DNA from: Sporanaerobium hydrogeniformans
Lineage (GTDB): Bacteria; Bacillota; Clostridia; Lachnospirales; Cellulosilyticaceae
Direction of reading: 5' to 3'
NCBI RefSeq assembly: GCF_002735925.1
Contig: NZ_PEDL01000001.1
Location: forward strand, 62,001-126,000
Length of the DNA stretch: 64,000 nt
The notes beneath the pieces are model-generated. The model was not told where the DNA came from, ran no database searches, and saw nothing but the letters and a program-made list of their open reading frames with translations. Of the stretch, positions 1 through 64,000 are shown in pieces; position 1 is the first letter of the stretch; each line of letters opens with the position of its first letter. The position numbers were made by a program, and so were the translations under genes.

Positions 1-99
1 CTTGTTCCCTTTTAGTAGTTAACTAAAAGTGCTTGTTCTTCTAATGGCGATAGTAGCATAAATATATAAAGGAGAACCTTCCTAAAAAGGGGGAATAAG

Positions 100-2556
100 A
101 TGAGTAATAGTTACAGGAAGAAACGTTATAATGGCTATAGGCCGCATAAACCGTACAAGAAAAAACGGTCATGGAGTACGCTGTGGCTCATTGTTCTTTT
201 ATTTGGGACATGGTATATGTTATTTGGTAAGGAAATACTCGTACCCCTAACAGAAGTGGCTGTAGGATCAAATAGAGAGGAAAAGGAAAAAGTACAACAG
301 CAAACAGAAGGAAAAGCTTATAACGTACTTTGTACACAGGCTAATGTGGCAAAAATATTAGTACATACCCTTTCAAAAAATCAAAGTATTTATTTAAATA
401 GTGAAGACCAAGGTATTTGGTACAATAAGTATTATGAAGCCCTTGAAAAGGAATGGGGTTTTACCTATTTAAAAAAAGAAAATGCTTCAGAAGGGATGAC
501 CTATTTACAAATAGCAGAGCTTTTTAATGAAATATTAGGAGAAGGCTATGATGTAGGTGTAAGTGCTAGTGATAAGAATTTAAATCGAATGATTAACCTT
601 AATGAATTTATTACCAGCTATACCAAAGCTTTAGAACACACGGGGAAAGGTATATTACTTCAAGAAAAAGATTTGGTACTTATTGCAACACCTGCTACTT
701 ATGAAAAGCTTAAGGCATGGCAAGTGATGACAGATCAAGGAGAGTATGGTTTTGAAGGGCTTATTTTAGATTCACTTTGTGGGCAAACGGTAAGGGTTTT
801 GGTAAAGGATAATGAAATATTAGCTGTTACACGTATCTTAAGTGAAGAAAGCATTATCAAGGAATGTTATATTTTAAAGGTTAATCAAAAAACAGCTGAT
901 ATACAAATTGGAGATGTGAAGTTAACATATCCTAATGAAGTATTGATGAATAAGGATGAGGGAACAATCGGCACGATTACCTTAAAAAAGAACACTATTA
1001 CAGGCTTTGAAATCCAAAATCAAAAAGCTACCGATACATTGATTCGTGTAACAACAGATTATATTGAGCTAGAAAAAGGAGGTCGTTTTCCTTATAACTA
1101 TGTTATGGTCTATGATCGAACAGTTGAGGGAGGGTTTTCATCTTTAGGTGCTTTGCCTTGTGGTGTTGAGGTAGAATATACGATGAAGGATCAAGCTATT
1201 ACTAGCATGCAAGTTATAAAGAAGCCAAATAGTAGCCAAATAAGGGTACTATTAAATAGTGGTCAAGAGGGAAATTACCTCCATGAAGATATTCAGCTTA
1301 CCAGTACCCAGGATTACGAGCTACATTACAATGGGAAGACACTCACCTTTCCTAAAAACAATAAATGGAATGCTAAAAATTTTAACTGGCAAGGGAATGA
1401 AACAAGAGTACAATTTATACCTACTACGGATTCTCATTTACAAGTTCTTTCAATGACTAGGAAAGAGATAAATCCTCACTATAAAGGAGCTTTAGAAATT
1501 ATTAAAGAAGGCGATGGCTTTTATCTCATTAATGAGTTAGATATGGAAGATTATGTAGCAGGTGTTATCCCAAGTGAAATGCCAGCTAGTTATGGAGAAG
1601 AAGCAGCTAAGGTACAGGCTATAGCAGCTAGGACCTATGCATTGTCTGCTCAAATGGGTAGCAAATATGTAGCTTATGGGGCACAAATTGATGACACAGT
1701 CTCTTCTCAAGTATATATGCAAGTTATGCCAGATGCATCAGCTTATGAGGCAGCTAAGGCTACGAAGGGGCAAGCACTTTACTTTAATGATAAAATTATT
1801 AGTAGTAAATTTTTTGCAACCTCCTGTGGCTATACTGCTAACTTCGGAGAAGTATGGGCTAATGGTGAAACCTTCCCTACGAACACACCTGTTTATCTGG
1901 TATCGCGCCAGCAATATGTAGGGGATAAACTTATTAGTGATATGAGTAGTGAAAAGGAAGCCTATAAATTTTATACCCTTAAGCCTTCTGAAGTGAATGC
2001 TTTTGATAAGGATTCCCCTTGGTTTAGATGGCAAGTGAAGTTACAAAAAGAGGAACTAGAAGCACTTATTAATCCTGCCATCAATAAACTAACTAAAAAT
2101 TATCCCTCTCTTGTAAAGATACTTAATGAAAATAAAGAATGGGTAAGTGGGGAGCTTGATACAATAGGAACCATTACTGATTTGCAAGTTAAAAAAAGAG
2201 GGCAAGGCGGCAACATGATGGAACTAGTGATTGTAGGTGAAAAAGCTATTGTTAAAGTTTCCACAGAGTACCTTATTCGTAGTTTATTTTCAACCAATGA
2301 AAAGCAGAGCCTTGATGTAACACGTGCTGATACTACAGAGGTAAAGGGAATGGCCTTATTACCCAGTGCTTTTTTTAGCTTAGATATTGCCTATGACAAT
2401 AACAATAACCTCAGTAAACTTACCTTGTACGGTGGGGGCTATGGTCATGGTGTAGGAATGAGTCAAGATGGTGTAAAAGGCATGGCAAAGAAGGGATATA
2501 CCTATAGGGAGATCCTCAAACATTTTTATCCACAAATAGAAATAAAGGAAATGTAG
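100..2556 (+). CDS. Membrane-anchored SpoIID/LytB-domain protein
   Basis: The 818-residue protein has a basic N-terminus, one membrane segment at about residues 25-42, a long extracytoplasmic region, and a C-terminal SpoIID domain from about residue 463. The domain shows NELDMEDYVAGVIPSEMP, the AAKVQAIAARTYA helix, SSQVY, and the closing GGGYGHGVGMSQ...GYTYREILKHFYP block. SpoIID proteins are peptidoglycan lytic transglycosylases; the glutamate of PSEMP lies where the family has its catalytic acid. Classical SpoIID is about 340 residues, so the roughly 400-residue insert between anchor and domain is unusual and I do not recognise it. This makes a general wall-remodelling or amidase-enhancer role as likely as the sporulation role. 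The start is supported by a GGGGGAA ribosome site 10 bases upstream. Confidence 0.85.
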   Translation: MSNSYRKKRYNGYRPHKPYKKKRSWSTLWLIVLLFGTWYMLFGKEILVPLTEVAVGSNREEKEKVQQQTEGKAYNVLCTQANVAKILVHTLSKNQSIYLNSEDQGIWYNKYYEALEKEWGFTYLKKENASEGMTYLQIAELFNEILGEGYDVGVSASDKNLNRMINLNEFITSYTKALEHTGKGILLQEKDLVLIATPATYEKLKAWQVMTDQGEYGFEGLILDSLCGQTVRVLVKDNEILAVTRILSEESIIKECYILKVNQKTADIQIGDVKLTYPNEVLMNKDEGTIGTITLKKNTITGFEIQNQKATDTLIRVTTDYIELEKGGRFPYNYVMVYDRTVEGGFSSLGALPCGVEVEYTMKDQAITSMQVIKKPNSSQIRVLLNSGQEGNYLHEDIQLTSTQDYELHYNGKTLTFPKNNKWNAKNFNWQGNETRVQFIPTTDSHLQVLSMTRKEINPHYKGALEIIKEGDGFYLINELDMEDYVAGVIPSEMPASYGEEAAKVQAIAARTYALSAQMGSKYVAYGAQIDDTVSSQVYMQVMPDASAYEAAKATKGQALYFNDKIISSKFFATSCGYTANFGEVWANGETFPTNTPVYLVSRQQYVGDKLISDMSSEKEAYKFYTLKPSEVNAFDKDSPWFRWQVKLQKEELEALINPAINKLTKNYPSLVKILNENKEWVSGELDTIGTITDLQVKKRGQGGNMMELVIVGEKAIVKVSTEYLIRSLFSTNEKQSLDVTRADTTEVKGMALLPSAFFSLDIAYDNNNNLSKLTLYGGGYGHGVGMSQDGVKGMAKKGYTYREILKHFYPQIEIKEM

Positions 2557-2590
2557 GTATATAATTATAACAATAAAATTATAAAATAGG

Positions 2591-2629
2591 ACATCTGTTT
2601 TTGAACCCTTCAAAACAGATGTTTTTTTT
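2591..2629 (+). terminator. Intrinsic terminator
   Basis: Arms ACATCTGTTTT (2591-2601) and AAAACAGATGT (2612-2622) pair perfectly and run into eight Ts. It ends the SpoIID-domain gene. Confidence 0.9.
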
Positions 2630-2844
2630 ATGATTTTAGAGCTACTACAAATGTGTTTTGATTAGAAGTGGTTAGTTCCCTTGTAATTTATGCTACTGAT
2701 TTATTTTTCTGATGAGTCTAAATATGTAAAAAGATATATGTAAAAAGTTGAGAATATAATAGTTTTATGTTAATATTGTGTATATAAAAATTATTATTTA
2801 AAAATTTACGTTTATAAAATAAAAATTTAGTAGGAGAAGTAACA

Positions 2845-3825
2845 ATGAATGTGAAAACTATAAAAAAGATTAGCATTGTACTTGGGGTGATGCTTAATAC
2901 GGTGACGATAGCATATGCACAACCTAGTGTAGATGAGCTGGTGGCTTTATTTGAAAAGATAAATCCATATGAGGATTTTAGCAGAAGGAAGGTGGAAGAT
3001 GCAGACCAATGGGGACGTAAAGTAAGGAATGTAAATCTGCCTAAAAATTATGAAATATTTCCCTATATAGTAGAAGGGGTGCCTAATTGGATTTATGAAG
3101 AGTTGTATAGGGAAGAAGGAAGTGAATTAGCAGGTACTGGAGCTTTTGCCACATGGGGGGCTATTAAGATGCCTAAGGATTTTGAACTCACTTATGTTAT
3201 GCCAGGTAAGATAAGTTTTGCAAGGCCTTATGTTCAGTCAGCAGCTACAAGTAACCTGGCAAGAAATGAGTTATCTATTCCTCAATTGAAGGAAACATAC
3301 GAACAATTATTAGGTCATATCATTAATGTGGATTATCGAACTTTTAATGAAAAAGAATTTGCAGATTTTATGGTGAAATATATTGACTTTTCAGGAGCTG
3401 ATTATGGATGTTCGGAATACACTCTTAAATCTGCTGAGAAATTTGATGTAATTAGGGAGAAGTTTATTAGAGATAAGGTTAAGAGCTATGCAGAATATAT
3501 TAAAAAATATAAGATTATTACTAGTGGTACATATGAAGTATTTCCAGAAATGTTTTGGAAAAATTGTATGGGGGAGGCGGTATTGCCATCTTACGTTTCA
3601 GTAAAAATAGTAAGTGGTGAAATTCCAAAGGGACAAGTTTTCAGTAGCTTTGGAGGAAGTGGATATTCTAAAAAAGCTCATCCAAAATATAAGCTAAATA
3701 GTGAATATAAAGGGATATTTCAAATAACTTTTAGTGATAATAATAAAGGAACTTTTGATTATTATCATTTGTCGTGGTTATGGCAATTGGATACTGATAC
3801 TAATCTTTACCAAGGGGCTCGCTAA
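2845..3825 (+). CDS. Secreted protein of unknown function
   Basis: The 326-residue protein starts with a clear Sec signal peptide (basic MNVKTIKK, hydrophobic core, likely cleavage after AYA-Q near residue 26) and follows a good AGGAG site. I do not recognise the family. The mature part is rich in aromatic residues, with NPYEDFSRRK, GTGAFATWGAIKMPKDFELTY and a C-terminal FDYYHLSWLWQLDTD segment. Two cysteines lie in the mature part (GCSEY, KNCMGEAV). No repeats, lipobox or sortase motif is visible. It is a single-gene unit between two terminators, so the context gives no functional hint. Confidence 0.7.
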   Translation: MNVKTIKKISIVLGVMLNTVTIAYAQPSVDELVALFEKINPYEDFSRRKVEDADQWGRKVRNVNLPKNYEIFPYIVEGVPNWIYEELYREEGSELAGTGAFATWGAIKMPKDFELTYVMPGKISFARPYVQSAATSNLARNELSIPQLKETYEQLLGHIINVDYRTFNEKEFADFMVKYIDFSGADYGCSEYTLKSAEKFDVIREKFIRDKVKSYAEYIKKYKIITSGTYEVFPEMFWKNCMGEAVLPSYVSVKIVSGEIPKGQVFSSFGGSGYSKKAHPKYKLNSEYKGIFQITFSDNNKGTFDYYHLSWLWQLDTDTNLYQGAR

Positions 3826-3910
3826 ATAGCTTATTAAATCAATAACAATATGTGTATGTATATAAATGATTATAGATCCATATTTTTAATGCTTACTTAA
3901 AACCAGATTA

Positions 3911-3953
3911 AAAACACACTTTGCTATTTATTAAAGTAGTAAAGTGTGTTTTT
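3911..3953 (+). terminator. Intrinsic terminator
   Basis: Arms AAAACACACTTT (3911-3922) and AAAGTGTGTTTT (3941-3952) with a T-rich tail end the unknown secreted-protein gene. Confidence 0.85.
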
Positions 3954-4043
3954 TATTGCTAGCTTTAGTTTAGTTAAAACTATATAAAAAAATATAAATA
4001 ATTATTTAATATATACAAAAAAATAATATTTATAACTATTATA

Positions 4044-4072
4044 TTGACAAAATATTACACAATGCATATAAT
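4044..4072 (+). promoter_or_regulatory. Consensus sigma-A promoter of the PLP enzyme-NhaC operon
   Basis: A perfect -35 TTGACA (4044-4049), a 17-base spacer and a perfect -10 TATAAT (4067-4072) place the start of transcription near 4079. A promoter this strong implies tight repression, which fits the palindrome directly downstream. Confidence 0.9.
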
Positions 4073-4082
4073 TCAAAATATA

Positions 4083-4097
4083 ACTGGTTCAACCAGT
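4083..4097 (+). promoter_or_regulatory. FadR/GntR-type operator overlapping the transcription start
   Basis: ACTGGTT-C-AACCAGT is a perfect 7-base inverted repeat that begins about four bases after the predicted +1. It fits the FadR-subfamily pattern T-N-GT-N3-AC-N-A. A related palindrome lies in the promoter region of the FadR-type regulator gene at 6955-7656. Binding here would block initiation of the downstream operon. The assignment to that regulator is inference. Confidence 0.6.
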
Positions 4098-4174
4098 GTA
4101 CCACAAAACCAAACGGCCGATGATTGGAAGCTAAAGTATTAATACGATTAAAAGACGTGAAAGAAGGAAAAATA

Positions 4175-5344
4175 ATGACAGACAATAAAGACCTTTTGGC
4201 AATAACACATATTGGAGAAGATCCTAAAAAGTATATGAATGCGGTTACACCACCTATTTTTATGAATTCACTTCATGTATTTGACACAGTAGATGAGTAT
4301 TTTGCTGTGGATATTTTTAAAGATGAATATTATTATGGCAGAGCATCTAATCCAACAGTGACTATTTTAGAAAAAAAGCTAGCTGCATTAGAGCATGGTT
4401 CCAGAGCAGTAGTTTTTTCGGCAGGGATGGCAGCTTGTGCTGCAGCTATTTTAGCTGTTTGTAAAGCTGGAAGTCATGTCATTTGCATCCGTGAAAGTTA
4501 TGGACCCGTCCAACATTTACTCGATGAGTTTTTATGCAGAAAGTATAATATTGAAGTAACTTATGTAGAAGGTAAGAGCTTAAAAGATTTTGAAGAAGCT
4601 ATTAGACCAGAAACAGATATGATTATATTAGAGAGCCCAACTACACTTGTATTTTCAGTAATAGATTTAGAAGGTGTAGCTCAATTAGCTAAAAAGCATG
4701 GAATAAAAACTTATATTGATAATACTTATTGTTCACCTATTTTTCAAAAACCACTTGATATGGGTATTGATATTGTCATGCATACGATGACAAAGTATAT
4801 AGGTGGACATAGTGATTTAATTGGTGGCGTACTTATTTCTAAAGACGAAGAGTTTATGCGTAACATCATGGTACAACGTGATTGGTTTGGTGGTGTAATA
4901 GGACCAATGGAGGCATGGCTTGCTATTCGTGGATTAAGAACTTTAGATGTGCGTATGCAAAGACACCATGAAACAGCTATGGAAGTGGCAAAATATTTAG
5001 AAAAGCAGCCTAAAATAAGATGTGTTCATTATACGGGTCTTCCTTCACATCCACAGTATGAATTAGCACGTAAACAACAAAAGGGTGAAAGTGGTTTACT
5101 AAGTGTAGAAGTAGAGGGAGATTTAAAAGATGTGGCTACTTTCGTAGATAGCCTTAAGCTCTTTGGAAAAGGTGCTTCTTGGGGTGGTTTTGAGAGTCTT
5201 GCCATTGCTTATACTTATAACTGGAGTGATGAAGATCTTGCTACCCATGGATGGAATAGAAATATTGTAAGACTACATTGTGGCCTTGAGGGGACACAAA
5301 ATTTAATAGATGATTTAAAGCAAGCATTAGATAAAATAAATTAA
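4175..5344 (+). CDS. Cys/Met-metabolism PLP-dependent lyase
   Basis: This 389-residue enzyme belongs to the cystathionine/methionine gamma-lyase fold (AAT_I). Visible hallmarks are YYYGRASNPT near the N-terminus, FSAGMAA, the IDNTYCSP cofactor-ring loop and the PLP-lysine motif TMTKYIGGHSD (Lys207). The active-site tyrosine motif is ESYGPVQ, which lacks the YGCT cysteine of classical methionine gamma-lyases, so substrate choice among methionine, cystathionine and cysteine stays open. I chose the ATG at 4175 because AGAAGGA lies seven bases upstream; a TTG at 4124 in the same frame has no ribosome site. It is the first gene of an operon with the NhaC-type transporter 53 bases downstream, behind a strong promoter with a FadR-like operator. 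Confidence 0.85.
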   Translation: MTDNKDLLAITHIGEDPKKYMNAVTPPIFMNSLHVFDTVDEYFAVDIFKDEYYYGRASNPTVTILEKKLAALEHGSRAVVFSAGMAACAAAILAVCKAGSHVICIRESYGPVQHLLDEFLCRKYNIEVTYVEGKSLKDFEEAIRPETDMIILESPTTLVFSVIDLEGVAQLAKKHGIKTYIDNTYCSPIFQKPLDMGIDIVMHTMTKYIGGHSDLIGGVLISKDEEFMRNIMVQRDWFGGVIGPMEAWLAIRGLRTLDVRMQRHHETAMEVAKYLEKQPKIRCVHYTGLPSHPQYELARKQQKGESGLLSVEVEGDLKDVATFVDSLKLFGKGASWGGFESLAIAYTYNWSDEDLATHGWNRNIVRLHCGLEGTQNLIDDLKQALDKIN

Positions 5345-5397
5345 AAATGAAGTAAAGTATGTCATTTGCAATATAATAAAAAATAGAGAGGTGTAGT

Positions 5398-6879
5398 ATG
5401 GAACATAAAACAGCTAAAAAACCAAGTTTTGCTATTGCAGTAATGCCACTTATAGTCATGTTTGTTGTATTATTTTTAGGATTAGGTATTTTTAAAATTG
5501 ATATCAAAATTCTTTTATTAATTTTAGCAGCACTTACAACGATTCTTTGTTTAGCATTAGGTCATTCCTGGAGAGAAATTGAGGAAGAAATTGTTGCCAA
5601 ACTTGCTAAAGCCTTTCCAGCTATTATGATTCTTATTTGTGTAGGCTTAATGATTGGGGCTTGGATTGTAAGTGGAACCATTCCTTATTTGGTATACATA
5701 GGTTTAAAAATTATTAGCCCTCAATATATTATTTTAACTTCATTTCTTGTAACAGTTATATTATCTGTTAGTACGGGTACTTCATGGGGAGCTGCAGGTA
5801 CTATAGGAGCTGCACTGATTAGTGTTGCAGCAGGTATGGGGGCTCCACTGCCAGCTGTAGCAGGTGCTATTGTATCAGGGGCTTATTTTGGAGACAAAAT
5901 GTCACCTCTTTCAGATAGTACGAATATGTCCGCTATTGCAACAAATACAAATTTATATCAACATATTGGGCATATGTTTTACACAACAGTTCCAGGCTTT
6001 ATTATTAGCTGTATTGTTTATTTAGTAGCAGGTTTTTCATTTGCAAGTAGTGGAACGGTTAGTCAAGTAGATGCTATTATTGCTTCATTAGGGGAACTAT
6101 TTAATTTAACAATGCCAGTAGGTTTAATTCTTTTAGTACCTCCAGTTGTCGTTGTAATGGGTTCACTTAAAAGAAAACCTACTATCCCTGTTATGATGAT
6201 TTCTTCAGCAGTTGCTATAGCTATCGCTATATTTGTACAAGGTTTTTCATTCCAAGACTGCGCAACAAGTATGGTAAATGGTTTCAAAATGGATATGTTT
6301 GCAAGTATGAATGTAGATACAACCAATATAGCAAGTGAAGTATTTCGTTTGTTAGAACGTGGTGGCATGTCATCTATGATGAATACAGCCCTTATGGCAT
6401 TCTGTGCTTTTGGATTTATTGGTGCACTAACTGTATCAGGTTGTTTGGATATTATTCTTGAGAAAATTATGAAATATGTTCATGGTACAGGACAACTTAT
6501 TACAGTAACAACTGCTCTTGGAGTATTAATTATCACAGTTATTGGAGAAGCTTCTGTAACCTTCTTGATGCTAGGTGGTCTTTTCCGTGAACAATATGTA
6601 CAACGTGGTTTAGAAAGTAAAAACCTTTCTCGTACATTAGAAGATAGTGTTACAGTAGTAGAGCCTTTAGTACCTTGGTCTTTAGCAGGAGTATTCATGT
6701 CATCTACATTGGGTGTATCTACACTAGAGTATGCACCATGGGCTTGCTTATGTTATACGGGTGTTATCTTTGCCATTCTTTGGGGATTCACAGGCTTTGG
6801 TATAGCTAAGATTAAAGAGGGTAGTGATAATTATGAAGAATATATGGCATTAAATAGCTCAAGCAAGATAAGTGCCTAA
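5398..6879 (+). CDS. NhaC-family transporter, possibly for a sulfur amino acid
   Basis: The 493-residue polytopic membrane protein has about a dozen hydrophobic segments and the family-typical blocks STGTSWGAAGTIG, GAIVSGAYFGDKMSPLSDSTNMSA and TVVEPLVPW. NhaC proteins were first described as Na+/H+ antiporters, but comparative genomics of Gram-positive methionine metabolism assigned an NhaC-type member (MetT) as a methionine transporter. Its place directly after a Cys/Met PLP lyase, and the shared operator, make amino acid uptake more plausible here than pH homeostasis. GAGAGGTG supports the start. The specific substrate is inference. Confidence 0.8.
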   Translation: MEHKTAKKPSFAIAVMPLIVMFVVLFLGLGIFKIDIKILLLILAALTTILCLALGHSWREIEEEIVAKLAKAFPAIMILICVGLMIGAWIVSGTIPYLVYIGLKIISPQYIILTSFLVTVILSVSTGTSWGAAGTIGAALISVAAGMGAPLPAVAGAIVSGAYFGDKMSPLSDSTNMSAIATNTNLYQHIGHMFYTTVPGFIISCIVYLVAGFSFASSGTVSQVDAIIASLGELFNLTMPVGLILLVPPVVVVMGSLKRKPTIPVMMISSAVAIAIAIFVQGFSFQDCATSMVNGFKMDMFASMNVDTTNIASEVFRLLERGGMSSMMNTALMAFCAFGFIGALTVSGCLDIILEKIMKYVHGTGQLITVTTALGVLIITVIGEASVTFLMLGGLFREQYVQRGLESKNLSRTLEDSVTVVEPLVPWSLAGVFMSSTLGVSTLEYAPWACLCYTGVIFAILWGFTGFGIAKIKEGSDNYEEYMALNSSSKISA

Positions 6880-6900
6880 TGAAGTAGAAGCTTAATAAAT

Positions 6901-6970
6901 ACTTCAACTCAATAAAAAATAAGTCAGACTTCCAACTTGGAGCCTGACTTATTTTTATTGAGTTGAAGTA
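6901..6970. terminator. Bidirectional terminator made from the 3' end of gntR
   Basis: Two near-perfect 34-base arms (6901-6935 and 6936-6969) form a very long stem around AAGTCAG/CTGACTT. The right arm contains the last five codons and the stop of the convergent gntR gene. T-rich flanks exist on both strands, so one hairpin ends both transcripts. Confidence 0.85.
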
Positions 6971-7656
6971 TTTATCTGAGAACCCACATAGGAGTTAATA
7001 GAATCCATTGCAGCTAGGGCAGCCTCTATGTTGTTTTCTAAAATAGCTTGAGCTAAAAGTAAGTGTGTAGGGATGGTATAAAGCCAAACTTTAGAGCTTT
7101 CATTAGAATTATCTTTCCTACGTATAAAACGATCTTCTCGAATCTTTATAATCAGTTGATAGATAGCTGCATTTTTGCCCATTTCATAGAGCTTACAGTG
7201 AAAGCTGTTATCTAATACATGACTATAGGTATTTTCCTGGGCTAATATGGAGAGCTCTTGGGCAATTTGAACAAGTTCATTTTTTTCTTCCATAGAGCCA
7301 CGTTGAATAGCATTTAAAACAGATTGACGGTCTAAAGTATTTTGGAGTTCAGTAATATCTTCTAAAGAACATGTATCCAGTTGGATCGATAAAGCTCTGC
7401 TTTTTCCATAGGGACTACTTACAAAAACACCACGACCTGTCTTGACATAAATAAGACCTCTATTTTCTAAAATACGTAGTCCTTCTCTTAAGGAGTTTCG
7501 GCTGATTTGTAGCATAGTTGCCATCTCTCTTTCGGAGGGTAATTTATCACCAGGTTGGAGATTATTCAACTTGATATAACTATAAATAGAATCGGATATA
7601 TGTAAATAAAGTGATTTTTTTTGGACAGGTTGTAAAGGGGTATTGGTTTCGTTCAT
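6955..7656 (-). CDS. GntR-family regulator, FadR (FCD) subfamily
   Basis: The 233-residue protein has an N-terminal winged helix (about residues 14-80: LPSEREMATMLQISRNSLREGLRILENRGLI, then the wing TGRGVFV) and a C-terminal all-helical FCD effector domain. FCD ligands are partly visible: the D-N-S-F-H pair and the histidine of PTHLLLAQAI. The last usual histidine (M..H near the C-terminus) is replaced, since the segment reads AAMDSINSYV, so the metal or ligand site may differ from FadR-type relatives. It is convergent to the PLP enzyme-NhaC operon and its own promoter carries a palindrome like the one at that operon. It probably represses both, with a sulfur amino acid or derived acid as effector. 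Confidence 0.85.
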   Translation of the reverse strand: MNETNTPLQPVQKKSLYLHISDSIYSYIKLNNLQPGDKLPSEREMATMLQISRNSLREGLRILENRGLIYVKTGRGVFVSSPYGKSRALSIQLDTCSLEDITELQNTLDRQSVLNAIQRGSMEEKNELVQIAQELSILAQENTYSHVLDNSFHCKLYEMGKNAAIYQLIIKIREDRFIRRKDNSNESSKVWLYTIPTHLLLAQAILENNIEAALAAMDSINSYVGSQINTSTQ

Positions 7657-7676
7657 AATAGCTCTCTTTCAATGGG

Positions 7677-7691
7677 ATAGGTTAGACCTGT
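7677..7691 (-). promoter_or_regulatory. Putative autoregulatory operator of gntR
   Basis: ATAGGTT-A-GACCTGT is an imperfect palindrome sharing the GGTT-N-RACC core with the site at 4083-4097 (10 of 15 positions identical). It lies about 10-24 bases after the predicted gntR transcription start. Confidence 0.5.
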
Positions 7692-7707
7692 TTTATTAAT
7701 TAATATA

Positions 7708-7736
7708 ATTATACGAGAGTTGAAATAAAAAGGCAA
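7708..7736 (-). promoter_or_regulatory. gntR promoter
   Basis: On the minus strand, -35 TTGCCT (7736-7731), a 17-base spacer and -10 TATAAT (7713-7708) lie about 50 bases upstream of the gntR ATG. Confidence 0.7.
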
Positions 7737-7800
7737 GTAAATGGGGGAGATGAGCACATTGCATGGCAATAAATTAGCAAGGAGAAGAAATAAAGAGTGT

Positions 7801-7836
7801 AAAAGAGGTTAGCCTAAAATAGGTTAACCTCTTTTT
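7801..7836. terminator. Orphan terminator-like hairpin
   Basis: GAGGTTAGCCTA (7805-7816) and TAGGTTAACCTC (7820-7831), with A and T flanks, form a stable stem. No convincing gene feeds it on either strand. In the surrounding gene-free stretch of about 530 bases (7657-8186) I otherwise see only the gntR control region, AT-rich DNA and the zinc-ribbon remnant at 8048. Confidence 0.6.
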
Positions 7837-8047
7837 GAGTGTATGGTGAGATATGAGATGGCTCTTTAATTTATTTTAAATATTAAGAATATAATAATCT
7901 ATTATTTTTATCTTGTCCATCATTAAATATAAAAAATTAAATAATTATTTTGAAAAGTAAAACTAGTTTCATAGACAGTTGGCATATTTTATGTGTTAAA
8001 ATAAGTATAATAAGTCAAATAGATGCTTTTTAAGGAGGAAGTTATTT

Positions 8048-8109
8048 ATGGAAAAAATGAGTGTCAACCTTGTGGAATGCCTTTAGAGGAAGAAAATGGT
8101 GTAGGATAG
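8048..8109 (+). pseudogene. Remnant of a CxxCGMP zinc-ribbon protein
   Basis: A strong TAAGGAGGAA site (8031-8040) leads into ATGGAAAAAATG. In the ATG frame only 12 codons follow. One frame over, the same DNA reads NECQPCGMPLEEENGVG, which matches the start of the putative zinc-ribbon family (CQSCGMP, PF12674). One extra A in the six-A run would join the ATG to this frame, but a stop still follows after 20 codons. It is most likely a decayed gene head. Confidence 0.45.
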
Positions 8110-8186
8110 TTTTTACAAAGTTTGTCATACTAATATTAAGCTAAAATAACTTGAGACAAAAATGACTAAATAAGGGGGATTAGAAG

Positions 8187-9650
8187 ATGTTTGAAGCAGT
8201 CAAAAATAGTGAGAAGCAATTTAGAAATTTAGTAAATGGTGAGTGGATAACAAGTATGAATCATCAATTTATTGATATTTTTTCACCTCTCGATCAACGA
8301 TTATTAGGACGCATACCTGCTATGACTACTACTGAAGTAGATGGAGTCATTAAGGCTGCGAAAGAGGCGCAAAAGCAGTGGAAACTTACTCCGGTAAGTG
8401 AGAGGGCAACGATTTTAAATAAAGTGGCAGATCTCTTGTTAGAGAAAGTGGAGGAAATAGCCTATTTAATGATGTTAGAAATTGGAAAAGATAGAAAGAG
8501 TGCAAGTGCTGAAATCACACGTACAGCAGATTTTATTCGGTTTACAGCAGATAGTGGTAAAAATATTTCAGGAGAAAGTATTTCAGGAGATCGTTTCCCA
8601 GGGTTTAAAAGCAATAAGGTATCTGTTGTGACAAGAGAGCCTTTAGGTGTGGTACTAGCTATTTCTCCTTTTAACTATCCCATCAACTTAGCTGCTTCTA
8701 AAATTGCACCTGCTCTTGTGATAGGTAATTCGGTTGTACTTAAGCCTGCCACACAAGGAAGTCTAAGTGGTTTATATTTAGCAAGGATTTTTCAAATGGC
8801 AGGTGTGCCAGCAGGAGTACTGAATACGGTAACTGGCAAGGGGAGTGAGATAGGTGACTACATTACTACACATAAAGGAATTGACTTCATTAATTTTACG
8901 GGAAGTACAGACATTGGCAGACATATCTCTAAGTTAACAGAAATGGTGCCACTTCTTATGGAACTAGGAGGAAAAGATGCTGCTATTGTGTTAGAAGATG
9001 CTGATTTAGAAAAGACAGCAGATCAGATTGTGGCAGGTGCCTATGCTTATTCGGGGCAGAGATGTACAGCTGTTAAAAGAATTATTGTCATGGAACCTGT
9101 GGCAGATATCCTTGTTAGTAAATTAAAGGAAAAAATAAGCCAGCTTAAGGTAGGAAATCCACTGGAGCATGAAAGTTTAGATGTTGTACCACTTATTGAT
9201 GAGAGAGCAGCAGATTTTGTGACTGAACTTATAGAAGATGCTAAATTAAAAGGTGCCAATTTAGTTATTGGGGGAGCCCGCAAAGGTAATTTAATAGAAC
9301 CTACTTTATTTGATAAAGTAACAGTAGACATGCGTTTAGCTTGGGAAGAACCTTTTGGTCCTGTTGTACCAGTTATTCGTGTGAAAAGTAAAGAAGAAGC
9401 TATTGCAATCGCTAATGCATCGGAGTATGGCTTACAAAGCTCAGTATTTACAGAGAATATCAATGATGCTTTTTATATTGCAAATCAGCTAGAAGTAGGA
9501 ACAGTTCAGGTGAATAATAAAACTGAAAGGGGACCTGATCATTTTCCTTTTTTAGGTGTTAAAGCTTCTGGGATAGGGACACAAGGCATTCGCTATTCTA
9601 TTGAATCGATGTCTCGTCCAAAAGCCACTATTATTAACTTGCAAAGATAG
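8187..9650 (+). CDS. gapN: NADP-dependent non-phosphorylating glyceraldehyde-3-phosphate dehydrogenase
   Basis: The 487-residue aldehyde dehydrogenase resembles streptococcal GapN along its length: ISPFNYPINLAASKIAPAL, NFTGSTDIGRHI, MELGGKDAAIVLEDADL, YSGQRCTAVKR and QVNNKTERGPDHFPFLG. The catalytic Cys293 and general base Glu259 keep the 34-residue spacing of known GapN. GapN oxidises glyceraldehyde-3-phosphate directly to 3-phosphoglycerate, giving NADPH without ATP, and is a main NADPH source in many clostridia and streptococci. It is cytoplasmic and stands alone, convergent to the DUF421 gene. AAGGGGGA precedes the start. Confidence 0.92.
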   Translation: MFEAVKNSEKQFRNLVNGEWITSMNHQFIDIFSPLDQRLLGRIPAMTTTEVDGVIKAAKEAQKQWKLTPVSERATILNKVADLLLEKVEEIAYLMMLEIGKDRKSASAEITRTADFIRFTADSGKNISGESISGDRFPGFKSNKVSVVTREPLGVVLAISPFNYPINLAASKIAPALVIGNSVVLKPATQGSLSGLYLARIFQMAGVPAGVLNTVTGKGSEIGDYITTHKGIDFINFTGSTDIGRHISKLTEMVPLLMELGGKDAAIVLEDADLEKTADQIVAGAYAYSGQRCTAVKRIIVMEPVADILVSKLKEKISQLKVGNPLEHESLDVVPLIDERAADFVTELIEDAKLKGANLVIGGARKGNLIEPTLFDKVTVDMRLAWEEPFGPVVPVIRVKSKEEAIAIANASEYGLQSSVFTENINDAFYIANQLEVGTVQVNNKTERGPDHFPFLGVKASGIGTQGIRYSIESMSRPKATIINLQR

Positions 9651-9729
9651 GTATAAATGATTAAAAGTGCAGGTTGTTCATTAAAGATAAAAATATTTTT
9701 CAATAAAAGATAATTACCATATTATGACC

Positions 9730-10437
9730 TTAGATAAAGATGTCCTTCTTCATTTCTGTTTCAATTTTCTTATAGATGTGAACGTTATGGTCACGGTCAC
9801 AGGTAGCAAGAAAAATGTCAGAAAGGGGAGGGGCATCTTGTGATTGAAGCTGCTTTTGGAGCCAGACTTCATCAAGGCCCATATAATGGAGATTTTCAAG
9901 CATAATATGTCCATCAATGATAAGGTTGGCAACCAAATAGTCTTGAGAAGGCTTAAATTTTAAATCGTGAGGAGTAAGAGGGCGCTGATCAGAGCGAGGA
10001 AGAAAACTTAGCTTGCCATTAGGCTCTAGGATAACAGTTTGAAGTGTATGGAGGTCAAATTGGCCATTGACGCGGCACTGTGTCAGAAACTCATTGAGAT
10101 CCATCTTAGCCTTAGCCATATTTTTGTAATAGAGTTCTCCTTTGTCATAGAGAAGAATGGGCCGACCTGTTATAAAGCGGCGGAGCTTAATGGATTTGTT
10201 AGTACAAATAGAAAGCAAGGTGGTAATAAGACCATAGATAATCATAGCTGTAAGGGGCTTTAAGACATCGGTAAACATGGAAGTTGCTAGTTCAGCTGCT
10301 ATAGAGCCAATAGTAATACCATTAATATAGTCAAACATACTAAGCTGAGACATTTCTCGATTACCCATTAATTTACTTAAAATAAATAAGGTTACAATCG
10401 AAACCAATGCTGTTAAGATAGCTTCTAAAATTTCCAT
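9730..10437 (-). CDS. DUF421 (YetF-like) membrane protein
   Basis: This 235-residue protein has the YetF architecture: about three N-terminal membrane helices (residues 1-75, including SQLSMFDYINGITIGSIAAELAT) and a soluble part with the typical RRFITGRPILLYDKGELYYKNMAKAKMDLNEFL and VNGQFDLHTLQTVILEPNGKLSFLPR blocks. Bacillus members are linked to spores, but the biochemical role is not settled. An AGGTG site supports the ATG. The gene is a single unit convergent with gapN with no clear shared terminator. Confidence 0.85.
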   Translation of the reverse strand: MEILEAILTALVSIVTLFILSKLMGNREMSQLSMFDYINGITIGSIAAELATSMFTDVLKPLTAMIIYGLITTLLSICTNKSIKLRRFITGRPILLYDKGELYYKNMAKAKMDLNEFLTQCRVNGQFDLHTLQTVILEPNGKLSFLPRSDQRPLTPHDLKFKPSQDYLVANLIIDGHIMLENLHYMGLDEVWLQKQLQSQDAPPLSDIFLATCDRDHNVHIYKKIETEMKKDIFI

Positions 10438-10656
10438 ATAAACACCTCATTTCAAATTCTTAAAGCTATTATGAGCTTTTTAGCTAAAATTCATCCTTCT
10501 TAGTAAGTGAAGTATAAAAAATGCTTGTTTAATGAAAAGGGAGAAAGTATTTGAAAACAGTAGGAATAAAGACTAATATAAAAGGAGTAGAATAGTAAAG
10601 ACTGGACTCATTAAAAACAATGAAAAGATGGGATGTTTATAAGGAGTAAAGAGGTT

Positions 10657-11235
10657 ATGAAAATATGGGAACATTTTAAAACAGTTACAAAGCACCGTCA
10701 TCAAGTTATGAAGCATTGCTTAAAGGCAGGTATTTTCTGGCAGGGGTGTTTGCATGACTTGTCTAAATATAGTCCTACTGAGTTTTGGGTAGGAGCCCAA
10801 TATTACAGTGGTACCCGTAGCCCCAATGAAAAAGAGCGGGAAGAGTTAGGGTATTCAGCAGCTTGGCTTCATCATAAAGGAAGAAATAAGCACCACTTTG
10901 AATATTGGACAGACTATCACCCAAAAGCTAAACGTATTCTTCCTGTAAAGATGCCACAAAATTATGTAATTGAAATGTTTTGTGATCGTGTGGCAGCGAG
11001 TAAGATTTATTTAAAGGATCAATACACAGATAGAAGTGCACTAGAGTATTTTTTAGAGGGAAGAGTAAGAAGGGATGGTATGATTCATCCTCATACTTCT
11101 CAGCAGCTAGAAGAATTACTTCGTATGTTAGCAGAGGAAGGAGAAGAAAAAACCTTTGCTTATATAAGGGCATTAAAACAAACAGCACAAGAGAGAAAGC
11201 AAGATATGAATAGGTACAAGAGTGATGAATCATAG
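10657..11235 (+). CDS. DUF5662-family protein
   Basis: The 192-residue soluble protein carries a histidine-rich HD-like core: HRHQVMKHCLKAGI, LHDLSKYSPTEFW, WLHHKGRNKHHFEYW and EMFCDRVAASKIYL. These match DUF5662, common in Firmicutes and of unknown function. The H...HD...HH pattern resembles metal-dependent HD phosphohydrolases, but activity is not established. I start it at the ATG at 10657, which has AAGGAG and AGAGG just upstream, rather than at the in-frame ATG at 10633, which has only a poor site. Confidence 0.75.
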   Translation: MKIWEHFKTVTKHRHQVMKHCLKAGIFWQGCLHDLSKYSPTEFWVGAQYYSGTRSPNEKEREELGYSAAWLHHKGRNKHHFEYWTDYHPKAKRILPVKMPQNYVIEMFCDRVAASKIYLKDQYTDRSALEYFLEGRVRRDGMIHPHTSQQLEELLRMLAEEGEEKTFAYIRALKQTAQERKQDMNRYKSDES

Positions 11236-11316
11236 TATATGGGGCCTTTTAATAGAGTGAGAGCCCTAAAAAGGCAAAAAAGCACAAAAGTTCCTTTTTT
11301 TTAATATAGTATAATG

Positions 11317-11434
11317 AGATAAGGAAAGATGAATAGCTTAAGTGCCGTTCTCCATGAAAAGCAAATGGAGAAAGTACCTGTCAAAATAAGGACAAAAAAC
11401 GGAGAAGATGCTAAAATAAAAGATAACCTTATCT
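11317..11434 (+). ncRNA. Candidate structured leader RNA, unassigned class
   Basis: Several nested pairings are visible upstream of the flavoprotein gene: an outer stem AGATAAGG (11317-11324) with CCTTATCT (11427-11434); TAGC (11334-11337) with GCTA (11410-11413); CCGT (11345-11348) with ACGG (11399-11402); a perfect hairpin TTCTCCAT (11348-11355) with ATGGAGAA (11365-11372); and TGTC with GACA (11379-11394). TTCTCC could also pair with the later GGAGAA at 11401-11406. I cannot match this to a known riboswitch. A TATAAT at 11310 would start transcription inside the outer stem, which weakens the case. Confidence 0.3.
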
Positions 11435-11526
11435 TAATTAAAAATAAAAAATAAGACAGGAATAATTAGCAAATATTTTACTAAAATAAAATAGAGAGCT
11501 TTTTAGAAGTAAAGGAGAGGGCACAG

Positions 11527-12393
11527 ATGAATACACACTATGATATAGCTATTATAGGAACAGGACCAGCAGGGCTATCAGCAGCCATTAATGCCAAAGT
11601 ACGCAATAAAAAGTTTATACTTTTTGGAAACGATCATTTAAGCATGAAGCTAGAGAAAGCCCATCAAATTAACAATTATTTAGGTTTTCCAGGCATAACA
11701 GGTCAGCAAATGCAAACTTTATTTCAAGAACATCTTAAAGAAATGGAAATTGAAATAACTGAGAAAAAAGTAACCAATATTTATCATATGGGAGATTACT
11801 TTTCTATTTTAGCCAATAATGAGATCTTCGAAAGTAAGACGATTATTTTAGCAACAGGAGTACAAGTGGGCAAACGATTTGAAGGAGAGGATACATTCCT
11901 TGGGCGTGGTGTAAGCTACTGTGCAACTTGTGATGGTAATTTCTATAGAGGTAAAGTGGTAACAGTGATTGCTTATGATAAAAAAGAAGAGGAAGAAGCT
12001 AATTTCTTAGCAGATATAGCAAATAAGGTTTACTATATTCCTATGTATAGGGAAGAAGTGGAAGTAGATAAAAAAATAGAAGTTATAAGGGATCGACCAG
12101 TGGAAATCATAGGTGTGCAACAGGTGACAAAGCTTATTATGCAAAATAGAGAGCTTGATACGGATGGTATTTTTATTTTAAGAGATACGATTAGTCCAAG
12201 TACACTTTTACCAGGTCTTGAAACAAATGAAAACCATGTGAAGGTAGACCGACTCATGCAAACTAGTCTTCCAGGATGCTTTGCAGCTGGAGATATTGTA
12301 GGGAAGCCCTATCAGTATATTAAAGCAGCAGGGGAAGGTAATATCGCTGCACTATCAGCAGCAAGTTATGTAGATGCCAAAGCTAAGGCTTAA
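11527..12393 (+). CDS. Thioredoxin reductase-like flavoprotein lacking NADPH motifs (FFTR-like)
   Basis: The 288-residue protein has the FAD Rossmann motif IIGTGPAGLSAA, the ATG motif ILATGVQ, the redox-active disulfide CATC (Cys132/Cys135) and the C-terminal FAD motif CFAAGDIVGKPYQYIKAAGEG. The middle domain reads TVIAYDKKEEEEANFLADIA where NADPH-dependent thioredoxin reductases have a GGGDSA-type nucleotide loop, and the HRR phosphate-binding arginines are replaced by YIPMYREE. This pattern matches the ferredoxin-dependent flavin thioredoxin reductases described from clostridia. It probably reduces thioredoxin with electrons from ferredoxin. No thioredoxin gene is adjacent. GGAGAGGG precedes the start. 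Confidence 0.75.
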   Translation: MNTHYDIAIIGTGPAGLSAAINAKVRNKKFILFGNDHLSMKLEKAHQINNYLGFPGITGQQMQTLFQEHLKEMEIEITEKKVTNIYHMGDYFSILANNEIFESKTIILATGVQVGKRFEGEDTFLGRGVSYCATCDGNFYRGKVVTVIAYDKKEEEEANFLADIANKVYYIPMYREEVEVDKKIEVIRDRPVEIIGVQQVTKLIMQNRELDTDGIFILRDTISPSTLLPGLETNENHVKVDRLMQTSLPGCFAAGDIVGKPYQYIKAAGEGNIAALSAASYVDAKAKA

Positions 12394-12413
12394 ATAAAAA
12401 ATAGGAGTAAATA

Positions 12414-12448
12414 AAAACTGGTATAGGTATCATCTATGCCAGTTTTTT
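12414..12448 (+). terminator. Intrinsic terminator
   Basis: AAAACTGGTATAG (12414-12426) pairs with CTATGCCAGTTTT (12434-12446), followed by Ts. It ends the flavoprotein gene. Confidence 0.9.
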
Positions 12449-12565
12449 GTAAAAATATTCAAATGATTTGTTCTATGATTTAACATTTATGGTATACTAA
12501 AAGTAATAAAAGATAAGCACAAGAAAATTCATAGTAGAGTATAAAAAAGTAAGGAGGAATGGGGC

Positions 12566-12886
12566 ATGGAACAAGTAGAAAATAAAGAAAAAACTTTACA
12601 GGTATATGCGCAACAGTTAACAAAAGAGCTAGAAGATACCTTTGACTGTCATCCCTTTGCATTAGGGGGAATTGTGGAATCACATTATATTCAGAGAGAA
12701 GGCTTTGCTTTAGCACTTATATTGCTATTAACTAAAAAGTATATTCATACGGGAAATCGTACCCTCATTGATAAATTTTTAGCACAGGTTAAGGGCTATA
12801 TAGGGCAATCTATGGAGGTATTAGGAGAAAACACTGTAGCAAATATAATGAGTCAGTTTAAAGAAATAAAGAAAAATATTAATTAG
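12566..12886 (+). CDS. Small helical protein of unknown function
   Basis: The 106-residue protein follows a strong AAGGAGGA site. It is acidic at the N-terminus (MEQVENKEKTLQVYAQQLTKELEDTF) and has one moderately hydrophobic stretch (FALALILLLTKK), with the rest predicted helical. A CHPF motif holds its only cysteine. I do not recognise a family. It lies between two unrelated units and converges on the PfkB kinase gene with only a 21-base gap. Confidence 0.6.
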   Translation: MEQVENKEKTLQVYAQQLTKELEDTFDCHPFALGGIVESHYIQREGFALALILLLTKKYIHTGNRTLIDKFLAQVKGYIGQSMEVLGENTVANIMSQFKEIKKNIN

Positions 12887-12907
12887 AGAGCAAACTATTA
12901 AAAGGAC

Positions 12908-13822
12908 TTAATAAATGGATAATCGGGTTTTCTGTAAGTCTTCAATAGCTTTTAATGTAGGCGGATGGAGTGGAAGAGGAAAGGTTGTACACGCTATAGC
13001 AGCAGTAGCGCTGGCAAAGCTAACTAATTCTTCATCCTTCATACCCTTTAAAAGGCCATAAATACAGCCTGCTTTAAAGGTATCACCAGCACCTAAAGTA
13101 CTTATTACTGGTACCTGATAAGGCTGAAAGGTTTTAGGTGTTTCACCTTTGCGTCCATAGAGAATTTCCTTAGCACCTTGTGTGAAAATAGTAAGAGCAG
13201 GACTCTTTTCAAGATAGTGTTCAAAAAGGGATAACCTATCTGCTTGAGGATAGGTATTATGAATAAATTCATTGGAAAGAACATTAATGCTGGCATAGCG
13301 ATGAAGAGTACTATCATAAGGGCAGTCAATAGTTACATAACTTTTCCCTAAACTGTGACAAAGAATAGCGACTCTTTCGGAAGCTTCTTGGAAAAAAGGA
13401 TCAAGTCCAACAATTTGGGCTCTTTTAATATCCTCTTCTTTAGGCATGTTCCAGCGTTTAATCACATCTGAAAAGTAACCCACAAATTGTCCAAAGGGTG
13501 TACGCGTAGTATGATCAATAAAGCAATAATCCTGTAGACCTTCGTAACCTTCTTCAAAAAAGAGGGCACTTAGGTCTACTTTTTTGTCTTTATAAAAACT
13601 CTGAATCAGTGGATAAACATCGGTCCCCATGTAATTGCCATCCATCTTGATAGAACAGCCTAAGCTTGCTAAAACAGTAGCACAGGTTCCAGTTTCTCCA
13701 CCAGGTAAGACATAGTGCTCAGTAAACTCCCCATAGGTATCTGCTTCTGGAAAGTTATCTTTTAATAAGAAGCTATGTGTTTTTAAGATCATTCCATATA
13801 AATAGACATCATAATTTCCCAT
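12908..13822 (-). CDS. PfkB-family carbohydrate kinase
   Basis: This 304-residue cytoplasmic kinase has both PfkB signatures: the early glycine block LPGGETGTCATVLASLG (about residues 39-55) and the C-terminal anion-hole motif STLGAGDTFKAG with catalytic Asp247. Family members phosphorylate sugars such as ribose, fructose or 2-keto-3-deoxygluconate, or nucleosides, with ATP. Substrate residues cannot be assigned by eye, and no sugar-specific neighbour is co-transcribed. A GGGGGA site supports the ATG. Confidence 0.85.
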   Translation of the reverse strand: MGNYDVYLYGMILKTHSFLLKDNFPEADTYGEFTEHYVLPGGETGTCATVLASLGCSIKMDGNYMGTDVYPLIQSFYKDKKVDLSALFFEEGYEGLQDYCFIDHTTRTPFGQFVGYFSDVIKRWNMPKEEDIKRAQIVGLDPFFQEASERVAILCHSLGKSYVTIDCPYDSTLHRYASINVLSNEFIHNTYPQADRLSLFEHYLEKSPALTIFTQGAKEILYGRKGETPKTFQPYQVPVISTLGAGDTFKAGCIYGLLKGMKDEELVSFASATAAIACTTFPLPLHPPTLKAIEDLQKTRLSIY

Positions 13823-14020
13823 TTATAAATCCCCCTTTATTTATTTGTGCTTAGTATAGCAGAATGAATAGATTTATAAAGGGAAATACTTGCGAAGTTA
13901 GTGTAAAATTATTCACTTTTAATAAATTTTAAATTCAATAAAAAATTAAAATATATTTAATGCAACTTATCTAGTAGAAAAGATGAGAAAGAGTTGGAAA
14001 ATCTTCACTTAAGATTAAAT

Positions 14021-14048
14021 ATATAGAATTTAAACAAAAAATATAGAA
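14021..14048 (+). promoter_or_regulatory. Direct repeat, candidate response-regulator site
   Basis: ATATAGAA occurs at 14021-14028 and 14041-14048, exactly 20 bases apart (two helical turns). The first copy belongs to a 16-base motif ATATAGAATTTAAACA that recurs with one mismatch upstream of the sugar-binding protein gene. AraC-type regulators bind such same-face direct half-sites. Confidence 0.45.
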
Positions 14049-14107
14049 ATTCACTAAATAATAAGTAATATCTATGATATTTTATAGATAGAAAAGGAGT
14101 GATAATA

Positions 14108-15631
14108 GTGCAGAAGGTGATGTTAGTAGATGATGAAGTACTGGCTATAGACTATCTTACTCACTTAATTGACTGGGAATCACAAGGTTACAAGATTGTT
14201 GGAAGTGCTATTAATGGTAAAAAGGCATTAGACATATATGAAAAGCATAAACCTGATATTGTCATTTCGGATATATGTATGATGGGGATGGATGGACTTG
14301 AACTAGCAAGGCAGTTAAAAGCTAAAAATTCTGATGTAGTGATTATCTTAATTTCTGCCTATAAAGACTTTGAGTATGCACAAAAAGGAATACAATATGG
14401 AGTGGCTAACTATTTGCTAAAGCATGAATTAAATGAAGAGATTCTAATTAGGGAATTAAAATTGGTACGTGAGAAACTAGAAGCAGGAGAAAAAAGAAAG
14501 AAGATTTATAGGGAGTATTTCACTAATCGATTAATCTATAACCAAGTAGAGGAAGGAATAACGGAATTAGAAATAGGTAATCGTTTCTTTCTGGTAATGG
14601 TACATAAAAATCTTTTATTTTCAAGAGGAATGTTTAATGAGACGAAATGGGAAACATATGAGTTGCAAGAGGTGAAAAAGGTAATAGAGGAAGAGATGGA
14701 AGAAAAAGTGTACTATGTTTCAGATGTTCAAATCACACCTAATAACCTTATTGTTTTGTATAAAATACAAAATACCACAAGTAAATATATAGTAAGTAGC
14801 CTTATATTTAGAAAATGCGAAAAAATTTGTGAATGTTTAATAAGCCTTTCTAATTGTCAATTTAACGTTGTTTATAGTGAAGAGATTAATCGGTTAGAGA
14901 TAAGTAGTATCTTTCAAAAGATTTCCTTTCAAATAAGATATGCAGCCTTTTGGAAGCCGCAATGTGCTTATAATTTATATAAGCTACAGCCAGCTGGAAA
15001 AGAAGAGCGTATTGCTTGGAATGTGCAAGTAGAAGAATTACGAACAATGATTTATGAAAGAAGTGAATCTATTAAGGACTTTATAGGTCATCTATTTGGC
15101 ATGACAGAGTATTATGGTTATAGTTTAGGAGCATTTAAGGAGTTATTGCATGCAGTAGAAAATTTAGTAAGAGAAATAGAAGAAAAAGAAGGCATAAAAA
15201 GAAAAAGCTCACGAGAAGAGTTATGCAAAGTAGGAGAAATACAACATTATTATATAGAGTGTATAACAGATATAAGGGATGAAATTTATGAAAGAAATGG
15301 AGAAAAATATTGTAAATTGGTAATAGATATGATGCGTTATATCTACAAAAATTATAATCAAGAAATAAGCTTAGAAAGTATAGGAGAAGAATTCCAAATG
15401 AATGGTGTTTATTTGGGACAACTATTTAAGAAAGAAGTAGGAATTACTTTTTTGAAGTATTTGACCAATTATAGAATAGGGGAAGCAAAAAAACTACTTT
15501 TAGAAGGAAAAATGAATATAACTGAAGTATCTAAGCAAGTAGGATATAAGACAAGCCAATATTTTAGTCAGATTTTCATAAAGAATGTGGGCATGAAGCC
15601 ACAAGATTATAAAAGGGAGCCGAAAAAATGA
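14108..15631 (+). CDS. AraC-type (YesN-like) response regulator
   Basis: The 507-residue protein starts with a receiver domain (VMLVDDE acidic pocket, phospho-acceptor Asp55 in IVISDICMMGMDG, ISAYKDFEYA, conserved KHE lysine) and ends with an AraC/XylS double helix-turn-helix (about residues 405-505: ISLESIGEEFQMNGVYLGQLFKKEVGITFLKYLTNYRI and ITEVSKQVGYKTSQYFSQIFIKNVGMKPQDYK). The middle is long and unassigned. I chose the GTG at 14108 because AAAGGAG lies nine bases before it; an in-frame GTG at 14099 falls on the ribosome site itself. The stop overlaps the kinase start by four bases, so the pair is translationally coupled. It should control the adjacent sugar importer and beta-galactosidase. 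Confidence 0.9.
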   Translation: MQKVMLVDDEVLAIDYLTHLIDWESQGYKIVGSAINGKKALDIYEKHKPDIVISDICMMGMDGLELARQLKAKNSDVVIILISAYKDFEYAQKGIQYGVANYLLKHELNEEILIRELKLVREKLEAGEKRKKIYREYFTNRLIYNQVEEGITELEIGNRFFLVMVHKNLLFSRGMFNETKWETYELQEVKKVIEEEMEEKVYYVSDVQITPNNLIVLYKIQNTTSKYIVSSLIFRKCEKICECLISLSNCQFNVVYSEEINRLEISSIFQKISFQIRYAAFWKPQCAYNLYKLQPAGKEERIAWNVQVEELRTMIYERSESIKDFIGHLFGMTEYYGYSLGAFKELLHAVENLVREIEEKEGIKRKSSREELCKVGEIQHYYIECITDIRDEIYERNGEKYCKLVIDMMRYIYKNYNQEISLESIGEEFQMNGVYLGQLFKKEVGITFLKYLTNYRIGEAKKLLLEGKMNITEVSKQVGYKTSQYFSQIFIKNVGMKPQDYKREPKK

Positions 15632-17373
15632 AAAAGAAGCGCTTGAAAAAAAGGATCCTGCTTAATATTTTTCTAGTACTTAGTTTTGCTATGATAGCAA
15701 GTACAGCTATTACCTATTTATATTTTGAAAATATTGTTAAGAACCAAAAGATATCAGATGAAAGATCAAAGATGCATCAAGTACTGAATCAAATTAATTT
15801 TATGGTTGAAGATATAGAGTCTGCGGTTAAAAGCATGATTGTAGATGAAGTGATGCAAGAACAATTAGGAAAAGAATACTTTGAAAATGAATATGAACGC
15901 ATAAAGAATATGGATACGATATCTAAAAGATTAATTTTTTATAATAGCTTACGTACATATATCGGATGTTCTTTTTTAGAATTAAAAAATGGGAGACGTT
16001 ATAGCAGTAGTGGAAGTTCATTAGAAGCAGATTACCTTAATCGTAAGTTTGAAAATGAGGACTTTAAAACATTTAAGGAATCTGGCAAACGTTTTTCCGA
16101 TCCTTATTTTGGACTGGACACGGGCACTATTCAACCTGTTATTTGCTACAAAAGTGAAATGTGGGATAAATACCATTTCGGCGAAAAACAAGGAAATCTT
16201 TATCTTGAAATCTACTTGGAATATTTCTTAAAGCAGATACGAATTTATGGACAGGAATATGAAAATGTCTATTTAATAGATGATAGACAAAAATGTCTTT
16301 ATAGTAAGGGAGAGACAGAACAAATAAAAGTATTTATGGCAGAGGAAGGTAGACTAAAAAAACAAGAAGTAAAGAGAGTAACAGGTGGATATCTCATTTA
16401 TGAAAAAGTAGAATCTACAGGCTGGATCTTATGTACTTTGATTAGTAATGACTATTTATGGGAGAGATGTAAATTCGTATTAGAATTTTTTGTATTGATT
16501 TTTTTAGGTTCATTAGGACTAATGCTACTATCTACTTCTAGGCTTATGGAAAATATTATTAGGCCTATTACTCGGTTGTCAGAGCAGATGGAACATATTG
16601 ATTATAATAAGTTGGAAATGTGTGAAATGGTTTATACACATGATGAAATCCAAACGTTATATGAATGTTTTGATAAAATGCTGAAAGAAATTTGCAAGGG
16701 GATTGAAGATAAGATGAAATATGAAAAGCAAAAGAAAGAAATGGAATTTGATATTATGCTTTCACAAATTAATCCTCATTATCTTTATAATGTACTCAAT
16801 ACAGTTGTTTATCTTGCAGTGGCAGAAAAAAATCAAAAAATTGTAGAGATAGTAAAGGCCTTAATTTATAGTTTACAAGAAACTTTAAATATAGGGGAAC
16901 AACATATTAATACAATTATTCGTAAGGAATTAGAACTTACAGAATGTTATTTAACTATTCAGAAATATCGCTATCCGCATAGGTTTGAAATGATTATACA
17001 GTGTGAAGAGGAGTTAAAGGAACTTATAGTACCTAAGACAATTATTCAGCCCTTGATAGAAAATGCCATTTTACATGGAATACTTCCTACGGAGCAAACA
17101 GGAACGATTGAGCTTAAGATAGAAAAGAAAGATGGAAGTCTTTGGATTACAGTAGAGGATAATGGGATAGGTATTGAGGAAGAACAATTAAGAAGGTTTA
17201 ATACCGATGCAAAAAATAGTTATATAAAGAATGGTCGTAAGCACATAGGGGTTGCTAATGTAAGGGATAGAATTTGCTATTTATATGGGGAACCTTATGG
17301 CATGGAAATAAGAAGAAAGGAATTAGGTGGTACCATTGTCCTACTTCGTTTACCTATTCATAAAAAAGATTAA
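15628..17373 (+). CDS. YesM-type sensor histidine kinase
   Basis: The 581-residue kinase has an N-terminal membrane helix (about residues 11-31), a large extracellular sensor region, a second helix (about 285-307), a HAMP segment, the His_kinase domain with MLSQINPHYLYNVLNTV (His384) and a C-terminal ATPase domain with VEDNGIGIEEEQL and GIGVANVRDR-like G boxes. This is the LytS/YesM class, which usually pairs with AraC-type regulators next to sugar importers. It overlaps the regulator gene by ATGA. The sensed compound is probably an extracellular oligosaccharide, judged by the next genes. Confidence 0.9.
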   Translation: MKKKRLKKRILLNIFLVLSFAMIASTAITYLYFENIVKNQKISDERSKMHQVLNQINFMVEDIESAVKSMIVDEVMQEQLGKEYFENEYERIKNMDTISKRLIFYNSLRTYIGCSFLELKNGRRYSSSGSSLEADYLNRKFENEDFKTFKESGKRFSDPYFGLDTGTIQPVICYKSEMWDKYHFGEKQGNLYLEIYLEYFLKQIRIYGQEYENVYLIDDRQKCLYSKGETEQIKVFMAEEGRLKKQEVKRVTGGYLIYEKVESTGWILCTLISNDYLWERCKFVLEFFVLIFLGSLGLMLLSTSRLMENIIRPITRLSEQMEHIDYNKLEMCEMVYTHDEIQTLYECFDKMLKEICKGIEDKMKYEKQKKEMEFDIMLSQINPHYLYNVLNTVVYLAVAEKNQKIVEIVKALIYSLQETLNIGEQHINTIIRKELELTECYLTIQKYRYPHRFEMIIQCEEELKELIVPKTIIQPLIENAILHGILPTEQTGTIELKIEKKDGSLWITVEDNGIGIEEEQLRRFNTDAKNSYIKNGRKHIGVANVRDRICYLYGEPYGMEIRRKELGGTIVLLRLPIHKKD

Positions 17374-17375
17374 AA

Positions 17376-17391
17376 ATATAGAATATAAACA
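17376..17391 (+). promoter_or_regulatory. Second copy of the putative response-regulator motif
   Basis: ATATAGAATATAAACA differs at one position from the motif at 14021-14036. It sits about 80 bases upstream of the binding-protein gene, just after the kinase stop codon. Confidence 0.45.
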
Positions 17392-17471
17392 TAATATAAA
17401 GATTGTGATATAGGAAGGGTTTTAAAAAAGTGATAGGCTTAGGGCATACTTAGTGAAGGAGGATACGAAAT

Positions 17472-18842
17472 ATGAACAAGCACATAAAAAAAATGGTTGC
17501 ATTGATAATGGGAGTAGGTATGCTTGGAGGACTAATGACAGGATGTGGAACAGAGAAAAACTCGCAGACAGAGAAAAAGGAAGCAAAGGTAGAGGGGAAT
17601 ACTGAGATTGTAGGAGAGGACTATAGTCAAGCTTTACCATCTGATTATGAAGGAACGTTAACCATGTGGGGATGGGATGATATTTACTATAAAGCTGTAA
17701 CGGAAGCATTCCAAAAGAAATATCCAAATGTTAAGTTTGAATATACACCCGTTGCAAATGGAGACTTACTACAAAAATACCAAACAGCATTAGCAACAGG
17801 AACAGAACTGCCAGATATTGCATGGGCCATTATTGATTCACGTGCAAAGGTCTTTGAATTGGATATGTGGGAGGCTTTAGATCAAGCACCTTATAACTTT
17901 AATATTTCGGAGGTATATGAGTATCTCCATCCGAAAATGGTAAATTCAAAAGGTGATGTATGTGGAATTGAACAATGTTTATCACCTGCCGGATTAGCAT
18001 ACCGTAAAGATTTAACAAAAGAATATTTTGGAACAGATGATCCAAAGGAATTAGAAAAAATGTTTCCCAATTGGCAAACCTTTATTGAAAAGGGAAAAGA
18101 GGTTTATGAAAAAAGTGGTGGACAAATTTACATGTGGCCAGGAGTTGGAGATGCACAGCAGTTCATTAGAGAACAAGAAGGGAAATCATGGATTGAAGGG
18201 AATGTAATTAAAGCAACAGATAGCTTGAAACGTTCTTTAGAGTTAGCATGTGAGTTCCGTGACAGTAATATTGTCGATAAGTTAGAGGCATGGACGCCTG
18301 CATGGTATGCGTCTTATGGAGAAGGAAAACATATTTTTGCAGGATGTGCAACCTGGTCTGTACCATTTACTATCGAACCTAATGACCCAACAGGTAAAGA
18401 TGCTAATCATTGGGGACTTATGAATGCACCAGAAGGCAATATCAGCTGGGGAGGAACCACACTAGGTATTTCTAAGACCTGTAAAGATAAACGTCTTGCA
18501 TGGGAATTTATAAGATTTGCAACGTTATCGACAGAAGGTGCAGAAGCCTTGAATAAGGTTGGCTTTTTAACGTCAGCTATTAAGCCTTATGAAGAAAAAC
18601 CAGAGTTACGTGTTTATAAAAGTGCATGGTTTGGCGACCAAGATTTAGGTGCATATTTCTTAGATGAAATCATTCCAAACATTAAATCAAGAGAGATGAA
18701 TTTAGATGATAATATCATTCATGAGACTTTAAACTTAATTACCACTGCTTTAAATAATGACCGTAATATGACGGCTGATCAGGCATTAGAGAAACTGAAA
18801 GAGGAATTAGAACTTAAGCTTTCAGGCTATAAAGTGGAATAA
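17472..18842 (+). CDS. Sugar ABC transporter substrate-binding lipoprotein
   Basis: The 456-residue precursor has a lipoprotein signal (LGGLMTGC, lipidated Cys25) and a family 1 solute-binding fold: LTMWGWDDIYYKAVTEAFQKKYPNVKFEY at the N-terminus, ALATGTELPDIAW, and CWAWEF-type hinge residues in DKRLAWEFIRFATLS. It captures an oligosaccharide outside the membrane and hands it to the two permeases encoded downstream. GAAGGAGG precedes the start. A hairpin right after the gene probably sets its excess over the permeases. Confidence 0.9.
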   Translation: MNKHIKKMVALIMGVGMLGGLMTGCGTEKNSQTEKKEAKVEGNTEIVGEDYSQALPSDYEGTLTMWGWDDIYYKAVTEAFQKKYPNVKFEYTPVANGDLLQKYQTALATGTELPDIAWAIIDSRAKVFELDMWEALDQAPYNFNISEVYEYLHPKMVNSKGDVCGIEQCLSPAGLAYRKDLTKEYFGTDDPKELEKMFPNWQTFIEKGKEVYEKSGGQIYMWPGVGDAQQFIREQEGKSWIEGNVIKATDSLKRSLELACEFRDSNIVDKLEAWTPAWYASYGEGKHIFAGCATWSVPFTIEPNDPTGKDANHWGLMNAPEGNISWGGTTLGISKTCKDKRLAWEFIRFATLSTEGAEALNKVGFLTSAIKPYEEKPELRVYKSAWFGDQDLGAYFLDEIIPNIKSREMNLDDNIIHETLNLITTALNNDRNMTADQALEKLKEELELKLSGYKVE

Positions 18843-18850
18843 TAATAAGT

Positions 18851-18879
18851 AAAGGACGTTGTGATGACAGCGTCCTTTT
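18851..18879 (+). terminator. Intra-operon hairpin after the binding-protein gene
   Basis: AAAGGACGTTGT (18851-18862), loop GATG and ACAGCGTCCTTT (18867-18878) form a 12-base-pair stem with only a short T tail. It probably causes partial termination or protects the upstream message, which would give more binding protein than permease. Confidence 0.7.
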
Positions 18880-18896
18880 ATTGAAAGGAGGAAATT

Positions 18897-19817
18897 ATGA
18901 ACAGTTTAAAAAAAGATTCACTTAGGAAATGGCCTTATCTATTTTTAGCACCTTATTTTCTATTCTATTTTTCATTTTTTATTTATCCCACTATTTATTC
19001 CTGTATTATTAGCCTTACAGATTGGGACAGTCTTTCAGGCGTAGCTAACCGGAAATTTATAGGGCTTATTAACTATATAAAGTTATTCATGAGTGATAAG
19101 CTTTTTTATAAATCATTAGGGAATACTTTTTTATTTATGTTTATCTATATTCCTATTTTGATTTTTGGAGGACTTTTACTAGCCGTCCTACTTTATCGTT
19201 TAAATAAAACAAGTCGTTTGTTTCAAACGATTAATGTTTTACCTTATATTACAACTCCAGTAGCTATTGGTATTATTTTTTCTTTTCTATTTGATTGGTC
19301 AACAGGAATTTTAAACACTATCTTAACTCAAGCAGGTATTTTAGAAGAAGGAATAAACTGGTTAGGAAGTGGAGCAACTGCTCGATTAGTTGTTATTATT
19401 CTTATAGTATGGAAAAATATGGGATATTACCTACTGATTTATTTGGCAGGCTTATCCACTATACCTGAAGAGATTTCAGAGGCAGCTATGGTAGATGGAG
19501 CTAATAAAGTTCAAGTTTTTTTTAAGATTACTATTCCATACTTAAAACCGATTATTGTTTTTCTTATTTTAACCAGTATTATTAGTGGGTTTCAGCTTTT
19601 TGATGAGCCTTATTTGCTATTTAGTAATATCAATAGTAGCGTAGGTGGTCCAGAACGCTCTTGTATGACCAGTATGATTTACTTTTTTGATCAGACATTC
19701 CGTAGCTCTACTAAACTAGGTTATGGTGCAGCTATATCTTATGGCTTATTCTTAGTTGTTCTTGTGGTGAGCTTAATTGTTTCAAGAATTATTAATCGCA
19801 AGGAGGAAGAGTCATGA
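18897..19817 (+). CDS. Sugar ABC transporter permease, MalF-type
   Basis: The 306-residue permease has six predicted membrane helices and the CUT1 inner-membrane EAA loop EAAMVDGANKVQVFFKITIPYLKP near residue 198, which docks on the transport ATPase. It follows a GAAAGGAGG site and overlaps the second permease by four bases. The operon contains no ATPase, so a shared MsmX-type ATPase encoded elsewhere is expected. Confidence 0.9.
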   Translation: MNSLKKDSLRKWPYLFLAPYFLFYFSFFIYPTIYSCIISLTDWDSLSGVANRKFIGLINYIKLFMSDKLFYKSLGNTFLFMFIYIPILIFGGLLLAVLLYRLNKTSRLFQTINVLPYITTPVAIGIIFSFLFDWSTGILNTILTQAGILEEGINWLGSGATARLVVIILIVWKNMGYYLLIYLAGLSTIPEEISEAAMVDGANKVQVFFKITIPYLKPIIVFLILTSIISGFQLFDEPYLLFSNINSSVGGPERSCMTSMIYFFDQTFRSSTKLGYGAAISYGLFLVVLVVSLIVSRIINRKEEES

Positions 19818-20641
19818 CAAAACAAATAAATAGCTTGAAAAAAGTATTATTTTTAATTCCTATTGTTATAGTCAGTATTATTTCTATGATCCCCTTTTAT
19901 TTTATTATCTCTATGGCAACACACAGTACCAGTGAAATCTATAGAGGAGATATATTTGTATGGGGAAGTCGATTATTAGAAAATCTAGAGACAATTATTT
20001 CAGGTGGTTTTCTTAAATATTACTGGAATAGTTTTTATACAGCAGCTTTATCTGGAATGCTATGTGTGATGATTAGTGCAATGGCAGCTTATGCACTTAC
20101 TGTTTATCGTTTTAGAGCAAGAAATTTTTTATCGACCTTCATTATTGCAAGTATGATGATTCCAGCACAAATTAGTTTAATCGGATATACAATTGAAATG
20201 AAAAATTTAAACCTTATTAATACACATGCTCCACTTATTTTGACATGGGGAGCAAGTGCTTATGGTGTGTTTTTTCTTATGCAGTATTTAAAAAATTCAT
20301 TTCCAATGGAATTACTTGAAAGTGCTAGGATTGATGGGTCAGGAGAATTCAGGACCTTTATAAGTATTGTTCTTCCTATGACAAAGCCTGCAATAGGAAC
20401 ATTATTTATGCTAGTCTTCTTGTGGTCATGGAATAACTTCTTAATGCCAAGTACTGTTTTAACTAAAAGTACTAAATTTACCATTCCATTAGGGATTCAA
20501 ACATTGGCTACGGCTTATACACAAGATTGGGGAGCGAGAGGTGCAGCTTTAGCGATTTCAGTACTTCCCATTCTCATTATTTTTGCACTAGGTTCAAAAT
20601 ATTTTATTAAGGGATTAGCAGCAGGGGCTGTTAAAGGGTGA
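19814..20641 (+). CDS. Sugar ABC transporter permease, MalG-type
   Basis: The 275-residue partner permease has six helices and the EAA loop ESARIDGSGEFRTFISIVLPMTKP, typical of the MalG/CUT1 branch. The N-terminus carries the usual FYFIISMAT segment before the periplasmic loop. It is coupled to the MalF-type permease by an ATGA overlap and followed after seven bases by the beta-galactosidase gene. Confidence 0.9.
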   Translation: MTKQINSLKKVLFLIPIVIVSIISMIPFYFIISMATHSTSEIYRGDIFVWGSRLLENLETIISGGFLKYYWNSFYTAALSGMLCVMISAMAAYALTVYRFRARNFLSTFIIASMMIPAQISLIGYTIEMKNLNLINTHAPLILTWGASAYGVFFLMQYLKNSFPMELLESARIDGSGEFRTFISIVLPMTKPAIGTLFMLVFLWSWNNFLMPSTVLTKSTKFTIPLGIQTLATAYTQDWGARGAALAISVLPILIIFALGSKYFIKGLAAGAVKG

Positions 20642-20648
20642 GAGACAA

Positions 20649-22925
20649 ATGATTTATACAATAGATTTAAGTAAAACCAAGAAGAAAAACATTTATTCTT
20701 TAGGTGAAAATTTTTATGGGAAGTCACCAGTAGGAGGAGAATTAGGATTTACAAATTATTATATGCAAAAAAATGGAAAGCCTTATTATGGTGTGTGTGG
20801 AGAATTTCACTTCACAAGGTGTGATGTAAGCTATTGGCGAGATGAACTACTAAAGATGAAGGAGGCTAAAATCAATATTGTATCCACCTATATTTTTTGG
20901 AATCATCATGAAGAAAAAGAAGGAGACTTTTGTTTTAGCGGGAGACGTGATTTAAGGAGATTTATAAAATTATGCCAAGAAATAGGTCTGTATGTCATTG
21001 TAAGGATTGGTCCTTTTGACCATGGAGAAGTAAGGAATGGTGGTTTACCTGATTGGCTTTATGGTAAGCCTTTTGAAGTACGAGAAACAAATGAGGGATT
21101 CTTATATTATGTTAAGCGTCTATTTGAGCAGTTAGCTTTACAAATGAAAGGACTCTATTTCAAAGATGGAGGACCCATTATTGCTGCTCAAATAGATAAT
21201 GAATATGAGCATTCTGCAGCACCCTGGGAAGTGACAACAGGTGTTGCTAATGAATGGGTGTCTTTAGGACATGAAGGAAATAACTATATGTATGCCATAC
21301 AAAAGCTAGCTATAGAAGCAGGAATTGTTGTGCCTTTTTATACCTGTACAGCATGGGGAGGAGCTGCCACTCCTAAAGAAATGCTTCCTTTATGGGGAGG
21401 CTATGCTTATAGGCCTTGGTTATTTTATTCTTATAGTGGGGAGCATCCTGCAACACAGGAATATCATTATTCTGATTTTCATAATAATGATATTCCTGCA
21501 TGGGAGGATTTTAGTCCCTATTATAAACCAGAGGAGAAGCCTTATGCCTGTTGTGAAATGGGAGGAGGGATGATGTGCTCCTATTATTACCGTTTTCAGC
21601 TTCCTTATAAAAGTGTAGATGCAATGGCTAATATTAAAATGGCATCTGGTTGCAATTTCCTTGGGTACTATGTATTTAAAGGTGGAACGAACCCAAAAGG
21701 GGAAAAGACAGAGTTTTTAAATGAGAGTCAAGTTCCTAAATTAAATTATGACTATCAAGCAGCTATTGGGGAATTTGGGCAATTAAGAGAATCTTATAAG
21801 CGTTTAAAGGCTTTGCATTATTTTATAGAGAGTTTTGGTGAAGAATTTTGTCAAACAACTACCATTTTGCCAGAAGGTGCAATGGATATTTTACCAGAAG
21901 ATGTAGAACAGTTACGCTATGCAGTGCGTATAAAAGATAATAGAGGCTTTTTATTCTTAAATAACTTCCAGGATCATGTAAGGACAAAAGAGAAAAAAGA
22001 TGAAACGGTAGTTCTTAAACTTCAAGAAGAAGTAATAAGAATAGAACCTATTTCACTGGCACCAGAGGAAAATTGTATACTTCCTTTTAATATGGATTTA
22101 GATGGAATTTGTCTAAAATATGCATTAGCTCAACCAATTACAACATGGAAGGAAAAAGGTGAGGCTACCTACTTATTTATGATTCCAGAGGGGATGGAAG
22201 AGAAGCTTGTATTTGAAGAGGGAGTAAATATAGAATGTAGTTCTCATCTTTATGGCAATTGTTACTCGATAACAAAGGAAGAAAAGAAATGTAAGATTTA
22301 TACTGTTTCTAGAGAGATTATGAATAACTTATATCAGATTGAACAAGATGACATAAAGATATTGCTTATTACAAACGGAGCACTATTAAATGATAAAAAT
22401 GACATTCGATTGGAAACAGAGGAAGCTGAGACAACTATTTCTATTTTTCCAGCAAATGTATTGCAAAAAAGTCAGGAAATTACACGTTTAGAAAGTCAAG
22501 ATACGATGTGGGGGCTTTATAAAATAACTGCATTAGAAAAAGAAGTGGAACTAAAAATAGCTCAGGTGGGACCTACAAGATATACTATTACTATTCCAGA
22601 AGACATAATGGCAGGTTCAAAGGATGTTATTTTACAAATCGAATATGAAGGAGATATTGGGCAGGCTTTTATAAATGGAGAGATGATTCATGATCATTTC
22701 TATAATGGTGGTATGTGGGAAATAGGTTTGAAAACTTATGCAGAAGCCTTAAAATATTATCCTTTAACCATTTATATTACTCCGCTTAAAAAAGGTGTAA
22801 AGGTTAATGTAGAATCAGCTATGGCAGCACGTATGGAGGAAGTTGAGGAAATAAAGGGAAGGCTTATTTCAGTAAATGCAAAGCCGATATATGAGGCACA
22901 TCTTTCACTGAAGCAATTCGAATAG
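20649..22925 (+). CDS. Glycoside hydrolase family 35 beta-galactosidase
   Basis: The 758-residue protein has no signal peptide and should act in the cytoplasm on imported sugar. The N-terminal barrel shows GVCGEFHFTRCDVSYWRDEL, the STYIFWNHHEE motif, VRIGPFDHGEVRNGGLPDWL and the family signature GGPIIAAQIDNEYE, with the usual QxENEY changed to QIDNEY. Glu185 is the expected acid/base, and Glu303 in the CCEMGGGM segment is a candidate nucleophile. The C-terminal half contains beta-sandwich-like regions. As last gene of the importer operon it should release terminal galactose (or a related sugar) from the transported oligosaccharide. Confidence 0.85.
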   Translation: MIYTIDLSKTKKKNIYSLGENFYGKSPVGGELGFTNYYMQKNGKPYYGVCGEFHFTRCDVSYWRDELLKMKEAKINIVSTYIFWNHHEEKEGDFCFSGRRDLRRFIKLCQEIGLYVIVRIGPFDHGEVRNGGLPDWLYGKPFEVRETNEGFLYYVKRLFEQLALQMKGLYFKDGGPIIAAQIDNEYEHSAAPWEVTTGVANEWVSLGHEGNNYMYAIQKLAIEAGIVVPFYTCTAWGGAATPKEMLPLWGGYAYRPWLFYSYSGEHPATQEYHYSDFHNNDIPAWEDFSPYYKPEEKPYACCEMGGGMMCSYYYRFQLPYKSVDAMANIKMASGCNFLGYYVFKGGTNPKGEKTEFLNESQVPKLNYDYQAAIGEFGQLRESYKRLKALHYFIESFGEEFCQTTTILPEGAMDILPEDVEQLRYAVRIKDNRGFLFLNNFQDHVRTKEKKDETVVLKLQEEVIRIEPISLAPEENCILPFNMDLDGICLKYALAQPITTWKEKGEATYLFMIPEGMEEKLVFEEGVNIECSSHLYGNCYSITKEEKKCKIYTVSREIMNNLYQIEQDDIKILLITNGALLNDKNDIRLETEEAETTISIFPANVLQKSQEITRLESQDTMWGLYKITALEKEVELKIAQVGPTRYTITIPEDIMAGSKDVILQIEYEGDIGQAFINGEMIHDHFYNGGMWEIGLKTYAEALKYYPLTIYITPLKKGVKVNVESAMAARMEEVEEIKGRLISVNAKPIYEAHLSLKQFE

Positions 22926-22975
22926 AAAATTGTGCAGTTAAACCAGCACTTACCTAGTACGTATAGGGCAAAAGT

Positions 22976-23013
22976 GAAGACCTCTTCTATCTATGTAGGT
23001 AGAAGAGGTCTTC
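22976..23013 (+). terminator. Hairpin ending the GH35 operon
   Basis: GAAGACCTCTTCTA (22976-22989) and TAGAAGAGGTCTTC (23000-23013) form a perfect 14-base-pair stem. The T tail is weak. The rest of the gap to 23185 is AT-rich with nothing I can name. Confidence 0.7.
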
Positions 23014-23184
23014 TGCATGCTATCTATACTAAAAGCTTAGAAAAAATCCTTTTAAAATAAATTTTATAAAAATTTAATCTTAAAAGCTACAAATAAAGTT
23101 ACTAGAGGATAGGCAGCTCTTATTAGGTAACGATAAGCATGTAATACAGGGAGTTAATATAAAGAGAGGAAGAGAAGCAATAGG

Positions 23185-23619
23185 TTATAAATAAATACTT
23201 ATAGCTTCAGTTAGTTGCTGTTCTTTTTTTATAAGTTCATTTGCAAGTTCTTTAGCTTTGTCATCAGCTGCAGGATACTCGTTTAGATATTTATGGAGTG
23301 ATTTAATACCCATATTACAACCCTCTGTTACTAAATCTGCGACAGTAGCATCACTTTTATGCATACTAAGCTTCACATTCGTTTTTAACCAAGACATTCC
23401 CTTTGCTACAGCGCTAGGCTCTTTTTCATCTTCAGCTAAGAAAACCAAAATACTATGTGCTTTTTCTTGAAGTTGTTCATGTTCTTCTTTGCTTTTTATT
23501 AAAATCTGTTTAAATGTTTCATCTTTTACAGCATCTAACACTTCATTAATAGATTCAATAGCCATTTTAATACCAGCAGTACATTCTTTTGTTAAATGAA
23601 TAGTGTCATCTTCATACAT
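23185..23619 (-). CDS. Four-helix-bundle, ferritin-like small protein
   Basis: The 144-residue protein is almost entirely amphipathic helix and includes an EExH motif (KSKEEHEQLQEKAHSIL), as in ferritin-like and DUF2383-like bundles. A second carboxylate-rich helix lies near the C-terminus (ELANELIKKEQQLTEAISIYL). A metal site is possible but unproven. The start at the ATG at 23619 is chosen because AAAGGA sits nine bases upstream; the earlier ATG and TTG are too close to it. It is a monocistronic gene. Confidence 0.55.
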   Translation of the reverse strand: MYEDDTIHLTKECTAGIKMAIESINEVLDAVKDETFKQILIKSKEEHEQLQEKAHSILVFLAEDEKEPSAVAKGMSWLKTNVKLSMHKSDATVADLVTEGCNMGIKSLHKYLNEYPAADDKAKELANELIKKEQQLTEAISIYL

Positions 23620-23755
23620 TGTCATCAATCCTTTTATAAATTATTGTTTTTAATAAAGCTAAATTTAGTTTACCCTCATTTATTTAAGTTTATAACCTAT
23701 TGGAGATACTAAACGTGTGAGCGTACAGTATTATAATATTTTTTTAAGAAAAGAA

Positions 23756-23800
23756 AAGCTGAAGTGCATACTCTATTTTGAGTAAAAGGTACTTCAGCTT
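23756..23800. terminator. Orphan two-part hairpin in a gene-free gap
   Basis: AAGCTGAAGT (23756-23765) pairs with ACTTCAGCTT (23791-23800), enclosing a smaller ACTC/GAGT stem. A T-rich tail exists on the minus strand. The gap of 336 bases (23620-23955) otherwise holds the inverted repeat at 23825 and AT-rich DNA. Confidence 0.5.
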
Positions 23801-23824
23801 TCTTTAAAATAAAACCTCAAAAGT

Positions 23825-23850
23825 CATATTCTATTGCGAAAAAGAATATG
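23825..23850 (+). promoter_or_regulatory. Inverted repeat upstream of the COG0523 locus
   Basis: CATATTCT and AGAATATG are perfect 8-base arms with a 10-base spacer, about 105 bases before the first GTPase gene. This could be a metalloregulator operator. It does not match the Zur or Fur boxes I know. Confidence 0.35.
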
Positions 23851-23955
23851 TTTAAAAAGACAAGCTGGTTAGAGCTTATTATATATTTTTTATAGAAAGT
23901 TAAAGTTCAAGATAAACCAGTAAATAAGTGTATAAAAGAGAAAGGAGAGCAGGGG

Positions 23956-24969
23956 ATGACACGAATTTATATTATTTCAGGATTTTTAGGGGCAGGAAAG
24001 ACAACACTTATTCAGAAGTTATTAGATGAAAAAGTGTTAGGAGGTAAGGTGGCACTTATAGAGAATGAATTTGGTGAAGTAGGGATAGATGGAGGACTCC
24101 TGAAACAAAATGGTTTAGAAATTAAAGAAATGAATTCAGGGTGTATTTGCTGCAATTTAGTGGGTGATTTTACAGTAGCACTTAAAGAAATTTTAAAGAC
24201 ATACAAGCCAGAAAAAGTTATTATTGAGCCGTCAGGTGTAGGGAAGCTTTCGGATATTTTAAAAGCTTGTAATAAAGTCATTAAGCCAGGTGAGGTTGAG
24301 CTTGGACAAACTTTAGTTGTGGTGGATGGGCTTAAATATCGTCTCCATTCTCGAAATTTTGCCACATTCTTTAAGGATCAAATTATCTATGCAGACAATA
24401 TTATGCTCAGTCGTACCCAATATATGACGCCAAAGGAAGTAGATCAGGCAAAGGGAGAAATGAGAAAACTTAATTCCAAGGCTACCCTTATTACTACACC
24501 CTGGGAACGTTTAACAGGAGAAACCATAATAAGTGTCATGTCAGAAAAGCCTATTAGCCTAGAAGAGGAGTTATTAGGCAGTTTAAAGCAACAAGACTTT
24601 AAGGAAGGGACAAGCTTAAAGCTGGATAAAAAGATGGGTTTATTTCAGAAGGAAAGATATATTTTACATAAAGAGGTAGAAGTAAGAAAGGAAAAAAAGG
24701 ATAATTTTTTTCAGACTTGGGGCAAGGAAACAACAAGGCATTATAATAAAGAAACGCTTTATCATATATTAGGACGACTTGACGAGAAGGAATATGGGTG
24801 TATTCTTCGGGCAAAAGGCATTGTAGAAGGGGAAAATGGGCAATGGCTTCAGTTTGATTTTGTGCCAGGGGAGGGAAGGGTTCAGCCTATTTTACCTCAA
24901 TGTGAAGGAAAACTTTGTGTGATTGGAACAGAACTTCAGCAAAAAGCATTAGAAAAACTATTTAGCTAA
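23956..24969 (+). CDS. COG0523 (CobW/YciC-like) G3E GTPase
   Basis: The 337-residue protein shows the G3E hallmarks: Walker A GFLGAGKTT (residues 9-17), ENEFGEVGIDG, the metal-binding CICC motif (Cys63, Cys65, Cys66) and the Walker B-like IIEPSGVG. Members are metal chaperones or insertases that use GTP, often under zinc control. The usual NKxD base-recognition motif is not seen; the region reads NIMLSRTQYM, so nucleotide choice may be relaxed. The C-terminal domain is the variable CobW_C-like region. It is first of three closely spaced genes with a GTPase-permease fusion and a TIGR03943 protein, consistent with a metal homeostasis operon. Confidence 0.8.
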   Translation: MTRIYIISGFLGAGKTTLIQKLLDEKVLGGKVALIENEFGEVGIDGGLLKQNGLEIKEMNSGCICCNLVGDFTVALKEILKTYKPEKVIIEPSGVGKLSDILKACNKVIKPGEVELGQTLVVVDGLKYRLHSRNFATFFKDQIIYADNIMLSRTQYMTPKEVDQAKGEMRKLNSKATLITTPWERLTGETIISVMSEKPISLEEELLGSLKQQDFKEGTSLKLDKKMGLFQKERYILHKEVEVRKEKKDNFFQTWGKETTRHYNKETLYHILGRLDEKEYGCILRAKGIVEGENGQWLQFDFVPGEGRVQPILPQCEGKLCVIGTELQQKALEKLFS

Positions 24970-24978
24970 GGAGGAAAA

Positions 24979-26604
24979 GTGATGCAAGTACCTATTGATA
25001 TAGTAAGTGGCTTTCTAGAAGCAGGCAAAACAACCTTTATTCAAGCGTGTCTTCAACAGGGGTTGGCACGAGGTGAGCGTCTTGTAATTATTTTATGTGA
25101 AGAAGGAAGCACCAAGTTAATAGATACGCATTCACTCAAAACATTCTCTCATCAAGGAAAAGAGAGCAGTGGTTTAAATGGCATAGAAGGGATTTATAAC
25201 ATAGAAATAGTTGAGGAAGAAACAGAACTTACAAAAAGTTTTTTTAAAAAATTAGAAAAGAAGTATCATCCTACTCGTATTTTAATAGAGTACAATGGGA
25301 TGTGGGAGCTAAGTACACTTTTAAAGGTGAAATTGCCCACAAGTTATTTTATAGGCACGAATTTTTATCTAGTAGATGCTTCTACCTTTGAAATTTATAT
25401 GGCAAATATGAGTACATTAATAAGTCGTCAATTAATAGAAGGGGATGTTATTTTAGTAAATAGACAAAAGCAGCTGACAAAAGAAGAACAAAGCCGGTTA
25501 GAGCTAACAGTTCATAACCTTTCTAAAAGCTGCCCCATCTATTATGAAGGTGAAGCGGGGTATTGGGAAAAAATAAAAGGGTGGTTCAGAGTATCACCTG
25601 AGCTCAAACAAATCAATAGGCAAAAATTAGGGATGATAGGGATGAGTCTCTTAGTGAGTATCCTAAGCATCTTACTTCTTTTGAAAAAAGATTTTAATCC
25701 TTACTATAGTGAAAGTGTAGAAGTATTGCGGCTAATGACCAACACACTAGTAGAAGCCACACCTTTTGTAATCATTGGAGTAGTCGTTGCTTCAGTATTA
25801 GAGTTGTGTCTTTCGGAGCGATTGCTTCTGCGTCTATTTAATGCACCCATGGGACTGGGCCATTTAATGGCATTAGGATTAGGTGTGCTCTTTCCCGTTT
25901 GTGACTGTGCAATAGTACCTATTACCTCGGGTCTTTTAAAAAAGGGAGTACCTCTCTCAAAAGCAATGCTCTTTATGCTGGCAGTACCCATTATGAATCC
26001 TATTGTATGGCTTTCTACCTCTTATGCTTTTCCTACACGTCAGTGGCTTATAGGTTATCGTATTGGAACAGGACTTTTAATGGCGTTTTGCAGTAGTCTT
26101 ATACTAGAACGAATCGTAGGCAAGAAGCTAACTGTTACTAAGCAAGGTATTGGAGGGAGTTGCCAAAGTGGGTATTTAGGAGAACTTTATTTTAAAGAAG
26201 GCTTGGGGAAGGTAGAAGCAGTCTTTAGACATAGTATGTTAGAATTTTTGCGAATTATGGGTTATGTGGTAATGGGGACATTGATTTCTTCTATTGTACA
26301 AGTATGTGGGCTCGAATTTTTTCAAAAGGAGGGTATGAATTTTACAGCTTCTTTTGGTCTAATGTTTTTAGCCTCCTTGTTTCTATCGGTTTGTGCGAGC
26401 TCTAATGCCTTTATCGCTAGGGGATTTTTAGGGGTTATACCGCTAAGTGGGATTGTAGGGTATATGGTAATGGGCCCTATACTAGATATTAAAAATTTAT
26501 TTTTAATGCTAGGACACTTTTCAAAGAAGTTTATATTTCTTTATTGTGGGATTGTTATTAGTCTTTCATTTATTATTTTTTCACTAGTAAATGTATGGCT
26601 TTAA
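24979..26604 (+). CDS. Fusion of COG0523-type GTPase domain and ArsP-type permease
   Basis: Residues 1-210 form a P-loop domain of the COG0523 type (GFLEAGKTTF at 11-20, IILCEEG at 37-43, ILIEYNGMWEL), without the CxCC metal motif and without NKxD. From about residue 214 the protein becomes a polytopic membrane permease of the UPF0718/ArsP type: TPFVIIGVVVASVLEL, the GVLFPVCDCAIVPITSGLLKKGVP block near residue 305 (families usually have PVCSCG), and VPIMNPIVWLSTSYAF. The stop falls after a normal C-terminal helix, so both parts look intact. The gene starts nine bases after the first GTPase with GGAGGAA. A nucleotide-gated metal or thiol-metal transporter is the natural guess, which is inference. 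Confidence 0.75.
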   Translation: MMQVPIDIVSGFLEAGKTTFIQACLQQGLARGERLVIILCEEGSTKLIDTHSLKTFSHQGKESSGLNGIEGIYNIEIVEEETELTKSFFKKLEKKYHPTRILIEYNGMWELSTLLKVKLPTSYFIGTNFYLVDASTFEIYMANMSTLISRQLIEGDVILVNRQKQLTKEEQSRLELTVHNLSKSCPIYYEGEAGYWEKIKGWFRVSPELKQINRQKLGMIGMSLLVSILSILLLLKKDFNPYYSESVEVLRLMTNTLVEATPFVIIGVVVASVLELCLSERLLLRLFNAPMGLGHLMALGLGVLFPVCDCAIVPITSGLLKKGVPLSKAMLFMLAVPIMNPIVWLSTSYAFPTRQWLIGYRIGTGLLMAFCSSLILERIVGKKLTVTKQGIGGSCQSGYLGELYFKEGLGKVEAVFRHSMLEFLRIMGYVVMGTLISSIVQVCGLEFFQKEGMNFTASFGLMFLASLFLSVCASSNAFIARGFLGVIPLSGIVGYMVMGPILDIKNLFLMLGHFSKKFIFLYCGIVISLSFIIFSLVNVWL

Positions 26605-26624
26605 ATAAGGAATAGGGGGCAAAG

Positions 26625-27332
26625 ATGAAACGGTATTTAAATGTTGGGGTATTACTTAAGCTTCTTGTAGTAATAGGAATAGGTGGAGTTTTTGGTAAAC
26701 TTCTTTTAAATGGCAATTGGGCAACGTATATGCATCCTAGAATGGTGCCCTACATTGCTATTGCACTGATGCTATTAAGTGGAATGACGTTCTTTGAAAT
26801 ACCGCAGGTATGGAAGCCAAGTCATCATTTAAAGATGATGCCAGCTCTTTTACTTTTAGTCATACTAATGGTACTTGTAGTAGGCGAAAAAGTGATTGGA
26901 AAAGATAAAGCGATAGAAACGATGAGCCAACAAAGTAAGGAGCAGAGAAAAGCAGAAACGTTTAGTCAAACAGATAGGATAGAAATAGCAGATGAGGATT
27001 TTGGAAAATGGTATATTAAAATCTATGAAGAAGCTAAACTATATGAGGGCAAAAAAATACGCCTTAAAGGGCAAGTCCTTCATGATCCTGAATTAGGTTC
27101 TGATGAATTTGTACCTTCTCGGCGTGTGATAACTTGTTGTGCGGCAGATGCCGGCTCATATGGTTTTGTATGCCGAAGCCCCCAGGCTTCTAGCTTAAAA
27201 GAGGATGAATGGGTATGGGTGACAGGCACTCTTTACTGGCAGGAGATTTTAGGAGAGGAAATACCTGTCATAGAAGCTATAGCTATTGAAAAGGCTGAAC
27301 CACCCATTGAAGAGTATGCAACGTTTGAGTAA
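26625..27332 (+). CDS. TIGR03943 (DUF1980, YcgQ-like) membrane protein
   Basis: The 235-residue protein has about three N-terminal membrane helices and a C-terminal soluble OB-like domain with GKKIRLKGQVLHDPEL, RRVITCCAADAGSYGFVC and the DEWVWVTGTLYW strand. These are the landmarks of TIGR03943/DUF1980 proteins, which are usually encoded beside a permease such as Bacillus YcgR. The paired cysteines suggest metal binding. It lies 20 bases after the fusion gene and converges on the pyruvate:ferredoxin oxidoreductase gene with a 14-base gap. Confidence 0.8.
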   Translation: MKRYLNVGVLLKLLVVIGIGGVFGKLLLNGNWATYMHPRMVPYIAIALMLLSGMTFFEIPQVWKPSHHLKMMPALLLLVILMVLVVGEKVIGKDKAIETMSQQSKEQRKAETFSQTDRIEIADEDFGKWYIKIYEEAKLYEGKKIRLKGQVLHDPELGSDEFVPSRRVITCCAADAGSYGFVCRSPQASSLKEDEWVWVTGTLYWQEILGEEIPVIEAIAIEKAEPPIEEYATFE

Positions 27333-27346
27333 GTGTTTTGGAGTTG

Positions 27347-30300
27347 TTATTCTGCTAATTTTTTATAAGCCTCATAGCGTTCTTTGGCATCCTTTTCAGC
27401 TTGGATAAAGAGTGCTTCACTTTCTTCAGGATACTGTTTAGCAAGAGCTGCATAGCGTACTTGTCCCATAATAAAGTCTCTAAAACTTGCTGTAGGTTCT
27501 TTTGAATCTAAAAGGAAAGGGTTTTTACCTTGTTCTGTAAGTGTAGGGTTGTAACGGTATAAGTGCCAGTAGCCAGACTTAACTGCATCACCCATAGAGC
27601 TAATGGATTTGTCCATACCACATTTTAGACCATGGCTAATACAAGTTGCATAGGCAATGATAATGGATGGACCCTCATAAGCTTCTGCTTCAAGCATTGC
27701 TTTAACTAATTGATTTTTATCTGCTCCCATGGCTACTTGTGCAACGTAGATATTACCATAAGACATCATCATACGACCGAGGTCTTTTTTCTTAGAACGT
27801 TTACCACTAGCGGCAAATTTAGCAATGGCTGAAACGGGAGTGGATTTAGAGGCTTGGCCACCTGTATTAGAGTAAATCTCAGTATCGAAGACAAGGACAT
27901 TGACATTTTGACCAGAAGCGAGGACATGGTCTAAGCCACCATAGCCGATGTCATAAGCCCAGCCATCTCCACCAATAATCCATTGAGAACGTTTCACTAA
28001 GTAATCGCGTCTATCACGAATCTGTGTAAGATAAGGAAGAGCTTCAGCAAGAGTGATGCTAGCATTATCTAAAAGAGCTTCTACTTCAAAACTAGCAGCT
28101 TTTGAGAGTTCACCATTGTTTTTGTTTTCTAACCAATTACTAAAAACTGCTTTTTGATCTTCTGGAAGTGGTAAGTTAATAAGCGCTTCCATTGCTTCTT
28201 GAAGAGCATCACGCATTTGTTCAGCTGCTAAGAACATGCCTAAACCGTACTCTGCATTATCTTCAAAGAGAGAGTTTGCCCAAGCAGGTCCTTTGCCGAG
28301 GTGATTAGTAGTATAAGGAGTAGAAGGTGCAGAACCTCCCCAAATAGAAGAACATCCTGTTGCATTAGCAATCATCATACGATCACCAAAGAGTTGTGTA
28401 AGGAGTTTCATATAAGGAGTTTCGCCACAACCCGCACAAGCACCTGAGAATTCCATAAGAGGTGTTTTAAATTGGCTATCTTTTACCGTTGTACCTTTTA
28501 CTAAATCACCTTTATAAGCTACTTTTTCCGAAATAGAATAAGTCCAGTTATCTACTTCTGTTTTTACTTGACTTGCAAGAGGTTTCATCTCAAGAGATTT
28601 TGTTTTAGTTGGACAAATATCTACACAGTTACCACAACCTGTACAGTCCATTGGACTTACTTGAATCCTAAATTGAAGATTTTCAAGACCTTTACCTATA
28701 GCTTTTTTAGTTGCAAAGCTATCTGGTGCTAGGGCTTTTTCTTCTTCTGTAACAAGTACGGGGCGAATACAAGCGTGTGGGCAAACGAAGCTGCATTGGT
28801 TACATTGGATACAAGTATCTGTTTTCCATTCAGGAACGAAAATACCTACTCCACGTTTTTCATAAGCAGCAGTTCCTTGAGGGAAAGTACCGTCTTCCAT
28901 ACCACTAAAAGCACTAACAGGTAAGTTATCCCCTTCCATACGATTCATAGGTTCGACAATACGCGTGATAAAGTCAGGTTTGGTAGTTTTCTCTACTTTT
29001 ACTTCCTCGTTTGCAAATTTCCAGTTTACAGGAACATCAATACGTACAAGGGATTTTTGACCAGCTTCTACAGCTTGACAGTTCATATCCACTATGTTTT
29101 GACCTTTTTTGCCATAAGCTTTTTCGATAGAAGCTTTGAGATAAGCTGTTGCATCCTCTTCTGGTAAAATACCAGCAAGCTTAAAGAAAGCAGCTTGCAT
29201 AATCATGTTAATGCGTTTACCCAGACCAATTTCACCAGCGATACCAAAGGCATTAATGGTATAAAAGGAGATTTCATTTTCAGCAATAAAACGCTTCATG
29301 GCAGCGGGCAAATGACTATCTAATTCTTCAGCTGTCCAAAGAGTGTTTAAAACGAAGGTTCCACCTTTTTTTAGACCCTTTAAAAGGTCGTATTCATGCA
29401 CATAAGCTTGTTGATGACAGGCAATGTAGTCTGCTTCATCAATTAAATAGGTGGATTTGATAGGATCATTGCCAAAACGCAAGTGAGACATGGTAATGCC
29501 GCCAGATTTTTTAGAGTCATAAGCAAAGTAAGCTTGTACATATTTATCTGTGTGTTCACCAATGATTTTAATAGCTTGTTTGTTGGCACCGACTGTACCA
29601 TCTGAGCCTAATCCCCAGAATTTACAACGTACAGTACCAGGTGTTGAGATTTTTAGGTCTTTATCAATAGGGAGAGAAGTAAAAGTAACATCATCTTCAA
29701 TACCTACAGTAAATTGATCCTTAGGTTCAGTGGTCTTAAGGTTATCAAAAATAGCTAAAATATGACTAGGTGTAACATCTTTTGAACCAAGTCCATAACG
29801 TCCCCCAATAATAAGTGGTGTACGTTTAGAACCATAGAAAGCAGAACGCACATCTAAATAAAGTGGTTCACCTAAAGCACCTGGTTCTTTTGTACGATCA
29901 AGAACACAAATTCTTTCTGCTGTATGAGGAATAGCATTTAATAAGTGTTCACTAGAGAAGGGACGATAAAGATGTACTTTTACTAAACCATATTTTTCGC
30001 CTTTGCTATTAAGATAATCAATCGTTTCTTCAATGGTTTCTGTTACAGAACCCATTGCGATGAGTACATGTGTTGCATCTGCTGCACCATAGTAGTTAAA
30101 AAGACTATACTGGCGGCCTGTTAAGCCACCTACTTCCGCCATTGTTTGTTCTACGATAGGAATAATATTTTGATAAAACTTATTAGAAGCTTCACGTGTT
30201 TGGAAGTAGATATCCGCATTTTGTGCTGTTCCTCTCGTCACGGGGTGGTTAGGAGAAAGCGCACGTGAGCGGAAGGCAGCAAGTGCTTCTTGATCTACTA

Positions 30301-30880
30301 AAGCAGCATAATCTTCATAATCTAATACTTCTACCTTTTGAATTTCATGAGAGGTTCTAAACCCATCAAAGAAATGAATAAAAGGAAGACGCCCTTTAAG
30401 TGCTGCTAAGTGCGCTACAGGAGCAAGGTCAGCAACTTCTTGAACAGAGCCTGAACTAAGCATAACACAGCCTGTTTGACGAGCTGCCATTACATCTTGA
30501 TGGTCTCCGAAGATGGATAAAGCTTGAGCTGCCAAAGCACGTGCACTTACATGGAAAACACCAGGAAGAAGTTCACCTGCAACTTTATACATATTAGGAA
30601 TCATAAGAAGAAGTCCTTGAGAAGCAGTAAAGGTTGTAGTTAAAGCACCTGCTTGAAGACTACCATGAAAGGTACCTGCTGCTCCTGCTTCAGATTGCAT
30701 TTCTATAACTTTTACTTTTTGTCCAAAAATATTTTTCTTACCTGTTGAAGCCCAATCATCCACTACTTCAGCCATAGTAGAAGAAGGTGTAATAGGATAA
30801 ATAGCAGCTATATCGGTATAAGCATAAGCTACATAACTGGCAGCAGTATTGCCATCTAATGTCATTAATTTTTTTGCCAT
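27347..30880 (-). CDS. nifJ: Pyruvate:ferredoxin (flavodoxin) oxidoreductase
   Basis: The 1177-residue single-chain enzyme contains all expected domains: the N-terminal pyrimidine-binding domain (AAIYPITPSSTMAE), the gamma domain, two ferredoxin-type clusters (CIQCNQCSFVCPHAC and CTGCGNCVDICPTK), the extra cluster cysteines (GACAGCGETPY) and the thiamine-diphosphate domain (GGDGWAYDIGYGGLDH...SNTGGQ). It converts pyruvate and CoA to acetyl-CoA, CO2 and reduced ferredoxin, the core energy step in clostridia. I start it at the ATG at 30880, which has AGAGAGGG upstream; an in-frame ATG at 30931 has no such site. It is divergent from an hxlR-type regulator. Confidence 0.95.
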   Translation of the reverse strand: MAKKLMTLDGNTAASYVAYAYTDIAAIYPITPSSTMAEVVDDWASTGKKNIFGQKVKVIEMQSEAGAAGTFHGSLQAGALTTTFTASQGLLLMIPNMYKVAGELLPGVFHVSARALAAQALSIFGDHQDVMAARQTGCVMLSSGSVQEVADLAPVAHLAALKGRLPFIHFFDGFRTSHEIQKVEVLDYEDYAALVDQEALAAFRSRALSPNHPVTRGTAQNADIYFQTREASNKFYQNIIPIVEQTMAEVGGLTGRQYSLFNYYGAADATHVLIAMGSVTETIEETIDYLNSKGEKYGLVKVHLYRPFSSEHLLNAIPHTAERICVLDRTKEPGALGEPLYLDVRSAFYGSKRTPLIIGGRYGLGSKDVTPSHILAIFDNLKTTEPKDQFTVGIEDDVTFTSLPIDKDLKISTPGTVRCKFWGLGSDGTVGANKQAIKIIGEHTDKYVQAYFAYDSKKSGGITMSHLRFGNDPIKSTYLIDEADYIACHQQAYVHEYDLLKGLKKGGTFVLNTLWTAEELDSHLPAAMKRFIAENEISFYTINAFGIAGEIGLGKRINMIMQAAFFKLAGILPEEDATAYLKASIEKAYGKKGQNIVDMNCQAVEAGQKSLVRIDVPVNWKFANEEVKVEKTTKPDFITRIVEPMNRMEGDNLPVSAFSGMEDGTFPQGTAAYEKRGVGIFVPEWKTDTCIQCNQCSFVCPHACIRPVLVTEEEKALAPDSFATKKAIGKGLENLQFRIQVSPMDCTGCGNCVDICPTKTKSLEMKPLASQVKTEVDNWTYSISEKVAYKGDLVKGTTVKDSQFKTPLMEFSGACAGCGETPYMKLLTQLFGDRMMIANATGCSSIWGGSAPSTPYTTNHLGKGPAWANSLFEDNAEYGLGMFLAAEQMRDALQEAMEALINLPLPEDQKAVFSNWLENKNNGELSKAASFEVEALLDNASITLAEALPYLTQIRDRRDYLVKRSQWIIGGDGWAYDIGYGGLDHVLASGQNVNVLVFDTEIYSNTGGQASKSTPVSAIAKFAASGKRSKKKDLGRMMMSYGNIYVAQVAMGADKNQLVKAMLEAEAYEGPSIIIAYATCISHGLKCGMDKSISSMGDAVKSGYWHLYRYNPTLTEQGKNPFLLDSKEPTASFRDFIMGQVRYAALAKQYPEESEALFIQAEKDAKERYEAYKKLAE

Positions 30881-31042
30881 AATGTTTCCCTCTCTATCTT
30901 TGATTTTAGAATGTGTATTTATAAAGTACATTCTCTATTTTAAAATAGTAATATTTTCTAATTTTACGCTCCTTGAGGGAGCAGTTATGCTTTTATCATA
31001 AGAAAGAGCAAGATTTTTAACAAGTAGACACTTTTTTTATAG

Positions 31043-31064
31043 ATAGTATCAAAAAGGATACTAT
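31043..31064. promoter_or_regulatory. Inverted-repeat operator between nifJ and the HxlR gene
   Basis: ATAGTATC (31043-31050) and GATACTAT (31057-31064) are perfect 8-base arms with a 6-base spacer, directly upstream of a likely -10 TATACT (31067-31072) for the HxlR gene. HxlR/YodB-type regulators bind AT-rich TACTAT/ATAGTA-like repeats of this size, so this is the probable autoregulatory site. Confidence 0.6.
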
Positions 31065-31100
31065 GCTATACTAATCAATGACAGCAAAGGAGGACAGATA

Positions 31101-31514
31101 ATGGAAGAACCAAAACATGAAGAATGTGTCATGAAGGAACGTTGTGCACATTATTGTACATGCCCTATGACCCTTGTGCACCGTTTATTTTCAGGAAAAT
31201 GGAAAATTTTAATTTTATGGTATTTAAGTCATCAGACCTTACGTTTTAGTGATTTAAAAAGGAAAATTCCTGATATTACTCAAAAAATGTTAACCAATCA
31301 ATTAAGAAGCTTAGAAGAGGATGATTTAGTTATCCGTAAGGTCTATCCTGTCATACCACCACGAGTTGAATATAGCTTATCTGAAAGTGGTAAAAAGATG
31401 CTTCCTTTATTAGAAGGGATGTATCAATTTGGTATTGGGTATTTTAATACTCACCCTAAAGTATTTAAACAAAAATGTGAAAGAATAGAAGAAGAGCTTA
31501 CCGATGAGCAATGA
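31101..31514 (+). CDS. HxlR-family winged-helix regulator
   Basis: The 137-residue protein has the HxlR core: FSGKWKILILWYLSHQTLRFSDLKRKIPDITQKMLTNQL with the typical wing VYPVIPPRVEYSLSESGKKMLPLL. The N-terminus is unusually cysteine-rich (ECVMKERCAHYCTCPM, five cysteines within about 15 residues), which suits redox, electrophile or metal sensing as in YodB and HypR. It is transcribed away from nifJ, with a palindrome between them. GGAGGA lies ahead of the start. Confidence 0.88.
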   Translation: MEEPKHEECVMKERCAHYCTCPMTLVHRLFSGKWKILILWYLSHQTLRFSDLKRKIPDITQKMLTNQLRSLEEDDLVIRKVYPVIPPRVEYSLSESGKKMLPLLEGMYQFGIGYFNTHPKVFKQKCERIEEELTDEQ

Positions 31515-31790
31515 AAAACGCTCATAAAAGGATTATAAAAAACTTAAAAATAAAAATATAAAATAGGTATAAAGGGATTAAGAATGCATATACTAATCCC
31601 ATACAGAAAATGCTACTTCATGCAAATGAAATAGTGTTTCCTGTATACAAGTTAGGAGATGGTACCCTTGGAAAATAGCAAGCGTTAGCAAACTTATTTG
31701 AAGAAGTTATCACGACCTAATGATTTGCCTTTTTAAATTTAGATTTCCAAAGGGAACTGGGTTCTAGGGAAACTGAGCTTTATGAAGGCA
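31515..31790. other. Gene-free stretch with a possible decayed coding remnant
   Basis: AT-rich DNA follows the HxlR gene. One plus-strand frame near 31625-31725 reads VFPVYKLGDGTLGK, stop, QALANLFEEVITT, which looks protein-like but is interrupted and has no start or ribosome site. I see nothing else. Confidence 0.25.
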
Positions 31791-31828
31791 AAAAAAGCAA
31801 GAGTAGCCAACACTACTCTTGCTTTTTT
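31791..31828. terminator. Bidirectional terminator
   Basis: AAAAAAGCAAGAGTAG (31791-31806) and CTACTCTTGCTTTTTT (31813-31828) pair perfectly, giving a T run on both strands. It serves the minus-strand 39-codon gene and may stop read-through from the HxlR gene. Confidence 0.9.
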
Positions 31829-31875
31829 GATTGTTAAAAATTGTATCTCTAGCCGCTCAAAATACAACATAGAAC

Positions 31876-31995
31876 CTATTTATTACGAATGGCTAAGACA
31901 GAACGTTCAATATCTCTTAGAGTGACATCACCATATATACGAATAAGTAATTGAATTTGTTTTAAAACATCATCAATAGTTCCTGCAACACTCAT
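31876..31995 (-). CDS. 39-residue microprotein, putative SOS-regulated
   Basis: A short reading frame starts with MSVAGTIDDV and ends with RSVLAIRNK. It has an exact AAGGAGG ribosome site eight bases before the ATG, an extended -10 promoter, a LexA-type box at the promoter and a strong terminator 48 bases past its stop. This complete set of signals argues that it is a real gene despite its size. The sequence suggests two short amphipathic helices around YGDVTLRDIE, with no membrane segment or cysteine. I do not recognise it. By analogy with other SOS microproteins it could be a small inhibitor or adaptor, which is inference. Confidence 0.7.
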   Translation of the reverse strand: MSVAGTIDDVLKQIQLLIRIYGDVTLRDIERSVLAIRNK

Positions 31996-32027
31996 CTTTA
32001 TAGCCTCCTTAGGTATTTAATAAGTAG

Positions 32028-32033
32028 ATTGTA
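32028..32033 (-). promoter_or_regulatory. Extended -10 promoter of the 39-codon gene
   Basis: On the minus strand the sequence reads TGA-TACAAT, an extended -10 element, 32 bases upstream of the ATG. The LexA-type box lies just upstream, in the spacer/-35 zone. Confidence 0.65.
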
Positions 32034-32041
32034 TCACATAT

Positions 32042-32055
32042 CGAACAAATGTTCT
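32042..32055. promoter_or_regulatory. LexA/DinR SOS box
   Basis: CGAACAAATGTTCT matches the Bacillus LexA (DinR) consensus CGAAC-RNRY-GTTYC at 13 of 14 positions, with perfect GAAC-N4-GTTC arms. Its position over the promoter of the 39-codon minus-strand gene is where a LexA repressor would act. No other gene start lies within 500 bases. Confidence 0.75.
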
Positions 32056-32365
32056 ATAGTTTTTTTGAAAAAAATTAAAAATTTCATAAGGTATTTAAAA
32101 TGATTAGCAAAGTTTATAAGCACAGTAAAACCTTTAAAATAGATAAAGTCACATGACATAGAAGTGTAAAAATAGACAGAATGTAGAAAAATAGGATATA
32201 ATAATTAGATTATTTAAAAGCTTAAACAAAATAGACAAAGAGACAAACTTGAGGAGCACCTTCTTTTTGGGATTATAACTAGTCATAAAATGGAAAAGTG
32301 CAAAATGTATAAAAGGAAATGAAAAATAAAGAAAACTTAGGGCATACTTATTGGGAAACACTTGT

Positions 32366-32371
32366 TATAAT
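32366..32371 (+). promoter_or_regulatory. -10 element of the putative small RNA
   Basis: A perfect TATAAT predicts a start near 32378, exactly where the first hairpin of the RNA begins. No good -35 is visible, so an activator or another sigma contact may be needed. Confidence 0.5.
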
Positions 32372-32377
32372 GTACTT

Positions 32378-32484
32378 GTAACTTCCCCCAGATGTTACAG
32401 CAAATATTTAATTATTTGCTACCCCTAGAATAAAATACCTTCTCTCAAGGAGAAAAGACCCGTCGTCTTTCTCCTTCTTTTTTT
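32378..32484 (+). ncRNA. Candidate small regulatory RNA with C-rich unpaired segments
   Basis: The predicted RNA of about 107 bases folds into three hairpins. First, GTAAC (32378-32382) and GTTAC (32394-32398) hold a loop with CTTCCCCC-type sequence. Second, GCAAATA (32400-32406) pairs with TATTTGC (32413-32419). An unpaired ACCCCT follows. Third is a terminator, AAGGAGAAAAGAC (32447-32459) with GTCTTTCTCCTT (32465-32476) and seven Ts. C-rich unpaired segments that can pair with Shine-Dalgarno sequences are the hallmark of Firmicute small RNAs such as RsaE/RoxS. An alternative hairpin (TTCTC at 32440 with GAGAA at 32450) could open the terminator, so a leader attenuator for the protease gene is also possible. 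Confidence 0.5.
32447..32484 (+). terminator. Intrinsic terminator upstream of the FtsH-like gene
   Basis: A 12-base-pair stem with one bulged A is followed by TTTTTTT (32478-32484). It ends the putative small RNA about 107 bases before the protease start codon. Confidence 0.88.
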
Positions 32485-32591
32485 GTCTACTTTTCCAACG
32501 ACCTACTAATGCGATAAGTCTTGTGATGAGGTTATAATAGGTGTAAGGCATACTCCCTTAGAAAAGGGGAGAGGCGTAAGGAGGAGAGTAA

Positions 32592-34331
32592 ATGAGAAGA
32601 AAAAGAGTTTTTCTAATGAGTGGAATAATTTTAGGTGTATTACTCCTTATGGGTGGCATAACATGGAATAAGCATTCTAAGCCTGTGCAAATGTCTTATA
32701 ATGAGTTTATAAGCAAGGTTGAAAATAAACAAATAGAGGAAGTTATATTAAGCTCTGAAGCCAAGCTTCACTTTAAACAATATGGGGAAGATATCTCTTA
32801 TGAAACAGATAATCCACGTACTCAAAGCTTTAAAGAAAAACTTCTTTTAAATAATGTTAAGGTAATAGAAAAAACGACAACACAATTTGATATGGTACAA
32901 AGTGTAATAAGTTTAGCTTTTATGGTAGCTATGTTTACTTTAATCTTTAAAATGGTAAGTAAGCAGGGAATGAGCAAAGGGGCTATGAGTTTAAATTCTA
33001 AGCCTATTGAAGCAAATGAACTTAAGCAAGATTTTAATAATATTGCAGGAAATGAAGAAGCTAAAGAACAAGTTCAAGATATTATTGACTTTATGAAAAA
33101 CCCAGAAAAGTATGCGAAACTAGGAGCAAGAATGCCTAAGGGGATTATTCTCTATGGGCCACCAGGAACAGGAAAGACACTAATGGCTAAAGCGATTGCC
33201 AAAGAAGCAGGAGTAGCATTCTTTTCCGTAAGTGGTTCTGATTTTGTACAGCTTTATGTGGGAGTAGGGGCAAGTCGTGTACGTGAAATTTTTGGGGAGG
33301 CACGTAAACATAAAAAAGCCGTTATTTTTATTGATGAAATTGATGCAATTGGAAAGAAAAGAAGTCAAAGTGCACAGAATAGTAATGATGAGAAAGACCA
33401 AACCTTAAATGCACTTTTAACAGAAATGTCAGGATTTAGAGAAGATGAGGGGATTGTTATTATTGCAGCAACTAACCGTTTAGACATGTTAGATGATGCA
33501 CTTTTAAGACCAGGGCGTTTTGATAGACATATTGAAGTAGGTTATCCTGATCTTGCAGCAAGAGAGGCTATTTTAAAGCTTCATATAAAAAATAAGCCTT
33601 TAAGTGAAGATATTAATCTTAAAGAGCTTGCTAAACAAACTGTTTATTTTTCAGGAGCTATGCTAGAAAATTTAGTTAATGAAGCAGCTATTTCAGCAGC
33701 CAAGGAAGATCAGAAAGTGATTACTAAAGAAGGGATAGATTCAGCCTTTTATACAGTGATTGCGGGAAAAGAAAAAAAGGATCGAAGTGGGATAGATAGA
33801 CGTGAGCGTAAGGTAACAGCCTTCCATGAAGCAGGACATACTTTAATTACGAAGTTAGTTGCTCCAGAAAATAGTATAACGAAAGTTACCATTATTCCGA
33901 GTACTAAAGGAGCAGGAGGCTTTAGTATGAATATTCCTAAGGATAAAATGTATCATACCAAACAAGATATTTTAAATCAAATTAAGGTTAGTTTGGGGGG
34001 GAGAGCTGCTGAAGAACTGATTTTTGGGAAAGACTTTATTACAACAGGAGCAAGTAATGACCTTGAAAGGGCCAGTGGGCTTATTAAAGATTACTTGATG
34101 CGTTATGGGATGGATGAGGAGTTTGGGCTAGTTAATTGGAAAGTCTTATTAGGAGAAGATAAGACGGAAGGAAGATGGCTTTTAGAAAAGGCTTCTACAC
34201 ATTTGAATAAGCTATATGAGGAATGTAAGCAAATTTTAATAAATCATAAAGAAGTGCTAGAGTTACTAGCAGAAGCACTCCTTGAAAAAGAAACCTTGGA
34301 TGAACAAGAAATAGCTAACTTCTTTACATAA
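32592..34331 (+). CDS. FtsH-type ATP-dependent zinc metalloprotease
   Basis: The 579-residue protein has the FtsH order: membrane helix (about residues 7-24), short extracytoplasmic domain, second helix (about 102-122), AAA+ domain with GPPGTGKT (around 190-197), VIFIDEIDAIG, the RPGRFDR arginine-finger motif, and the M41 protease domain with HEAGH (His412, His416) and the downstream aspartate region GASNDLERA. FtsH degrades misassembled membrane proteins and some regulators. At 579 residues it is shorter than housekeeping FtsH (about 610-680), with the C-terminal tail missing, so it may be a second, specialised copy. AAGGAGGAG precedes the start. The last codons form one arm of its terminator. 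Confidence 0.9.
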   Translation: MRRKRVFLMSGIILGVLLLMGGITWNKHSKPVQMSYNEFISKVENKQIEEVILSSEAKLHFKQYGEDISYETDNPRTQSFKEKLLLNNVKVIEKTTTQFDMVQSVISLAFMVAMFTLIFKMVSKQGMSKGAMSLNSKPIEANELKQDFNNIAGNEEAKEQVQDIIDFMKNPEKYAKLGARMPKGIILYGPPGTGKTLMAKAIAKEAGVAFFSVSGSDFVQLYVGVGASRVREIFGEARKHKKAVIFIDEIDAIGKKRSQSAQNSNDEKDQTLNALLTEMSGFREDEGIVIIAATNRLDMLDDALLRPGRFDRHIEVGYPDLAAREAILKLHIKNKPLSEDINLKELAKQTVYFSGAMLENLVNEAAISAAKEDQKVITKEGIDSAFYTVIAGKEKKDRSGIDRRERKVTAFHEAGHTLITKLVAPENSITKVTIIPSTKGAGGFSMNIPKDKMYHTKQDILNQIKVSLGGRAAEELIFGKDFITTGASNDLERASGLIKDYLMRYGMDEEFGLVNWKVLLGEDKTEGRWLLEKASTHLNKLYEECKQILINHKEVLELLAEALLEKETLDEQEIANFFT

Positions 34332-34345
34332 GAAGTTAGCTATTT
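34309..34345. terminator. Bidirectional terminator overlapping the ftsH-like stop codon
   Basis: AAATAGCTAACTTCTT (34309-34324) and AAGAAGTTAGCTATTT (34330-34345) form a perfect 16-base-pair stem around a 5-base loop. The stop codon of the protease begins in the loop, and the last codons of the convergent HTH gene fall in the right arm. Confidence 0.9.
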
Positions 34346-34560
34346 GGTGTATTTTTCTTGTTTTGTAAATTTATAATATCGTTGCGCCAATAAAGCCTTA
34401 CACGGTTAATGGTCTTGATGGGGGTAATTCTTCCTTTACTTACAAGTTCATCGAGATATTGCCTAGAACAGTTTAGTAGGCATGTCGCTTCAGCAGTAGT
34501 AATGATTTCGTTGCATATAAAATCTATCAAGTGTTCTTTGTCATCAAAGGTATATTTCAT
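34336..34560 (-). CDS. Small excisionase-type HTH protein
   Basis: The 74-residue protein is a single winged helix-turn-helix of the MerR/excisionase type (ITTAEATCLLNCSRQYLDELVSKGRITPIKTINRVRLYWRNDI). Such proteins bind DNA as recombination directionality factors or small regulators. The start at 34560 is chosen for its AAAGGGGG site; an upstream in-frame ATG at 34623 lacks one. No integrase or attachment site is visible nearby, so a regulatory role is more likely here. Confidence 0.75.
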   Translation of the reverse strand: MKYTFDDKEHLIDFICNEIITTAEATCLLNCSRQYLDELVSKGRITPIKTINRVRLYWRNDIINLQNKKNTPNS

Positions 34561-34766
34561 TTCAAAGTCCCCCTTTGCCAATATATTTACTATTGTAAAG
34601 TATTTTAAGTAATTTATCAACAATTAATAGTAGATTCCTATAATTAATTATTTGAACTGATAGTTGTATTTTGTATAAACTTTTAATTTTCTTCATATGC
34701 TTCGTTTATAATAAAAAGAAAAGAACTGTATAAACACTCAATAAAGCTAAGAAGAGGAGAAAGCTT

Positions 34767-35453
34767 ATGAATATATTAGTCATTGAAGATGAAGAACGTG
34801 TAGCAGATATTATGACCAAATATCTAGAAAAAGAAGGATTCACCGTTTTTACTTGCTATACAGGACAAACAGGACTTGATACTTTTTATAGCCAAAAGAT
34901 AGATATTGTACTTTTAGATTTAATGCTTCCGGATATTCAAGGTGAAGAAATTTGTGCACAGATGCGACAGGTATCTAATGTGTATATTTTTATGGTTACA
35001 GCAAAAGGCACATTAGATAGTAAGATTGAAGGATTTAATCTTGGGGCAGATGAGTATTTAGTGAAACCTGTTAGCCCACGTGAAGTGGTTGCTAGGGTGA
35101 AGGCACTTGATATGAGAAAGCAAAGAGAGGAAAATAAAAATACCCTTATTTTTGATAAAGGACGACTAAAGATTTATTTAGAAGAACGTATCATTAAGGT
35201 GAACAATGAAGAGGTAGCCCTTACGCCTAATGAGTTTGATTTGTTTTATGAATTGGCCTCTTCACCAGGTCGTGTTTTTACAAGAGATCAACTCATAGAA
35301 GCAGTAATGGGGATTGATTTTGATGGATTTGACCGAACGATTGACGTACACATTAAAAATTTAAGAAAGAAAATAGAAGAAGATACAAAAAACCCTAAAT
35401 ACATTAAAACAGTAACAGGAATTGGGTATAAGTTTGAAGGCGATACAGTATGA
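34767..35453 (+). CDS. OmpR/PhoB-family response regulator
   Basis: The 228-residue protein joins a receiver (IEDEE pocket, phospho-acceptor Asp51 in VLLDLMLPD, conserved Thr in VTAKG, Lys in EYLVKP) to an OmpR winged helix (EEVALTPNEFDLFYELASSPGRVFTRDQLIEAV...TIDVHIKNLRKKIEE...TGIGYKF). It overlaps the downstream kinase by four bases (ATGA), so the two are co-translated. No target operon is adjacent. Confidence 0.93.
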   Translation: MNILVIEDEERVADIMTKYLEKEGFTVFTCYTGQTGLDTFYSQKIDIVLLDLMLPDIQGEEICAQMRQVSNVYIFMVTAKGTLDSKIEGFNLGADEYLVKPVSPREVVARVKALDMRKQREENKNTLIFDKGRLKIYLEERIIKVNNEEVALTPNEFDLFYELASSPGRVFTRDQLIEAVMGIDFDGFDRTIDVHIKNLRKKIEEDTKNPKYIKTVTGIGYKFEGDTV

Positions 35454-36892
35454 TTTCTATTAGAAAACAACTTTTTGGGACTCTTGTTTCTCTAGGAATT
35501 CTTGTTATATTAACAAATTCCCTGATGGTTAATATTTCAATTAAAAAGAATTTTGAGCATTATATGGAAAAAAACATTGAACAAGCAGGGGATGTTATTG
35601 TTAAGATTTTAGAGGACTTGTATGAAACAGATGGATGGAAATATAATATTGATGAAAAATTAGTTGTTGAAACCTATATGGGAAATTTTGCTATTTCTAT
35701 TTTGGATTGTAATAAGAAACTCATATGGGGAACGACTCAGGAACAGCTTCATTATAGCATTGCAAACTTAGAAGGAAAGTGGATGAGGCTAAATGATAAA
35801 AATTATCGTTTTGAGGATCGACCATTGTATGACAGACAGGGGGAATTGATAGGTTATGCGCGTATTGGCTATTATCCTTCTTTACTTCTTTCTGAAAGTG
35901 GACTTCAGTTTCAAGCAGCTATGAATCAAGCAGTTATATGGTGTTGTATTCTGATTTTAGGATGCTTTGTAGCAGCTGGTTTAGGTATTTCTAAGATGTT
36001 TACTTATCATATTTATGGAATTGCAAAGACATCTATGGATCTTGCAGATGGTAAGTTAGCAGCACGTTATACTAGGCCTAGTCGTATTCAAGAGATTGAG
36101 ACCTTACGTTATAGTATGAACTACTTAGCAGAACGTTTGGAAAAACAAGATGCTATTCGTAAAAAACTTATTTCAGATGTTTCACATGAGATTCGAACAC
36201 CTCTTCATATTTTACAGAGTAATTTAGAGGCCATGATTGACGGGATTTATCCGATTGATGATGAGCAGATGCAAATGCTTTATAAAGAAGTGGTACGTTT
36301 TGGAAAGCTTCTTAGTAATTTAGATATGCTTAAAAATGTAGAGGAGGAAGAGGGGGGAGAAGCAGAACTTCACCCCATTCCAATTAACCAAAGTATCAAA
36401 GAAGTTTTTAACAACTTTAAAATTGTAGCAAAAGAAAAACGCATTAAGTATAGCTTAAACATAGAAGAGACAGAGAATATGAATATATTAGGGGATAAGG
36501 ATGGTATTAAACAGCTCTGGATGAATTTACTTTCTAATGCCTTTAAGTTTACGGGGGCTAAGGGAGAAATTAAAGTTACAACCAGTGTAAAAGATAAACA
36601 ATGTGTTATTACTATAGAAGATACAGGTATTGGTATTGCTAAAGAAGACTTACCTTATGTTTTTGACCGCATGTATCGAGGGGATAAGAGTAGGGAAAAA
36701 TATGAAGGTAGTGGACTAGGCCTTACCATTGTAAAAAAGATTGTAAAGACCCACAATGGCAAGATTAGCATTGAGAGTGAACAAGGATGTGGAAGTAAGG
36801 TGTCTGTGCAACTTCCACTAGAAGGTGATTTTATACATCAACATCGTACCAATAAAGTAAAATCCTATATGCGTTTAGGAATTAAAAATTAA
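35450..36892 (+). CDS. Sensor histidine kinase (BaeS-like)
   Basis: The 480-residue kinase has a membrane helix at about residues 8-28, an extracytoplasmic sensor of about 125 residues, a second helix at about 158-177, HAMP, a HisKA domain with SDVSHEIRTPLH (His246) and a HATPase_c domain (NLLSNAFKFT, IEDTGIGIAKEDLPYVFDRMYRGD, GSGLGLTIVKKI). It should phosphorylate the OmpR-type regulator encoded just upstream in response to an unknown envelope signal. Confidence 0.93.
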   Translation: MISIRKQLFGTLVSLGILVILTNSLMVNISIKKNFEHYMEKNIEQAGDVIVKILEDLYETDGWKYNIDEKLVVETYMGNFAISILDCNKKLIWGTTQEQLHYSIANLEGKWMRLNDKNYRFEDRPLYDRQGELIGYARIGYYPSLLLSESGLQFQAAMNQAVIWCCILILGCFVAAGLGISKMFTYHIYGIAKTSMDLADGKLAARYTRPSRIQEIETLRYSMNYLAERLEKQDAIRKKLISDVSHEIRTPLHILQSNLEAMIDGIYPIDDEQMQMLYKEVVRFGKLLSNLDMLKNVEEEEGGEAELHPIPINQSIKEVFNNFKIVAKEKRIKYSLNIEETENMNILGDKDGIKQLWMNLLSNAFKFTGAKGEIKVTTSVKDKQCVITIEDTGIGIAKEDLPYVFDRMYRGDKSREKYEGSGLGLTIVKKIVKTHNGKISIESEQGCGSKVSVQLPLEGDFIHQHRTNKVKSYMRLGIKN

Positions 36893-36894
36893 TA

Positions 36895-36943
36895 AAAAAG
36901 AGTTCTTCAGGACAGCTTTAGGATCTTGAAGAGCTCTTTTTTT
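36895..36943 (+). terminator. Intrinsic terminator
   Basis: AAAAGAGTTCTTCAGGA and TCTTGAAGAGCTCTTTT pair with two imperfect positions and end in seven Ts. It closes the two-component operon. Confidence 0.85.
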
Positions 36944-37022
36944 AGGCATACAGGATGCCCTTTTCACTATGGACTGTTGGTTTTACATTATAAAATGATT
37001 GCATGATTCCTGTTAGGGAGAA

Positions 37023-37565
37023 TTAAACCTCTTTTGTACGAAAAGCATTTAAATGGATCGTAAGGTATTTAAGAGTGAAATACAGTATTGCACACTCGAT
37101 GGGGATAATGGCAAAATTTTTAGCAAGCCTTAAAGGTAATAAGGCCATAAAGGCTTTACCATTGGTAAGGCTTAACCAATAAGTATTTAGTAATCCGTGA
37201 AGGATAAGATTTACAAAAGCATTTGCCATAACGATATGAGGTAAACTTATCTTTCCCTTCATTTTTTTATAATGCATAAAATAACCATAAGTGAAGCCAC
37301 CTAAAGCCGCAGTTAGGGTATAACCGGGGAAAAAGGGAGATGTTTGTGGAAATAAGAAAAAGCCTAAAATATCTGCTGCTGCACCCATAGCACACGTAAT
37401 CCAAGGTCCATATAAATAAGCTGTAAGTCCGGATACGATAAAGCCAAAAGAAATACGCAAAAAATTATTAAAGAGTGTAATTTGAGCCACACGCGCTAGA
37501 ATAATTTTAAGGCTGATAAAAAGTCCAAGTAATACAGTATCTTTTGTTTGTAAATTGTTTTTCAT
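37023..37565 (-). CDS. folT: Folate ECF transporter S-component
   Basis: The 180-residue integral membrane protein has about six helices, with LGLFISLKIILARVAQITLFNNFLRISFGFIVSGLTAYLYGPW and GAAADILGFFLFPQTSPFFPGYTLTAALGGF, the pattern of ECF S-components of the FolT group. It captures folate and works with a shared ECF energising module encoded elsewhere. The assignment to folate rests strongly on the tetrahydrofolate riboswitch directly upstream. AAAAGGAG precedes the ATG. Confidence 0.9.
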   Translation of the reverse strand: MKNNLQTKDTVLLGLFISLKIILARVAQITLFNNFLRISFGFIVSGLTAYLYGPWITCAMGAAADILGFFLFPQTSPFFPGYTLTAALGGFTYGYFMHYKKMKGKISLPHIVMANAFVNLILHGLLNTYWLSLTNGKAFMALLPLRLAKNFAIIPIECAILYFTLKYLTIHLNAFRTKEV

Positions 37566-37639
37566 ATTAGCAACTCCTTTTCAAGTAAAAGCTTAAACCC
37601 AATAAGATTTTAGGTTTAAGATAAAGAAGCGCTGCATCT

Positions 37640-37742
37640 GGCAGCGGAATGCGATATAAGTACCGCAAATCCTTTGAGGATTTTTCGTCTAGTGGCAACT
37701 TCCCGTCCAACTAGCACTTAACGCACTTATATCTACTCTGCC
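37640..37742 (-). promoter_or_regulatory. Tetrahydrofolate (THF) riboswitch
   Basis: Read on the minus strand, the RNA begins GGCAGAGUAGAUAUAAG, continues with GCGUUAAGUG, a stem-loop with GGACGGGAAGUUGCC, the ACGAAAAAUCC...GGAUUUGCGGU arm, and closes with AUCGCAUUCCGCUGCC. This matches the folT-associated THF aptamer consensus (GGAGAGUAGAU, GCGUUAAGUGU, GCAUCCGCUCC) in order and pairing. The 3' strand of the closing stem can alternatively pair with GCAGCG just downstream (hairpin 37630-37646, followed by CTTCTTT), which may form the expression platform. High folate would lower transporter expression. Confidence 0.93.
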
Positions 37743-37764
37743 AACGGTCTATAGTGATAGTCCC

Positions 37765-37792
37765 ATTATAGCAAAATTTTTTTAAAACACAA
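37765..37792 (-). promoter_or_regulatory. Promoter of the riboswitch-folT unit
   Basis: On the minus strand, TTGTGT (37792-37787), a 16-base spacer and TATAAT (37770-37765) lie about 22 bases before the aptamer. Confidence 0.65.
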
Positions 37793-37894
37793 TATGAATG
37801 AAAAATAAAAGTTTACAATAAATATTCACCTTATTATAATAAAATATAAAAAAGTGATAGATACTAAGAAAGAATAGAAAGAGAGGACGAAACG

Positions 37895-38077
37895 ATGTTC
37901 AATACAAAAGATCCCTATTTACTACTAAGCATTGTAAATATGAAATTAAGAGATGAGGCTAGTTCTTTAGAAGACCTTTGTAAAACATATAATCAAAAGC
38001 AAGAGGAAGTAGAAGAACGTTTAAGTAAGGTAGGTTATAAGTATAATAGTACCCTTAATCAATTTGTAGCAGAATAA
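37895..38077 (+). CDS. DUF4250-family small protein
   Basis: The 60-residue protein (KDPYLLLSIVNMKLRDEASSLEDLCKTYN...GYKYNSTLNQFV) matches the DUF4250 family of Firmicutes, whose members have the same length and a DPxxLLSxVNxKLRD start. The function is unknown; the fold is likely helical with a small DNA- or protein-binding look. AGAGAGGA supports the start. It precedes the aminopeptidase gene by 19 bases and is probably co-transcribed. Confidence 0.8.
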   Translation: MFNTKDPYLLLSIVNMKLRDEASSLEDLCKTYNQKQEEVEERLSKVGYKYNSTLNQFVAE

Positions 38078-38096
38078 AAAGAAAAGGAAGAGATGA

Positions 38097-39323
38097 ATGT
38101 TTGAAGAAAAGTTAAAACAATATGCAAGACTTGTAGTGGAAGTAGGTGTAAATATCCAAAAAGATCAATACCTCATGATTCGTACACCTTTAGAAGGTGT
38201 ATACTTTGCAAGAGAGCTTGCTAAATGTGCTTATGAAGTAGGTGCAAAACGTGTTTATACGGAGTATAGTGACGAACAAATGTCTAAAATCACCTATACC
38301 TATGCCTCAGAGGATGCTCTTAGTGAATATCCAAGCTGGCTAGCACAGGGGCTTACGGAATTAGCAGAAAAAAATGCAGCCTTCATTAGCATAAGTGCAG
38401 GAGATCCAGATCTGTTAAAAGGAGTGGCTACTAGCAAAATAGCTACGGCTCAAAAGGCAGCAGGCGAAGCTTTAGCTACCTTTCGTAAATATATGAGTCA
38501 TTCGCACGTACCGTGGTGTGTTGTGTCAATTCCCACACCTACATGGAGTCAGAAGCTTTTTCCCAACGTATCAAAAGAGGAAAGTGAAAAGCTTTTATGG
38601 GATAAAATTTTTGAAGCAACACGTATTGATGAAAAGGACCCTGTAAGGGCATGGAAAGACCATGTGGATAACTTAGAAAGAAAATGTACATTTTTGAATG
38701 AAAAACGGCTAAAAAAACTTCATTATACAGGTCCTGGGACAGACCTTTGGGTAGAGCTTCCTCAAGATCATCTTTGGGAAGGTGGAGGTGAAACAAGTAC
38801 CAAAGGGATTTATTTCGTAGCAAATATGCCAACAGAAGAGATTTTTACTTTACCATCTAAATATGGTGTAAATGGCAAACTGTCTTCTACGAAGCCATTT
38901 AGTTATGGTGGCAACTTAATCGATGATTTTGTACTGCTATTTGAAAAAGGTAAAGTAGTAGATTGCATGGCAAAAGAAGGAGAAGAGTTGCTTAAAAAGC
39001 TTTTACAAACAGATGAAGGTGCTTCTTATTTAGGTGAAGTAGCTCTGGTGCCTCATAGCTCACCTGTTTCAGAAACAGGGATGATTTTCTTTAATACCTT
39101 ATTTGATGAAAATGCTTCTTGTCATTTTGCCTTTGGTAACAGCTATCCTACCACTTTAAAGGGTGGTACAACTATGACAGATGAAGAATTAGAAAAGCAT
39201 GGAGCTAACATATCTATGATTCATGAAGACTTTATGGTAGGTGGACCTAAACTCAGTGTAGAAGGTTTTACCGTAGATAATGAAAGTATTTTTTTAATAA
39301 AAGATGGAGAATGGGCTTTTTAA
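38097..39323 (+). CDS. M29-family aminopeptidase (AmpS/PepS-like)
   Basis: The 408-residue cytoplasmic metallopeptidase shows the M29 landmarks: LVVEVGVNIQKDQYLMIRTPLEG at the N-terminus, NMPTEEIFTLP with a ligand glutamate, LGEVALVP, ASCHFAFG and SMIHEDFMVG with ligand histidines and a downstream acid. These enzymes remove N-terminal residues from peptides using two Co or Zn ions. It sits between DUF4250 and DUF3787 genes with short gaps, which suggests one transcript. Confidence 0.92.
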   Translation: MFEEKLKQYARLVVEVGVNIQKDQYLMIRTPLEGVYFARELAKCAYEVGAKRVYTEYSDEQMSKITYTYASEDALSEYPSWLAQGLTELAEKNAAFISISAGDPDLLKGVATSKIATAQKAAGEALATFRKYMSHSHVPWCVVSIPTPTWSQKLFPNVSKEESEKLLWDKIFEATRIDEKDPVRAWKDHVDNLERKCTFLNEKRLKKLHYTGPGTDLWVELPQDHLWEGGGETSTKGIYFVANMPTEEIFTLPSKYGVNGKLSSTKPFSYGGNLIDDFVLLFEKGKVVDCMAKEGEELLKKLLQTDEGASYLGEVALVPHSSPVSETGMIFFNTLFDENASCHFAFGNSYPTTLKGGTTMTDEELEKHGANISMIHEDFMVGGPKLSVEGFTVDNESIFLIKDGEWAF

Positions 39324-39396
39324 AGTGCATGTTTTAAAAGATGGGTGACATACTAAGAGAAAAAGCTAAACTAATAAATAGAAAGGAATAGAGAAG

Positions 39397-39591
39397 ATGA
39401 AAGCATCTATAGCAAGACCTCTTAGTGGAGAGTATAATAAAAAGCTTAATAATAAAGTGCCTACTCATAGTGAATCAACATCCGCTATCCTCAATGTACA
39501 AGTTGAAATGCCAGAATCTAAAGTAGGCTTGCCAGGTGAAGAAGCTGTTGAAAATGCCAAGGATTGGGTAGATAATGGAAGTAGACTCTAA
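39397..39591 (+). CDS. DUF3787-family small protein
   Basis: The 64-residue protein has a C-terminal block SKVGLPGEEAVENAKDWVDNGSR that matches the clostridial DUF3787 family (SKVxxPxEExVxxAKEWVD). The N-terminal half is polar and probably unstructured. The function is unknown. AGAAAGGAA precedes the ATG, and a strong terminator follows. Confidence 0.7.
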   Translation: MKASIARPLSGEYNKKLNNKVPTHSESTSAILNVQVEMPESKVGLPGEEAVENAKDWVDNGSRL

Positions 39592-39612
39592 AACTTTTAG
39601 TTAAAGCTAAAG

Positions 39613-39675
39613 AATAAGAACAAGCTTTAAAGTGAAAAACTTAAAAAGTATTTCGCTTTAAAGCTTGTTCTTATT
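39613..39675 (+). terminator. Long intrinsic terminator
   Basis: Two 25-base arms (39613-39637 and 39651-39675), centred on CAAGCTTTAAAG/CTTTAAAGCTTG, form a stable stem at the end of the DUF4250-aminopeptidase-DUF3787 unit. Confidence 0.85.
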
Positions 39676-39820
39676 TATATATAAAAATAAGATAGCAAGG
39701 GCATTTGGGTCTATATAATAATTACAAAATGTACTAAGGCACAATCTAGATGAAGGAGAGGCTAGGAGCTAGGAAAGAAGGGTGCTATAATGAATAAAAA
39801 AGAATTTGGAGGGCAATAGG

Positions 39821-40438
39821 ATGGGAAAGAGTTTAATTACGCAATTAACGGCATTAGTCAAAACTCCCTTTTTAGGATTATTTGATGTAACGTATAAAAA
39901 TAAATTGGGACAAGAAAAACACTGGATGGTGGCTTCTCGTAAAAAAGAAGAGGTGTTAAGAGCGCTCTATTTAGAAGGGGAACCTGATAGGGTGGATGCA
40001 GTAGTCGTTGTAGCTTATCATGAAGAAGAGCAGAAGCTTGTTATTATTAGACAGTTTAGGGTACCTATTAATGATTATATTTATGAGCTTCCAGCAGGGC
40101 TTATTGACCCTATGGAAGAGAGGGAGGTAACTTTAAGGCGGGAACTTAAAGAAGAGACAGGTTTAGACTTGGTACATCTTATTGAGGGGCTGAGTGTAGA
40201 GAAAACTTATCTTTCACCAGGACTTACGGATGAATCTGTTGCATTTATGTATTGTACTTGTAGAGGAGAGTTAAGTAGGTCCTATCTAGAAGAGGATGAA
40301 GAGATTGAAGCCTTACTCATATCTCAAGAAGAAGCCAAAAAACTCTTAGAAGAGAAAGTAAAAATGGACATAAAGCTTATTATTATTTTAAGAAGCTTTG
40401 TTCATTTAGGAAAACAGATGTTCCAAGAGACTTTCTAA
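39821..40438 (+). CDS. NUDIX hydrolase, ADP-ribose pyrophosphatase-like
   Basis: The 205-residue protein carries a complete NUDIX box, G-x5-E-x7-REL-x-EE-x-GL (GLIDPMEEREV...RRELKEETGL), preceded by VVVVAYHEEEQKLVIIRQFRVPINDYIYELPA, the usual lead-in of ADP-sugar pyrophosphatases. It hydrolyses a nucleoside diphosphate linked to another moiety with Mg2+. The ATG at 39821 has GGAGGG eight bases upstream and is preferred over the in-frame TTG at 39806. The gene stands alone. Confidence 0.88.
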   Translation: MGKSLITQLTALVKTPFLGLFDVTYKNKLGQEKHWMVASRKKEEVLRALYLEGEPDRVDAVVVVAYHEEEQKLVIIRQFRVPINDYIYELPAGLIDPMEEREVTLRRELKEETGLDLVHLIEGLSVEKTYLSPGLTDESVAFMYCTCRGELSRSYLEEDEEIEALLISQEEAKKLLEEKVKMDIKLIIILRSFVHLGKQMFQETF

Positions 40439-40550
40439 TGATTTAGTTTATAATAATGATTGAAAATAGAGAAGGATATTATATAATAGAATTAAGCTAG
40501 CACTATACATAAGCTGTTTAAAAATTTAAGTGATGAAAGGGAGGTTTATT

Positions 40551-40937
40551 ATGAGCGGAGAACAAAAGTTTTATAGGTGTAAGGTATGTGGCAATATAGT
40601 AGGGATAATTGAAGCAGGTGGCGGTAAGCTGGTTTGTTGTAATGAAGCCATGACAGAAATAAAACCGAATACAACAGAGGCAGCTACCGAGAAACATTTA
40701 CCTGTTGTAAGTATCACGGGTAATGAAGTGAAAGTAGTTATAGGAAGTGTAGCACATCCTATGACAGAAGCACATCTTATTAACTGGGTTTATCTTTTAA
40801 CGGAAAAAGGGGGACAAAGAAAATGTCTTTCACCCAACGATGAACCTTGTGTAACCTTTGCTTTAACAGAAGATGATCGTGTTCTTGCAGCATTTGCATA
40901 TTGTAATTTGCATGGGTTATGGAAAACTGAAGTATAA
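40551..40937 (+). CDS. dfx: Desulfoferrodoxin (superoxide reductase)
   Basis: The 128-residue protein has both iron centres of class I desulfoferrodoxins. The N-terminal desulforedoxin domain uses CKVCGN and the CC of LVCCNEAM. The catalytic domain has Glu-Lys-His in TEKHLPVV, two histidines in VAHPMTEAHLI, and Cys and His in AYCNLHGLW. It reduces superoxide to peroxide without making oxygen, standard equipment of anaerobes. The start is the ATG at 40551, six bases after GGGAGG. Confidence 0.95.
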   Translation: MSGEQKFYRCKVCGNIVGIIEAGGGKLVCCNEAMTEIKPNTTEAATEKHLPVVSITGNEVKVVIGSVAHPMTEAHLINWVYLLTEKGGQRKCLSPNDEPCVTFALTEDDRVLAAFAYCNLHGLWKTEV

Positions 40938-40957
40938 GGTAATTATAAAAATAAGAG

Positions 40958-41020
40958 CTCTTTCTTAGGGTAGATAGTTTAGATAATAAAAACTGTTTAC
41001 TGCAAAGGAAGAGTTTTTTT
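40958..41020 (+). terminator. Intrinsic terminator
   Basis: An outer stem CTCTTTCTT (40958-40966) with AAGGAAGAG (41005-41013) and an inner GTTT/AAAC-containing stem run into seven Ts. It ends the desulfoferrodoxin gene. Confidence 0.8.
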
Positions 41021-41120
41021 ATCTAAAAAAGGGTGAATACCATTCATGTATAAGACAAGTTGAAAAGGGTTAATTTAACACTAAGTATAGTCTAAATGCA
41101 AGAAAAGGTGAGGTGAAAAG

Positions 41121-42455
41121 ATGCGTATAGTTATTATCGGTGGTGTTGCAGCAGGAATGAGTGCGGCAGCCAAGCTAAAAAGATTAAACCCACAAGATGA
41201 AGTGGTTGTTTATGAAAAGACGGAGATTGTGTCTTTTGGTGCTTGTGGTCTTCCTTATTATGTAGGAGGTTTTTTTGAAGACAAAGAAGAGATGCTGGCG
41301 CGGCCCATAGAAGCTTTTCGTAAAAAAGGTATTGACTTATTAACAAGGCATGAAGTAATAGAAGTTGATTTTCCAAATAAAAAACTTAAAATAAAAAATC
41401 ATTTAACTGGAGAAAATAGAGAGGATTACTATGATAAGCTTATGATTGCAACAGGAGCAAGTAGTATTATTCCAGCTATTCCAGGCAGCGAACTTCAAAA
41501 TATCAGAACACTAAAAAGTATGGAAGATGGTACTATTCTACGTACTTTATTACAAGAGGAAAGTTGTAAAAAAATAGTGGTTATTGGAGCAGGCTTCATT
41601 GGTCTTGAAGTGGTAGAAGCTCTTAAATATAGAGGTAAAGAAGTCTGTATTATAGAAAGAGAAGACCGTATTTTAAAGAAAGTAATGGATCCAGAAGTTA
41701 CTGATTTGTTAGAAAATGAATTAAAAAGGCAACAAGTGCCACTTTATTTAAATGAGGAAGTATGTAGCTTTGAAGGGGAGGAAAAAGTAAAGTATGTTGT
41801 AACGAATCAACGTACTTTAGAAGCAGATGCAGTTATTTTAGCTATGGGCTTTAAGCCCAATACAGATTTCTTAAAGCATACACCTCTTGAACGTCTATCT
41901 AATGGAGCTATTGTAGTAGATGCCCAGGGAAGGACATCTATAGAAGATGTTTATGCAGCAGGGGATTGTGCTACTATTTGGCATGCCCTTATGAAAAAAC
42001 CAGTTTATGTACCTCTAGCGACAGGTGCTAATAAATTAGGGCGTATTGTAGGTGAAAATTTAAGTGGGCGACCAAATGCCTTTGAAGGTTCTTTAGCTTC
42101 AAGTTGTATTAAAGTATTAGACATGGAAGCAGGACGTACAGGCTTAACAGAAGAAGAGGCAAGATTAGAGGGCTTTGAATATAAAACGACTTTTATAGAA
42201 GATACAAATCAAACAAGTTATTATCCTGGTGGAAATAAAATAGCTGTCAAACTTATCTATGAAAGAGAAACTTACAAGCTTTTAGGTGGTCAGGTGGTAG
42301 GATACAAAGATGCTGTACAACGTACCAATGTATTAGCTGCCTGTATTTTTGCAGGAGTCACAACAAAGCAGCTAGGCTTATTAGACCTATGTTATGCACC
42401 ACCTTTCGCAAGAACTTGGGATGTATTAAATGTGGCAGGAAATGTATGCAAATAA
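41121..42455 (+). CDS. CoA-disulfide reductase/NADH oxidase-family flavoprotein
   Basis: The 444-residue flavoprotein has VVIIGGVAAGMSAAAKLKR-type FAD binding, the single active-site cysteine in SFGACGLPYYVGG (Cys42), the NAD(P)H motif VVIGAGFIGLEVVEAL, and DVYAAGDCA. The C-terminal dimerisation domain ends with YAPPFARTWDVLNVAGN, whose tyrosine is typical of CoA-disulfide reductases. Such enzymes reduce CoA disulfide, related persulfides or O2. The symporter gene 15 bases downstream resembles cystine carriers, which favours a thiol-disulfide role over an NADH oxidase. Confidence 0.82.
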   Translation: MRIVIIGGVAAGMSAAAKLKRLNPQDEVVVYEKTEIVSFGACGLPYYVGGFFEDKEEMLARPIEAFRKKGIDLLTRHEVIEVDFPNKKLKIKNHLTGENREDYYDKLMIATGASSIIPAIPGSELQNIRTLKSMEDGTILRTLLQEESCKKIVVIGAGFIGLEVVEALKYRGKEVCIIEREDRILKKVMDPEVTDLLENELKRQQVPLYLNEEVCSFEGEEKVKYVVTNQRTLEADAVILAMGFKPNTDFLKHTPLERLSNGAIVVDAQGRTSIEDVYAAGDCATIWHALMKKPVYVPLATGANKLGRIVGENLSGRPNAFEGSLASSCIKVLDMEAGRTGLTEEEARLEGFEYKTTFIEDTNQTSYYPGGNKIAVKLIYERETYKLLGGQVVGYKDAVQRTNVLAACIFAGVTTKQLGLLDLCYAPPFARTWDVLNVAGNVCK

Positions 42456-42470
42456 AAAGGAGAAAAAGGG

Positions 42471-43853
42471 ATGAAAGAAAGTACATTTTTATCAGAGTTT
42501 TTACTCATTACTAACTGGAAAACCTTATTATTTATAGGTATTTTTATAGTTTTATGCTTAATTGTTTTAAGAATGCAACAAAAAAAGGTAAAGTTTTCTT
42601 TACGCATGGTTATTTGCACCCTAATAGGTCTTATTTTAGGGCTTGTTATTCAGTGGGTAGCAGGTTTTCCTAAAGATCCAGCGCAAGTACCTTGGCTCGT
42701 TGAAATCTCTAAATGGTATGGTTTAGTAGGCTATGGATTTTTAGATTTACTCAAGATGTTAGTTGTTCCTATGATTTTCGTATCTATTATAAGAGTTATT
42801 ATGAATATGCAAGGAAGCAACCTAGGCAAAATGACATCTATCACTGTTGGTACACTTCTAGGGACAACAACATTAGCTGCTATGGTAGCTATTTTAGTAG
42901 GTCAGTTAATGCGTTTAGGGGTAGGAGAAGTAGTTACAGCTGAAACAGTTGAAATGCGTACTATTACACCCATTGTAGATACTCTAAGAGGACTATTGCC
43001 TGCTAATCCTGTTAAAGCTATGGCAGATGCCAATGTAGTAGCAATTGTTATTTTTGCAGCTTTTTTAGGCATTGCAATAAGACGTTTAACTAAAAAATAT
43101 ACAGAGGTTATAGCACCCTTTGTAGCTTTAGTAGAAGCATTTTATAAAATTATTGTAAGTGTAGCTATGACCATTATTAAATATATGCCATATGCAGTAA
43201 TAGCTCTTTTGGCCAATACATTAGTAGCAAGAGGCGTTGCGTCTTTACTGAGTGTCATTCGTTTTATTATTGCACTGTATATAAGTATCGGTATTATGTT
43301 TATTATTCATCTTATTATTATAGCACTGTGTGGACTTAATCCATTTACTTATATAAAAAATTTAATGGAACCACTTATTATGGCATTTACTTCCCGTTCG
43401 AGCTTAGGAACGCTACCTGTTACCATTGAAAAACTTACAACCAATGCAGGGATACAAGAAGGTGTTGCTAGCTTTGTAGGAAGCCTTGGCTCAAATATGG
43501 GGATGAATGGGTGTGCCGGAATCTATCCAGCTTTAATGGCAATTACTTTGGGCAATATGAGTGGTATAACAATGGATTTAAGCTTTTACATTATGTTGTT
43601 AGTAGTTATTGCGGTTGGCTCTTTAGGGATTGCAGGTCTTCCGGGCACAGCAACCATTGCTGTATCTGTTGTGATATCAGGAGTAGGTTTAGGGCCACAT
43701 TTTCCTTTGGCTGGAGGAATACTAGCTATAGATCCTATTTTAGACATGGGACGCACCATGTTAAATGTTAATGGTACAATGGTAGCTGCTACGGTAGTAG
43801 CAACATCTTGTGGTGAATTAGATAAAGAAAAGTACAATGCACCTTTAGATTAA
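42471..43853 (+). CDS. DAACS-family symporter, TcyP-like (L-cystine)
   Basis: The 460-residue carrier has about nine membrane segments and the dicarboxylate/amino acid:cation symporter core MAFTSRSSLGTLPVTIE (serine-rich hairpin) and GSNMGMNGCAGIYPALMA. It has the length and extended N-terminus of Bacillus TcyP and E. coli YdjN rather than the 410-430 residues of glutamate carriers. Import of cystine with cations would pair naturally with the disulfide reductase encoded upstream. The substrate is inferred. Confidence 0.75.
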   Translation: MKESTFLSEFLLITNWKTLLFIGIFIVLCLIVLRMQQKKVKFSLRMVICTLIGLILGLVIQWVAGFPKDPAQVPWLVEISKWYGLVGYGFLDLLKMLVVPMIFVSIIRVIMNMQGSNLGKMTSITVGTLLGTTTLAAMVAILVGQLMRLGVGEVVTAETVEMRTITPIVDTLRGLLPANPVKAMADANVVAIVIFAAFLGIAIRRLTKKYTEVIAPFVALVEAFYKIIVSVAMTIIKYMPYAVIALLANTLVARGVASLLSVIRFIIALYISIGIMFIIHLIIIALCGLNPFTYIKNLMEPLIMAFTSRSSLGTLPVTIEKLTTNAGIQEGVASFVGSLGSNMGMNGCAGIYPALMAITLGNMSGITMDLSFYIMLLVVIAVGSLGIAGLPGTATIAVSVVISGVGLGPHFPLAGGILAIDPILDMGRTMLNVNGTMVAATVVATSCGELDKEKYNAPLD

Positions 43854-43913
43854 AAAGCTAAAATCTGCTGAGAGACATGTAGAAAAATATTTTAATATAA
43901 TTTTAAAATTATT

Positions 43914-43942
43914 ATTGAAATATTTTTAAAATTATATTAAAA
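43914..43942 (+). promoter_or_regulatory. Putative promoter of the first Liv binding-protein gene
   Basis: TTGAAA (43914-43919), 17 bases and TAAAAT (43937-43942). It resembles the promoter at 45373-45401 in sequence and spacing (both read TTATTGAAA, then TATATTAMAATACAA). Confidence 0.5.
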
Positions 43943-43977
43943 TACAAACAAATAATAAATGGGTAGCGAGAGCAAAG

Positions 43978-44023
43978 GAGCTTTCTGAAGAGTATGCTAC
44001 ATACTTGGAAGAAGGCTCTTTTT
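43978..44023 (+). terminator. Terminator or leader attenuator before the Liv genes
   Basis: GAGCTTTCT (43978-43986) pairs with AGAAGGCTC (44010-44018), enclosing an inner GTAT/ATAC stem, and is followed by five Ts. It may end the symporter operon, but it lies about 28 bases after a good promoter and so may also attenuate the binding-protein transcript. Confidence 0.7.
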
Positions 44024-44114
44024 GTCTCTTAATAGGAAGGACACTATCTTATTTTATGTAGTAACCATTTATTAACATTCAATCATTTGTTTATATGTGA
44101 AGGGGGAATTATTG

Positions 44115-45308
44115 ATGAAGCTAAGAAAAGTATTAGTAGTTGTGATAAGTACGGTAATGGTGCTAAGTGGAGCTGGTTGTGGTAGTAAAAAAGTAACACC
44201 TTCCACTTCAGTAGAAAGTGCTCAAAAGAGTGAAGGGGAAAAAAATACCTCAACATCAGGTGAAACAATTAAGGTTGGGCTAATCACACCCAAAACAGGT
44301 CAGGTTGCTCAATATGGTATTGCTGTAGAAAATGCCAGCATGCTTGCAGTGAAAGAAGTAAATGAAGCAGGAGGTATTCATGGGAAACAAATTGAGCTTA
44401 TTTCTTATGATAATAAAGCAGATGCTACAGAAAGTATTAATTTATTTAATCGTCTTGTAGATAATGATAACATTGTAGCTCTTATAGGACCAGTTATTTC
44501 TTCTACTTCCTTAGCAGTTGCGCCACTTGCTGAAGAAAAGGGTATTCCAATGATTACACCTACAGGAACGAACTTAGATATTACCCCTGATTATGACTAT
44601 GTATTTAGAGCATGTTATACAGATCCTTATCAAGGCGGTATAATGGCCAAATTTGCTTCTGAGAATTTAAAAGCTAAAAAGGCTGCTATTTTATATAATA
44701 CAGGTGATGATTATTCAACAGGTCTTGCAGTAGCTTTCAAGGAAACCTTTGAAGCAGCAGGTGGTACTATCACTAATTATGAGGGTTATACAGCAGATGA
44801 TAAAGATTTCAAAGCTATTTTAAGTAACATCAAAGCTAATGCACCAGATGTACTTTTTAATCCAGACTATTACAACACAGTAGGTCTTATTGCCGGTCAG
44901 GTAAAAGAAGCCGGACTTAAAACCATTATGCTTGGTGGTGATGGTTGGGATGATGTACAAAAAGAATATGGTGAGGTAACAGAGGGATATTACTTTGCTA
45001 ACCACTATGCTTCTGATGATACAGATCCTATTGTACAAAATTTTGTTCATTCTTATAAAGAAATGTATGGCGATACACCAAATGCTTTAGCAGCTCTTGG
45101 CTATGATGCAACAAAAATTATGATAAAAGCTCTTGAGACGGCTAATAGTGAAGAAGGTCCAGCCATCCTCGAAGCCCTTAAAGCAACAGATCTTGATTGC
45201 GTGGCAGGTCATGTTACATTTGATGAGGTAGGTGATCCTCAAAAGGCTGTTTCTATCTTAAAAATTGAAAAGGGTAAGTTGAAACTTGAAACAAAAATTT
45301 CCAAATAA
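44115..45308 (+). CDS. Branched-chain amino acid ABC transporter binding lipoprotein, copy 1
   Basis: The 397-residue precursor has a lipoprotein-type signal ending LSGAGC and a LivJ-like periplasmic-binding fold (VGLITPKTGQVAQYGIAVENAS, ELISYDNKADATESINLFNRLV, MITPTGTNLDIT, MLGGDGWDD, ALGYDATKI). It delivers leucine, isoleucine, valine or a related amino acid to the LivHMGF complex encoded downstream. The start at 44115 follows AAGGGGGA; the in-frame GTG at 44097 does not. It is very similar to the next gene throughout, a tandem duplication. Confidence 0.9.
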   Translation: MKLRKVLVVVISTVMVLSGAGCGSKKVTPSTSVESAQKSEGEKNTSTSGETIKVGLITPKTGQVAQYGIAVENASMLAVKEVNEAGGIHGKQIELISYDNKADATESINLFNRLVDNDNIVALIGPVISSTSLAVAPLAEEKGIPMITPTGTNLDITPDYDYVFRACYTDPYQGGIMAKFASENLKAKKAAILYNTGDDYSTGLAVAFKETFEAAGGTITNYEGYTADDKDFKAILSNIKANAPDVLFNPDYYNTVGLIAGQVKEAGLKTIMLGGDGWDDVQKEYGEVTEGYYFANHYASDDTDPIVQNFVHSYKEMYGDTPNALAALGYDATKIMIKALETANSEEGPAILEALKATDLDCVAGHVTFDEVGDPQKAVSILKIEKGKLKLETKISK

Positions 45309-45372
45309 TGAATTCATTTGACTTGTTTATTTTCTGACTATTGAATCTTAATAAGAAACAAAAACTTTTTTA

Positions 45373-45401
45373 TTGAAAAATGACAAATATTATATTACAA
45401 T
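45373..45401 (+). promoter_or_regulatory. Putative promoter of the second Liv binding-protein gene
   Basis: TTGAAA (45373-45378), 17 bases and TACAAT (45396-45401), closely similar to the element upstream of the first copy. Confidence 0.55.
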
Positions 45402-45435
45402 ACAATAAATTGAAAGCTTGTGAATAATGGCTTAA

Positions 45436-45483
45436 ACCAAAGAAACGTTTCTCAAGTTATCTGCTTAGAAACGTTCTTTTGGT
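45436..45483 (+). terminator. Terminator or leader hairpin between the binding-protein genes
   Basis: ACCAAAGAAACGTTTCT (45436-45452) and AGAAACGTTCTTTTGGT (45467-45483) form a long stem with a weak T tail. It lies downstream of the predicted promoter of copy 2, in the same arrangement as at copy 1. Confidence 0.65.
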
Positions 45484-45549
45484 GTTTAGTATAAGCAAAC
45501 TCTCAATCAGTAAAAAGTTAAATGGAGAATCAATGAGGAGGAAAATAAT

Positions 45550-46719
45550 ATGATTTTAAAAAGAGTAAGTGCTATTGCAATAAGTATGCTTATGGCAGTA
45601 AGCATGGCAGGTTGTGGTGCAAAAGCACCGAGTAATGAAGGTGAAGGCGCATCAGTAGCAACTAATGGCGAAGGTACTATCAAGATTGGTTTAATTACAC
45701 CTAAAACAGGTTCAGTTGCTCAATATGGAATCGCTGTAGATAATGCAACCGCTTTAGCAGTAAAGGAAATTAATGAAGCAGGTGGTATTAACGGTAGAGA
45801 AATCGAACTTATTTCTTATGATAATAAAGGTGACGCAACAGAAAGTATTAATCTTTTTAATCGTTTAGTAGATAATGATGAAATAGTTGCCTTATTAGGA
45901 CCAGTTATTTCAAGTAATGCTTTGGCTATTGGACCATTAGCTGATGAAAAAGGTATTCCAATGATTACGCCTACAGGAACAAGTCTTGATATTACACCAG
46001 GTTATGATTATGTGTATAGAGCATGCTACACAGACCCTTATCAAGGAAGTATTATGGCAAAGTTTGCAAATGAAAATCTTAAAGTAAAAACAGCTTCTAT
46101 TCTATACAATACAGGAAGTGATTATTCTGTAGGTCTTGCAGAAGCTTTCAAAGAAACTTTTGAAGCAGCAGGCGGAACAATTACAAACTATGAAGGTTAT
46201 ACAGCAGATGATAAAGAATTTAAAGCAGTGCTTACAAACATTAAGGCAGGTTCACCAGAAGTATTATTTATTCCTGATTACTACAATACAGTAGGTCTTA
46301 TTGCTGGCCAAGTAAAAGAAGTTGGCTTAGATACGATTATGCTTGGTGGTGATGGATGGGATGGTGTACAAGAAAATTATGGTGAGTTAGTAGAAGGTAG
46401 TTACTTTGTAAACCATTATGCTGCAGATGATACAGCAGAAATTGTTAAAAACTTTGTAGATAACTATACCGAAATGTTTGAAGGTACAAGACCTAATGCA
46501 TTTGCAGCTCTTGGCTACGATGCAACTAAGATTTTAGCAGCAGCTATTGAAAAAGCAGGAACAGAAGATAAAGCAGCGATTAAAGATGCCATTGCCGCAA
46601 CAGATATGGATTGTGTAACAGGACATGTTACTTTTGATGAAAATGGTGATCCACAAAAATCTGTTACTATCTTAAAAATGAAAGATGGCGTATCTGTTCT
46701 TGAAACAAAAGTTCAATAA
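45550..46719 (+). CDS. Branched-chain amino acid ABC transporter binding lipoprotein, copy 2
   Basis: The 389-residue precursor has a canonical lipobox SMAGC and the same LivJ-like fold as copy 1, with near-identical blocks such as LITPKTGSVAQYGIAVDNA, NYEGYTADDKEFKA and MLGGDGWDG. Differences cluster in surface segments and in a few pocket positions, so the two may share one permease with different preferences. GAGGAGG precedes the start. A terminator-like hairpin separates it from livH, as expected for a protein needed in excess. Confidence 0.9.
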   Translation: MILKRVSAIAISMLMAVSMAGCGAKAPSNEGEGASVATNGEGTIKIGLITPKTGSVAQYGIAVDNATALAVKEINEAGGINGREIELISYDNKGDATESINLFNRLVDNDEIVALLGPVISSNALAIGPLADEKGIPMITPTGTSLDITPGYDYVYRACYTDPYQGSIMAKFANENLKVKTASILYNTGSDYSVGLAEAFKETFEAAGGTITNYEGYTADDKEFKAVLTNIKAGSPEVLFIPDYYNTVGLIAGQVKEVGLDTIMLGGDGWDGVQENYGELVEGSYFVNHYAADDTAEIVKNFVDNYTEMFEGTRPNAFAALGYDATKILAAAIEKAGTEDKAAIKDAIAATDMDCVTGHVTFDENGDPQKSVTILKMKDGVSVLETKVQ

Positions 46720-46770
46720 GGTGTTAAAACTCTATAGTATAGACGTAGCAATTACATAGAGTATAAGATA

Positions 46771-46799
46771 GGGGAGAATAAATAGTGTTCTCCCCTTTT
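46771..46799 (+). terminator. Intra-operon terminator before livH
   Basis: GGGGAGAA (46771-46778) and TTCTCCCC (46788-46795), then TTTTG. Partial read-through would feed the permease genes. Confidence 0.8.
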
Positions 46800-46831
46800 G
46801 TAAGTCAAACACAAAGAGAAGGGGGAGGAAG

Positions 46832-47713
46832 ATGAATCAATTTATTGAACAAATTATTTATGGTATTCAATTAGGAAGTATTTATGCCTTAATTGCCCTT
46901 GGTTATACGATGGTTTATGGAATTGTTAAATTAATTAACTTTGCACATGGTGATATTTTAATGATGGGTGCCTATTTTGGTCTATTAAGTGTAACACTTT
47001 TAGATATACCTTTTGGACTGGCAATTGTTCTTTCCATGGCAGTATGTGCAGTGATTGGTATGCTTATTGACATCATTGCTTATAAGCCACTTCGTAATGC
47101 ACCACGTATTTCAGCACTTATTACAGCCATTGGTGTTAGCTTATTTTTAGAAAATATATATCGCGTAATGTTTGGTGCAGAAACACGCAAGATGGTTATT
47201 CCTACGAGTCTTACTCAAACTATAGCCATAGGAAATATAAAAATATCATATGTGACCTTATTAACTGTCTTTTTAACTATTATTTGTATGGTTGCCCTAC
47301 AACTAGTAGTTAAGAAGACTAAGGTAGGAAAGGCAATGCGAGCTGTTTCAGAAGACCAACAAGCAGCAAGGCTTATGGGGGTTAATGTTAACTTAACTAT
47401 TTCTATGACCTTTGCCCTTGGTTCAGCACTTGCTGCTTTAGGAGGGGTACTTTATAGTGTAACCTATTATCAAGTAGAACCCTATATGGGGATGATGCCA
47501 GGACTTAAAGCTTTCGTAGCTGCCGTATTAGGAGGTATTGGAATTATACCAGGCGCCATGTTTGGGGGATATGCTTTAGGACTTATTGAAAATCTTGCGA
47601 AAGCATATGTTTCTTCAAGCTGGTCCAATGCCATCGCTTTTGGTATTTTAATTTTGATTCTACTCTTTAAACCAGCTGGACTATTTGGTAAAAATGTCAG
47701 AGAGAAAGTGTAG
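46832..47713 (+). CDS. livH: Branched-chain amino acid ABC transporter permease
   Basis: The 293-residue permease has about eight membrane helices and the LivH motifs GSIYALIALGYTMVYGIVKLINFAHGDI and AVSEDQQAARLMGVNVN, ending with ILLFKPAGLFG. It forms the channel with LivM. GAAGGGGGAGG precedes the start. Confidence 0.95.
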   Translation: MNQFIEQIIYGIQLGSIYALIALGYTMVYGIVKLINFAHGDILMMGAYFGLLSVTLLDIPFGLAIVLSMAVCAVIGMLIDIIAYKPLRNAPRISALITAIGVSLFLENIYRVMFGAETRKMVIPTSLTQTIAIGNIKISYVTLLTVFLTIICMVALQLVVKKTKVGKAMRAVSEDQQAARLMGVNVNLTISMTFALGSALAALGGVLYSVTYYQVEPYMGMMPGLKAFVAAVLGGIGIIPGAMFGGYALGLIENLAKAYVSSSWSNAIAFGILILILLFKPAGLFGKNVREKV

Positions 47714-47722
47714 GTGAGTGGC

Positions 47723-48754
47723 ATGAAGAAATGGCAAGAATATAGTGTAACCTTTGGTGGAATTGTTTTGCTTTTTATTTTGTTTGAGGTGTTAATGGCA
47801 CAGGGTATTATTAATAACTACGTATCGGGTGTGCTTGTTCTTATTGGCATCAATATTATTGCTGCAGCTAGCTTGAATCTTGCAACAGGGTATTTAGGGC
47901 AACTGGCACTAGGGCATGCAGGATTTATGGCTATTGGTGCCTATTCGGCAGCCTTTGTGATGAAGGTAGCGAAGATAAATGGTTTTCAAAATTCAGATGG
48001 TATTGTTGTTGGCTTAATGATTGTTGCTCTTATTTTTGCAGGTGTTATGGCAGCCATTTTTGGTATACTTATTGGGATTCCAGCTCTTAGACTTCGTGGA
48101 GATTATTTAGGAATCGTTACATTAGGGTTTGGTGAAATCATTCGTATTGCCATTTTTAATTTGGATTTTAAAGTAATGGGCTTCCAATTTACAGGTGGTG
48201 CAAGAGGCTTTAGAGGCTACTTAGGTTATATGAGCTTTGAAATGATATTTTGGCTTGTAATCATTGTATTAGCGATTTTATACCTTATTATTCGTTCACG
48301 CCATGGTCGGGCTATTCTTTCTATACGAGAGGATGAGATTGCAGCAGAGGCAGTAGGCGTGCCAACTACTTTTTATAAAATTTTTGGTTTTGCAACCTCT
48401 GCTTTTTTTGCAGGAATTGCAGGAGGCTGTTTAGCTTTCTATCAAAAAATGATTGACCCTAAGAAATTTACATTTATGTATTCTGTTGAAATTTTCATTA
48501 TCGTTGTATTAGGAGGAATGGGGAGTTTAACAGGAACGATTGTAGCGGCAATTATTTTAGGAATTCTCAATGAGTTCTTACATGTTATTGATCAGTGGCG
48601 TCTTGTTATTTATTCAGCACTTCTTATTATTATGATGATTTTTAGACCAGAAGGCCTATTAGGAAGTAAAGAATTTTCTTTAGTTGGTTTGATTAAGAAG
48701 GTAATGGGTAAGAAGAGTAGCTCAAAATCTTCTGATGCACAGGAGGTGAAATGA
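47723..48754 (+). CDS. livM: Branched-chain amino acid ABC transporter permease
   Basis: The 343-residue partner permease has the LivM signature LNLATGYLGQLALGHAGFMAIGAY, the cytoplasmic loop SIREDEIAAEAVGVPTTFYKIFGFATSAFFAGIAGG and a polar C-terminal tail. The ATG at 47723 is chosen over the GTG at 47714 because TAGGTGAG sits just ahead of it. The stop overlaps livG by four bases. Confidence 0.93.
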   Translation: MKKWQEYSVTFGGIVLLFILFEVLMAQGIINNYVSGVLVLIGINIIAAASLNLATGYLGQLALGHAGFMAIGAYSAAFVMKVAKINGFQNSDGIVVGLMIVALIFAGVMAAIFGILIGIPALRLRGDYLGIVTLGFGEIIRIAIFNLDFKVMGFQFTGGARGFRGYLGYMSFEMIFWLVIIVLAILYLIIRSRHGRAILSIREDEIAAEAVGVPTTFYKIFGFATSAFFAGIAGGCLAFYQKMIDPKKFTFMYSVEIFIIVVLGGMGSLTGTIVAAIILGILNEFLHVIDQWRLVIYSALLIIMMIFRPEGLLGSKEFSLVGLIKKVMGKKSSSKSSDAQEVK

Positions 48755-49518
48755 TGGCTCTATTAGAGACAAAAAACCTAGGGATTAGCTTTGGTGGTTT
48801 AAAAGCTGTTGATGAGTTTGAAATTAGTATTGATAATCACGAATTAGTAGGCCTTATTGGACCTAACGGAGCAGGTAAAACAACGATCTTCAACTTATTA
48901 ACAGGCGTGTATCAACCGACTCAAGGTGATGTTTTACTAGGTGGAGAAAGCATTATAGGTCTTACGCCTAATCAAATTGTAAAGAAAGGTTTAACAAGAA
49001 CCTTCCAAAACATTCGTTTGTTTAAAACGCTTACTGTTCTAGATAATGTAAAGATTGCTTTTCATCATAAGATGACTTATGGCGTTTCTAATAGTATTTT
49101 ACGTTTTCCTGGTACAAAATACTGGAAAGAAGAAAAGCAAATTGAAGAGAAGGCTTTGGAGCTTTTAGCCCTTTTTAATATGGAGCATCAAGCTTATCAG
49201 TTAGCTCAAAATTTGCCTTATGGTGAACAAAGAAAATTAGAGATTGCAAGAGCATTAGCTGCAGAACCCAAACTTCTTCTTTTAGATGAACCAGCGGCAG
49301 GAATGAACCCTCAAGAAACCCATGAACTCATGGAGAACATTCACTTTATTCGTAATAACTTTGATGTATCTATTCTGCTTATTGAACATGATATGAAACT
49401 TGTTATGGGGATTTGCGAACGTCTAATTGTTATTGATTATGGCATGATTATTGCTCAAGGTCTTCCAGAAGAAATTAGAGCCAATAAAAAAGTAATTGGT
49501 GCTTATTTAGGAAATTAG
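48751..49518 (+). CDS. livG: Branched-chain amino acid ABC transporter ATPase
   Basis: The 255-residue ATPase has Walker A GPNGAGKTT, the Q-loop RTFQNIRLF, the signature LPYGEQRKLEIARAL (LSGGQ variant typical of LivG), Walker B LLLLDEPAAGMN and the H-loop IEHDM. AGGAGGTG supports the start, which overlaps livM. Confidence 0.95.
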   Translation: MMALLETKNLGISFGGLKAVDEFEISIDNHELVGLIGPNGAGKTTIFNLLTGVYQPTQGDVLLGGESIIGLTPNQIVKKGLTRTFQNIRLFKTLTVLDNVKIAFHHKMTYGVSNSILRFPGTKYWKEEKQIEEKALELLALFNMEHQAYQLAQNLPYGEQRKLEIARALAAEPKLLLLDEPAAGMNPQETHELMENIHFIRNNFDVSILLIEHDMKLVMGICERLIVIDYGMIIAQGLPEEIRANKKVIGAYLGN

Positions 49519-49529
49519 GAGGTGGAAGG

Positions 49530-50231
49530 ATGTTAAAGGTAGAAAATATAGAAGTCTATTATGGAGCAATTCATGCCATAAAAGGCGTAAGCTTTGAAGT
49601 AAAGGCAGGCGAGGTTGTAACTCTTATTGGAGCCAATGGCGCAGGGAAGACCACTATTATGCATACCACCTCAGGCATTATTAAACCACAGACGGGTACT
49701 ATTACCTTTGATGGCAAGGACATTACCTATACAAGAGCTCATACTATTGTTGAAATGGGAATGGCACAAGTGCCAGAAGGTAGACGTGTTTTTGCTAAAA
49801 TGAGTGTAAAAGAAAATTTAGAGATGGGTGCGTATTCACGAAAAGATAAGGGAAGCTTAGAAGCAGATTATGATATGGTTTATGAACGTTTCCCTAGATT
49901 AAAAGAAAGAAGAAAACAATTAGCAGGAACCATGAGTGGTGGAGAACAACAGATGCTTGCTATTGCTAGAGCTTTGATGTCTAAACCAAAACTTCTGCTT
50001 TTGGATGAGCCATCTATGGGGCTTGCACCTATTTTAGTTGATGAAGTATTTAATATTATCAAGGATATTAACAAAGATGGTACGACCATTTTACTAGTTG
50101 AACAAAATGCTCATAAGGCTTTAAGTATTGCAGACCATGCTTATGTATTAGAAACAGGGAAGGTAGTTTTAGCAGGAGAGGCTAAAAAATTACTTAATGA
50201 TGATGCAGTTAAAAAAGCTTATTTAGGCTAA
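49530..50231 (+). CDS. livF: Branched-chain amino acid ABC transporter ATPase
   Basis: The 233-residue ATPase has Walker A GANGAGKTT, the LivF-typical AQVPEGRRVFAKMSVKENLEMG, the signature MSGGEQQMLAIARAL, Walker B LLLLDEPSMGLAP and the H-loop VEQNA. It is the last gene of the Liv operon, directly followed by a strong terminator. Confidence 0.95.
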   Translation: MLKVENIEVYYGAIHAIKGVSFEVKAGEVVTLIGANGAGKTTIMHTTSGIIKPQTGTITFDGKDITYTRAHTIVEMGMAQVPEGRRVFAKMSVKENLEMGAYSRKDKGSLEADYDMVYERFPRLKERRKQLAGTMSGGEQQMLAIARALMSKPKLLLLDEPSMGLAPILVDEVFNIIKDINKDGTTILLVEQNAHKALSIADHAYVLETGKVVLAGEAKKLLNDDAVKKAYLG

Positions 50232-50245
50232 TTGGTTTTAGCGTG

Positions 50246-50294
50246 AAAGGAGCTAGGTAATAAGTTATAAAAAACTTATTGCCTAGCTCCTTTT
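50246..50294. terminator. Intrinsic terminator of the Liv operon
   Basis: AAAGGAGCTAGGTAATAAGTT (first arm, 50246-50266) pairs with the complementary arm at 50273-50294, followed by Ts. It also serves as a barrier to the convergent ATPase gene. Confidence 0.9.
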
Positions 50295-50322
50295 GTGTTC
50301 AAGAAAGATTTAATTTTGTATA

Positions 50323-51825
50323 TTAAGCCTCCTTAGAAGGTTGAGGAGAAATGGCATATTTTAAAATGAGTTCTTTAGTTGCTTCTTTATGAGACATTTC
50401 ATGAATAAGCTGACCTTGAGAAAGGATAAGGATACGGTCACACATACCAAGAATTTCATCGAAATCAGAGGAGATAAGGATGATGCCAGCCCCTTTTTTG
50501 ATCATGTCATTCATACAGTTATACATATCAATTTTATTAGGAATATCTACTCCACGAGTAGGTTCATCTAAAATAAATATTTTAGCTTGATTCATAATCC
50601 ATTTAGAAAGCAACATTTTTTGCTGAATGCTTGGATTGAAATGATGAATAGACTCATACATACAAGCTTCAATATTAAAGCGTTTTAAATAATCCTGTAC
50701 AGTGGCATGAAGCATTTCATAGTTAATATGATAGAGATGAGAGAAACGAGAAAGGGCGGTAAAAGCAATATTATCAGCTACATCAAGTGAGGGAAGGATG
50801 CTATGTAAATTTCGGTCTTCAGGAAGCAAAGCCATAAGATGTGAAATAGCTTCTGTAGGATGTTTAATTTGCAAAAGTTGCCCATTGACTTCTAAATGTT
50901 CACAGGTGTAAGGCGCGTTGCCAAATAAACAATTCGCAAGTAGTGTACGACCTGAACCAGCTAAGCCAGTAATGCCTAGAATCTCATGTTGATGTAGGGA
51001 AAAGGAAATACGAGTAAGAATATCAGAAGATTGCAGGTTTTGTACTTTTAAGAGAACATCTCCTTTATTAAAATGCAGTTTAGGATAGCGATTAGACAAG
51101 GAGGTACCTGCAAGAAGATAAATGATTTCTTCATTGACGGACTCATCTACATGTAGTGTGGCTAAGAGGTGACCATCCTTGATAATGGATACACGATTTC
51201 CCAAGAGGTCAATATCACTTAAACGATGAGAGATGAAAAAAATCCCAACCTTTTTAGCTTGGAGATGGCGAATAATAGTATGTAAAATAGCACTTTCATA
51301 ATCGGTAAAGGCTGCAGAAGGTTCATCTAAAATGACAATACGAGCTTCACATACATAGGCTTTTAAAATTTGCAACAGATGCTTATGGGCTAAGCTTAAA
51401 TCTTCCACAAGAGTTTGAGAGGAAAGATTGATTTCAAACTGATCAAGTAAGTTTTGAGCTTGAGCATAAAGCTGAGGATAATTAATGGGAATAAACAACT
51501 TATTTTTATTAATGGATTCAAAGAAAAGGTTTTCAGCAACGGTCATATCTTCAAAGAGTTCGACTTCTTGAGGAGCATAAAAGATACCAAGAGCTTTAGC
51601 CGCTAATAAAGAAGGAATAATAACAGGTTCTCCCTGAATAAAAACTTGACCTGTGTAATCAGAGATAAGTCCTGCGATTATTTTCATTAAAGCAGATTTA
51701 CCGGAGCCATTTTGACCAATAATGACATGAACCTCTTGAGGAAGTAAATTAAGGTTAATTTCCTTTAAGGCAAATGTATCACTTAATTGTGAGGAAATAG
51801 CTTTAAGTTCTAATAAATAATCCAT
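50323..51825 (-). CDS. Orphan RbsA-like double ABC ATPase with degenerate signatures
   Basis: The 500-residue protein has two nucleotide-binding domains arranged as in RbsA/MglA sugar ATPases. Domain 1 has Walker A GQNGSGKSA and Walker B IVILDEPSAAF, but the signature reads VEDLSLAHKHLLQILKAY. Domain 2 has the RbsA-type GLAGSGRTLLA and Walker [13 protein letters not shown], but its signature reads FNPSIQQKMLLSKWI where LSGGNQQK is expected. It lies three bases after a DeoR regulator gene and has no permease or binding protein of its own. It may energise the divergent MmsB-type permease, or it may be a non-transport regulator. Confidence 0.75.
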   Translation of the reverse strand: MDYLLELKAISSQLSDTFALKEINLNLLPQEVHVIIGQNGSGKSALMKIIAGLISDYTGQVFIQGEPVIIPSLLAAKALGIFYAPQEVELFEDMTVAENLFFESINKNKLFIPINYPQLYAQAQNLLDQFEINLSSQTLVEDLSLAHKHLLQILKAYVCEARIVILDEPSAAFTDYESAILHTIIRHLQAKKVGIFFISHRLSDIDLLGNRVSIIKDGHLLATLHVDESVNEEIIYLLAGTSLSNRYPKLHFNKGDVLLKVQNLQSSDILTRISFSLHQHEILGITGLAGSGRTLLANCLFGNAPYTCEHLEVNGQLLQIKHPTEAISHLMALLPEDRNLHSILPSLDVADNIAFTALSRFSHLYHINYEMLHATVQDYLKRFNIEACMYESIHHFNPSIQQKMLLSKWIMNQAKIFILDEPTRGVDIPNKIDMYNCMNDMIKKGAGIILISSDFDEILGMCDRILILSQGQLIHEMSHKEATKELILKYAISPQPSKEA

Positions 51826-51828
51826 TCA

Positions 51829-52617
51829 CTAGTCACTTCCTTCCATCAGATTAATAGAAGTGAACAACTGGATATTGTGATGATAAGCAAGTTTTTTAAA
51901 AGAGGGGTCTACGGTACTATTTGTAATAATCGTATCTGCTATAGTTAGGGCACCTACTTTAAAAAAAGCGTTTTTATTAAAGGCTTCATCGGTAAAAAGA
52001 ACGATTTTTGAAGTAACGTTAGAAAGAGCTTCCTGAATAAGCGTTGCTTTATCAACATTTGAAACAGAAAAGCCAACAGTCTCACTAAAACCCTCTATTT
52101 CAATAAAGAACTTATTAACATAGAATTGAGAAAGCTGAGAGAGGGTTAGACGACCATAGCTACATTTCGAATGGCTATCGATATCACCACCTAGTAGAAT
52201 GGTTTTTATATAAGGATATTGACTAAGAGCCAATGAAATAAGCAGGTCATTTGTCAAGACAGTAAGATTTGATTTACTTTTTAGATTTTGAGCAATTTCT
52301 AAGCTAATGGGACCATTTGTTAGTAAGATAAAATCATTGTCCGCAATCATTTCAATAGCAACAGCTGCTATTTCACGAATCCTTTCTTCTTCATGGAAAT
52401 TTTCGATAGTAGAAGTAGATGCTAAAGTAGATAGAGGGGGAGTTAGGACAGCTCCACCATGAAATCTTTTTAAAAATCCTTCAGATTCTAATTTCTCTAA
52501 ATCTTTACGTATCGTTACCTCAGAAACATTTAACATATCACTTAGTTTGGATACTTCAACTTTTTTATTTTGTGTTAAATAATTTTTAATGATTTTTACT
52601 CTTTCAATAGCAAACAC
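51829..52617 (-). CDS. DeoR-family transcriptional regulator
   Basis: The 262-residue regulator has the DeoR HTH (VEVSKLSDMLNVSEVTIRKDLEKLESEGFLKRFHGGAVL) and a sugar-phosphate sensing DeoRC domain (ILLTNGPISLEIAQNL, VLTNDLLISLAL, ILLGGDID, IVLFTDEAFNK, TIITNS). It starts with GTG, six bases after a strong AAAGGAGG. It is divergent from the ChvE-type importer and is probably its repressor, with a phosphorylated sugar as inducer. Confidence 0.88.
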   Translation of the reverse strand: MFAIERVKIIKNYLTQNKKVEVSKLSDMLNVSEVTIRKDLEKLESEGFLKRFHGGAVLTPPLSTLASTSTIENFHEEERIREIAAVAIEMIADNDFILLTNGPISLEIAQNLKSKSNLTVLTNDLLISLALSQYPYIKTILLGGDIDSHSKCSYGRLTLSQLSQFYVNKFFIEIEGFSETVGFSVSNVDKATLIQEALSNVTSKIVLFTDEAFNKNAFFKVGALTIADTIITNSTVDPSFKKLAYHHNIQLFTSINLMEGSD

Positions 52618-52732
52618 AATGAGCCTCCTTTCAAGTAAAGCTAAAATTAGTATAAGTATAAACCAAAATGAGAAAAAAACAAAGTTAGTCTTGTTTTTTA
52701 ATGAAAAAGAAATAGTATAACTTTAAAAAAGG

Positions 52733-52744
52733 TTTCAATTGAAA
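52733..52744. promoter_or_regulatory. Palindrome in the DeoR-importer intergenic region
   Basis: TTTCAATTGAAA is a perfect 12-base palindrome midway between the divergent genes. It resembles TTTC/GAAA half-sites used by DeoR-family repressors. Confidence 0.4.
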
Positions 52745-52812
52745 GTTAAATAATGTAAAAATAAAAATCAAAGGTTAATTTGAATAAAAAAAATTATATA
52801 ATAAAAAATATA

Positions 52813-52841
52813 TTGACAATTAGCACAAAAAATATTAGTAT
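52813..52841 (+). promoter_or_regulatory. Promoter of the ChvE-type importer operon
   Basis: A perfect TTGACA (52813-52818), a 17-base spacer and TAGTAT (52836-52841) put the start near 52848. Confidence 0.7.
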
Positions 52842-52867
52842 TTAAATATAAATGAAAGTAAAAAACA

Positions 52868-52887
52868 CAAAACGAAACAAAACGAAA
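52868..52887 (+). repeat. Tandem CAAAACGAAA repeat, candidate DeoR operator
   Basis: CAAAACGAAA occurs twice back to back (52868-52877, 52878-52887), so both face the same side of the helix, about 20-40 bases after the predicted +1. A related CCAAAATGAG lies in the divergent deoR promoter near 52662. This layout fits repressor blocking of both promoters. Confidence 0.5.
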
Positions 52888-52916
52888 GTAATAAAATGAA
52901 AATGGGGGTATAAGTT

Positions 52917-53993
52917 ATGAAAGTAAAGAAAGTTTTAGCCGCACTTTTAGCAGGAGCAATGTCGTTAACTATGGTAGCATGTGGAGGTAAGGGTGGAAAT
53001 AATGGGAAGTTTGTGGGAGTACTTATGCCTACACAATCTTCACAGCGTTGGATTCAAGATGGTGATAATATGAAAAAGCAATTAGAAGCTAAAGGTTACA
53101 AGGTAGACTTGCAATATGCAGAGGATGTAGTTGAAACACAAGTTTCTCAACTAGAGAATATGATTACAAAGGGTGTAGATGTTCTTGTTATTGCTTCTAT
53201 TGATGGTGAAGCGTTAACAGGTGCTATAAAGAAAGCAGCTGATGCAAAGATTAAAATTATTGCCTATGATAGATTGATTCGTGGCTCTGAATTTATTACT
53301 TATTATGCAACCTTTGATAATTTTAAAGTAGGAGTACAACAAGGAAGCTATATTGAAGAAAAGTTAGGATTAAAAGAAGGTAAGGGACCTTTCAATATTG
53401 AATTGTTTGGTGGATCACCTGACGATAATAATGCTTACTTTTTCTATGATGGAGCAATGAGTGTTTTAAATCCCTATATAGAAAAAGGACAATTAATTGT
53501 TAAATCAGGTCAAACAGGTATGGAAAAGGTATCTACCTTAAGATGGGATGGAGCAACAGCTCAAGCCCGTATGGATAATCTTTTAACAGCTAATTATGCA
53601 GATGGTTCAAAAGTAGATGCAGTGCTTTCACCTTATGATGGTATTTCAATTGGTATTCTTTCTTCTTTAAAGGCAGTAGGCTATGGTTCTGCTAATCAAC
53701 CCTTACCTATTGTAACAGGTCAAGATGCAGAAATACCTTCTGTTAAATCGATTATTGCTGGAGAGCAATCACAAACAGTCTTCAAGGATACACGTACACT
53801 TGCAGAAAAGACTGTTCAAATGGTAGATGCTGTATTACAAGGCAAAGAAGCAGAAGTAAATGATACAACAACTTATGATAATGGTGTTATTGTTGTACCT
53901 TCTTATTTATGTGAACCAGTGAGTGTAGACATTAGTAATTACAAAGCAGCGCTTATTGATACAGGTTATTACACAGAGGATCAATTAAAGTAA
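52917..53993 (+). CDS. Multiple-monosaccharide ABC transporter binding lipoprotein (ChvE-type)
   Basis: The 358-residue precursor has the lipobox TMVAC (Cys22) and a type I periplasmic-binding fold: [71 protein letters not shown] and [13 protein letters not shown]. These are the hallmarks of ChvE-like proteins that bind xylose, arabinose, galactose or glucose. It leads the operon with MmsA- and MmsB-type genes. Confidence 0.9.
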
Positions 53994-54004
53994 GTATTTA
54001 AGAG

Positions 54005-54047
54005 AGAGGCTGTTGCAAAGCTTAAGCTATTTGTAACAGCCTCTTTA
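54005..54047 (+). terminator. Intra-operon hairpin after the binding-protein gene
   Basis: AGAGGCTGTTGCAAA (54005-54019) and TTTGTAACAGCCTCT (54030-54044), with one wobble pair and a short T tail. This is the third importer in the window with such a hairpin between binding protein and membrane components. Confidence 0.85.
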
Positions 54048-54072
54048 ATAAAGGAGGGAGGGCTTTGAAGAG

Positions 54073-55611
54073 ATGGCTGATAAATTGTTGGAAATGAAGG
54101 ATATAAGCAAGTCTTTCTCAGGTGTAAAAGTGCTTAAGGGCGTTAATTTAAAAGTAGATAAAGGTGAAATTCATGCATTGGTAGGGGAAAATGGCGCAGG
54201 TAAATCTACTCTTATGAATATACTAAGCGGTATTTATGAATATGGAAGTTATGAAGGAGACGTTTTATTAGAAGGAAAAAAATGTAAGTTTAAAAATATA
54301 AAAGATAGTGGAGAGAAAGGAATTGTTATTATTCATCAAGAGCTTGCACTGGTTCCTTATTTATCTATTGCTGAAAACTTATTTTTAGGAAATGAGCAAG
54401 AAGAAAAAGGCATTATTAACTGGAATAAAACGCATACCTATACAGAAAAACTGCTAGAAAAGGTAGGGTTGCATGAAAACAGTCATGAGTTAATAAAGAA
54501 CATAGGTGTGGGTAAGCAGCAATTAGTAGAAATAGCAAAGGCATTAGCAAAGGAGGTTAAGCTTCTTATTTTAGATGAACCGACAGCTGCCCTTAATGAT
54601 ACGGATTCAGAGCATCTTCTTAATTTATTATTAGAATTAAAAGAAGAAGGAATGACTTCTATTATTATTTCACACAAGTTAAAGGAAGTAACGAAGGTAG
54701 CAGATAAAATTACAGTTATTAGAGATGGAAGTACGATTGAAACACTAGTTAAAGGGAAGGATGCCATTACAGAAGATCGTATTATAAAAGGGATGGTAGG
54801 AAGAGAATTAGTAGATAGGTTTCCGAAACGCATAGGGACTATTGGTGAAGTTATGTTTGAAGTGAAAAATTGGAGGGCATATGACCCACTTAATGAAGAA
54901 AGATTAGTTTTAGAGGATATTAATCTTTATGTTCGTAAGGGAGAAGTAGTAGGTATAGCTGGGCTTATGGGGGCAGGAAGAACAGAGTTAGCAACAAGTA
55001 TATTTGGAAAAATATATGGTAAGAACATCAGTGGACAATTATTTAAAGAAGGTAAAGAAATTCATATTAAAAATGTAAGCGATGCAATTGAGAGAGGTCT
55101 TGCCTATGTAACAGAGGATAGAAAAACAGCAGGACTTATTTTAATTGATGATATTAGACATAATATTTCTTTAGCGAATCTAAAAAATCTTAGCCATAAG
55201 GGAGTCATTGATGACAATAAGGAAATACATGTAGCTACTTCTTATAAAGAAAAGTTGAATATTAAATGTGCAGGCATTTTACAAAAGGTAGGAGATTTAT
55301 CAGGAGGTAATCAGCAGAAGGTTGTACTTAGTAAATGGATTTATTCTGAACCTGATATCTTGATATTAGATGAGCCAACACGGGGAATAGATGTAGGGGC
55401 AAAATATGAGATTTATACAATTATTAATGAACTGGCAAAACAGGGGAAAGCTATTATCCTCATTTCATCAGAACTTCCAGAAGTGTTAGGAATGAGTGAC
55501 CGGGTTTATGTGATGAATGAAGGTAAAATTGTAGGGGAGCTGGAACAAGCAGAAGCTTCTCAAGAGAGCGTAATGAAATGCATTATGCAAAGTAGTAAGG
55601 AGGCCAAATAA
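54073..55611 (+). CDS. Multiple-monosaccharide ABC transporter ATPase (MmsA/GguA-type)
   Basis: The 512-residue double ATPase has intact motifs: domain 1 Walker [11 protein letters not shown]-loop [11 protein letters not shown], signature [15 protein letters not shown], Walker [13 protein letters not shown]; domain 2 [37 protein letters not shown]. It drives the MmsB permease, whose start overlaps its stop by one base. Its intact C-terminal signature contrasts with the degenerate one in the orphan ATPase at 50323-51825. Confidence 0.93.
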
Positions 55612-56777
55612 TGGATAAAATAAAAGTACTTTTCAAAAACAACATAAGACAATATGGCATGGGAATTGCACTCATTTCCATTATTATTTTCTTTCAGCTT
55701 ATAACAGGTGGCATTTTAATGAAACCACTTAACGTAACGAACCTTATTCTTCAAAACAGCTATATTTTAGTTCTAGCAGTGGGGATGTTCCTATGTATTC
55801 TAACAGGGAATATTGATCTTTCAGTAGGGTCAGTAGCTGCTTTTGTAGGAGCAATCTCTGCCATACTAAGTATTCAGCTCAAAGTGCCAGTTATTCCAAC
55901 CATTTTCCTTTCTTTGTTAGTTGGAGCTATTATTGGGGCATGGCAAGGTTATTGGATTGCTTATGTAAGAATCCCTCCTTTTATTGTTACATTAGCGGGT
56001 ATGCTAGTGTTTAGGGGGCTAACTATGGTTATTCTAAAGGGGCAAACTATTGCACCTTTTCCAGAATCCTATCAAATTATAAGCTCAGGCTTTATTCCAG
56101 ATATATTAAGTTCAGGTGAGCTTCATATTACTACTTTAGTTATCGGGGTTATTTTATCCATTATTTATATAGGTCTTGAAATGCAAAAGCGTAAAAATAC
56201 CTTAAAGTATGATTTTGAAGTTTTATCTAGGCCACTTTTTATAGCAAAGCTCGGAGTAACTGTAGGAATGGTTAATTTATTTACTTATTGGCTAGCAAGC
56301 TATAAGGGGATTCCAACAGTCCTCATTCTTTTAGCAGCCCTCATACTTATCTATGGATTTGTTACTAATAAGACTGTAGCAGGACGTCATGTTTATGCCT
56401 TTGGTGGAAATGAAAAGGCTGCTAAGCTTTCAGGTGTAAAAACAAATCGTGTACTGTTTTGGGTCTATGTCAATATGAGTGTTTTATCTGCACTAGCAGG
56501 AATTGTTTTTGCAGGAAGACTTAATGCAGCCACTCCTAAAGCAGGTGTTAACTTTGAACTTGATGCAATTGCTGCATGTTACATAGGAGGTGCTTCTGCA
56601 TCTGGTGGTATAGGAACAGTGTATGGATGTATTATTGGTGGGCTTATCATGGGTGTACTTAATAATGGTATGTCTATATTGGGAGTAAGTATTGACTGGC
56701 AACAAGCAATAAAGGGCTTTGTATTACTAATGGCAGTTGCCTTTGATGTATATACTAAAAACAAGGCTAAAAAATAA
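55611..56777 (+). CDS. Multiple-monosaccharide ABC transporter permease (MmsB/GguB-type)
   Basis: The 388-residue permease has about ten hydrophobic segments and the BPD_transp_2 features GNIDLSVGSVAAFVGAI, RIPPFIVTLAGMLVFRGLTMVI, VYAFGGNEKAAKLSGVKTN and IAACYIGGASASGGIGTVYGCIIGGLIMGVLNNG. Its length, longer than RbsC (about 320), fits the GguB/MmsB branch. It is the last gene before a strong terminator. Confidence 0.92.
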   Translation: MDKIKVLFKNNIRQYGMGIALISIIIFFQLITGGILMKPLNVTNLILQNSYILVLAVGMFLCILTGNIDLSVGSVAAFVGAISAILSIQLKVPVIPTIFLSLLVGAIIGAWQGYWIAYVRIPPFIVTLAGMLVFRGLTMVILKGQTIAPFPESYQIISSGFIPDILSSGELHITTLVIGVILSIIYIGLEMQKRKNTLKYDFEVLSRPLFIAKLGVTVGMVNLFTYWLASYKGIPTVLILLAALILIYGFVTNKTVAGRHVYAFGGNEKAAKLSGVKTNRVLFWVYVNMSVLSALAGIVFAGRLNAATPKAGVNFELDAIAACYIGGASASGGIGTVYGCIIGGLIMGVLNNGMSILGVSIDWQQAIKGFVLLMAVAFDVYTKNKAKK

Positions 56778-56824
56778 AATCTAAACAAACCATATGGAAA
56801 AATTTTACAATTACTGTTATAATG

Positions 56825-56860
56825 ATAGAATAGCAAAAGAGATGCTATTCTATTTTTTTT
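56825..56860 (+). terminator. Intrinsic terminator
   Basis: ATAGAATAGCA (56825-56835) and TGCTATTCTAT (56843-56853) with eight Ts close the monosaccharide importer operon. Confidence 0.92.
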
Positions 56861-56892
56861 GATTACAATTTACAAAAAAAGGGAGAAAAGGA

Positions 56893-57783
56893 ATGAAGTG
56901 GATTAAAATAAAACTACTAGTACTACAAGTACTAGTAGTTTCCTTAGGAAGCAACCCTGTCTATGCCAATAAAGAAGCCAATGAAGGGGTTTTTAGGCAA
57001 GAAGGATTGGTTAAAATCAAAAATGTAAAATGTATAAAGCAGTTTCCGGAACTACCTACTGGTTGTGAAGCGACAACTTTGACGATGCTTCTTAATTATC
57101 ATGGAGTAAAAGTAAGTAAAGAAGAAGTAGCTAGTAGCATGCCGAAGTGCGATGTGCCTTATTATAAAAATGGAAAACGTTATGGCTACCATCCAAGTCA
57201 AGCTTTTATAGGTAGTCCTTATAGTGTACATAGTTATGGTGTGTTTTCAGAAGTGATCGTAAAAATGTTAGAGTATTATTGTCCTAAGCAGGTAGAGGAT
57301 TTAAAGGGGAAAAGCTTAGACGAACTTTTAAAAAATATTGAAGAAGGTCGCCCAGTTATGATTTGGGCAACCATCGGTATGAGTCAGGTAAGTTATAAAA
57401 ATAGTTGGATTATAGATAGTAAAGGAACTATTTTTAGATGGCCTGGTAATGAGCATGCCCTTTTACTAGTGGGTTATGATAAGTACTATTTGTATTTAAA
57501 TGACCCTTATACGGGTAAAGAGCAACGCTATAAACGCAGTTTAGTAGAGAAGCGTTATAATGATTTAGGAAAACAAGCGGTGAGTCTTAACTTTGCACCT
57601 TCCTTTTTATACGAAGAGAAAGTAATAAAGGAAGAGCAAACTCAGTTAGAGAGAGAAACTGAAGGAGATTCACAAAAAGAACAATCTTCTTCAGTATGTC
57701 AGATAAATGAAATGGTTTATTGGACGAAGCAGATAATTAAAGAGATGAAGAGATCTTATGACGATAATAGTGTGATGAAGTGA
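56893..57783 (+). CDS. Secreted C39-like cysteine peptidase domain protein
   Basis: The 296-residue precursor has a signal peptide (cleavage probably after VYA near residue 25) and a papain-like peptidase C39_2 domain: QFPELPTGCEATTLTMLLNYHG with catalytic Cys58, the oxyanion/aromatic segment PVMIWATIGM, GNEHALLLVGYD with His188, and YLNDPYTG with the acid. A charged C-terminal tail follows. Such secreted proteins are predicted cell-wall or peptide-processing enzymes. GGGAGAAAAGG precedes the start. The final 47 bases overlap the 3' end of the opposite-strand membrane-protein gene. Confidence 0.82.
   Translation: MKWIKIKLLVLQVLVVSLGSNPVYANKEANEGVFRQEGLVKIKNVKCIKQFPELPTGCEATTLTMLLNYHGVKVSKEEVASSMPKCDVPYYKNGKRYGYHPSQAFIGSPYSVHSYGVFSEVIVKMLEYYCPKQVEDLKGKSLDELLKNIEEGRPVMIWATIGMSQVSYKNSWIIDSKGTIFRWPGNEHALLLVGYDKYYLYLNDPYTGKEQRYKRSLVEKRYNDLGKQAVSLNFAPSFLYEEKVIKEEQTQLERETEGDSQKEQSSSVCQINEMVYWTKQIIKEMKRSYDDNSVMK
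56911..56941 (+). repeat. Perfect inverted repeat inside the signal-peptide codons
   Basis: AAACTACTAGTACT (56911-56924), three bases and AGTACTAGTAGTTT (56928-56941) form a 14-base-pair hairpin starting 18 bases after the start codon. The codons encode part of the hydrophobic core. In mRNA it could slow early elongation or be a regulatory site. Confidence 0.75.
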
Positions 57784-58237
57784 GAAAATCCCACAATAAA
57801 TAGGCAAAGATAAACCAACTAAAAAAGGTCCACCAAGGAGAGATAAGAAAATATAAATAAGCAATGAGAGGTTGCAAGGTATATAGGAGAAGAAGAGAAA
57901 GAATAACCCAATAAATAGCAAACTGCAAGCAGATATAACCACCTATATTAAACCGTTGCTTGCGATAATCCCAAAAACGCAAGCCATAATAGTGATCAAG
58001 AAGCCAGCCGGAGAGATATTCTACACCTAAGGGGATTATAAAGGCTAAAAGTAGAAAGAAAGGAAAACTAACTAGAGGATAGAATAAGAGTAAAAAAGTA
58101 GCTGCAAAACCATACATGGGTTTAAGGGGAATTAAAAGAAAGTTGGGTTTTTTAAAAGAGCCTTGAGTTGCCCAATTAAAAAGTCCTTCGATTATCCAAC
58201 CTAAGAAACTATAAATGATAAAATAAAAAAAGTACAT
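57737..58237 (-). CDS. CmpB-like membrane protein (PF06541 family)
   Basis: The 166-residue protein has about four to five membrane helices and matches the putative ABC-transporter type IV family: FYFIIYSFLGWIIEGLFNW, the PLKPMYGFAATFLL block, EYLSGWLLDHYYGLRFWDYRKQRFNIGGYICLQFAIYW. The function is unknown. No clear Shine-Dalgarno precedes the ATG, only AAGA next to a nine-T run, and a strong hairpin lies in its leader. Its 3' end overlaps the C39-like gene by 47 bases. Confidence 0.78.
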   Translation of the reverse strand: MYFFYFIIYSFLGWIIEGLFNWATQGSFKKPNFLLIPLKPMYGFAATFLLLFYPLVSFPFFLLLAFIIPLGVEYLSGWLLDHYYGLRFWDYRKQRFNIGGYICLQFAIYWVILSLLLLYTLQPLIAYLYFLISPWWTFFSWFIFAYLLWDFLTSSHYYRHKISSSL

Positions 58238-58260
58238 TCTTAAAAAAAAATAGCAAATCT

Positions 58261-58301
58261 ATCACATCCCATTTTTTATATAGTATGGCATGTGATTTTT
58301 T
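58261..58301. terminator. Terminator-like hairpin between divergent genes
   Basis: ATCACATCCCAT (58261-58272) and ATGGCATGTGAT (58285-58296), with one mismatch, are followed by six Ts on the plus strand. On the minus strand it would sit in the 5' leader of the CmpB-like gene, with a nine-T run beyond it. Confidence 0.65.
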
Positions 58302-58474
58302 AATTTAGTCTTTTTGAAATATGTAAAAAATGGTAAAATTTATCAACTAAAATAAGAAATAAAAGTAAAATACAAGATAATATAGTTTTGTACCGACTAT
58401 AATGGTATAATCAAGGGTAAACTGAAAAAATCAGAGATTCAGTGATTGGATTATTCTTTAAAGAAGGTGAGAAA

Positions 58475-60412
58475 ATGCAAAAAGATTTTTTACCCATTAG
58501 TAAAGCAGACATGGAAAAGCGTGGATGGGAGCAACTTGATTTTGTTCTTGTTACCGCTGATGCCTATATAGATCATCATAGCTTTGGAACAGCTATTATT
58601 TCAAGAGTTTTAGAACATGCTGGTTATAAGGTAGGGATTATTCCTCAACCTAATTGGAAGGATACTACAGATTTTATGAAACTGGGTAGACCACGGCTAG
58701 CGTTTCTTGTAAATGGTGGAAATATGGATCCTATGGTTAACCATTATACGGTAAGTAAACGTTTAAGAGAAAGGGATATGTATTCCCCAGGAGGCAAGAT
58801 GGGCCTTCGACCAGATAGGGCAACTATTGTTTATTGTAATAAAATACGTGAGGCATATAAGGATGTAGACATTGTCATTGGTGGTATTGAAGCAAGTCTA
58901 AGACGCTTTGCCCATTATGATTATTGGACAGACAAAGTACGTAAATCCATTCTTATAGATAGTGGGGCAGATTTACTTCTCTATGGAATGAGTGAACGCC
59001 AAATAGTACAGGTAGCAAACGCTCTTAATGACGGTCTAAGAGCGCAATATATTCGCTATTTAGAGGGTACTTCTTATGTTGCTAGCAGTTTAGAGGAAGT
59101 ATTTGAATACCGTTTAATGCCTTCTTATAAGGAAGTGTGTGAGGATAAGCTAGCCTATGCTAGGGCATATAAGATGCAGGAAGAAGAGCAGGATCATGTA
59201 AGAGGTCAAACGCTTGTACAAGAGCATAATGGTAAGTATGTCGTACAAAACAAACCCGAAGGGCCTTTGACAAGAGAAGAATTGGATGAAGTCTATGGTT
59301 TACCCTATATGAAAAATTATCATCCCATTTATGAGAAAGCTGGTGGAATTCCAGCTATTGAAGAGGTAAAGTTTAGTTTAGTAAGTTCAAGAGGTTGCTT
59401 TGGAAACTGTTCCTTTTGTGCCATTGCATTGCATCAAGGAAGAGTCGTTACAAGTAGGAGTCAAGAGTCTATTGTGAAGGAAGCAGAGGAGATGACCTGT
59501 CTTCCTGATTTTAAGGGGTATATCCATGACGTAGGAGGTCCTACTGCTAATTTTAGAGGACCAGCTTGTAGTAAGCAGATTAAAAAAGGTGCATGTAAAG
59601 AAAAACAATGTCTTACTCCAAGCCCTTGTAAAGCAATGCATATTGATCATCATGAATATTTAGAGCTCCTTCGTAAGGTACGTAGTTTGCCAGGAGTAAA
59701 AAAAGCATTTGTACGTTCAGGCATTCGTTATGATTATGTAATGGCGGATAAAGAAAATGATGCATTTTTTAAAGAGTTAGTGGAACATCACGTAAGTGGG
59801 CAGCTTAAGGTAGCGCCTGAGCACGTTTCTAAAAATGTACTTGCTTATATGGGGAAACCTTCAGGTAAAATTTTTGATGATTTTTGTAATAAGTTTTATA
59901 AGATTAATGAAAAGCTTGGAAAGAAACAATACATCATTCCTTATCTTATGTCTAGTCATCCAGGAAGTACCTTAAAGGATGCAGTACAGTTAGCAGAGTA
60001 TTTAAGAGATATCCATTATCAACCAGAACAAGTACAAGATTTCTATCCTACCCCTGGTACCTTATCTACAACAATGTTTTATACAGGTGTAGATCCTCGT
60101 ACAATGAAACCTGTTTATGTCCCTAAAACAAAAAGTGAAAAGGCTATGCAACGCGCTCTTCTTCAATACCGTAATCCAAAGAAATATGAGATTGTTTATG
60201 ACGCACTGATACAGGCTGGAAGAGAAGATTTGATTGGTTATGGACCTAAGTGCCTCATAAAACCAAAGGAAGAACGAAAAGGTAGACAAAAAAAATCCGT
60301 GCAAGCTAAAAAGGATTCTCCCAAAATAATGAATAGAACAAATCATACAATGAACACAAAAGCTTCTAAACAAAAAGTAAATGCAAAAAAGCAAGCAAAA
60401 CGTTGGAAGTAA
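58475..60412 (+). CDS. YgiQ-family radical SAM protein (UPF0313)
   Basis: The 645-residue protein has an N-terminal domain ([73 protein letters not shown]), the radical SAM cluster motif CFGNCSFC (CxxxCxxC) in [20 protein letters not shown], and a C-terminal region with [17 protein letters not shown], followed by a lysine-rich tail. Family members are widespread, and the substrate is not established. The ATG at 58475 has GAAGGTGAG directly upstream and is preferred over the in-frame GTG at 58442. Confidence 0.92.
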
Positions 60413-60424
60413 TTTTTAAAAATC

Positions 60425-60456
60425 AATAGTCTCTAGTAATAGAGATTATTTTTTTA
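60425..60456 (+). terminator. Intrinsic terminator
   Basis: AATAGTCTCTA (60425-60435) and TAGAGATTATT (60440-60450) run into a T tract. It ends the YgiQ gene. Confidence 0.88.
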
Positions 60457-60590
60457 CAAAAAACTCTAAAAAGTAAAAAAATCTGCCTTAATTTTTAAAT
60501 ATTTAGTAGGCATTTATGTTTTCACTGTGGTATAATCTTTAAGTCTGTAGAGGCGTAAAGGTTCACATAATGTAAGGTAGGTGAGAACAT

Positions 60591-61652
60591 TTGAGATTAG
60601 TTGGACTAGAAGGAATTAAAGAAGGAGACATCATTGGAAGGGATATTGTAGGTTATGATGGTGGTGTACTACTTAAAAAAAATAGTAAATTTAAAGAAGC
60701 TTTTAGAGAAAAGCTTTTAGAAAGAAATATAACAACTATTTATATTGACGATGAAATTTCCAAAGATATTGAAATAAATCCCATTATGGATATGGAAACC
60801 ATGCGGAAAATAACAGAGGATGTAAAGAAAGAATTTGCTAAGTTAGAAAAAGTCACAGAGATTAATTGTGAACTTCTTGAACAAGTAGCTGATGAAATTA
60901 TAAGTGGCTTGTCTAGTCGAGATGTTGCATTAGAGATAATGGATCTTAAGGTAAATGATACGTATACTTATGAACACTGTATTTCAGTTGCCTTACTTAC
61001 TGCAGTTGTATGTAGAAAAATGAATCTAAGACAAGACATTGTACATAGGATAGTGCTTGGGGCACTTCTTCATGATATTGGAAAAATAATTATGCCTAAA
61101 AACTGCCTAAATAAACCAGGAGCCCTTACTACTGAGGAATACGATATGATCAAAGCACATGTAGAGATTGGCTATAGTATGATAAAGGAAAATGATAAGA
61201 TTAGCCCTATTACTAAATTGATTGTACTTTGCCATCATGAGAGAGAGGATGGGACAGGCTATCCTTTAGGAAAGGGAGAGGAAATTCACGTAGGTGTTAA
61301 AATTGTGGCAGCGTGTGATGTATTTCATGCACTTTTTTCAGATAGGCCTTATCGCATAGGAATGGATATTAGTCAAGCCATAACAGTAGCTCGTCGTGAA
61401 AAGCTCAACCCTGAAATACGAGCCATCATAGAAGAAACACTAGCGTTTTATCCAGTAGGTAGTGCTGTTATTTTAAGCAATGGAGATATAGCATTAGTAG
61501 AGAAAAACTATCGCCAAGATGTTAAGAGGCCTTTAGTAAAGGTTATTTATAATTATAATTCTAAGATGAAATTAAATTATAAAATAAATTTGCAAGAGCA
61601 TGAAGAACTTTATATTCTTAAGAAGCTTGAAGATATACCCCGCATTTATTAA
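60591..61652 (+). CDS. HD-GYP domain phosphodiesterase
   Basis: The 353-residue protein has a short N-terminal DUF3391-like segment (GDIIGRDIVGYDGGVLLKKN), a helical linker and a complete HD-GYP domain: YTYEHCISVALLTAV, LGALLHDIGKIIMPKNCLNKPGALT, HVEIGYSMI, HHEREDGTGYPLGKGEEI, AACDVFHALFSDRPYR. All metal and GYP residues are present (HD, DGTGYP), so it is expected to degrade cyclic di-GMP. It starts with TTG after TAGGTGAG. No receiver domain is attached, so it is a soluble stand-alone enzyme. Confidence 0.9.
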   Translation: MRLVGLEGIKEGDIIGRDIVGYDGGVLLKKNSKFKEAFREKLLERNITTIYIDDEISKDIEINPIMDMETMRKITEDVKKEFAKLEKVTEINCELLEQVADEIISGLSSRDVALEIMDLKVNDTYTYEHCISVALLTAVVCRKMNLRQDIVHRIVLGALLHDIGKIIMPKNCLNKPGALTTEEYDMIKAHVEIGYSMIKENDKISPITKLIVLCHHEREDGTGYPLGKGEEIHVGVKIVAACDVFHALFSDRPYRIGMDISQAITVARREKLNPEIRAIIEETLAFYPVGSAVILSNGDIALVEKNYRQDVKRPLVKVIYNYNSKMKLNYKINLQEHEELYILKKLEDIPRIY

Positions 61653-61683
61653 AAGAGAGTAACTCAATTTTTAGAATAGGATG

Positions 61684-61715
61684 CAATCCCTGTTTGTACG
61701 TAATGACAGGGATTG
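61684..61715 (+). terminator. Intrinsic terminator of the HD-GYP gene
   Basis: CAATCCCTGT (61684-61693) and ACAGGGATTG, followed by five Ts. Confidence 0.9.
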
Positions 61716-61726
61716 TTTTTGTATGC

Positions 61727-61765
61727 AAAAAGAACCCTCATACAATGATGTATAAGGATTCTTTT
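61727..61765 (-). terminator. Intrinsic terminator of the nucleoside transporter operon
   Basis: On the minus strand AAAAGAATCCTTATACA pairs with TGTATGAGGGTTCTTTTT across a short loop. It lies 35 bases after the last permease gene. Confidence 0.88.
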
Positions 61766-61799
61766 ATAAACAAAATGCCATGTAGTTTAGAAGAAATTT

Positions 61800-62753
61800 T
61801 TAGCGTTTGCCATGATCAAAAGGTTCTCCTGAAGCCTTTGGAGCTTGAGAAGATTTTGAAAAGATAACAAGTGCGACTAAAGTTACTACATAAGGGAAGA
61901 TTTTTAGTATTACAGGTGGAATAGTTGCAAGTTGTGGTAAAACTTGTGAAACGTTAGAAATCGTACTTGCAAAGCCAAAGAATAAAGTAGCAGCAAGAAT
62001 ACCAAAGGGTTTCCACTGACCAAAGATAAGCGCTGCTAATGCAAGGAAACCAAAACCAGCTACACCACCATTAAATTCACCAGCAAAGGTAACAAGATAT
62101 ATACCACCACCAAGGCCTGCAAAAGCACCGGAAAGGATAACACCCATATAGCGCATACGTGCTACATTAATACCGGCAGCATCCGCAGCATGAGGATGTT
62201 CACCACAAGCCCTTAAACGAAGACCGAAGGTGGTTTTATAAAGGATAAAGGTAAAGATAATTAAAATGATAAGTACTAGCCAAGTAGTTGCATAACTATT
62301 TTTAAAGAAAAGAGGTCCGATAAGTGGAATATCAGAAAGAAGAGGCCAGTTGTATTTACCTAAACTATTTGTTAAGCGGATATTTCCGCTACCTGTTATA
62401 TTTCTAGCAAGGAAAACAGTAAGTGCACTTGCTATCATATTAATGGCAGTACCACTAATTACTTGATTTGCTTTTAAGTTAATACTTGCAAAGGCGTGGA
62501 GAAGAGAAAAAAGAGCACCTACTACTAGAGCTGCGAATAGTCCAACTAAAATAGTCCATGAGCTACCTGGAAAAGCCTTTTGAAGCAAAAAGATTGTTAA
62601 GGCACTTGAAAAAGAGCCAATAATCATTAAGCCATCTAAACCAATATTAACAACGCCACTTCGCTCACAATAAAGCGCACCTAGGGCAGTAATAAGAAGT
62701 GGTATTGTATAGGCAATGGCATAAGGGAAAATTTGTTCAATGATTTGCCACAT
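61800..62753 (-). CDS. Nucleoside (BMP-type) ABC transporter permease, NupQ/YufQ-like
   Basis: The 317-residue permease has about eight helices and the family features CERSGVVNIGLDGLMIIGSF, NQVISGTAINMIASALTVFL, RACGEHPHAADAAGINVARMRYMGVILSGAFAGLGG and GFLALAALIFGQWKP. It pairs with the permease encoded upstream to import nucleosides. GGGAG lies ahead of the start, and the gap to the previous stop is two bases. Confidence 0.92.
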   Translation of the reverse strand: MWQIIEQIFPYAIAYTIPLLITALGALYCERSGVVNIGLDGLMIIGSFSSALTIFLLQKAFPGSSWTILVGLFAALVVGALFSLLHAFASINLKANQVISGTAINMIASALTVFLARNITGSGNIRLTNSLGKYNWPLLSDIPLIGPLFFKNSYATTWLVLIILIIFTFILYKTTFGLRLRACGEHPHAADAAGINVARMRYMGVILSGAFAGLGGGIYLVTFAGEFNGGVAGFGFLALAALIFGQWKPFGILAATLFFGFASTISNVSQVLPQLATIPPVILKIFPYVVTLVALVIFSKSSQAPKASGEPFDHGKR

Positions 62754-62755
62754 GA

Positions 62756-63922
62756 TTATTCATCTCCCTTCTTAGCATTATTTTTGCTTGAATCACTTGA
62801 ATTAGGCGGCATAAAACCATAGTTTTCATCTTTATTATCTGTACTGGATACAGCCCCACCTGTAAGGGCAGCACTTTGTGTTTTTTTCTCTTTGCGACTT
62901 TTAACAAATTTATCAAGGAGACGTTCAACAAGAATACTTGTAGCTGCAAAATAGATAATGGTTGCAATAATGGTATCTGCGATTTCTGGGGGGACACCTG
63001 TCATAGCACTCATAAAACCACGGCCAGAGTATAAAAGTCCAAAGAAAAGAGCAGAGAGTAAGGCGCCAATAGGTGTATTTGCACCTAAAAGAGCAACAGC
63101 AATGCCATCAAACCCTTGAGAAGGCATCACACCAATTTGAATATTATTAGCATTACCAGCATATTGAACGACACCAGCAAGACCAGCAAGGCCACCAGCA
63201 ATCATCATAGATAAAATGATATTTTTATTAACAGAGATACCTGCGTATTCAGCTGCATGACGATTAAAGCCTACAGATTTAAGTTCATAACCAAAAGCAG
63301 TTTTGTTAAGGATAAAAGCAATAATAATAACAGCAAGAATAGCAACAAAAATACCTAAGTTAAGGTAAGAACCACCAAATAAGTTAGAAAGCCAAGGAGC
63401 ACGTAAGGTAGCAGTGTCTGCAAGAAGACGTGACTCTGTTTCCATATTTCCTTTAAAATAACCTTGAATAGTATAATAAACAACCCAATAGGCTATCCAG
63501 TTCATCATAATAGAAGAAACCACTTCATGTACATTGAAAAGTGCTTTTAAAATACCAGGGATAAAGGCCCAAAGAGCACCTCCTAAAAAAGCTACAAACA
63601 CCATGAGAGGAACAAGAAGTCCACTTGGAAGGTTATAAGTAAGACCAACAGCAGTTGCACAAAAACCACCAAATAACATTTGACCAGGAGTTCCAATATT
63701 AAAGAGACCTGTGCGGAAAGCAAAGGCAACAGAAAGACCTGTTAGAATCAGTGGTGTTGCTGTTGCAATGGTGTTACCAATGCGTTCTAGGTTAAGAGTA
63801 CCTCCTTGGATAAGAGACTTGAATCCTTCAAGGGGGTTATGACCTGTAATAAGCATAAAGATAGCACCAGCTATAAGACCTAAGAGGACAGAAATAAGGG
63901 ATACAAGACCTTTTTTATTCAT
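62756..63922 (-). CDS. Nucleoside (BMP-type) ABC transporter permease, NupP/YufP-like
   Basis: The 388-residue permease has the matching motifs FRTGLFNIGTPGQMLFGGF, NVHEVVSSIMMNWIAYWVVYY, LKSVGFNRHAAEYAGISVNKNIILSMMIAGGLAGLAG and SQGFDGIAVALLGANTPIGA. A polar tail of about 50 residues (rich in Ser, Asn and Lys) makes it longer than Bacillus YufP. It follows AGGAGG and overlaps the ATPase gene by eight bases. Confidence 0.92.
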   Translation of the reverse strand: MNKKGLVSLISVLLGLIAGAIFMLITGHNPLEGFKSLIQGGTLNLERIGNTIATATPLILTGLSVAFAFRTGLFNIGTPGQMLFGGFCATAVGLTYNLPSGLLVPLMVFVAFLGGALWAFIPGILKALFNVHEVVSSIMMNWIAYWVVYYTIQGYFKGNMETESRLLADTATLRAPWLSNLFGGSYLNLGIFVAILAVIIIAFILNKTAFGYELKSVGFNRHAAEYAGISVNKNIILSMMIAGGLAGLAGVVQYAGNANNIQIGVMPSQGFDGIAVALLGANTPIGALLSALFFGLLYSGRGFMSAMTGVPPEIADTIIATIIYFAATSILVERLLDKFVKSRKEKKTQSAALTGGAVSSTDNKDENYGFMPPNSSDSSKNNAKKGDE

Positions 63923-64000
63923 TTTTACTTCCTCCTTTTACACCGGCCATCATAAGTCCAACTTCATTTTCATTAGTTGTCTTAGCATCTACAATACCAA
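63915..64000 (-). CDS. C-terminal end of a nucleoside ABC transporter ATPase (NupO/YufO-like), partial
   Basis: The minus strand at the right edge encodes TTNENEVGLMMAG followed by VKGGSKNE and a stop inside the start region of the permease gene. Endings of the form ENELGLLMAG are typical of YufO-type ATPases, and the position upstream of the two permeases agrees. The remainder, and presumably a BMP-family binding lipoprotein, lie outside the window. Confidence 0.8.
   Translation of the reverse strand, partial: GIVDAKTTNENEVGLMMAGVKGGSKNE

Follow-up and report, generated by a model that had tools for sequence, protein, structure and literature searches.

The gene at positions 24982..26604 (+ strand) of the 64,000-nucleotide stretch of Sporanaerobium hydrogeniformans DNA analysed here (contig NZ_PEDL01000001.1, positions 62,001 to 126,000; hereafter the window) encodes a cobW-type domain (G2) fused in a single frame to an ArsP_1 permease. 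On either side lie the genes for G1, a free COG0523 GTPase, and T, a TIGR03943 protein, and this gene set recurs in other genomes in a fixed order. The component families are known, and the fusion is frequent among public clostridial genomes; a search of the open-access literature at title and abstract level, preprints excluded, found no report of a cobW–ArsP_1 fusion. Judged by sequence, the fused family is a clostridial zinc-regulon cassette, to which the window's own operon forms an exception, and the metal-binding motif is divided from the permease-bound domain and kept by the free GTPase. The operon is tentatively read, at slightly less than an even chance, as encoding a membrane machine of Clostridia that handles, and probably acquires, zinc and that includes a docking GTPase domain.

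Domain architecture of the fusion protein

The frame is open from a GTG at 24979 to the stop codon ending at 26604; the likelier start is the ATG at 24982, directly behind an AGGAGG, which yields a protein of 540 aa and bears out the single-frame fusion of cobW domain and permease described in an earlier note on this DNA. The N-terminal G2 domain (residues 5–186, 24994..25539, + strand) matches cobW (PF02492) at 44.6 bits against a cut-off of 20.7, so that the first ~210 residues do hold a cobW domain, and it carries the Walker A sequence GFLEAGKT together with CEEG and IEYNGMW; all motifs that had been quoted for the protein are found in the translation. The permease (residues 247–534, 25720..26583, + strand) matches ArsP_1 (PF03773) at 137.8 bits against a cut-off of 32.3, covering profile positions 4–290 of 294. 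At E-values up to 1, cobW and ArsP_1 are the only Pfam matches in the fusion protein, with neither CobW_C nor a FeoB domain among them, and a sequence search of the PDB with G2 alone gave no credible match. Between the two domains, the structure model places a helix at residues 214–233 (25621..25680, + strand), which is probably a membrane helix that would keep G2 cytoplasmic.

Operon partners and upstream region

G1 (337 aa, 23956..24969, + strand) is a COG0523 GTPase with matches to cobW (133.5 bits) and CobW_C (27 bits) and a CICC motif at 24142–24153; it ends 12 bases before the fused gene, which in turn ends 20 bases before T. The latter (235 aa, 26625..27332, + strand) scores 153.1 bits against the TIGR03943 cut-off of 88.8 in NCBIfam and is predicted to form helices at residues 7–29, 38–63 and 72–87, followed by an OB-fold that matches DUF1980_C (26970..27329, + strand; 105.8 bits in Pfam). 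The Pfam and NCBIfam scores thus confirm the operon with a free COG0523 GTPase and a TIGR03943 protein.

The intergenic region 23629..23955 must carry the operon promoter. The best score for a Zur-type box in it is 8 of 13, and a riboswitch search near the operon returned no Rfam family at gathering score, with sub-threshold matches only in 23600–24000. A strong stem-loop with 11-bp perfect outer arms, followed by TTTCTTT and matching no Rfam family, lies before G1 at 23755–23801; the region has a further dyad, with arms of 8 bp, at 23825–23850.

Distribution of the fusion

The sample of named genomes consisted of 79 loci, the best-scoring of 279 relatives found, and 78 of them hold the fusion in one ORF. 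A frameshift or assembly artefact was considered and is rejected, since the same single frame is present in independent genomes. T stands directly behind the fused gene in 76 of the 78 fused loci, at a gap of at most 87 bases in 70 of these 76. G1 stands directly before it on the same strand in 54 of 78 and somewhere in the locus in 61, being absent from the other 17, where some contigs are short. Among 391 Clostridia genomes (own included), the fused frame occurs in at least 18 besides the window's genome, and G2 and the permease are separate neighbours in at least five. A split form with the order G1, G2 (~221 aa), permease (~300 aa) and T is found in four genomes of the window's own family. 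The fixed order G1, G2–permease, T, the occurrence of G2 as a separate gene beside the permease and its fusion in other places to the C-terminal domain of DUF1980 support the suggestion that the parts belong together. A sample of 299 genomes of the phylum gave seven matches at an E-value of 1e-35 besides the own genome, in the permease part only, one of them within a 627-aa frame (G549). Two fusion carriers are labelled as other phyla (L127 and L188), both of them MAGs.

Individual loci show further arrangements. One genome (G442) has a fused and a split cassette at different places (L051/L080 and L090), while Clostridium vincentii (L165) has two complete cassettes of G1, fused gene and T in tandem behind znu genes. 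In genome G400, a permease relative (L067) contains stop codons within the match and is apparently decayed. A gene of the AnfO family, an iron-only nitrogenase protein (PF09582, 188.5 bits), lies behind T at 10032–10691 of locus L093, and the AnfO-containing cluster of this locus is also found behind T in L068 and L069.

Conserved residues and the division of metal and nucleotide roles

The fused proteins were compared in an alignment of 69 rows, namely the window's copy and 68 of the 78 fused proteins. In G2, the Walker A pattern GxxxxGK[ST] and the residues E40, G42, E103 and N105 are kept in 69 of 69, while the base-recognition stretch is variable, so that GTP is not certain to be its nucleotide. 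The CxCC motif is present in none of the 69 fused G2 domains, nor in the nine split G2 proteins or in the 14 G2–DUF1980 proteins (14 of 17 loci passed the filter), whereas CICC is found in all 62 G1 proteins of relatives, 60 of which fit the Walker A pattern. The division of metal and nucleotide roles proposed in the earlier note is therefore sharper than it had been drawn. In the accessible text of PMC2770081, the CxCC metal motif is stated for all COG0523 members, and G2, which lacks it, is accordingly filed here as a cobW-type domain rather than a canonical COG0523 metallochaperone. Of the idea of a metallochaperone tethered to a transporter, the tethered cobW-type domain stands, but that domain has no metal motif.

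In the permease, C307, C309, K321, C471, D502 and N505 are kept in 69 of 69 fused proteins; residue 308, in the C307-D308-C309 stretch encoded at 25900..25908 (+ strand), is aspartate in 64 and glutamate in five, and C471 is encoded at 26392..26394 (+ strand). Among 65 T proteins (including L177, whose locus lacks the fusion), R166, C171, C172, D175, G180 and W196 are invariant, the C171-C172 pair of the window's T being encoded at 27135–27140 (+ strand). The window's copy holds all conserved metal and nucleotide residues.

Zinc-regulon context

The recurrent neighbours of the fused loci are ZnuA, an ABC ATPase, an ABC-3 permease (ZnuB) and a FUR-family protein, identities that were verified with Pfam in eight representatives. 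With profiles built in this analysis and flanks of at most 6 kb, which some contigs cut short, ZnuA or ZnuB was found in 39 of the 78 fused loci, a Fur-family gene in 26 and either in 46, leaving 32 with neither. In 18 of the 78, the cassette is preceded by znu genes within one same-strand run. The window's genome has four FUR-family matches and one ZnuA match in 3.74 Mb, from which about 2% of such loci would, as an estimate, be expected to contain one by chance.

A Zur-box-like palindrome, TGCAAATNATTNGCA, was derived from L071, L095 and the own znuA upstream region and then tested within 300 bases of operon starts; L121 is not independent of L071, and five of the 78 loci were dropped because their upstream regions were too short. 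At least 11 of 13 positions match before 37 of 73 operon starts, and at least 12 before 21, compared with 3/286 and 0/286, respectively, in control upstream regions of unrelated genes from the same loci. The operon starts with G1 or the fused gene itself in 23 of the 37 box-bearing cases. A search for a Bacillus-type Zur box found none convincing at the operon starts. In the accessible text of PMC6336718, Zur of Bacillus anthracis is described as binding in vitro upstream of the ArsP_1 permease BAS1632 and the COG0523 gene yciC; the two genes adjoin as in the clostridial cassette, although no fusion is described there, and the systems are compared by description only.

Neither znu nor fur adjoins the operon in the window, and no Zur-type box precedes it, yet the own znuA is preceded by an exact TGCAAATNATTNGCA box. 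With one mismatch allowed, the genome yields 9 and 3 sites, and the reversed control pattern yields 10 and 8, so that only exact sites are informative in it; the second exact site (contig C62) lies inside an ORF. Among the listed relatives, the nearest to the window's copy is that of Clostridium ihumii (39% in the best segment), which has fur and znuA right behind T and no strong box before G1.

Structure models and membrane sidedness

The model of the fusion protein has a mean pLDDT of 87.5 and a pTM of 0.78. The modelled residues 1–212 are nearest to HypB (Z 15.8), followed by UreG and YjiA (15.1), including Zn-bound YjiA. The helix list of the permease shows two four-element repeats, 239–379 and 406–539, and as read from this list, by helix position rather than distance, C307/C309 and C471 stand at equivalent helix breaks of the two repeats. 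Residues 244–540 align with ArsB at Z 12.2 (276 residues, 5.2 Å) and with NaS1 and VcINDY at Z 11.7 and 11.4. As these alignments cover about 276–304 residues at 5.2–6.7 Å, and helical proteins reach such Z values by common arrangement, they are no more than suggestive of a fold kinship with the ion transporter superfamily that includes ArsB, NaS1 and VcINDY.

The T model has three membrane-length helices, the third of them short, and then a domain matching OB-folds. Across the 65 T proteins, the second loop has 3.63 lysine and arginine residues in 11 positions, and the linker that follows helix three is acidic. Read by the positive-inside rule, the basic second loop would set the OB domain of T outside, and it probably lies on the outer face of the membrane. 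In the soluble G2'–DUF1980 proteins (A3; L191–L206), the corresponding domain belongs to a protein without membrane helices and would be on the inner side, so that the Cys-Cys OB domain is seemingly outside in T and inside in the soluble form.

Origin of the soluble form

Contig C3 of the window's genome carries another cassette, a soluble one, in which G2', joined to a DUF1980_C-like domain, comes after a gene G1'. It has the same kind of G1, the same G2 subfamily without CxCC and the same Cys-Cys OB domain as the operon in the window, but neither a permease nor any membrane part. None of 16 such cassettes has the box, and of 17 loci none carries znu genes and one carries a Fur gene. The cassette on C3 (L008 6125–9073, G000:C3) lies behind a gene that resembles methylenetetrahydrofolate reductase by eye; the neighbours of soluble cassettes differ between other genomes.

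G2–DUF1980 C-terminal domain fusions thus exist, as the earlier note had stated for this subfamily, but its view that the partner was here swapped for the membrane component is not supported: DUF1980_C was not lost, since T, encoded in this operon, has it at its C-terminus. The direction was probably the reverse. The soluble form is one clade in the trees of G2 (67 rows), the OB domain (61) and G1 (62), with support of 99/95, 96/89 and 100/99, and this clade nests within a subclade that also includes the window and 9 to 11 other fused-type rows (99/94, 100/99 and 100/98, respectively). The trees hold about half of the available rows; that of G2 was rooted by G1, that of the OB domain by GTPase-free T proteins, which are not one clade, and that of G1 by distant COG0523 proteins with very long branches. 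In AU tests of the soluble nesting against an A+B clade, p was 0.040 for G2 (chosen post hoc) and 0.51 for G1, and the case for nesting comes from the three parts yielding the same subclade. Being nested inside the permease-fused family, the DUF1980-fused soluble form is probably derived from it. The simplest account would be that an operon of the G2–permease–T type lost the permease and the membrane part of T, and that G2 was joined to the OB domain.

The fusion itself is likely to have a single origin. In the permease tree (109 rows; L085_8 was left out because of its very long branch, and L184_9 was scored as neither fused nor free), fused versus free requires three changes, and the AU test does not reject a single fused clade (p 0.202). 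The window's permease has a long branch there (2.03) and groups with that of Clostridium ihumii (SH-aLRT 88).

A proposed mechanism and its alternatives

If the operon acquires zinc, T would gather or pass on Zn(II) with its Cys-Cys OB-fold, probably on the outer face, and the permease would carry the ion inward via a site formed by C307, C309 and C471. At the cytoplasmic mouth, nucleotide-bound G2 would dock the free GTPase G1, whose CICC motif would receive the metal from the channel; hydrolysis would then separate G1 from G2, and G1 would carry the zinc onward. Nucleotide-dependent dimers are a frequent working form of GTPases in the broader class that includes HypB, UreG and the signal-recognition pair. 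A G2 that is fixed to the permease and has no metal motif, next to a free G1 that has CICC, fits such docking. The zinc cargo, the inward direction, the sidedness, the pairing of G1 with G2 and hydrolysis as the release step are all parts of a scheme that we infer.

The better-studied ArsP_1 relatives, SO_0444 and ArsP, are exporters, which counts against import. In an efflux or detoxification system of their kind, the permease would export a metal or organometal, and the GTPases would load or regulate it from inside. The nearest NCBIfam models are those of the Cu/Zn efflux transporter SO_0444 (47.9 bits) and the efflux transporter SaoE (40 bits), but both scores are far under the respective cut-offs of 300 and 325, and a literature search on SaoE-type systems yielded no useful paper. 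The alignment of residues 244–540 with the arsenite exporter ArsB also speaks for export, as does the position of the box before BAS1632, which its authors take as Zur activation (PMC6336718, accessible text), a poor fit with a plain starvation gene. However, the operon runs shared with znu genes in 18 of 78 loci and a box identical to that of znuA fit starvation better than excess, and we consider efflux unlikely. Zinc regulation of a system with another cargo is also improbable; here, the permease would move a ligand, a precursor or an envelope component and the GTPases would belong to a zinc-saving response. Permease/T pairs without GTPases or zinc genes do occur at four loci of the class sample, and the accessible text of PMC5584981 links ScfAB and YcgRQ to stress and envelope regulation, the phenotypes given there for the permease/TIGR03943 pair without GTPases being acid stress and infection, none zinc-linked. 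Against this stand the invariant cysteines of the permease and T and the CICC GTPase in the operon, which point to a soft metal.

The window's copy may also differ from its family, which would handle zinc while this copy has been turned to a different purpose or metal or is controlled differently. The lack of a box and of zinc genes here, in a genome whose own znuA keeps a perfect box, and the long branch of the permease agree with such repurposing; the presence of every conserved metal and nucleotide residue does not, nor does the nearest relative, with its fur and znuA behind T, though without a strong box, and the idea appears rather doubtful. Returning to zinc acquisition, a wider scheme is possible, though clearly less likely than not, in which the fusion is a second GTPase-fused metal importer of Clostridia that arose independently of FeoB. 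A cobW switch that had lost its metal site, set on an ArsP-type permease, would capture its metal-binding sister GTPase at the mouth of the channel, so that zinc moves from the outer OB-fold via the channel to the chaperone and is never freed; in one branch, the membrane parts would later have been lost and the three soluble domains retained for zinc transfer in the cytosol.

Relation to known systems

With CICC and CobW_C, G1 fits the COG0523/G3E group (YciC/ZagA, YjiA, CobW) as an ordinary member. G2 shares with the group its cobW domain, the invariant Walker A and the HypB/UreG/YjiA-like model, but it differs in having neither CxCC nor CobW_C and in being joined to a permease. The fusion has a full ArsP_1 domain like the permeases ArsP, SO_0444, SaoE and ScfA/YcgR, and, like ScfAB and YcgRQ, a TIGR03943 partner; it differs from all of them in its N-terminal GTPase-type domain and zinc-regulon context, and from SO_0444 and SaoE also in scoring far below their cut-offs. 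FeoB is an iron importer. The likeness to it is one of layout only, an N-terminal nucleotide-switch domain fused to a metal-type permease, as the switch is here of cobW type, the permease is ArsP_1 and no Pfam domain is common to both.

The purpose of nucleotide hydrolysis in COG0523 proteins and the hand-over of metal from transporter to chaperone are open questions. A natural fusion of a transporter with a COG0523-type partner, with the duties split over two GTPases, makes both of them testable. The permease/TIGR03943 pair, represented by ScfAB and YcgRQ, for which phenotypes but no known function are reported in the accessible text of PMC5584981, gains a zinc context.

Elsewhere in the window, a THF riboswitch (37640–37742, − strand; 90.1 bits) lies upstream of a gene for a 180-aa membrane protein (37023–37565, − strand) that resembles a folate transporter subunit by eye.
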